This document shows, in pieces, positions 1-22,889 of a stretch of DNA of 22,889 nucleotides. Made by a program: the position numbers and the translations under genes. The notes under the pieces were generated by a model, which searched no databases, was not told the origin of the DNA, and was given only the letters and a program-made list of their open reading frames with translations. Where the stretch lies: positions 1-22,889 of IMG/VR virus record IMGVR_UViG_3300009548_000032. One strand, 5' to 3'. The stretch's first letter is position 1, and each line of letters begins with the position of its first letter. This DNA is from a virus.

Positions 1-1
1 A

Positions 2-358
2 AATGCCAACTTATCTTTTAACTCCAGCACTGGAAACGTTGTAGCAACAATTAATCCAAATCTTCTGATAAATTCCATTACAATTAGTGGCACTGGAATT
101 TCTACCTCGGGCGGAAATCTTATCGGCGGTACCGGCGTCACTTTTGTTGGTAACGGAGCCGGTGTGACCAGTGCAGGGCCATTATTACCAGGTAGTACTA
201 ATACTTATAATCTTGGCGCGGCTTCCTACATCTGGTCGGCCATTTATGCTGATACATACTATGCTGGAACTAGCGCAACTCCAGGCGTATCTTGTGCGGC
301 TGGCTCAGTTAACTTAGTTACCTTTACTGTCACTGATGGTATAGTAACTCATTGTTGA
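2..358 (+). CDS. Tail fibre or appendage protein, C-terminal part
   Basis: The frame is open from the left edge of the window to TGA at 356-358, so only the last 118 residues are seen and the true start lies outside. The sequence is low-complexity, rich in Gly, Thr, Ser and Asn, with a repeated beta-type texture (SGTGIST, GGTGVTF). It ends in a segment resembling the C-termini of many phage fibre and appendage proteins: LGAASYIWSAIYADTYYAG, then a cysteine-containing stretch and a final TDGIVTHC. Such proteins form trimeric receptor-binding fibres or spikes. The gene lies directly before the tail-adaptor genes, whereas the T7 fibre gene follows the internal virion genes. The fibre role is inferred from composition, the terminal motif and position; no enzymatic domain is visible. 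Confidence 0.6.
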   Translation, partial: NANLSFNSSTGNVVATINPNLLINSITISGTGISTSGGNLIGGTGVTFVGNGAGVTSAGPLLPGSTNTYNLGAASYIWSAIYADTYYAGTSATPGVSCAAGSVNLVTFTVTDGIVTHC

Positions 359-369
359 GGTAAAATAGT

Positions 370-945
370 ATGGCCAACCCTCCTACCTCAACTGATATTG
401 TCAATCAAGCCCTTTATATGATGGGGGATAATCAGCCATTGGTGACGGGGGTGGCACCTACTTTCGATAACTCAGCGGCCGGCCTCGCGGCGCAACAACT
501 CTATATTCCTTGTGTAAGAACAGTGGGCCGGCGCTTTGGTTGGGACTTTTCTCGTAACACCGCACTATTAACACTTAGTGGCAACCCCGCCCCTTTTCCC
601 TACACATACGAATACCTCTATCCGCCTTTCGGCGTTCAAATTCGTCAGGTAATGCCACAAACACTTACAGATATAAATAACCCTCTTCCCGCTCAATGGT
701 CGGTTGGTAATACTGTTGTCGGTGGGACAATTACGAAAGTAATTTGGACAAATCTCAAATCTGCTCAAGTTGTGTGGTCTAATACTCCTACTGAGGCCAC
801 CTGGGATCCACTTTTCCGTGAGGCAGTAGTACGGCAATTGGCGGCCGAATTCTCTCTCGCTCTTGCCAGCCGGCTCGATACTGGCCGCGCTAATATGGAC
901 GCAGGTAACGCCTTTGAACAACTCGGGGAGACTAGGGATAGCTAA
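370..945 (+). CDS. Tail tubular protein A-like adaptor, copy 1 of 3
   Basis: A 191-residue protein of the T7 gp11/P22 gp4 type, which forms the ring between portal and tail nozzle. Visible family features are an N-terminal helix DIVNQALYMMG, a central tryptophan/aromatic segment RRFGWDFSRNTALL, a YEYLYPP strand, and a C-terminal WDPLFREAVVRQLAAEF helix. The same landmarks occur in the same order in the next two genes. The start is supported by GAGGT at 357-361, nine bases before ATG. The stop overlaps the next start as TAATG. This is the most divergent of the three copies: the usual YP-D-C-x-K-x-R segment of the family is replaced by PPFGVQIRQV. Assignment rests on motif pattern and neighbours, not on a database search. 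Confidence 0.7.
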   Translation: MANPPTSTDIVNQALYMMGDNQPLVTGVAPTFDNSAAGLAAQQLYIPCVRTVGRRFGWDFSRNTALLTLSGNPAPFPYTYEYLYPPFGVQIRQVMPQTLTDINNPLPAQWSVGNTVVGGTITKVIWTNLKSAQVVWSNTPTEATWDPLFREAVVRQLAAEFSLALASRLDTGRANMDAGNAFEQLGETRDS

Positions 946-1574
946 TGACTAGTAGTGTATTGACTGTAGAAAATATCTGCAATGAGGCCCTGGGCAAAAT
1001 TGGCTTCGCCCGGCGCATTGGAGATATTTACGAAGGGTCAAGGCAAAGTAAACTTTGCTTAGAATTCTACGCGCAGACGAGAGATGAATTATTGCGAAGC
1101 AATGATTGGGGTTTTTCGGAAAGAGATGCAGTTGCAGTTCTGGTGAGCCAAGCGCCGGCCGGCGGCTATTCACCTGAAAATCCTTGGACCCCGAACTTTC
1201 CCTGCCTACCTTGGTTTTACGAATATGCCTACCCTATCGATTGCATTAAAGTACGCTCAATTCGGGCGTCGCAAATATTCCTACCCAATTTCTCACCCAC
1301 TCCTAATGTCTTTGATATTGTGAATAATGCGGCCGAGGTTCCTTCACAGAAGACAATAGTCTGTAATGTGCCAAATGCGGTGTTGGTATACTCTGCACAA
1401 ATTACCGATATGAGCCAGTGGGAGCCACTTTTTATTAAAACTATGATCGATACGTTGGCAAAGAAGCTGGCGCCCGGCCTCGCAGAAATAAGCCAGGGCG
1501 GCGCCGAGGCAGAAAAAGAAGAAACGCAAGACACCGTGATGTCTGAAACTGAAGCTGCTAGGATGCAAGGATAA
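945..1574 (+). CDS. Tail tubular protein A-like adaptor, copy 2 of 3
   Basis: A 209-residue protein and the copy closest to the classic gp11-like pattern: NEALGKIGFARRIGDI near residue 12, then CLEFYAQTRDELLRSNDWGF (a typical Y-x3-RDE-LL-x-W-F-x-R block). It continues with WFYEYAYPIDCIKVRSI and a C-terminal WEPLFIKTMIDTLAKKLA helix followed by an acidic, Ala/Glu-rich end. In T7 the family makes a dodecameric adaptor under the portal that helps seal the packaged head. It overlaps both neighbours by TAATG, and GGGGAGACTAGGG just upstream of the start can serve as ribosome binding site inside the previous gene. It could be a paralogue with a different position in the tail from copies 1 and 3. 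Confidence 0.8.
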   Translation: MTSSVLTVENICNEALGKIGFARRIGDIYEGSRQSKLCLEFYAQTRDELLRSNDWGFSERDAVAVLVSQAPAGGYSPENPWTPNFPCLPWFYEYAYPIDCIKVRSIRASQIFLPNFSPTPNVFDIVNNAAEVPSQKTIVCNVPNAVLVYSAQITDMSQWEPLFIKTMIDTLAKKLAPGLAEISQGGAEAEKEETQDTVMSETEAARMQG

Positions 1575-2449
1575 TGGCTAATCTTCCGGCGGACGTTATC
1601 AACCAAGCCCTCGATGCGGCTGGAGTTGATATAGTAATTGGTGATCCAGAAGATGGGACGCGGGAGGCACAGGTTTGCTTGCGGGCGTATACTGAGTGTT
1701 TCAAGCAACTACTACGTGGAGCGCACTGGGACTTTGCACGAAAGCAAGCCCCGCTTCAACTCCTTGCCGATGCAACTGGCCAAACACCGGATGTAGGTAC
1801 AGTAGTGCAGCTTCCTTGGATCTACTGCTACTCCTATCCCGTTGATTGTCTCAAGATTCGTTACGTTCCTTGGAATGTCTATCCGCAAGCCAATCCGGCC
1901 GGAAATAATTCTCTACCCAACACGCCCCTAACTACTGGTGAAATTCTCGCCCCGTCCCAAACCCACATTCGCATAGCTCCCGCCCCCTTTCTCATTGGTA
2001 TGGATGTAAATTATCCAGTAGATACTAATCAGGCAGACGGTCAGTGGTGGGAAATACCGGGCGCCGACCCCACCGGCCGCACTGTGATAATGACCAACGT
2101 TTATCAAGCCTTCGGCATTTACACAGCAAATGTGCCTTATGTAAATAGATGGGATTCACTTTTCCGGGCCGCAATGGTAAGTTATCTAGCCAGTGAAATT
2201 GCCCTACCCTTGGCGAAAGATAAGAAATTTGGCCTCGCATTGCGGGCGCAACTTATTGGCTCAGTAAAAACCAAGCTTGAGCAGGCCAGAATTACTAATG
2301 GCAACGAGGGCCACGTTACTACCGACCATATTCCTGACTGGATTAGGCGCCGAAATAGCGGCTCACGCTGGGGCCTCGATTCAGGACTACCAGGGGTGAT
2401 TAGTTGTAGTTGGGATGCCTGCTCATTTTCTGACGGAAGCGCATACTAA
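1574..2449 (+). CDS. Tail tubular protein A-like adaptor, copy 3 of 3
   Basis: A 291-residue protein with the same landmarks as the previous two: DVINQALDAAGVDIVIGDP, then CLRAYTECFKQLLRGAHWDF. It continues with WIYCYSYPVDCLKIRYVP and a C-terminal WDSLFRAAMVSYLASEIALPLA helix. It is about 80 residues longer than copy 2. The excess is an insertion around residues 105-165 (PLTTGEILAPSQTHIRIAPA and onwards) and a C-terminal extension of about 60 residues containing DHIPDWIRRRNSGSRW and ending CSFSDGSAY. The arginine/tryptophan-rich extension is unlike the usual family end. AAGGATAATG gives the start, with a TAATG overlap to copy 2. An adaptor role is likely; the function of the extension is unknown. 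Confidence 0.75.
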   Translation: MANLPADVINQALDAAGVDIVIGDPEDGTREAQVCLRAYTECFKQLLRGAHWDFARKQAPLQLLADATGQTPDVGTVVQLPWIYCYSYPVDCLKIRYVPWNVYPQANPAGNNSLPNTPLTTGEILAPSQTHIRIAPAPFLIGMDVNYPVDTNQADGQWWEIPGADPTGRTVIMTNVYQAFGIYTANVPYVNRWDSLFRAAMVSYLASEIALPLAKDKKFGLALRAQLIGSVKTKLEQARITNGNEGHVTTDHIPDWIRRRNSGSRWGLDSGLPGVISCSWDACSFSDGSAY

Positions 2450-5400
2450 TGGCTGTTCCAGTTATCGAACCTGCCTTTTCTGCTGGAGAACTTACACCAG
2501 AATTATTCGGCCGGGTCGATCTTGCCAAGTTTCACATTGGCGCAAGTACGATGCGGAATGCCTTCGTCTCATATCGGGGCGGGGTATATTCCCGCGCCGG
2601 CACCGTCTTTGTAGGTTATTCCAAGCAAACCGGCCGCACCTACCCGCCCCGCATGATTACTTTTCAATTCTCCATCAACCAGGGACTTGCGCTAGAGTTT
2701 GGTAATGAGTATATGCGAGTGGTTTTCAACGGTGATTTTGTAACTGAGGCGCCACAGAATATCACCGGCATTAGCCAATCTAACCCCATGATTGTCCAAA
2801 TTGCTAATAATTGGAATGCAGGTGATTGGGTATATATTTCCAGTGTGGCGGGCATGGGGCAGGTAAATGGGCAAACTTATGTTATCGAAGCGGCCACCCC
2901 GTCCCAAATTACTCTAGAAGATGTCTTTGGGAATAATATCAATAGTACTGGCTTCAATCCTTATACCGGCGGTGGAACGGCGGCGAGGATATACACCCTT
3001 ACCACTCCATATGCTGAAGCTGATCTAGAGTATTTGAAATTTACCCAATCCGCCGATGTTATGACTCTTTGCTGTTGGAACCAAATCACCGGCACGTCAT
3101 ACCCACCAATGATACTTTCCCGCCTAGCCGATAATAATTGGACGCTCGCCCAACCACTTTTCTATTCTACTATGTCACCGCCGGGCGGCCTCAGTATTTC
3201 AAGCTTCGGCTCCGCCGAAACCCAACTCTGGAACTTCGCCTATTGCATTACTTCAGTTAATTCAAAAACTGGTGATGAAAGTAACGCTTCATCAATTATA
3301 ACCGCAAGCGGAATTGCCAATCCGGCCATTGTGGCAAATAGCATCACTCCTGCATGGCAGCCAGTGTTAGGTGCCGGATACTATAATGTTTATCGGGCGC
3401 TTGGGACACTATATCCAGGATCGGATTCTACGGCCGCTGCGGTCCCAATCGGCTCATTATTTGGTTTCATTGGTACAACTTATGGAAATAATTTCACTGA
3501 CTCCAACATTGTAGCAGATTATTCCCAAGTTCCCCCAACTCATCAAAATCCCTTTGCGCCGGGGCAAATTACCTATTGCCAAATGACCAACTCAGGGAGC
3601 GGGTATAACCAAGCGACGGTGGGATATACGATTAATACTTCTACAGGTTCTGGTGCAGTATTGGCGCCGATTGTCATTAAAGGTGCTATTGTTGCTACTA
3701 TAGTGCAACAAACTGGAATTGACTATCAACCAACTGACACGATTACTTTCCAAAATGGCACCGGCGCGGCCGCTACCCTTTCCATCGGCCCCCTTCTTGG
3801 TACCTATCCTAGCGTCCCCTCTTACTTCCAAGAACGTCTCGTCTACGCCAGTTCTCCCACTAACCCCGACACCTACTGGATGAGCAAGCCGGGGTTATAT
3901 AATAATTTTGATAGCCGCGTGCCTATCATTGCCGATGATAGTATTACCGGAGCGCCGTGGTCGGTGCAGGTTAATGGTATTCAATTTATGGTGAATATGC
4001 CGGGTGGGCTGGTGGTATTAACAGGGCTGAGTGCATGGCAACTTACGGGGGCCGGCGGCTCGTCTTTGAACCCGCAGCCACTTACACCCTCCAATCAACA
4101 GGCCCAGCCGCAAGCGTATAATGGATGTTCATCTACAGTACCACCAATTAAGATTGATTTGAATATTCTCTATGTACAAGCCAAAGGTTCCATCGTTCGC
4201 AACATCGAATATCAAATTTTTCAAAATCAATACTTCGGCGCTGACATTACTATTCTTTCCTCTCACCTCTTTACCGGATATACTATAAAAGAATGGGCGT
4301 ATTGTGAAGAGCCGTTTAAGATAGTATGGGCAGTGCGAGATGATGGAATGCTGCTTAGTCTTACTTATCTAAAGCAGCAAGATGTAATTGGATGGGCGCG
4401 ACATGATGTGCATGGGTTGGTGGAAAGTGTCTGCTCCGTAACCGAGCCGCCCGTTGACACCTTGTATCTTGCCACACAGCGTTTTCCCGGCAACGTCGCA
4501 TCATATATGATTGAGCGAATGGATAACCGGCTTTGGGATGATGTAGAAAATTGCTGGTGTGTAGATGCGGCGCTGCAACTCCCCCAAGGCACCCCGGCCG
4601 GCACCCTCACAGTAAGTTCCCCAACTGGTCTTGGCGAAGTTACAGGCGTATATGGTTGGAATGGCGGCCAGAATTACTCTTCTGAAACAACTGCATATAT
4701 TATTGATAATAATGGTGAGGGGCCTGGCACTGGAGCAGTAGTTACACTTACAATTGTAAACGGTGTTATTGAACCTCCAGTAATTATCCCCGGCGGTAGT
4801 AATTATGTCAGCCCAGCATTAATAATTAACGATCCATTACAGCAAGGTTATGGGGCCGGCGGCACCCCAACCCTTACTAATACCGCCAATTTCTTCTGCA
4901 CCGAACCAGTTTTTACTCTTGCAATGGCGCAGCAAAGTTGGGTTATTAGAGTTGGGGGCGGTATTGCAGTTATTATAGGATATGTTAGTCCAACGGAAGT
5001 GGTTGGGAATATTATAGTTCCGATTACCGGCGTCTGTCCCAATGGTACTTTTGTGGTGCCGGCCGCCCAAGGCCAATGGACACTAACCCAGCCACAGACA
5101 GTTATTGGCGGATTGAATCATCTAGTCGGCGCTACCGTAACCGGCCTTGCTGATGGAAACGTCATACCTAATCAAACCGTCGCAGCAAATGGAACTATCA
5201 CCCTAACCGTTCCGGCCACATCAGTAGTAGTTGGCCTTGGTTATCAAGTTCAGGTTCAAAGTATGTATCTTGATATAGGCAATCCTACCATTCAGGGGCA
5301 AAGAAAGAAAATTGCTAATGTAACCGCCCGCGTTCAGGCGTCTGGTATGGGCATTACTATTGGTAGTAATCAACCTGACGGAAGTGTGCAGAGCCCGCAG

Positions 5401-5682
5401 CAAATTCAAACTGTTTGGGAAAATATGCAGCCGGCAAATATTAAAAGTACGCCGCCGGCCCTCGTTCAAGGGCAATTACCGGCCACAGTAGCATACCCAC
5501 TTTACACAGGCGATATCAGAATTCCAGTAGAGGGCGGCTACGATGTGCATGGGCAGGCGGCGTTGCAACAATTAGAGCCATTGCCGATGAATATTCTTGC
5601 GTTGATACCTGAATTCGACCAGGGCGATATTCCGCAGCCGCCCGGCCCTCAAGCACCTCCGCAGCCTCAACGAGGACGGTAA
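2449..5682 (+). CDS. Large tail nozzle/stabilisation-type structural protein
   Basis: A 1077-residue structural protein in the T7 gp12 (tail tubular protein B) position. The N-terminus is the hallmark FSAGELTPELFGRVDLAKF, followed by STMRNAFVSYRGG and SRAGTVFVGYSK, common to large podovirus nozzle/stabilisation proteins. Residues 105-190 form a typical beta domain (NPMIVQIANNW, GMGQVNGQTYVI, NINSTGFNPYTGGG) leading into TTPYAEADLEYLKFTQSADV. Two Gly-rich GSGY-type repeat modules seem inserted, near residues 371-450 and 747-815. The C-terminus is proline/glutamine-rich (QPPGPQAPPQPQRGR). No enzymatic motif was seen. TAATG junctions on both sides fit a co-translated tail operon. Role in forming the DNA exit tube is inferred from family and order. 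Confidence 0.8.
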   Translation: MAVPVIEPAFSAGELTPELFGRVDLAKFHIGASTMRNAFVSYRGGVYSRAGTVFVGYSKQTGRTYPPRMITFQFSINQGLALEFGNEYMRVVFNGDFVTEAPQNITGISQSNPMIVQIANNWNAGDWVYISSVAGMGQVNGQTYVIEAATPSQITLEDVFGNNINSTGFNPYTGGGTAARIYTLTTPYAEADLEYLKFTQSADVMTLCCWNQITGTSYPPMILSRLADNNWTLAQPLFYSTMSPPGGLSISSFGSAETQLWNFAYCITSVNSKTGDESNASSIITASGIANPAIVANSITPAWQPVLGAGYYNVYRALGTLYPGSDSTAAAVPIGSLFGFIGTTYGNNFTDSNIVADYSQVPPTHQNPFAPGQITYCQMTNSGSGYNQATVGYTINTSTGSGAVLAPIVIKGAIVATIVQQTGIDYQPTDTITFQNGTGAAATLSIGPLLGTYPSVPSYFQERLVYASSPTNPDTYWMSKPGLYNNFDSRVPIIADDSITGAPWSVQVNGIQFMVNMPGGLVVLTGLSAWQLTGAGGSSLNPQPLTPSNQQAQPQAYNGCSSTVPPIKIDLNILYVQAKGSIVRNIEYQIFQNQYFGADITILSSHLFTGYTIKEWAYCEEPFKIVWAVRDDGMLLSLTYLKQQDVIGWARHDVHGLVESVCSVTEPPVDTLYLATQRFPGNVASYMIERMDNRLWDDVENCWCVDAALQLPQGTPAGTLTVSSPTGLGEVTGVYGWNGGQNYSSETTAYIIDNNGEGPGTGAVVTLTIVNGVIEPPVIIPGGSNYVSPALIINDPLQQGYGAGGTPTLTNTANFFCTEPVFTLAMAQQSWVIRVGGGIAVIIGYVSPTEVVGNIIVPITGVCPNGTFVVPAAQGQWTLTQPQTVIGGLNHLVGATVTGLADGNVIPNQTVAANGTITLTVPATSVVVGLGYQVQVQSMYLDIGNPTIQGQRKKIANVTARVQASGMGITIGSNQPDGSVQSPQQIQTVWENMQPANIKSTPPALVQGQLPATVAYPLYTGDIRIPVEGGYDVHGQAALQQLEPLPMNILALIPEFDQGDIPQPPGPQAPPQPQRGR

Positions 5683-6128
5683 TGGACACTTTTGAAATTA
5701 CCGAAATGAAACCTCACTATATCGGCCAAATGGCAAAGAAGCTTAGAAAAGATCATGCAAAAATGGTGCTTGAATTAGGCCAAAATTCGCACAGATCATT
5801 ACTTACTTACTATTCCCAATCCTTCTTCTCTCGGGCCTGGAAAGTAAATGGAAAGTTGGCCGCGATTGGGGGAATTACGGGGAGTATATTATCTTCTGAG
5901 GGCTTTGTATGGCTGGCTTTTACAGAAGAGGCGTTGAAATATCCTATTGCGATAATAAAAGAAGCAAAAATTCAATTAAATGAAATTATGAATAGTAAAT
6001 TCAAACTCTTTGCCTTTGTCCTTTCGGCTGATAAAATTGCACAGAGATTTGCAGAGTTCTTGGGCTTTGATTGCGTCGGCCCCGTCGATGACGACTTCTT
6101 AATTTATACCCTAACGGCCGAGGAATAA
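5682..6128 (+). CDS. GNAT-like internal virion protein, T7 gp13 position
   Basis: A 148-residue protein with the length and order of T7 gp13 (directly between the nozzle gene and the gp14-like gene). The fold looks like an N-acetyltransferase: a central KVNGKLAAIGGITG strand pair, a helical region, and a final ADKIAQRFAEFLGFDCVG segment that mimics the C-terminal acetyl-CoA-site helix and strand of GNAT proteins. The canonical Q/R-x2-G-x-G/A pyrophosphate loop is not apparent, so catalytic activity is doubtful and a structural or assembly role is more likely. GAGGACGG just upstream of the start supports ATG at 5682, overlapping the previous stop as TAATG. Confidence 0.65.
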   Translation: MDTFEITEMKPHYIGQMAKKLRKDHAKMVLELGQNSHRSLLTYYSQSFFSRAWKVNGKLAAIGGITGSILSSEGFVWLAFTEEALKYPIAIIKEAKIQLNEIMNSKFKLFAFVLSADKIAQRFAEFLGFDCVGPVDDDFLIYTLTAEE

Positions 6129-6350
6129 ATGGCAGCAGCAATAGCACCAATCGCAGGACCGTTAGGAATTGCAGGGGCGGGAATTGGAGCGCTCGGGTCA
6201 ATTTTGGGCGGCTTTGCTACGGCCGGCGCGGCAAACTACCAAGCGCAAATTGCAAAAAACAACGCAATTGTGGCAGAGTATAATGCTACTAACGCAGCGT
6301 TGGCTGGGCAAACAACGGCGCAGACAGTAAGTATGAAGGCGGCGGCGTAA
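6129..6350 (+). CDS. gp14-like internal virion protein, N-terminal half
   Basis: A 73-residue Ala/Gly-rich reading frame starting MAAAIAPIAGPLGIAGAGIG, a hydrophobic, membrane-active-looking segment, then a helix NYQAQIAKNNAIVAEYNATN. This is the standard opening of T7 gp14-like ejection proteins. It stops at TAA 6348-6350 immediately before sequence that continues the same family in the same frame. CGAGGAATAAATG supplies the ribosome binding site and start. Gene order (after the gp13-like gene, before the transglycosylase ejection protein) is exactly that of gp14. The truncated product lacks the conserved second half. It could be a nonsense mutation, a sequencing error or a leaky stop. Confidence 0.6.
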   Translation: MAAAIAPIAGPLGIAGAGIGALGSILGGFATAGAANYQAQIAKNNAIVAEYNATNAALAGQTTAQTVSMKAAA

Positions 6351-6392
6351 GGCGGGCAGATCAAGGCTTCGCAGGCGGCTAATAATATTGAT

Positions 6393-6665
6393 GTGAACAC
6401 CGGCTCGGCCGTGACGGTGCAGAAGTCACAACGTGAGACGGGAGAACTGGATACACTCACTGCAATGAATAATGCGGCCCTTGCAGCGTATGGATATCAG
6501 CAGCAGGCTACGGGCTTTACGGCGCAAGCGGGGCTAGAAGAGGCTGAAGCAGCCCAGGCGCCATATGGTGGGGCGTTGGGAGCGTCGGGAAATCTACTTT
6601 CCAACGCCGCCAATATTGGCTTTAAATACGGCGGCTCGACGCCCGCAACCGGAGGTACTCAATAA
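6393..6665 (+). CDS. gp14-like internal virion protein, C-terminal half
   Basis: This frame is in phase with the preceding 73-codon gene and open from just after its TAA. Translation after the stop reads GGQIKASQAANNIDVNTGSA, then GELDTLTAMNNAALAAYGY. That is the conserved core of gp14-like proteins (a Q-x-A-S-x-A-A block, DVNSGS-like turn, and GELDALTIRxNA-like helix). The listed start is GTG at 6393 (inside DVNTGSA), the first plausible initiator after the stop; an AGGCGG lies about 15 bases upstream, which is far for efficient initiation. Starting there would delete part of the conserved motif, so this is more likely the downstream half of one broken or read-through gene. CGGAGGT near its end serves the next gene. 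Confidence 0.5.
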   Translation: MNTGSAVTVQKSQRETGELDTLTAMNNAALAAYGYQQQATGFTAQAGLEEAEAAQAPYGGALGASGNLLSNAANIGFKYGGSTPATGGTQ

Positions 6666-8887
6666 TGGCTGAAGTACCTTACACTGGCACCAGCCAAACG
6701 GTATTGCCGCAAGAACAAATTGGCGGAGACTATCTGCAAGTTCAGGCCAATCCGGCCGAAACGGGAGGACTTATTTCACAAGGGGTAGAAAAGGCCGGGC
6801 AGGGCATTGAGGCCGGCGCTCACTTCTTCCAGCAGGTCCAAACGGATCAGATGATAAATGATACTATGGAGAAGGGCCGGCAGATAGTTAAGAACTTCCA
6901 AGCATTACGGGGTGCCGATGCAGACGGCACTGCTCAAGCAGAAACACAGAAGCAATTAAATGAAGTTTGGAAGGCGGGCCGCGCCAATCTTGATACTCCA
7001 TTTCAGCAGCAACAATACGACCAACAAAGTAGAATGTTCTTTGAGCGATTCCTTGCGCCGCAAATTGACAATCATGCAATTCAGCAGAATTTGGTTTATG
7101 CAAATGGGGTGGTGGAAAGTAGAAAAGATAACGGCCGATCTATCATAAACGAGGCGCCGTGGGACAATAATGCCTTTACTACCGGCGTCGGCCTAATGCA
7201 TGATGCGTATATAAAGCAGGCGCAGTTGAAGTATGGACAAAACTTACCGAAAGAAATCTTAGATCAGGTACAGCAACAGACGGAAATCGATGCGACGGAG
7301 AGTAGAATCCTCGCGCTGCTGCCAAGCGATCCAGTTATGGCAAAAGCTATATTTGATTCGCCGAAGAATAATAAAGCATTATCTTCTGCCCCAAATTTTG
7401 ATACTCTTTCTGCTCATGTTGAAACGGCATATAATAGACAAATTGCTGGGCCTATTGCAGATCAAAAATTAGCACAAATAGGTGTGGTAAACACTCCTAC
7501 CGGCCCAACCCTCACCCCACGGCCCATCGGCCCTTCACAAATAAATTCCCTCATCGACATTCTACACAATCAAGAAAGTGGAGGCGCAAATGCCGCTCCG
7601 ACTTCACCTGCGGGTGCTGTTGGCCCTATGCAGATCAAACCTGCCACTTTTGCCCAATATTCCCGCCCCGGCGAAAACCTGGATATTAACAATCTTGCAG
7701 ATCAGCGCACTGTTGCTGGTAGAATTATTGAAGACGGCCTGCGCCTTAGTGGCGGTAATCCTGCGGGCGCTGCTGTGGCTTACTTCTCAGGGGCGGGAAA
7801 TGTTGCGCCGCCTGGAAGCCCAACTCCTTGGAAGAAGGATTTAGTTGATCCGACAAACGGCCTCAGCACGTCGCAATATGTACAGCAGGTAAGTGCTAAG
7901 AGTGCCAAGGCGGGAATGCTTATCGATAAGGCGGCGGTGCTCGATCAGATTGACAAGGACTACCCAAATAACCCCGCCCTCGCCCAAGCCATCCGCTCCC
8001 ACATCAATGAAAGATTTGCCATTGCCAACCAAGTACAACAGAGCGCGGCCCTGGAACAGGAGAATTGGAGAAACCAGACGGCCGCTAACTTTGCCTCTGA
8101 AATTGTTAAATCAACTTTGCCGGGGCAGACCTTGGCGCCGGATTTTTATTCTAGGGTGGCAACTGCATTGCAAAATGGACTCAGCGCATCTGCTGGAGAA
8201 GGATTGTATAGATTTGCGCGCCAAGCTTCTACTGACGCAATAAGCCAAACGGCGAAAGAGTATGGTTCAGGTTTTCTTGATGTAGTGCGGCGGCTTAATC
8301 TGCCTGCTGATGATCCTAATCGTATCTCTAATGATAGCCAGTTAGTTTCCTATCTCGGCGCCAACCCGGATCAATTAAAGCCGAGTGGGGTTACTGAGGC
8401 GTCTAGATTTTTGAAAATGGCCCATGAGCAGCCGGGGCAAAGTCTTATGATTGAGCAATTCTTAAAAACTGCTCGTAGTCAAATAGTTGGGCCGGAAGTA
8501 AAGGGATATCCCAACCCCGAAGCAGAGCAGAAGTATTCATCTTGGCTTACCGCCGCGCTGCCTCAAATCTATAAAGGTATTGATGAAGGCAAGCCGATTT
8601 CGGAACTGACGAAAGAGGGCAGCCCGCTTGATTTGGATATTAAGAAACTTATACAGCCATTGGCTGAAAAGATAAATGCCCCCTCTGCGCCGGCCCCTAT
8701 CCGCGCTCCTGGCTTTACTTTCGACCTCACAAAGCACGACATCTCCACTCCTGAAGGTATCGCCAATACCCGCGCCGGAATTGTTGACGCATATCAAGCG
8801 TCCTCTAAAACCGCCCGCGATTGGGATTTGGCCCACGACGCACTTACTAAACTCCCTCAAGGCCCTCAAGCGCCGGTGAGTAAGTAA
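6665..8887 (+). CDS. Ejection protein with SLT lytic transglycosylase domain
   Basis: A 740-residue internal virion protein in the T7 gp15/gp16 position. Residues about 290-385 form a lytic transglycosylase domain: the catalytic glutamate is probably E304 in HNQESGG, followed by SPAGAVGPMQIKPATF and a later GNPAGAAVAYFSGAGN. That is the usual ES-GAxGxMQ-NPxxAxxxYxxG layout of SLT/goose-lysozyme-like folds. The N-terminal 280 residues and C-terminal 350 residues are helical and Gln/Ala-rich with no clear family. Such proteins are ejected with the DNA and open the peptidoglycan for passage across the envelope. The start follows CGGAGGT and overlaps the previous stop as TAATG. Enzyme assignment is strong; which of gp15 and gp16 it corresponds to is not settled. 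Confidence 0.85.
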   Translation: MAEVPYTGTSQTVLPQEQIGGDYLQVQANPAETGGLISQGVEKAGQGIEAGAHFFQQVQTDQMINDTMEKGRQIVKNFQALRGADADGTAQAETQKQLNEVWKAGRANLDTPFQQQQYDQQSRMFFERFLAPQIDNHAIQQNLVYANGVVESRKDNGRSIINEAPWDNNAFTTGVGLMHDAYIKQAQLKYGQNLPKEILDQVQQQTEIDATESRILALLPSDPVMAKAIFDSPKNNKALSSAPNFDTLSAHVETAYNRQIAGPIADQKLAQIGVVNTPTGPTLTPRPIGPSQINSLIDILHNQESGGANAAPTSPAGAVGPMQIKPATFAQYSRPGENLDINNLADQRTVAGRIIEDGLRLSGGNPAGAAVAYFSGAGNVAPPGSPTPWKKDLVDPTNGLSTSQYVQQVSAKSAKAGMLIDKAAVLDQIDKDYPNNPALAQAIRSHINERFAIANQVQQSAALEQENWRNQTAANFASEIVKSTLPGQTLAPDFYSRVATALQNGLSASAGEGLYRFARQASTDAISQTAKEYGSGFLDVVRRLNLPADDPNRISNDSQLVSYLGANPDQLKPSGVTEASRFLKMAHEQPGQSLMIEQFLKTARSQIVGPEVKGYPNPEAEQKYSSWLTAALPQIYKGIDEGKPISELTKEGSPLDLDIKKLIQPLAEKINAPSAPAPIRAPGFTFDLTKHDISTPEGIANTRAGIVDAYQASSKTARDWDLAHDALTKLPQGPQAPVSK

Positions 8888-8888
8888 T

Positions 8889-11800
8889 ATGGATGGATCA
8901 GTAGAAACTCTTCTTGGGCCGCGCCCTGGAACTGATAGTAGTGACTTGGGGCCTCGGCCGCAGGAAGGGGCGGGGCTCGGCTATCAGGGGCAATCGGAGG
9001 AGGAGAGTGATGCTTATACTAGACTTGGGGTGGGTGTCGGCCATGTGCTGAAAGCAATGGCGGGGTCGGCCGGCAACGCCATGTCTGAAGATCAATTCAG
9101 CGGCCCGGTACAGGAGGAGCTACGCAAAGCCAAGATAATTGGGCCGGATAGCAGCCACGGAAACCTCATTCAGCAATTCAACGAGCAGGTACTTCGGCCC
9201 CTAATTATGACTGGCGAGTTCGGGGCGCGGCTGATGGGGGCGGGTTTTGGGGCGTATCAGGCGGGAATGGAAAAGGCCGGTGAAGAAGTTGGCGCCCCGA
9301 TACTTGGCCGAGATTTGGCTGCCCTGCCAGAGGCATTTATGGGCCATGCGGAAACTCTCGGCTATATCGCCAAGGGGCGTGAATTAGGAATTATTGGCGA
9401 TCGGGCCGATATAGCCGCACCTGTAGTAACTCCTGGCAAGCCGCCCCTGCCTATCCTTGAATCAAAGCTTCCTCTTGAGCCGGATACCATCACCAAGCCC
9501 CTAGACATTCACACCCTTGCCCGGCAAATTGACCCCCCTACTTTCCAAGTCTTCGACGCCCTTCAATCCCGTAACGAGATGCTCCGCGAGCAAATTAATA
9601 CTCTCGCCGAGGTGCGCGGCGAAGTACCGCCAAGCCCTGAACTGGCTGCTTTGCAAGAAAAAGAGGGCAGTATTCTTAGTAAGGTTAATGGGGTAGAGGA
9701 GAGGCTTACTAAGAAGCAAAGTACGGCCCTGGCGGATATCAGGGGGCAGATGGCTGAGTTGCCGACGCCGCAAATTGATACTTCTGAGATGGCGGAATTG
9801 AGGGCGCAGATTCAGAAGAATGACTATCAGATGCGGGACTTGGCCGTGCCGATTAGTAAGGCGTATGATGAGGCGAAGATGAGGATGCCAGCGCCGGCAG
9901 AAATTCAGCCTGAGACAGCCCCGCCCGCCCCGGCCGAAGCACCGAAAGAAATCCTCTCTTCCCAAGGCACCGTCATTTCCTCGCCCGAAATGTTTGATAG
10001 TATTGCCGCAAGTGAAAAGCAAAAGCTGGTCGCGGCCGGGCGCCCGGAGGAAGAAGCTAATCTTGTCTCTCAACTTATCGCCATGCACTATCAAACTTTA
10101 GCTCAATACTTTGATGGGGCGAAGGGCACGGCGGAGGAGTTGTATAAGAGTGAGGCGCCTCTCATTGAAGGTAAAAGAAAACTTACTATAAATGATGTTA
10201 ATACTATTGATTTTAATCAAACAACTCAAGGGCGTCTTCGTACATTTTCTGATAATAAGACAATTGTTAAATTATTTAAATCTGCCGATGCAAGCACTTT
10301 CATACATGAAACTGGTCATAAATGGTTAAGTGAATTAATGCTTGCTGCAAAAGATGACATGGCACCGCAGCAACTTAAAGACTTAGTAAGTGCTACTCGG
10401 AAATGGTTGGGCGTATCTGAACAATTAGATATGACTAACTTAAAAAATAAAACTGTAAAAGAAGCTCATGAAAAGTGGGCAACAGCGTTTGAAAGATATC
10501 TTTATGATGGACAAGCACCAACACCTATACTCGCCAAAGTATTTAATCAATTTAGAGATTGGTTAGCTGCAATTAAAGGTAAAGTTGAAAAACTTATGCC
10601 CATCTCCAATGATATCAAAGATGTCTTTGATAAGCTCATCACCCCCAATCCCGAGCGGCAGCCGGTGGGGAAAATTGAGCCGGCCGGCAAGGCCATTGCC
10701 GATATTCACGAAGCCGATGCGAAACTTACCCCTTCCAATCAGGCCGATGCGGTAGGAGATTTAGTAAACTCCGAAATTCACGCAATGGTCGAATCCCATC
10801 CTAATTTGAAAGAGGCAGTAAATGGACCTACAATCCAACCCGGACTTGAAGGAGGCCGAGGCGGCGGCGATGGCAACGAGGTTGCAGGAGCTAGACCAAC
10901 AGAGCCTCACGCCGGAGGAACAGCAGTTACTTCCCCATCTCCAGAGATCGGTCGGGGCGCTGGTACAACTGAGGGGGAAGGCAAAGGCGGCGAGGCAGCC
11001 GGCCCTGGGATAAAAGTAGAAGAGACGGGCGGCGCGGGCGGCGCTACTGTTGCGGATGCGGTTAAAACTACTGAGCGTAGCTCATCGAAGTTCATTGACA
11101 AGGCCGGGAATATCCGACGCGATACCCTCAATATGGCCTCCGATGTTTTTCAGGCGATAAAAGACGCCTCTACGGCCGCCGGTGAATTTATGTCGGCCCG
11201 GCGCGGAAAGCTTAGTCTTGCCGAGCAGCAAATGATGGCAGACGAACTTGGCCTGGAGCATATTGATGCGTGGAAAGTAGGGCAAACTTTCAATGCAGAG
11301 CAGATCATTCATGTAAGAAATCTCATGATTGGCGCGGCGGCAGACGTAAAAGAAGCGATGAATAAGGCTTTTGAGACTGGCGATCCGAATGATCTATTGG
11401 CTTTTGCAAAGAGCCGTGCCCGCCTCTCTATGATAGCAGAAGTGGTATCAGGAGTAACTGCGGAAGCAGGTCGGGCATTGGCCGCGTTTAGAAATATCAA
11501 AGGGTTTAGAGAATCACTAGATCTAATTAATTTCCTAAAAGAAACTCAAGGCATGGATTTATTTCAGATGCAGCAGATGGCCGAACACGGTCGTTCGCTT
11601 AATACTACTCATCAAATAGTTAAATTTATGAACGACAGCTATACCAAGCCCGACTTTGCCAGCAGGATGATTTATTACTATGTAAATGCCCTCATCTCCG
11701 GCTCAATGACACATATTCGGTATAGTATTGGTAATGCCATCAATGCCGTGGCGCGGCCCTTGGCAGTAATTCCCATCGCCGCCGCACAAGGAGCAATACA

Positions 11801-13493
11801 GGAAGCGTTGGGGTTGGAAGTAAAGAATAGGGTGTATCTTGGCGAAGCCGGCGCGCAACTTCATGCGATGTACAAAGGGGCGCAAGATGGAATTAGGGCC
11901 GGCGCAGAAGCATTCAGATCCGGGCAAAGCCCATTACTACCAGGAGAAAGGGTGCGGAGCGGCTTCAATTATGGTAATAATCCAATCATTGAGAATTGGG
12001 CTTATAAGAAGGCGGTGAAGGAGGGATTGCAAGACGATGCATTGCGGGCGCGGATTGGGGAGTTGGTAAAGAAACCTGATTATACCGAGCTTGAGGCATT
12101 ATTCGGTGAGGCCATTTCGTATCCGGGGCGCACCGTTTCGGCAATTCACTCTTTTTTCAAGTCACTACGCTATGAGCAAAATATCGCCGGGTTGGCTTAT
12201 CGTACTGCTACGAAAGAGGGACTGACCGGGGCAGCATTCGACCGGCGCATTGCGGAACTTACTGAACGCCCCACCCTTGATATGATGGCGAAGGTTACAG
12301 AGGATAAGCCCGATTTGCTTCCTGCCGGCCTCCGCGAAAATATCAACGACGCCACGACCGACGCGCTAAAAGAACTTTATATGCGTAATACCGAATATGG
12401 CACAGCCATGTATCATCTCGCCGCCGCAGTAAATATGACGCCGGCCGTAAAACTCATAGTACCGTTTTTGAAAATTGGTACAGAGATCATCAACGAAGCG
12501 GTGGAATATTCCCCGGCGGCTGTTTTACAGGGCAAGGAAGTAAGGCAGAACTTGATTGGGCGCGGCGCTAAGGCGGACTTACAGCGGGCGAAGGTAATCT
12601 TCGGCACGTCGCTTATGGGAGCCACGTCGTTGATGGTATTACAGGGCATCGCTACCAGCGACGGGCCGACCGATCCGAGAGAGCGGGAAAATTGGCTTAA
12701 GCTGCACCGGCCCAATTCTATCAATATCGGCAACCTTTGGATACCCTATCAGGGCCTGGGCCATCTTGGTATGCTCATGCGATTTAGTGCCAACGTCACC
12801 GACACAGTACAAGGATGGGATGATAAAGAAGGCGGCCAAATCGCTGGGGAATTCTTTCATGACATTACCAGATCGATACTTGATGAAAGTTGGATGCGCG
12901 GCGCCCACGATATGATGGAGGCGATGTACGATGAAAAGGGGCCGACAGCAGCGCGGTTTATCCGCAGCTTTGCCACTAACTGGCTGCCCTATTCAGTAGG
13001 ATTGGGCCAAGTTGCGCGGATGATTGATCCATATCAGAGAAAGGTGGATGATCTTGGGTCGGAAAATCTCTGGGGAATATTGAGCGCGGCGCAGGCGAAA
13101 GTACCTTTGCTCAGTCAGCGCCTAATGCCCCGGCGAGATTCCTATGGCGAGCCGATAGAGAGCTATGTTGGAAAGTATAGCAACGATCCGACGACGCTGA
13201 TGCTCGATGATTTGCAAACGGGGATTGGGTACTTGCCTAAGAATATCGGCGGGGTTCAACTTGATGAAAATCAATATGATGATTACCAACGTATTGCGGG
13301 GCGGTATACCAAAGCCCTTCTTGATAAGATGGCTTCAAATCCTTACTTCATGAAAATGAAGCCGGAGCATAAGATTGACGCAATTAACGCAACCATAGGC
13401 GCGGCCCGGAAGGGGGCGAAGAATGCTATGTTTGCAAAGTATCCTGATGTATATAAACAAATTGTCGATAACGCCCAAGACGACGTAGAGTGA
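8889..13493 (+). CDS. Giant polyvalent ejection protein with metallopeptidase-like and LPD38-like domains
   Basis: A 1534-residue protein closing the ejection operon. Order of parts: residues 1-190 Gly/Ala-rich; 230-330 predicted coiled coil; about 425-575 a domain with HETGH at 473-477 and AHEKWATAFERYLYDG from 526 (zincin-like, with H473, H477 and possibly E528 as ligands); 645-710 a Gly/Glu/Thr low-complexity linker; 1010-1050 a hydrophobic stretch (PLAVIPIAAAQGA); and about 1230-1320 a segment with SDGPTDPRERENWLK and PNSINIGNLWIPYQGLG that resembles the large polyvalent protein-associated domain 38. Such proteins are carried in the capsid and enter the cell first. DNA for 10160-10610 is much more A+T-rich than its flanks, and a second frame runs under the linker. 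Peptidase activity is inferred only from motif. Confidence 0.75.
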   Translation: MDGSVETLLGPRPGTDSSDLGPRPQEGAGLGYQGQSEEESDAYTRLGVGVGHVLKAMAGSAGNAMSEDQFSGPVQEELRKAKIIGPDSSHGNLIQQFNEQVLRPLIMTGEFGARLMGAGFGAYQAGMEKAGEEVGAPILGRDLAALPEAFMGHAETLGYIAKGRELGIIGDRADIAAPVVTPGKPPLPILESKLPLEPDTITKPLDIHTLARQIDPPTFQVFDALQSRNEMLREQINTLAEVRGEVPPSPELAALQEKEGSILSKVNGVEERLTKKQSTALADIRGQMAELPTPQIDTSEMAELRAQIQKNDYQMRDLAVPISKAYDEAKMRMPAPAEIQPETAPPAPAEAPKEILSSQGTVISSPEMFDSIAASEKQKLVAAGRPEEEANLVSQLIAMHYQTLAQYFDGAKGTAEELYKSEAPLIEGKRKLTINDVNTIDFNQTTQGRLRTFSDNKTIVKLFKSADASTFIHETGHKWLSELMLAAKDDMAPQQLKDLVSATRKWLGVSEQLDMTNLKNKTVKEAHEKWATAFERYLYDGQAPTPILAKVFNQFRDWLAAIKGKVEKLMPISNDIKDVFDKLITPNPERQPVGKIEPAGKAIADIHEADAKLTPSNQADAVGDLVNSEIHAMVESHPNLKEAVNGPTIQPGLEGGRGGGDGNEVAGARPTEPHAGGTAVTSPSPEIGRGAGTTEGEGKGGEAAGPGIKVEETGGAGGATVADAVKTTERSSSKFIDKAGNIRRDTLNMASDVFQAIKDASTAAGEFMSARRGKLSLAEQQMMADELGLEHIDAWKVGQTFNAEQIIHVRNLMIGAAADVKEAMNKAFETGDPNDLLAFAKSRARLSMIAEVVSGVTAEAGRALAAFRNIKGFRESLDLINFLKETQGMDLFQMQQMAEHGRSLNTTHQIVKFMNDSYTKPDFASRMIYYYVNALISGSMTHIRYSIGNAINAVARPLAVIPIAAAQGAIQEALGLEVKNRVYLGEAGAQLHAMYKGAQDGIRAGAEAFRSGQSPLLPGERVRSGFNYGNNPIIENWAYKKAVKEGLQDDALRARIGELVKKPDYTELEALFGEAISYPGRTVSAIHSFFKSLRYEQNIAGLAYRTATKEGLTGAAFDRRIAELTERPTLDMMAKVTEDKPDLLPAGLRENINDATTDALKELYMRNTEYGTAMYHLAAAVNMTPAVKLIVPFLKIGTEIINEAVEYSPAAVLQGKEVRQNLIGRGAKADLQRAKVIFGTSLMGATSLMVLQGIATSDGPTDPRERENWLKLHRPNSINIGNLWIPYQGLGHLGMLMRFSANVTDTVQGWDDKEGGQIAGEFFHDITRSILDESWMRGAHDMMEAMYDEKGPTAARFIRSFATNWLPYSVGLGQVARMIDPYQRKVDDLGSENLWGILSAAQAKVPLLSQRLMPRRDSYGEPIESYVGKYSNDPTTLMLDDLQTGIGYLPKNIGGVQLDENQYDDYQRIAGRYTKALLDKMASNPYFMKMKPEHKIDAINATIGAARKGAKNAMFAKYPDVYKQIVDNAQDDVE
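10822..11013 (+). CDS. Candidate nested gene overprinted in the giant ejection gene
   Basis: A 63-codon frame in another phase inside the 1534-residue gene. It begins with ATG directly after an in-phase TAA (10819-10821) and is preceded by AGAGG six bases before the ATG, a strong ribosome binding site. The product would be a charged, amphipathic helical protein: NPDLKEAEAAAMATRLQELD, LTPEEQQLLPHLQ, then a basic tail LRGKAKAARQPALG. It looks more like a folded helical protein than the host frame does: in the host frame the same bases give only a Gly/Glu/Thr/Pro low-complexity linker, and the linker spans the same interval. No function is known. It may instead be a chance frame or the trace of compensating frameshifts. 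Confidence 0.45.
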   Translation: MDLQSNPDLKEAEAAAMATRLQELDQQSLTPEEQQLLPHLQRSVGALVQLRGKAKAARQPALG

Positions 13494-13508
13494 TGAAAGG
13501 AAAAGGTG

Positions 13509-13745
13509 ATGAGTGAACAAACAAATGTGGCAAATTTAATAGATCACGCGGCCGCCGTTGCCGCTGTAAGTTCTGCTGCCGCTGTAAGTTCTACTACAAA
13601 TATAATGGCAGAAATTTCCTGGTGGATGCCCTTCTTGGCTTCTACTTGCGCAGTGTTTTGGTACATAATACGTTTCATATCTTGGATTAGGCATAAACTT
13701 GGTCATATTGAAAAAATGCCTAAGGATGATGGAGGAGGGAATTGA
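13509..13745 (+). CDS. Small membrane protein, holin candidate
   Basis: A 78-residue protein with one clear membrane segment at about 36-60 (WWMPFLASTCAVFWYIIRF), an Ala/Ser-rich N-terminal arm and a basic then acidic C-terminal tail (WIRHKLGHIEKMPKDDGGGN). Size, single membrane segment and position directly before an endolysin fit a class II or III holin such as T7 gp17.5, which makes the inner-membrane lesion timed for lysis. A GTG at 13506 would add one residue; ATG at 13509 is preferred because AAAGGAAAAGGTG lies at good spacing. An 18-bp tandem repeat in the N-terminal arm duplicates AAVSS. The following gene begins two bases after the stop. Holin function is inferred from context. Confidence 0.6.
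   Translation: MSEQTNVANLIDHAAAVAAVSSAAAVSSTTNIMAEISWWMPFLASTCAVFWYIIRFISWIRHKLGHIEKMPKDDGGGN
13560..13595 (+). repeat. 18-bp tandem direct repeat in holin-like gene
   Basis: Two adjacent copies of an 18-base unit (13560-13577 and 13578-13595) differ at one position, G575 versus A593. Because the unit is six codons long, it keeps the frame and duplicates the AAVSS-A/T peptide in the N-terminal arm of the holin-like protein. Slippage could expand or contract it without breaking the gene. Confidence 0.85.
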
Positions 13746-13746
13746 A

Positions 13747-14250
13747 ATGACTATGACGCCAAAGTTTTTCGTAAATGCAATAATCCGGCCGGCGAATACG
13801 GCGCTGGGGTTTGAAAGCCCGCAGGCAGAGCAGCTTATGCTTGGTACGGCTATACATGAAAGTGGCCTCTTGAATATTCAGCAATATGATGGGGGGCCGG
13901 CAGCCGGCTACTTCCAAGAAGAAGAATTCGATCATGATGATTTGCTGAAGAATTATGTTGCTTATCATCCAAGATTTCTAACGGCGTTGAAATCGCTACT
14001 ACCCTCTAATATCGAACCTAGCTTCGACTGTATTATGTCATTCCCAATCTACGCAGCGGCAATTTGCCGTCTACACTACGAGCGGGCGCCCGGCGAAATT
14101 CCCTTTAACTTAACCGGCCAAGCTGCTTACTACAAATCCCACTATAATACACCAGCCGGCGCCGCTACTACTCAAGAATACATCAACAAGTGGAATTCCC
14201 TTGTTGGTGAAGACGCAATTGCCAATTGGCAAACAATTATGGAGATGTAA
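13747..14250 (+). CDS. Lysozyme-like endolysin candidate
   Basis: A 167-residue protein starting MTMTPKFFVNAIIRPANTAL. The start is set by GGAGGAGGGA at 13731-13740, six bases upstream; an upstream in-phase GTG at 13699 would overlap the holin gene and lacks support. The core GTAIHESGLLNIQQYDGGPA followed by GYFQ resembles phage cell-wall hydrolases with a lysozyme-like fold: E38 in HESG would be the general acid, and GG-A-GYFQ matches the G-x-FQ/MQ strand. Further blocks are DHDDLLKNYVAYHPR and CRLHYERAPGEIP. No signal peptide or signal-anchor is seen, so it would need the holin to reach the murein. It sits between a holin candidate and membrane/lipoprotein genes. Cleavage specificity cannot be told from sequence. 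Confidence 0.65.
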   Translation: MTMTPKFFVNAIIRPANTALGFESPQAEQLMLGTAIHESGLLNIQQYDGGPAAGYFQEEEFDHDDLLKNYVAYHPRFLTALKSLLPSNIEPSFDCIMSFPIYAAAICRLHYERAPGEIPFNLTGQAAYYKSHYNTPAGAATTQEYINKWNSLVGEDAIANWQTIMEM

Positions 14251-14251
14251 A

Positions 14252-14656
14252 ATGGACGGTTCTCTTAGCCCGCTAATTTCTCTACTGCCGCCTTGGGCAC
14301 AGACGGCACTGATTTGCTTTCTAATCCTATCCTACCTCGCCGGCCACTTTTGCAGTAATACTGCCAAGCCGCCGCCAAATACACTTTGGGGAAAGATTTA
14401 CGGCGGAATCGAAGTCTTTGGCGGCATCTATAATAAAGCCAAAGAAGTCGGCATACCCGTGCCACCAAAGCCAACAGTAGAAGAGCTTCTACAAAGAATT
14501 GCAGAGCTTGAGGCAAAAGCTCAGGGAAAGACAATCAATGAAGATGTTGTGCCAATCCCCTCTACTGTATCCCCAACTCAGCCGGCCGACCCGTTGCCTG
14601 ATACTCTTATTGATGGCAGTGCTCCCGCCCCGGCCCATACTATGGTGAAGCCATGA
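14252..14656 (+). CDS. Small lysis-cassette membrane protein
   Basis: A 134-residue protein with one N-terminal membrane helix at about 14-32 (QTALICFLILSYLAG) and a Pro-rich turn (AKPPPNTLWGKIYGGIEVF) that recurs in small phage proteins of lysis cassettes. It continues with a short coiled coil VEELLQRIAELEAKA and a disordered Pro/Thr/Ser C-terminus. The start ATG at 14252 follows GGAGATG; an upstream initiator at 14201 would overlap the endolysin gene. The next gene, a lipoprotein, starts within its stop codon (ATGA). The pair of membrane protein and overlapping lipoprotein recalls inner- and outer-membrane spanins, but it is short for an i-spanin and a second holin or antiholin is equally possible. 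Confidence 0.55.
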   Translation: MDGSLSPLISLLPPWAQTALICFLILSYLAGHFCSNTAKPPPNTLWGKIYGGIEVFGGIYNKAKEVGIPVPPKPTVEELLQRIAELEAKAQGKTINEDVVPIPSTVSPTQPADPLPDTLIDGSAPAPAHTMVKP

Positions 14657-14973
14657 AAAAACTTATCATTATTGCCGCCTGCATTGCCCTTTCTGGCTGT
14701 GCAATCGGCCAGAAAGTTGAAAATTATACTATCGGTGATGCAAGCGCGGCGAGCGGATTAGCGGCGACGATGGGCGATACAACTGCAAAGGCTTGCTATG
14801 ACTTTATTGGCAAGGCCGTAGCGGCCATCCCTGAGCAGCCGGCCGATCCTGGAGTACTTTATCTAAATGAACTTACTCGGGCTGGAAAGACGCTTGGCGG
14901 ACAGGTCATGATAAATTGTAATGGAGTTCTGCCATTGCAACAGTTTCTTATTGCGCCGATTAGTATACCTTGA
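14653..14973 (+). CDS. Small lipoprotein of the lysis block
   Basis: A 106-residue protein with a textbook lipoprotein signal: MKKLIIIAACIALSGC, with lipobox L-S-G-C and the lipid-bearing cysteine at residue 16. The residue after Cys is Ala, not Asp, so outer-membrane sorting is expected in a Gram-negative host. The mature part contains DASAASGLAATMGDTTAKACY, a pattern seen in phage lipoproteins near lysis genes, and a second cysteine pair (C47, C94) that could form a disulfide. The ATG overlaps the previous stop by four bases. By position it could act as an outer-membrane spanin, but the mature chain is longer than Rz1 and not proline-rich, so that is only a guess. Confidence 0.65.
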   Translation: MKKLIIIAACIALSGCAIGQKVENYTIGDASAASGLAATMGDTTAKACYDFIGKAVAAIPEQPADPGVLYLNELTRAGKTLGGQVMINCNGVLPLQQFLIAPISIP

Positions 14974-14984
14974 AAGGACTAATT

Positions 14985-15743
14985 ATGTTGAAATTTGGGC
15001 GTAAGGATGCAGTGCGAACGAGGCGGACGCTTCGCTCGGCTTTAATCATGTCAAGAACTCTCGACACGTTGGGGCCGGCGCCAGCTAATAGTAATGACTA
15101 TGTGTCGGCCGTAAAGGTTCCGTGGGGCATGATGTTAAATGATACCCTAGGGGACTGTGTCTGTGCCGATACAGGGCATACACTTATGCTTCGTACAGCT
15201 AACACTGGAACAATAGTTATACCACAAGATAGTGATATTGTAGCATTGTATGAAGCTGTGGGAGGATATAATCCTGCTGACCCCTCTACCGATCAAGGTT
15301 GTGATGAAACGGCGATGTGTCAGTATCTTGAAACAACCGGCTTTCTAGACCACAAGGCCGATGCGATTGGAACTGTTGAACCCTCTAACCTCGACCATAT
15401 CAAATGGTGTGTGCAACTTTTCGGGGCGTGCCGATTGGGTTGGAGCGTGCCAAACTATGCAATGGAACAATTTGATGCCGGCTTGCCCTTTGACTTAGAT
15501 CCCTCCGGCGACCAAACTATTGAGGGCGGGCATGATACACCAATAGTAAAATATGATGGGGAGTATTTCTACGTTGTTACTTGGAATAAACTCCAGCCCA
15601 TGACGCCGGCTTTCTTTTCAAAGTACTGTGACGAGGCACACTCTGAACTCTTCTTTGATTGGATTCAAAGCCAAGGCGCGGCACCGTCCGGCCTCGATCT
15701 AAATACTTTAGCCAGCGACTTAGCTGAGATTGGAAACTCATAA
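14985..15743 (+). CDS. Papain/C39-like cysteine peptidase-fold protein
   Basis: A 252-residue protein. The start ATG at 14985 is preceded by AAAGGA; a TTG at 14970 overlapping the lipoprotein stop is less likely. The first block VPWGMMLNDTLGDCVCADTG resembles the Cys-bearing helix of papain-fold peptidases (C58 candidate nucleophile, C60 next to it). IEGGHDTPIVKYDGEYFYV gives H183 and the following VVTWNK gives N201, spaced as the His and Asn of a Cys-His-Asn triad, with the W-N step typical of the fold. The ND-x-x-GDC signature is common in uncharacterised phage proteins. It is the last gene before the operon terminator. It might trim virion or host proteins or cleave wall peptides; substrate is unknown. 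Confidence 0.6.
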   Translation: MLKFGRKDAVRTRRTLRSALIMSRTLDTLGPAPANSNDYVSAVKVPWGMMLNDTLGDCVCADTGHTLMLRTANTGTIVIPQDSDIVALYEAVGGYNPADPSTDQGCDETAMCQYLETTGFLDHKADAIGTVEPSNLDHIKWCVQLFGACRLGWSVPNYAMEQFDAGLPFDLDPSGDQTIEGGHDTPIVKYDGEYFYVVTWNKLQPMTPAFFSKYCDEAHSELFFDWIQSQGAAPSGLDLNTLASDLAEIGNS

Positions 15744-15799
15744 GTAACTTCAGTTTACCTAATCTAACTATTCCCTGAATGGAAGGGATTAGAATGAAG

Positions 15800-15830
15800 G
15801 GGGCGGGAAATTTAAATCCCGCCCCTTTTT
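15800..15830 (+). terminator. Rho-independent terminator of the virion/lysis operon
   Basis: GGGGCGGG at 15800-15807 pairs with CCCGCCCC at 15818-15825 (8 bp, all G-C, one further A-T possible), with an AAATTTAAAT loop, followed directly by TTTTT. This is a strong terminator for plus-strand transcripts arriving from the peptidase gene. On the minus strand the same hairpin is followed by CTTCATTC, a poor U-tract, so it would stop the convergent operon only weakly. A secondary inverted repeat, CTAATC at 15759-15764 with GATTAG at 15787-15792, lies just before it. Confidence 0.9.
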
Positions 15831-15831
15831 A

Positions 15832-16041
15832 TTAATTATCTTTTCGAGGAGGTTCAATACATATACAACCTAATTCTCTAAATTCCGTTAAATCAGTTGC
15901 ACAACTAAGTTTAAGAATTAATGTAGCATTAACTGGCAAATCAATAGTTCCTAAAATAGCCTGATCGATAATTTGTTTTGCTAGACGAATTTCAGCATCG
16001 AGAATATTTTCCAGTTTAGAACAGATGCTTATATTACTCAT
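15832..16041 (-). CDS. Small uncharacterised protein at the operon end
   Basis: A 69-residue protein, not recognised. It is mostly one amphipathic helix (SKLENILDAEIRLAKQIIDQ) followed by a hydrophobic beta-like stretch (LPVNATLILKLSC) and four cysteines in total, one in the N-terminal SICSK and a CIC pair near the end. The composition is A+T-rich compared with the lipase gene upstream. Its ATG overlaps the lipase-like gene stop (ATGA), and GGAGATGGGGC precedes it, so the two are probably translated together. The stop lies two bases from the terminator of the opposing operon. No membrane segment or signal peptide was seen. Confidence 0.5.
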   Translation of the reverse strand: MSNISICSKLENILDAEIRLAKQIIDQAILGTIDLPVNATLILKLSCATDLTEFRELGCICIEPPRKDN

Positions 16042-16790
16042 GCCCCATCTCCATTCCCAAACACACTACTAAGATGCTCCAGGGCCGGAATATACACCCC
16101 ACTAATACTATGATCCTCTGGCAGCAGGCCGCCCTTCCAATCTTTCTCTGAGATGTATGCAAAGTTTCTTGGCTCAAGATAGAGTATGCTTTGCCCCGGC
16201 GGCTGGCGCCACGGCGTTTCTCCTATCAAGTCCCAAGGCCAGCCGGCCCATAAGTCGCGCCAGTAAATGCAAGTAATGTCGCCCGGATGCCAGTATTTTG
16301 ACCAGAAGGCGAGCGAGGCGAACTTTGGCGGGGCGAAGGCGACAATTTGCGCGATGCGGTCGGAAGGGATGAAGTACCGGGCGTAGCGGGACCGGGAGCC
16401 GAGGCTGTGCCCCTCGATGAATAGCTTCGCCCCTTTGGAAGTTTCCGCCGCCCACTCAAAGAGTTCCTTACAGCCCTGCCACGGCCCGGTTGGAACTACT
16501 ATGCCCGGTTCAATTTCCAGCGGGGTTGTGTCGATATCGTCGTAGAGGTCTCCAAATCTTTCAATAGGAGTGCCGGAAGTGAAGCGGGTGCCGGAGATGG
16601 TAAGATATGTCGGATCTGTACTTGCAGTTGGGCTGCTTGCGTCTAGAGAAAGTACCGCCTTGTGGTCGTCGTTGATGTAAGTGCCAATGATGAGATGATT
16701 AAGATCATTGAAGGCAGTTGCCATTTGATCGAAATCTTCTATATAGACCGCATTGCACCGCCGGGCGCTTTGTAGAAGAGTGGTGAACAT
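16038..16790 (-). CDS. Class 3 lipase-like alpha/beta hydrolase
   Basis: A 250-residue protein with the class 3 lipase layout: KLFIEGHSLGSRSR carries the nucleophile elbow GHSLG (S129), preceded by a helix (CKELFEWAAE) and followed by the usual F-A-P-P-K-F strand. Candidate triad partners are D171 in HPGDITCIYWRDL and H227 in PEDHSISGVY, spaced as in fungal and bacterial class 3 lipases. There is no signal peptide, so it would act in the cytoplasm or after lysis. GAGGGAGTAAAGTAAAATG provides the ribosome binding site. It sits at the promoter-distal end of the replication operon, next to small unknowns. Substrate could be a phospholipid, other ester or thioester; a phage role in envelope breakdown is possible but unproven. 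Confidence 0.65.
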   Translation of the reverse strand: MFTTLLQSARRCNAVYIEDFDQMATAFNDLNHLIIGTYINDDHKAVLSLDASSPTASTDPTYLTISGTRFTSGTPIERFGDLYDDIDTTPLEIEPGIVVPTGPWQGCKELFEWAAETSKGAKLFIEGHSLGSRSRYARYFIPSDRIAQIVAFAPPKFASLAFWSKYWHPGDITCIYWRDLWAGWPWDLIGETPWRQPPGQSILYLEPRNFAYISEKDWKGGLLPEDHSISGVYIPALEHLSSVFGNGDGA

Positions 16791-16808
16791 TTTACTTTAC
16801 TCCCTCAT

Positions 16809-16976
16809 CTATCTCTGAACACGAAGATAAAGTATACTCAACAACTGCTCATAAGCTTGTCTAATTTTCCATGGTGGTTCAATTCCAGCAGCCCGGCGGC
16901 GAAGTCGGTAGGCTTTTCTTAAAGAATTTGCCTTACTTTGACCTGGAATTAGTTTTGAGTTTACAAGTCCAGCCAT
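16809..16976 (-). CDS. Short Arg-rich basic protein
   Basis: A 55-residue frame filling the gap before the lipase-like gene. The translation is strongly basic: GQSKANSLRKAYRLRRRAAG, then IEPPWKIRQAYEQLLSI and a TAG stop at 16809-16811. The start ATG at 16976 is preceded by GAGGGATTGATT, a good ribosome binding site overlapping the end of the upstream gene, two bases away. The cluster of arginines could bind nucleic acid. Its codons look like its neighbours. It is not recognised as any family; support is the binding site, tight packing and absence of another explanation for the interval. Confidence 0.5.
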   Translation of the reverse strand: MAGLVNSKLIPGQSKANSLRKAYRLRRRAAGIEPPWKIRQAYEQLLSILYLRVQR

Positions 16977-16978
16977 AA

Positions 16979-17287
16979 TCAATCCCTCATACTTTCAAGA
17001 TAATCCGCATAATCGCTGGCCGCCGCCTCAAATAACTCCTCTTGCGCCCTTTCCTCTTCCTTATCAGTCAGTTCAATTCCATCTCCGTTATCAAGCCGCG
17101 TAGCGAAGATATCCTCAAACCAATCTAACATGAGGCCGACATCCGGCTCGGCGCGGCAGAGAGTGCCGGAGATTTCTACTTCAATATCGACGTCTTCCTT
17201 CTCATACTCTGGCACGCCGGCCGCGTCATAGAAGACAGGATTGTTGAAGGTGCGGGTGATAGTCATAATAGTTGTGGTTTTGGTCAT
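16979..17287 (-). CDS. Acidic uncharacterised protein
   Basis: A 102-residue protein not assigned to a family. The N-terminus is Thr-rich (MTKTTTIMTITRTFNNPVFYD), the middle is beta-like and acidic (EKEDVDIEVEISGTLCRAE), and the C-terminal third is a strongly acidic helix (ELTDKEEERAQEELFEAA). Start at 17287 is chosen because AAGGAGAAATAAA lies just upstream; an earlier in-phase initiator at 17311 would put that site inside the gene. The net negative charge recalls DNA-mimic proteins, but there is no specific similarity to a known anti-restriction protein, so function stays open. The next gene follows after two bases. Confidence 0.55.
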   Translation of the reverse strand: MTKTTTIMTITRTFNNPVFYDAAGVPEYEKEDVDIEVEISGTLCRAEPDVGLMLDWFEDIFATRLDNGDGIELTDKEEERAQEELFEAAASDYADYLESMRD

Positions 17288-17288
17288 T

Positions 17289-17537
17289 TTATTTCTCCTT
17301 AAAGATTTCATCTAATCTTGGTTCTGTGTCTCGTTCACGATTTGGGATATATTTTGGCGGTACCGTGCTATTACCTTTTGGCTCCCAACCAGCCCCGGCA
17401 TTACTTTCCGGCTCTGCCCATACTGCCTTTTTCTGTTCTGGAGTTAATTTTTTACAGCGGCGCTGGCGGCTTGGGAAGGGGCATCCAGTGGGTCGGCGGC
17501 ATACCAAAATCAGAATATTCACCGAGATAGTTGACAC
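17289..17537 (-). CDS. Doubtful small frame or shifted extension of the DUF551-like gene
   Basis: Between the DUF551-like stop (17452) and the next gene (17287) the only protein-like frame reads KKLTPEQKKAVWAEPES, then GWEPKGNSTVPPKYIPNRE and LDEIFKEK, ending TAA at 17289. Its composition resembles a real soluble protein. The listed start is GTG at 17537, which overlaps the DUF551-like gene by 86 bases and has no ribosome binding site, and the first 30 residues look like out-of-frame translation. Either a weak internal start is used or the segment is reached by a +1 shift at CTG-TAA-AAA. It ends just before the AAGGAG of the acidic protein gene. Confidence 0.35.
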   Translation of the reverse strand: MSTISVNILILVCRRPTGCPFPSRQRRCKKLTPEQKKAVWAEPESNAGAGWEPKGNSTVPPKYIPNRERDTEPRLDEIFKEK

Positions 17538-17685
17538 TCAGATGAAAGCCGCCAGGTTCCGGTCCTCCGCCCCACCAATGGGCCGTGGTCGGCGGCAGTT
17601 GCGGCTGCTTGGCGTTCCAAACTAGGATATGAGTCCCGTCCATCGGCGCCGTCTCGATCGGCTGCCACTGCGCTCGCTCACCCAT
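17452..17685 (-). CDS. DUF551-like protein
   Basis: A 77-residue protein with the full signature of the DUF551-type family found in many phages: WQPIETAPMDGTHILVW at the N-terminus, HWWGG in the middle and PTHWMPLPKPPAPL at the end. Family length is usually 60-120 residues, so this is a complete copy. Function is unknown; the family is soluble and often sits among early or accessory phage genes. CGGGGAATG gives the start, ten bases after the stop of the DUF3987-like gene. Just past its stop, another frame continues with protein-like sequence. Confidence 0.75.
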   Translation of the reverse strand: MGERAQWQPIETAPMDGTHILVWNAKQPQLPPTTAHWWGGGPEPGGFHLSVNYLGEYSDFGMPPTHWMPLPKPPAPL

Positions 17686-17694
17686 TCCCCGAGC

Positions 17695-18960
17695 TCACTC
17701 AATCCCAAATCTAGTACTTACCACCAACGGCACCACACTAAACGTATCTTTCGTCTCTTGCAACAAATCACTTTCCATCATCATTTCGAGAATAATATTC
17801 ACCTTTTCACTAGGTACTCTATCCTTAAGAAAGCTCCGCACTGGTTCTTTTCTTATGGGGTTATTTCCGCCCTTGGTATATAGAGCCCAAATGAAGGTGT
17901 GGCATTCTTCCATTACGTCTTTGTCAGAACGGCCGAGCATGGCGCGGAATACATCTGGCATAAGAGCTTCAATCTCAAGGAGCCAATCCCTTGCGCGATT
18001 ATAGTCTTCAACTCTGATGATGAGTTCACCTCTAGCAGACAACGCTGCGACCATTGCAAGTTTGATAGTGAAGAAAGCTCTACGAGAACAGTAATCTTCG
18101 AGTTTACTATGCTTTAGGCGCGGCGGGCAGCCCGCTTCATCCCAAGTCTGCAATATCTCCACCGCGTCCGTTTCCCATAGAAATTGCCCGCGTAGGGCCG
18201 AAAGGTGAAATAAGTCATCTGTAAGTTTCTTCCTCGCTGCTTTCTTCTTCGCCTTCTCGGCGTCGCTGGTAGTTGTGAAATACTTAACCTTTACATCCTC
18301 GTCACTATATACCATAAGCATCCGGCCCATAAAACCCATACCCCAAGCCACGTCAGGTAAGACCTCCCCAAGAGCGCAAGGAGTAGCACCGATAAGCAAG
18401 TTAAGGGAAGGATTAATGATATCAATATTAAGGCCACCTGTCCGCCTCTTTTGCTGGAAATTGGAGTAGTTCGACCAAAGGGCCGTCATGGTGGTGATGA
18501 AGGTATTATCGAAGGTTTTTAGAAATACGCCAAGTTCTTCGGCAAAGACGGTTAGGTAGGAATATTGTTCGGCGCGGCCGTTTACGTCTTTGTGGGCAAA
18601 GTTCTGCTGCATGGCGTCTGCAACTTCGTCGATGAGAGAAGATGTTGTAACGTCATGAGACCCGACTTTAATCTTAGCCGCTCCGACCGCTGCTCCCTTG
18701 CTAGAATATTCACCCCCCGATAAATCCCGAAGCATTCCCTCGCCGACCTTAATAATCTCCTTGCCCTTACCGGGCCGGGCGACAAGCATGATGAATTGAT
18801 TCGCATACGCCGGCTTATCTTCAAGGGAATTACTCCATACGCGCCGCTCAACGGCGCCGGAAATGAGGGAGATTGCTGTCCATTTACGGAATATTTCGGG
18901 GGACTTTTGCCCGGCGGTATATTTTAAAAAGCGTTCGATAAAGTCTTCGGACCAAGGCAT
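17695..18960 (-). CDS. DUF3987-like helicase/primase-type ATPase
   Basis: A 421-residue P-loop-type protein. The N-terminus FLKYTAGQKSPEIFRKW, then ISLISGAVERRVW, matches phage proteins of the DUF3987 group, which are linked to replicative helicase/primase functions. The nucleotide-binding segment is FIMLVARPGKGKEII at 57-71, where the loop position normally Ser/Thr after GK is Glu68. A Walker B-like strand follows, YLTVFAEELG with E141-E142, then a possible sensor region NLLIGATPCALGEVLP. AGGGATTATC before ATG supplies the ribosome binding site, below a hairpin at 18976-18999. The gene lies between HNH/polymerase and small genes. A role at the replication fork is inferred; with the altered P-loop, ATP hydrolysis is uncertain. 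Confidence 0.65.
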   Translation of the reverse strand: MPWSEDFIERFLKYTAGQKSPEIFRKWTAISLISGAVERRVWSNSLEDKPAYANQFIMLVARPGKGKEIIKVGEGMLRDLSGGEYSSKGAAVGAAKIKVGSHDVTTSSLIDEVADAMQQNFAHKDVNGRAEQYSYLTVFAEELGVFLKTFDNTFITTMTALWSNYSNFQQKRRTGGLNIDIINPSLNLLIGATPCALGEVLPDVAWGMGFMGRMLMVYSDEDVKVKYFTTTSDAEKAKKKAARKKLTDDLFHLSALRGQFLWETDAVEILQTWDEAGCPPRLKHSKLEDYCSRRAFFTIKLAMVAALSARGELIIRVEDYNRARDWLLEIEALMPDVFRAMLGRSDKDVMEECHTFIWALYTKGGNNPIRKEPVRSFLKDRVPSEKVNIILEMMMESDLLQETKDTFSVVPLVVSTRFGIE

Positions 18961-18975
18961 GATAATCCCTAAAAG

Positions 18976-18999
18976 ATTTACCGGGCGTCCCCGGTAAAT
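18976..18999 (-). promoter_or_regulatory. Hairpin upstream of the DUF3987-like gene
   Basis: ATTTACCGGG pairs with CCCGGTAAAT (10 bp) around a four-base loop. On the minus strand the hairpin is followed by CTTTTAGGGATTATC and the start ATG at 18960, so it sits directly before the ribosome binding site. The T-run is too short for a convincing terminator. It could be an attenuator, an RNA-processing or stability element, or a protein-binding site. A second, shorter repeat GAGGC-CGGC-GCCTC lies at 19011-19024. The rest of the 18961-19053 interval holds no gene. Confidence 0.6.
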
Positions 19000-19053
19000 G
19001 AATTTTATTTGAGGCCGGCGCCTCGGAGGGGTTATTTTCTATAGGGATCATTT

Positions 19054-19728
19054 TTAAAATTCTATAATATCTAATGTTGGTAGTTGTGTTACATTAGGAT
19101 TTTCACTGGTAGGTAAATTAGATTTTATATTACTTTGTGTATGTACAAACATATGATATGCTTGACTTGGACATAGAAATAAATTTGAAGGGTCATTGTT
19201 TAATTTATCTTCATCAATATGATGAATAACTTCACCTTTTATTAATTTTCTTCCTAAAGCTTTTTCAGCTATCATGACATGCTCTAAAATTCTTTCACCA
19301 TTAATGTTAAATTCTCTATACCCATCTTTTGTTATAGTTCCCAAACCTTTTTCGCCTATAATTGTGAATTCTCTTCCATATTTAAATACAGTTTTGTAAT
19401 GTGTTTGACAATATCCTTTAGAGAAAGCATCTTTTTCACAGTTTTCAACTAGACATATTTTATCTTTTTGATTTTCATTTAATGATATATCAGGATTGCC
19501 GTATCTTTGTATTTTATGATAATGTGCACTACAATATCCGCCAGCAAAAGCATCTGAATTACAATCTAATAATACACATTTGCCACCACTTTTAACGTGT
19601 TTTGAAAAATTTACGTCTCCATGTCTGTAAAATCTGTTGGTGTGCATAGCACATAAGCCTTTACCTGAATTCTTTTTTATAGGTTTTGTACAGCCATCAA
19701 CTATGCAAATTTTTATTTTGGTTTCCAT
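19054..19728 (-). CDS. HNH endonuclease with three zinc-finger repeats
   Basis: A 224-residue free-standing HNH endonuclease, probably a homing-type mobile gene. Three tandem zinc repeats C-x4-C-x9/12-C-x2-H are visible: C8-C13-C26-H29, C51-C56-C66-H69 and C92-C97-C107-H110, each followed by a YG-type turn (RHGDV, RYGNP, KYGRE). The catalytic part is GEVIHHIDEDKLNNDPSNL with H169, H170, N178 and N182, then CPSQAYHMFVH. The DNA is much more A+T-rich than the upstream polymerase 5' half, a common sign of recent arrival. Its ATG lies inside the polymerase gene with a 16-base overlap, AGGA upstream and A7 just before it. The C-terminus ends LDIIEF. Confidence 0.85.
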   Translation of the reverse strand: METKIKICIVDGCTKPIKKNSGKGLCAMHTNRFYRHGDVNFSKHVKSGGKCVLLDCNSDAFAGGYCSAHYHKIQRYGNPDISLNENQKDKICLVENCEKDAFSKGYCQTHYKTVFKYGREFTIIGEKGLGTITKDGYREFNINGERILEHVMIAEKALGRKLIKGEVIHHIDEDKLNNDPSNLFLCPSQAYHMFVHTQSNIKSNLPTSENPNVTQLPTLDIIEF

Positions 19729-21203
19729 TTTTTTAATCCTGCTAAATTGATCCTAGTTGCTTTTCCAGATTTTACATCATTTTCATCTGAAAATGCACCC
19801 CAATTAAAACCTAACTTACACTCTCCCGGCACTATCAATTCATGTCTATTATGTGTTAATCGAATATCTATTAATGAGAGGGCTTTGGGGATAACAATGT
19901 TTTCTTCTTCTTCTTTGTACAAAAAATATACAGCATCATATACAGTAGCAAGAAGTTTTACTTCTAGCATATATTTCCAAATGCGCCAAAGTCCAAGATT
20001 CATTCGTTCAGCAGTAGATGATTGTGGTGAATAAGCAATTGCTTCTCGTAGCGTACTATCATCATTAGGCCGGCCGAAAAAATGTCTCGTTCGACCCCAA
20101 GGGGTAGTCAGACTTTGACTTTCTTCTAACTGTTCTCTGACCCATTCATGCCATTGTGGCATTGCTGGAAAGGCTTCAAAATACTTTTCCTGAAATTCTG
20201 TGCAAAGTTTTACTTCTATCTTTGCATGTTTAGCAAGAGTATATGGTTTTCCACCATAATTACTTCCGTGCCCAAGTTTCTTACACATAAAACGATAGTC
20301 TAAACCACGATAAAAAGGAGTTTCGGCTATCTCTCTATCAAATTTTTTATTTCCGGTCCAAGGGAGGTTAGGCCAAACCATTTTGGCAACAGTAGTATGA
20401 AGATCACCTGCATAGCAAGCATCGAGATAACGCCAATCATCGAAAAGTATTCCATGAAGCCAGCCGACTTCACGGCTCTCAGCTTGTTCTAAATCAATAC
20501 CGCAAAGTTTCCAACCTTTGTCTGCAACAAAGATATGACGAAGATCAGCATCTATGTTGAAGATATTTCTGCCGGTATCTTCAGAGGATGCGCTGCTTGA
20601 CGGCCGGCCTGTTACAGTACCGGCGATATTAAAAGAGTATCGCATCCTTCCATCGTTGTCGATTTCAGTCTGAAATACTTCTCTTTGTTTAACAAGGTCA
20701 CGAATTTGTAAGATGCAGGAGAGAATCGGCCGGGCAATAAGGTAATCATCAAGTTTCTCCAGGGCTTCGCGGTCAACGGAGGGCTTCTTTACGCCCTTGT
20801 CATTCTTATATTGAACAGGCAGGCGCATCGCCTCGTAGAGAAATTCCTTAAGTTGGGCCGGCGAGGCGGGGTTGAGGGAGACGGTATTCTTATCCTTATC
20901 CTTAAAGGTCTTGTCCCAAATGACCGAGGCAAAGGTTTGGAGGATGTAGGTGAGGCGGTCGATTTTTTTATTAAGTTCGGAGACGCCAGATATGGCCGCG
21001 CCTCGGTCTACTTTCCAGCCGCGTAACATCATATCCAGGGCTGGGGCTTGCAAGGCGCGCTCGAAGGCATAGATGGGGTTATCAGCGTTGGATTCTAAGG
21101 CTTGGAAGATTTCAAGCGTAAGACAACTATCGAGGCCGTTGTATACTTGGTGGACGGCTGGTGGAGTTTCGGAAGGCTTGAGATCGGCGGTTTGGATGAT
21201 CAT
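19713..21203 (-). CDS. polA: Family A DNA polymerase, short form
   Basis: A 496-residue replicative polymerase of the PolA family (T7 gp5 has 704). Motif A is CGIDLEQAESREVGWLHG with D237, E242 and R244; the region before it, FNIAGTVTGRPSS, is the conserved TGR. Motif B is RFMCKKLGHGSNYGG with R304, K308 and Y316, with H312 where E. coli PolI has F762 and T7 has Y526. Motif C is TVYDAVYF with D423 but Tyr for the usual His and Ala for the usual Glu. Only the third exonuclease motif (YNGLD, 21-25) remains, so proofreading is unlikely unless another chain supplies motifs I and II. ATG overlaps the upstream stop (ATGA). Confidence 0.9.
   Translation of the reverse strand: MIIQTADLKPSETPPAVHQVYNGLDSCLTLEIFQALESNADNPIYAFERALQAPALDMMLRGWKVDRGAAISGVSELNKKIDRLTYILQTFASVIWDKTFKDKDKNTVSLNPASPAQLKEFLYEAMRLPVQYKNDKGVKKPSVDREALEKLDDYLIARPILSCILQIRDLVKQREVFQTEIDNDGRMRYSFNIAGTVTGRPSSSASSEDTGRNIFNIDADLRHIFVADKGWKLCGIDLEQAESREVGWLHGILFDDWRYLDACYAGDLHTTVAKMVWPNLPWTGNKKFDREIAETPFYRGLDYRFMCKKLGHGSNYGGKPYTLAKHAKIEVKLCTEFQEKYFEAFPAMPQWHEWVREQLEESQSLTTPWGRTRHFFGRPNDDSTLREAIAYSPQSSTAERMNLGLWRIWKYMLEVKLLATVYDAVYFLYKEEEENIVIPKALSLIDIRLTHNRHELIVPGECKLGFNWGAFSDENDVKSGKATRINLAGLKKWKPK
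19728..19734 (-). other. A7 slippery run at the polymerase-HNH junction
   Basis: Seven A residues on the minus strand directly precede the rest of the HNH start codon. In polymerase phase the bases read TTA AAA AAA TGG, so A AAA AAA fits the heptamer rule for a -1 shift. After such a shift the next codon is exactly the HNH ATG, which would join the two proteins. This is only a sequence possibility; an AGGA upstream also allows ordinary initiation. Confidence 0.4.
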
Positions 21204-21559
21204 TGAATTTGCTCTGTTCTTCCACCATGACGAAAAACTTCACCATATTCACCAATGGTGACTTGAGTATCGCTATATTGCTTTAATGCTTTTTTTACTG
21301 CGGTTTCAGCATTATTTTGATATTTGTTAAATTTGTCTTCTAAGTCTTTATATTTCTTTTTCCATTCACGTTCAATTTCATTGTATCGATCGGATGAGGG
21401 TGGTTGATAAAAGGCCATGTGGTAGTTTTCGTGGGCGCCTTTCATACCCTTTGCAATATCTTTTTGTTGTTCTTTGGCCAAGCTTTCCCAAATATGGAAA
21501 ATACCTCCCTCATCAAAAGAGCATGAAAGGGCTTCAAACCAATAGTCGATATCATTCAT
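21200..21559 (-). CDS. Coiled-coil protein before the polymerase gene
   Basis: A 119-residue protein not assigned to a family. The first 60 residues (MNDIDYWFEALSCSFDEGG, then IWESLAKEQQKDIAKGM) resemble an N-terminal domain seen in short phage proteins of replication regions; the region from 65 to 100 is a charged coiled coil (EREWKKKYKDLEDKFNKYQN). The start at 21559 overlaps the SLOG stop as ATGA and has GTGAGG upstream; an earlier initiator at 21580 is less likely. Its own stop overlaps the polymerase ATG. Tight coupling to the polymerase suggests a replication accessory role, but nothing in the sequence proves it. Confidence 0.55.
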   Translation of the reverse strand: MNDIDYWFEALSCSFDEGGIFHIWESLAKEQQKDIAKGMKGAHENYHMAFYQPPSSDRYNEIEREWKKKYKDLEDKFNKYQNNAETAVKKALKQYSDTQVTIGEYGEVFRHGGRTEQIQ

Positions 21560-21903
21560 CAAAACCTCACCACTTGACAATTTTTACTAAGTGCATAATT
21601 AATCATTCCTTGCGTTCCCGTATTCCCAGGAAAAGCAATAACCATATCTGGTAAAAAATTATCAAACATTTGACGATTTCTAATCATGCCGGCGGCTTTT
21701 TTAAATTTATCCCAATCTGGTTTGTAGATTTTAACTGGAATTTTATTCCTATTCGCCCACATATTTGCAAAAGTGTCAGCACCATTTGCGCCGCCTTGGG
21801 CAATTTCAATGAAAGGATCATACTTGTGTATGTCATCGAGACAGTTGCAAAAATATTTCCAGTCGTTAAAATTTCGGCCGCCGCAAATAATTGCTCTAAT
21901 CAA
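21559..21903 (-). CDS. YspA/cpYpsA-type SLOG protein
   Basis: A 114-residue Rossmann-like protein of the YspA (cpYpsA-related) SLOG group. Diagnostic blocks are CGGRNFNDW at 7-15, IAQGGANGADTFANMWA at 34-50, KPDWDKFKKAAGMIRNRQM at 61-79 and AFPGNTGTQGM at 90-100. SLOG domains bind nucleotide-derived ligands, and some act in base-modification or toxin/defence pathways; the ligand for this group is not known with confidence. Initiation appears to use TTG at 21903, overlapping the methyltransferase stop as TTGA, with GAGGAT ten bases upstream inside the end of the methyltransferase gene. Confidence 0.8.
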   Translation of the reverse strand: MIRAIICGGRNFNDWKYFCNCLDDIHKYDPFIEIAQGGANGADTFANMWANRNKIPVKIYKPDWDKFKKAAGMIRNRQMFDNFLPDMVIAFPGNTGTQGMINYALSKNCQVVRF

Positions 21904-22481
21904 AATTCAATATCCTCAACAGTCGCCTTGGGCTTATCATACCCATAAATAATATAACTATCCGAAACTCTTCCATGAAATTCAGTAACTTCAGCAACAT
22001 TAGATTTAAATAAATACCAACAGCAATTATCCTTACCTGTCATTTTACTATCGGGTATCCACTTAACTCGCCCAACACTGACAATTTTATGACAATATTT
22101 AATCAATTCAGAACTTTGTTTAGTATGCATCCAATCAGCGTCAAATAGTAACCATGTTGGCGCAATTTCTGATAAATTTTTAATAATGGGGTGTAAAATT
22201 TTTCTATCCCAAGGCGGATTAGTGATAAAGTAATCTGCACTACATGAAATTAATGTTATAGCATCAGCTATTTCGGCTTTTGGGCAGGAAGATTTAATGT
22301 CAGATGCACCACGACACCTATATCCGGCAGATTCTAAATGATTAATTAAATCACCGTTTCCGCAACACGGCTCGTCAAATTCAAGACCTTTTTCAAGATG
22401 AGATAATAATGGAATTACTGCCTCATATGGAGTAGGATAGAAATCTCTTTCTACTCTTTCGAAATCTGATCGTTTTCCCAT
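21900..22481 (-). CDS. DNA adenine methyltransferase-like protein
   Basis: A 193-residue Rossmann methyltransferase. SAM site: FDEPCCGNGDLINHLE at 35-50 (E37-P-C-C-G-N-G); catalytic strand: DYFITNPPWDRK with NPPW at 88-91, the [DNS]PP[YFW] motif for exocyclic amino methylation of adenine or cytosine. Later blocks PTWLLFDADWMHT and VKWIPDSKMTGKDN recur in phage relatives. The start chosen is 22481 (MGKRSDFERVERDFYPTP, the family's usual opening); a start at 22553 would add 24 poorly conserved residues. It overlaps the upstream small gene. The C-terminus ends KPKATVEDIEF, shared with the protein at the window end. It may modify phage DNA; target is unknown and no partner nuclease is present. 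Confidence 0.8.
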   Translation of the reverse strand: MGKRSDFERVERDFYPTPYEAVIPLLSHLEKGLEFDEPCCGNGDLINHLESAGYRCRGASDIKSSCPKAEIADAITLISCSADYFITNPPWDRKILHPIIKNLSEIAPTWLLFDADWMHTKQSSELIKYCHKIVSVGRVKWIPDSKMTGKDNCCWYLFKSNVAEVTEFHGRVSDSYIIYGYDKPKATVEDIEF

Positions 22482-22627
22482 TCTTTCGGTGCTTTCATTA
22501 AAACTGAATAGTGGCCATGATGACAAGATTTTAAATCGTCGATAATTATCCAACCTTGAGATTTATATTTAATAATATCACAATGGCAGATAAATTGATA
22601 TGTTTCAAAATTCAATTTCTTCGACAT
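22451..22627 (-). CDS. Small uncharacterised protein
   Basis: A 58-residue protein beginning MSKKLNFETYQFICHCDII and containing YKSQGWIIIDDLKSCHHG, then HYSVLMKAPKEWE. The G-W...HHG-HYSVLM layout is like short proteins found in other phages, where function is unknown. The ATG at 22627 follows AAAGG and lies inside the end of the upstream gene, overlapping it by 23 bases; the TAG stop at 22451 lies 30 bases inside the methyltransferase gene. A longer upstream in-phase start would sit wholly in the preceding gene and is rejected. His and Cys residues (CHC, CHH) might bind metal. Confidence 0.55.
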   Translation of the reverse strand: MSKKLNFETYQFICHCDIIKYKSQGWIIIDDLKSCHHGHYSVLMKAPKEWENDQISKE

Positions 22628-22889
22628 TTGCCTTTGGCTTATTACTAATATTATTCGAACCAAAAGAGCCACTGTAATCAACACGACCAGTTTGTGTGCC
22701 GGTTTTCATTATATTAGTTGTAAGTTCTTTTTGTTTGAATTCAGAGGGCATCCCGCACATTTTCATTAAAAAATCTTCCGGGTCATTTTCATACATACCA
22801 ATGATACCCTGAATCAGATGATAGTCATCTATTACTTGCGACCACTGCTTAAATTCATTAAACCCAACTGGCACATTTATATATAAATA
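22605..22889 (-). CDS. Unknown replication-arm protein, 5' end outside window
   Basis: The frame has no stop between the right edge and TGA at 22605, so about 94 C-terminal residues are seen and the real start may lie outside; a GTG at 22874 could start an 89-residue form but has no clear binding site. The visible part is helical (GFNEFKQWSQVIDDYHLI, ENDPEDFLMKMCGMPSEF), then a flexible Gly/Ser/Asn linker (RVDYSGSFGSNNISN) and an acidic tail KPKANVEEIEF. The linker-plus-acidic-aromatic-tail layout is like single-strand binding proteins, though no OB domain is visible in the window. It is unrecognised. It overlaps the next gene by 23 bases. Confidence 0.45.
   Translation of the reverse strand, partial: YLYINVPVGFNEFKQWSQVIDDYHLIQGIIGMYENDPEDFLMKMCGMPSEFKQKELTTNIMKTGTQTGRVDYSGSFGSNNISNKPKANVEEIEF

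Follow-up and report, generated by a model that had tools for sequence, protein, structure and literature searches.

The question raised by this locus is whether a short reading frame, lying out of frame within the linker-coding part of a giant phage DNA-ejection protein gene, is a gene in its own right. The window, i.e., the whole stretch of DNA that was analyzed, comprises positions 1 to 22,889 of the IMG/VR virus record IMGVR_UViG_3300009548_000032 (22,889 nt, probably a fragment). A first-pass annotation of the window had described a frame of 63 codons with its ATG right behind an in-phase TAA and with AGAGG at six-base spacing, and both features are present as it described them (Table 1). 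Based on the comparisons of sequences discussed below, we consider this frame very probably a real protein-coding gene nested in the linker of the ejection protein.

The C-terminal half of the host product is T7 gp16-like: residues 904-1388 match phrog_6651 ("internal virion protein", E=6e-34), making it a member of the T7 gp16-type internal virion protein D family. Residues 321-584 match phrog_9880 (E=1e-37). Upstream of the linker is a metallopeptidase-like domain, whose H-E-x-x-H motif is retained in the relatives aligned, and which is also found in Bordetella phage BPP-1 (bbp10), Pseudomonas phage AF, and others. The host translation over the nested interval (NGPTIQPGLEGGRGGGDGNEVAGARPTEPHAGG...) forms the linker between the HExxH domain and the T7 gp16-like domain, and across 38 members the host residues inside the overlap are dominated by G (20%), A (16%), P (10%), and E (10%). 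Homologs of the host protein over its full length include those in the relatives L002 and L005.

Table 1. Positions of the nested gene, its start signal and its host gene in the window, and of nested ORFs in selected relatives.
Feature	Position	Strand	Remarks
Host gene, giant internal virion/DNA-ejection protein	8889..13493	+	1534 aa; HExxH domain, linker, gp16-like C-terminal half
HETGH (HExxH) motif, metallopeptidase-like domain of host protein	10305..10319	+	Host translation; upstream of linker
Shine-Dalgarno-like AGAGG	10811..10815	+	6-nt spacer to nested ATG
In-phase TAA of nested frame	10819..10821	+	Directly 5' of nested ATG
Low-complexity Gly/Ala/Glu/Pro/Thr linker of host protein	10821..11015	+	Same bases as nested gene
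Nested gene (very probable)	10822..11013	+	63 codons, ATG start, +1 relative to host; predicted helical hairpin
Nested ORF, Rhizobium sp. BK313 prophage (L028)	G001:C1:2178844-2179176	minus	Carrier in isolate genome
Nested ORF, relative with extra domain between HExxH domain and linker	L051:7900-8136		ORF shifts with linker
Nested ORF, relative with extra domain between HExxH domain and linker	L062:1388-1639		ORF shifts with linker
Nested ORF, relative with extra domain between HExxH domain and linker	L067:7786-8037		ORF shifts with linker

The length of the nested ORF is not significant evidence by itself. In shuffles that swapped the host codons for synonyms at the frequencies found in the gene itself, the +1 frame of the window stayed free of stops over this length in 10% of cases, and the geometric mean of the corresponding probability over the members is 0.29, because the Gly/Ala/Glu-rich codons seldom give stops when read in the shifted frame. 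The case for a nested gene therefore rests on the comparison among relatives.

Occurrence in relatives and start signal

The nested ORF was found in at least 53 distinct virus, prophage, or metagenome records (counting the window, and including L068 and L069, which are near copies of each other), in the same +1 frame and the same linker. In L002, whose host protein is 67% identical to that of the window, the nested homolog (MDQNPDLKEAQAAAMATRLQNLDQSTLSPEEQQLLPHLQRSVGALVQLRAKAKEGR...) is located at the same place and in the same frame, and over the same bases the nested proteins are 77% identical vs. 57% for the host proteins. A nested homolog is also present in L005, whose host protein is 52% identical. 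A profile HMM built from 14 nested proteins detected the held-out L018 (E=6e-16), and with this profile the ORF was recognized in 39 loci that share the HExxH-linker-gp16 layout, most of the others at E<1e-8. In all 39 tabulated loci both the nested and the host frames are free of stops, while the third frame contains 1-8, and the nested frame is the host +1 frame wherever the host motifs could be located. Stops or frame breaks in close relatives, which the first-pass annotation had proposed to look for, occur in none of the relatives examined. Three relatives (L051, L062, and L067) have an extra domain between the HExxH domain and the linker, and a similar +1 ORF is present at the displaced linker, too diverged for the 14-member profile to match.

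Searches with the nested protein alone, ignoring the host, gave the same picture: 18 of 18 and 9 of 9 matches are nested in this host frame, and homology of the nested protein is detectable even where the host proteins are only ~30% identical. The association is strict, with the nested gene found only inside this host gene, and a free-standing copy in unfused relatives was encountered neither among the loci examined nor in the searches with the nested protein alone. T7-like phages and marine relatives holding the gp16-like half only (MW202801, ProddE, and most of L072-L114) are without the Gly-rich linker and give no match to the nested gene. The giant virion proteins of BPP-1 (bbp10), phage AF (gp16), and Xanthomonas phage CP2 (ORF24) also have the HExxH domain, and the genes downstream of the endolysin gene are in the same order, but they do not match the nested-gene profile, and annotated phages gave no match to the nested proteins of the window, L041, or L052.

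The relatives recovered by scanning viral and genome contigs include a prophage of Rhizobium sp. BK313 and contigs from metagenome-assembled genomes of Betaproteobacteria and Rhizobiales. Among 398 genomes of the family to which the Rhizobium genome belongs, the BK313 prophage is the sole convincing carrier, and two weak matches both lie inside longer frames. As its carrier is an isolate genome, this prophage may serve as an experimental system.

The nested starts also carry a recognizable initiation signal. At 39 nested starts, picked by a rule blind to the ribosome-binding site, the mean energy of the duplex with the anti-Shine-Dalgarno sequence is -6.0 kcal/mol, vs. -2.8 kcal/mol at 1829 other same-frame ATGs (p=9e-10), and in many members CCGGAGGT or CCAGAGGT stands 4-6 bases ahead of the ATG. 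A stop codon directly precedes the nested start in the window and L002 (both TAA-ATG) and in L005 (TAA-TTG, behind AAAGGAG), and several other members have an in-frame stop 0-1 codon before it. The nested gene has a conserved start codon and a ribosome-binding site of its own.

Substitution patterns and rival explanations

In the +1 frame, the third position of a nested codon is the first position of a host codon, and the nested second position is the host third. Elsewhere in these genes, most of the change falls at the host third position; in the closest pairs this pattern reverses inside the overlap. Between the window and L057, the fractions of host positions 1, 2, and 3 that changed are 0.28, 0.19, and 0.57 outside the overlap and 0.48, 0.11, and 0.18 inside, and between L064 and L070 they are 0.13, 0.08, and 0.46 outside and 0.45, 0.21, and 0.21 inside. 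The drop at host third positions (11/61 inside vs. 274/484 outside for the window and L057, p=8e-9) was found in all seven of the pairs picked for closeness (p from 2.9e-4 to 7.7e-9) and also in the divergent pair L051/L067 (p=3.9e-4), i.e., in 8 of 8 pairs, so that the loss of synonymous change in the host frame, which the first-pass annotation had made a touchstone of its proposal, is indeed observed. When the window is compared with L004, the change at host third positions drops from 0.54-0.57 to 0.17 precisely at the nested ORF, which is the minimum of 749 sliding windows (60 codons each) across seven structural genes. Chance falls far short of accounting for the frame being conserved among relatives and for the reversal of the substitution pattern.

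By simple pairwise counts, uncorrected for multiple hits and with each difference classed by its effect in both frames, the nested-frame dN/dS is 0.21-0.90 in 7 of 7 independent pairs. It is lowest for the window and L057 (0.21) and only slightly under 1 in the pairs of greatest divergence (0.75-0.90). The host-frame dN/dS in these pairs is 0.71-1.23 inside the overlap vs. 0.20-0.71 outside. These values show purifying selection on the nested frame and nearly neutral drift of the host frame in the overlap, in agreement with the earlier proposal, in which selection acts on the second frame and the host frame does no more than tolerate it.

Several other readings of the same stretch have to be weighed. 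A chance open frame in a GC-rich linker dominated by Gly, Ala, and Glu, and conserved only through the host, would accord with the shuffling results above (a probability of 0.10 in the window). However, between the window and L002 conservation is higher for the nested protein than for the host protein, host third-position change is reduced in every pair, Shine-Dalgarno sequences are enriched at the nested starts, and the next dip in divergence (7673-7852), which serves as a negative control, lacks the reversal and is interrupted by a stop in its other frame; on these comparisons we regard a chance frame as refuted, with next to no probability left to it. Constrained synonymous sites in the host are also what an RNA structure, a packaging site, or a regulatory site in the linker would need, but host first positions change more, not less, inside the overlap (29/61 vs. 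136/484 in one pair and 30/67 vs. 66/499 in another). This raised change at nested third positions is the signature of the nested frame rather than of structure, and the homology of the nested product holds at the protein level even at ~30% host identity, so a non-coding element is disfavored and seems exceedingly improbable.

A programmed frameshift by ribosomes translating the host gene would yield a truncated ejection protein that ends in a helical tail, and no separate small protein; it is very unlikely in our judgment. The two frames are one base apart, and in some members the nested open frame is long, with no stop nearby upstream, as frameshifting would allow; in the window, L002, and L005, though, the stop immediately before the start means that any frameshift would have to fall inside the ORF, and the near-adjacent stops of several other members point the same way, as does the enrichment of a start codon with a Shine-Dalgarno sequence at the head of the ORF. 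No conserved slippery site was seen on reading the aligned starts. The remaining reading takes its cue from the same-strand, out-of-frame nested genes known in phages, i.e., E in D and B in A of phiX174 and Rz1 in Rz of lambda, among which E and Rz1 would suggest a lysis or membrane protein. Among 42 nested proteins, however, the hydropathy over 19 residues is at most 1.2 (median 0.26), indicating no transmembrane helix, and only two contain any Cys, so a general lipobox is absent. With neither the N-terminal transmembrane helix of a phiX174 E-type lysis protein nor the lipobox cysteine and hydrophobic signal peptide of a lambda Rz1-type spanin, a lysis function has only a minute probability.

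The nested product, its possible role and origin

The product had been described from the window as helical and charged, and both descriptions hold up. AlphaFold2, run with 42 relatives, predicts a helical hairpin with helices at residues 7-23 and 31-58 (pTM 0.55, mean pLDDT 79), and the 63 residues include 7 K+R and 8 D+E (pI 5.7). The conserved core is P-x-L-S-P ... R-S-A-x-A-E-x-x-L-R-x-K-A. In one branch of the family the nested protein is extended by a Pro/Ser-rich tail ending in P-x-T-S, and such a P-x-T-S tail recurs at the 3' ends of the nested ORFs of L028, L037-L039, L041, L045, and L047; it overlaps a conserved host motif, D-K-A-G-N-I-R, of which it appears to be the +1 reading, and may reflect host constraint alone.

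No family for the nested protein was found in Pfam, PHROGs, or NCBIfam, where isolated matches involve one to three members (best E ~0.002), and there was no match among PDB sequences. Fold comparison gave no significant structural relative; the weak two-helix likeness to the helical-hairpin secretion-needle chaperones PscE/YscE and EscE/EsaG (E>2, not significant) is an analogy only. In the open-licence literature, we found papers treating overlapping genes in general and no report of this nested gene. The family is absent from these libraries probably because standard gene finders omit genes inside other genes, and its absence is consistent with the limit in Prodigal, which allows same-strand genes to overlap by at most 60 bp (PMC2848648). 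The structural modules of tailed phages gain an apparently undescribed protein family, encoded by genes that are out of reach of standard pipelines.

Nested phage genes are already known as a kind, and what appears new here is the protein family. As with E and B of phiX174 and Rz1 of lambda, the small gene lies wholly within a larger one, in another frame, and has an internal start and ribosome-binding site of its own. Different from those cases are the ejection-protein host and the predicted soluble helical product, which has no sequence relation to them, as well as the nested frame being constrained and the host frame drifting. It is a clear case in which the linker of a large protein appears to be shaped by a gene hidden within it.

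We propose that ribosomes would initiate internally at the Shine-Dalgarno sequence on the late structural mRNA, and that a nested protein of roughly 7 kDa would be made separately, alongside the ejection protein. The host linker over the nested gene is a passenger that evolves almost freely, its residues mattering little while its frame stays open. The nested and ejection genes co-occur without known exception and share one transcript, and for this reason we tentatively suggest, at somewhat less than even likelihood, that the two-helix product works with the ejection protein, serving either as a chaperone in assembly or as a minor protein inside the virion; as it has no sequence or structural relative of known function, this companion role rests on the co-occurrence. 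The wide conservation suggests that production of this type of ejection protein always requires the small protein.

As to origin, the small gene may be the older element, the peptidase and gp16-like genes having been fused by a frame that opened across a small gene between them, although we consider this rather unlikely. If it were so, the Gly-rich linker would be a by-product of reading the small gene out of frame, and one stretch of mRNA would give both the linker and a partner protein of the same machine. Dating the two frames by codon usage was not decisive: the nested frame fits the phage codon usage better in 34 of 38 members, a comparison confounded by the nested third positions being the G-rich host first positions.

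Other features of the window

A second nested gene was considered in the transglycosylase gene (6665-8887), where a long +1 frame (7578-7844) coincides with low local divergence. In L004 this frame is interrupted by a stop, and codon periodicity does not reverse over it, so we rejected it; it probably does not represent a gene.

The ejection proteins of the window resemble T7 gp15/gp16. Its replication genes, encoding a DUF3987 protein and a family A DNA polymerase (16038-22553), are on the minus strand, opposite the structural genes, unlike the arrangement in T7-type phages. At 370-2449, three consecutive genes all match the tail protein family phrog_394, which suggests a tandem duplication.
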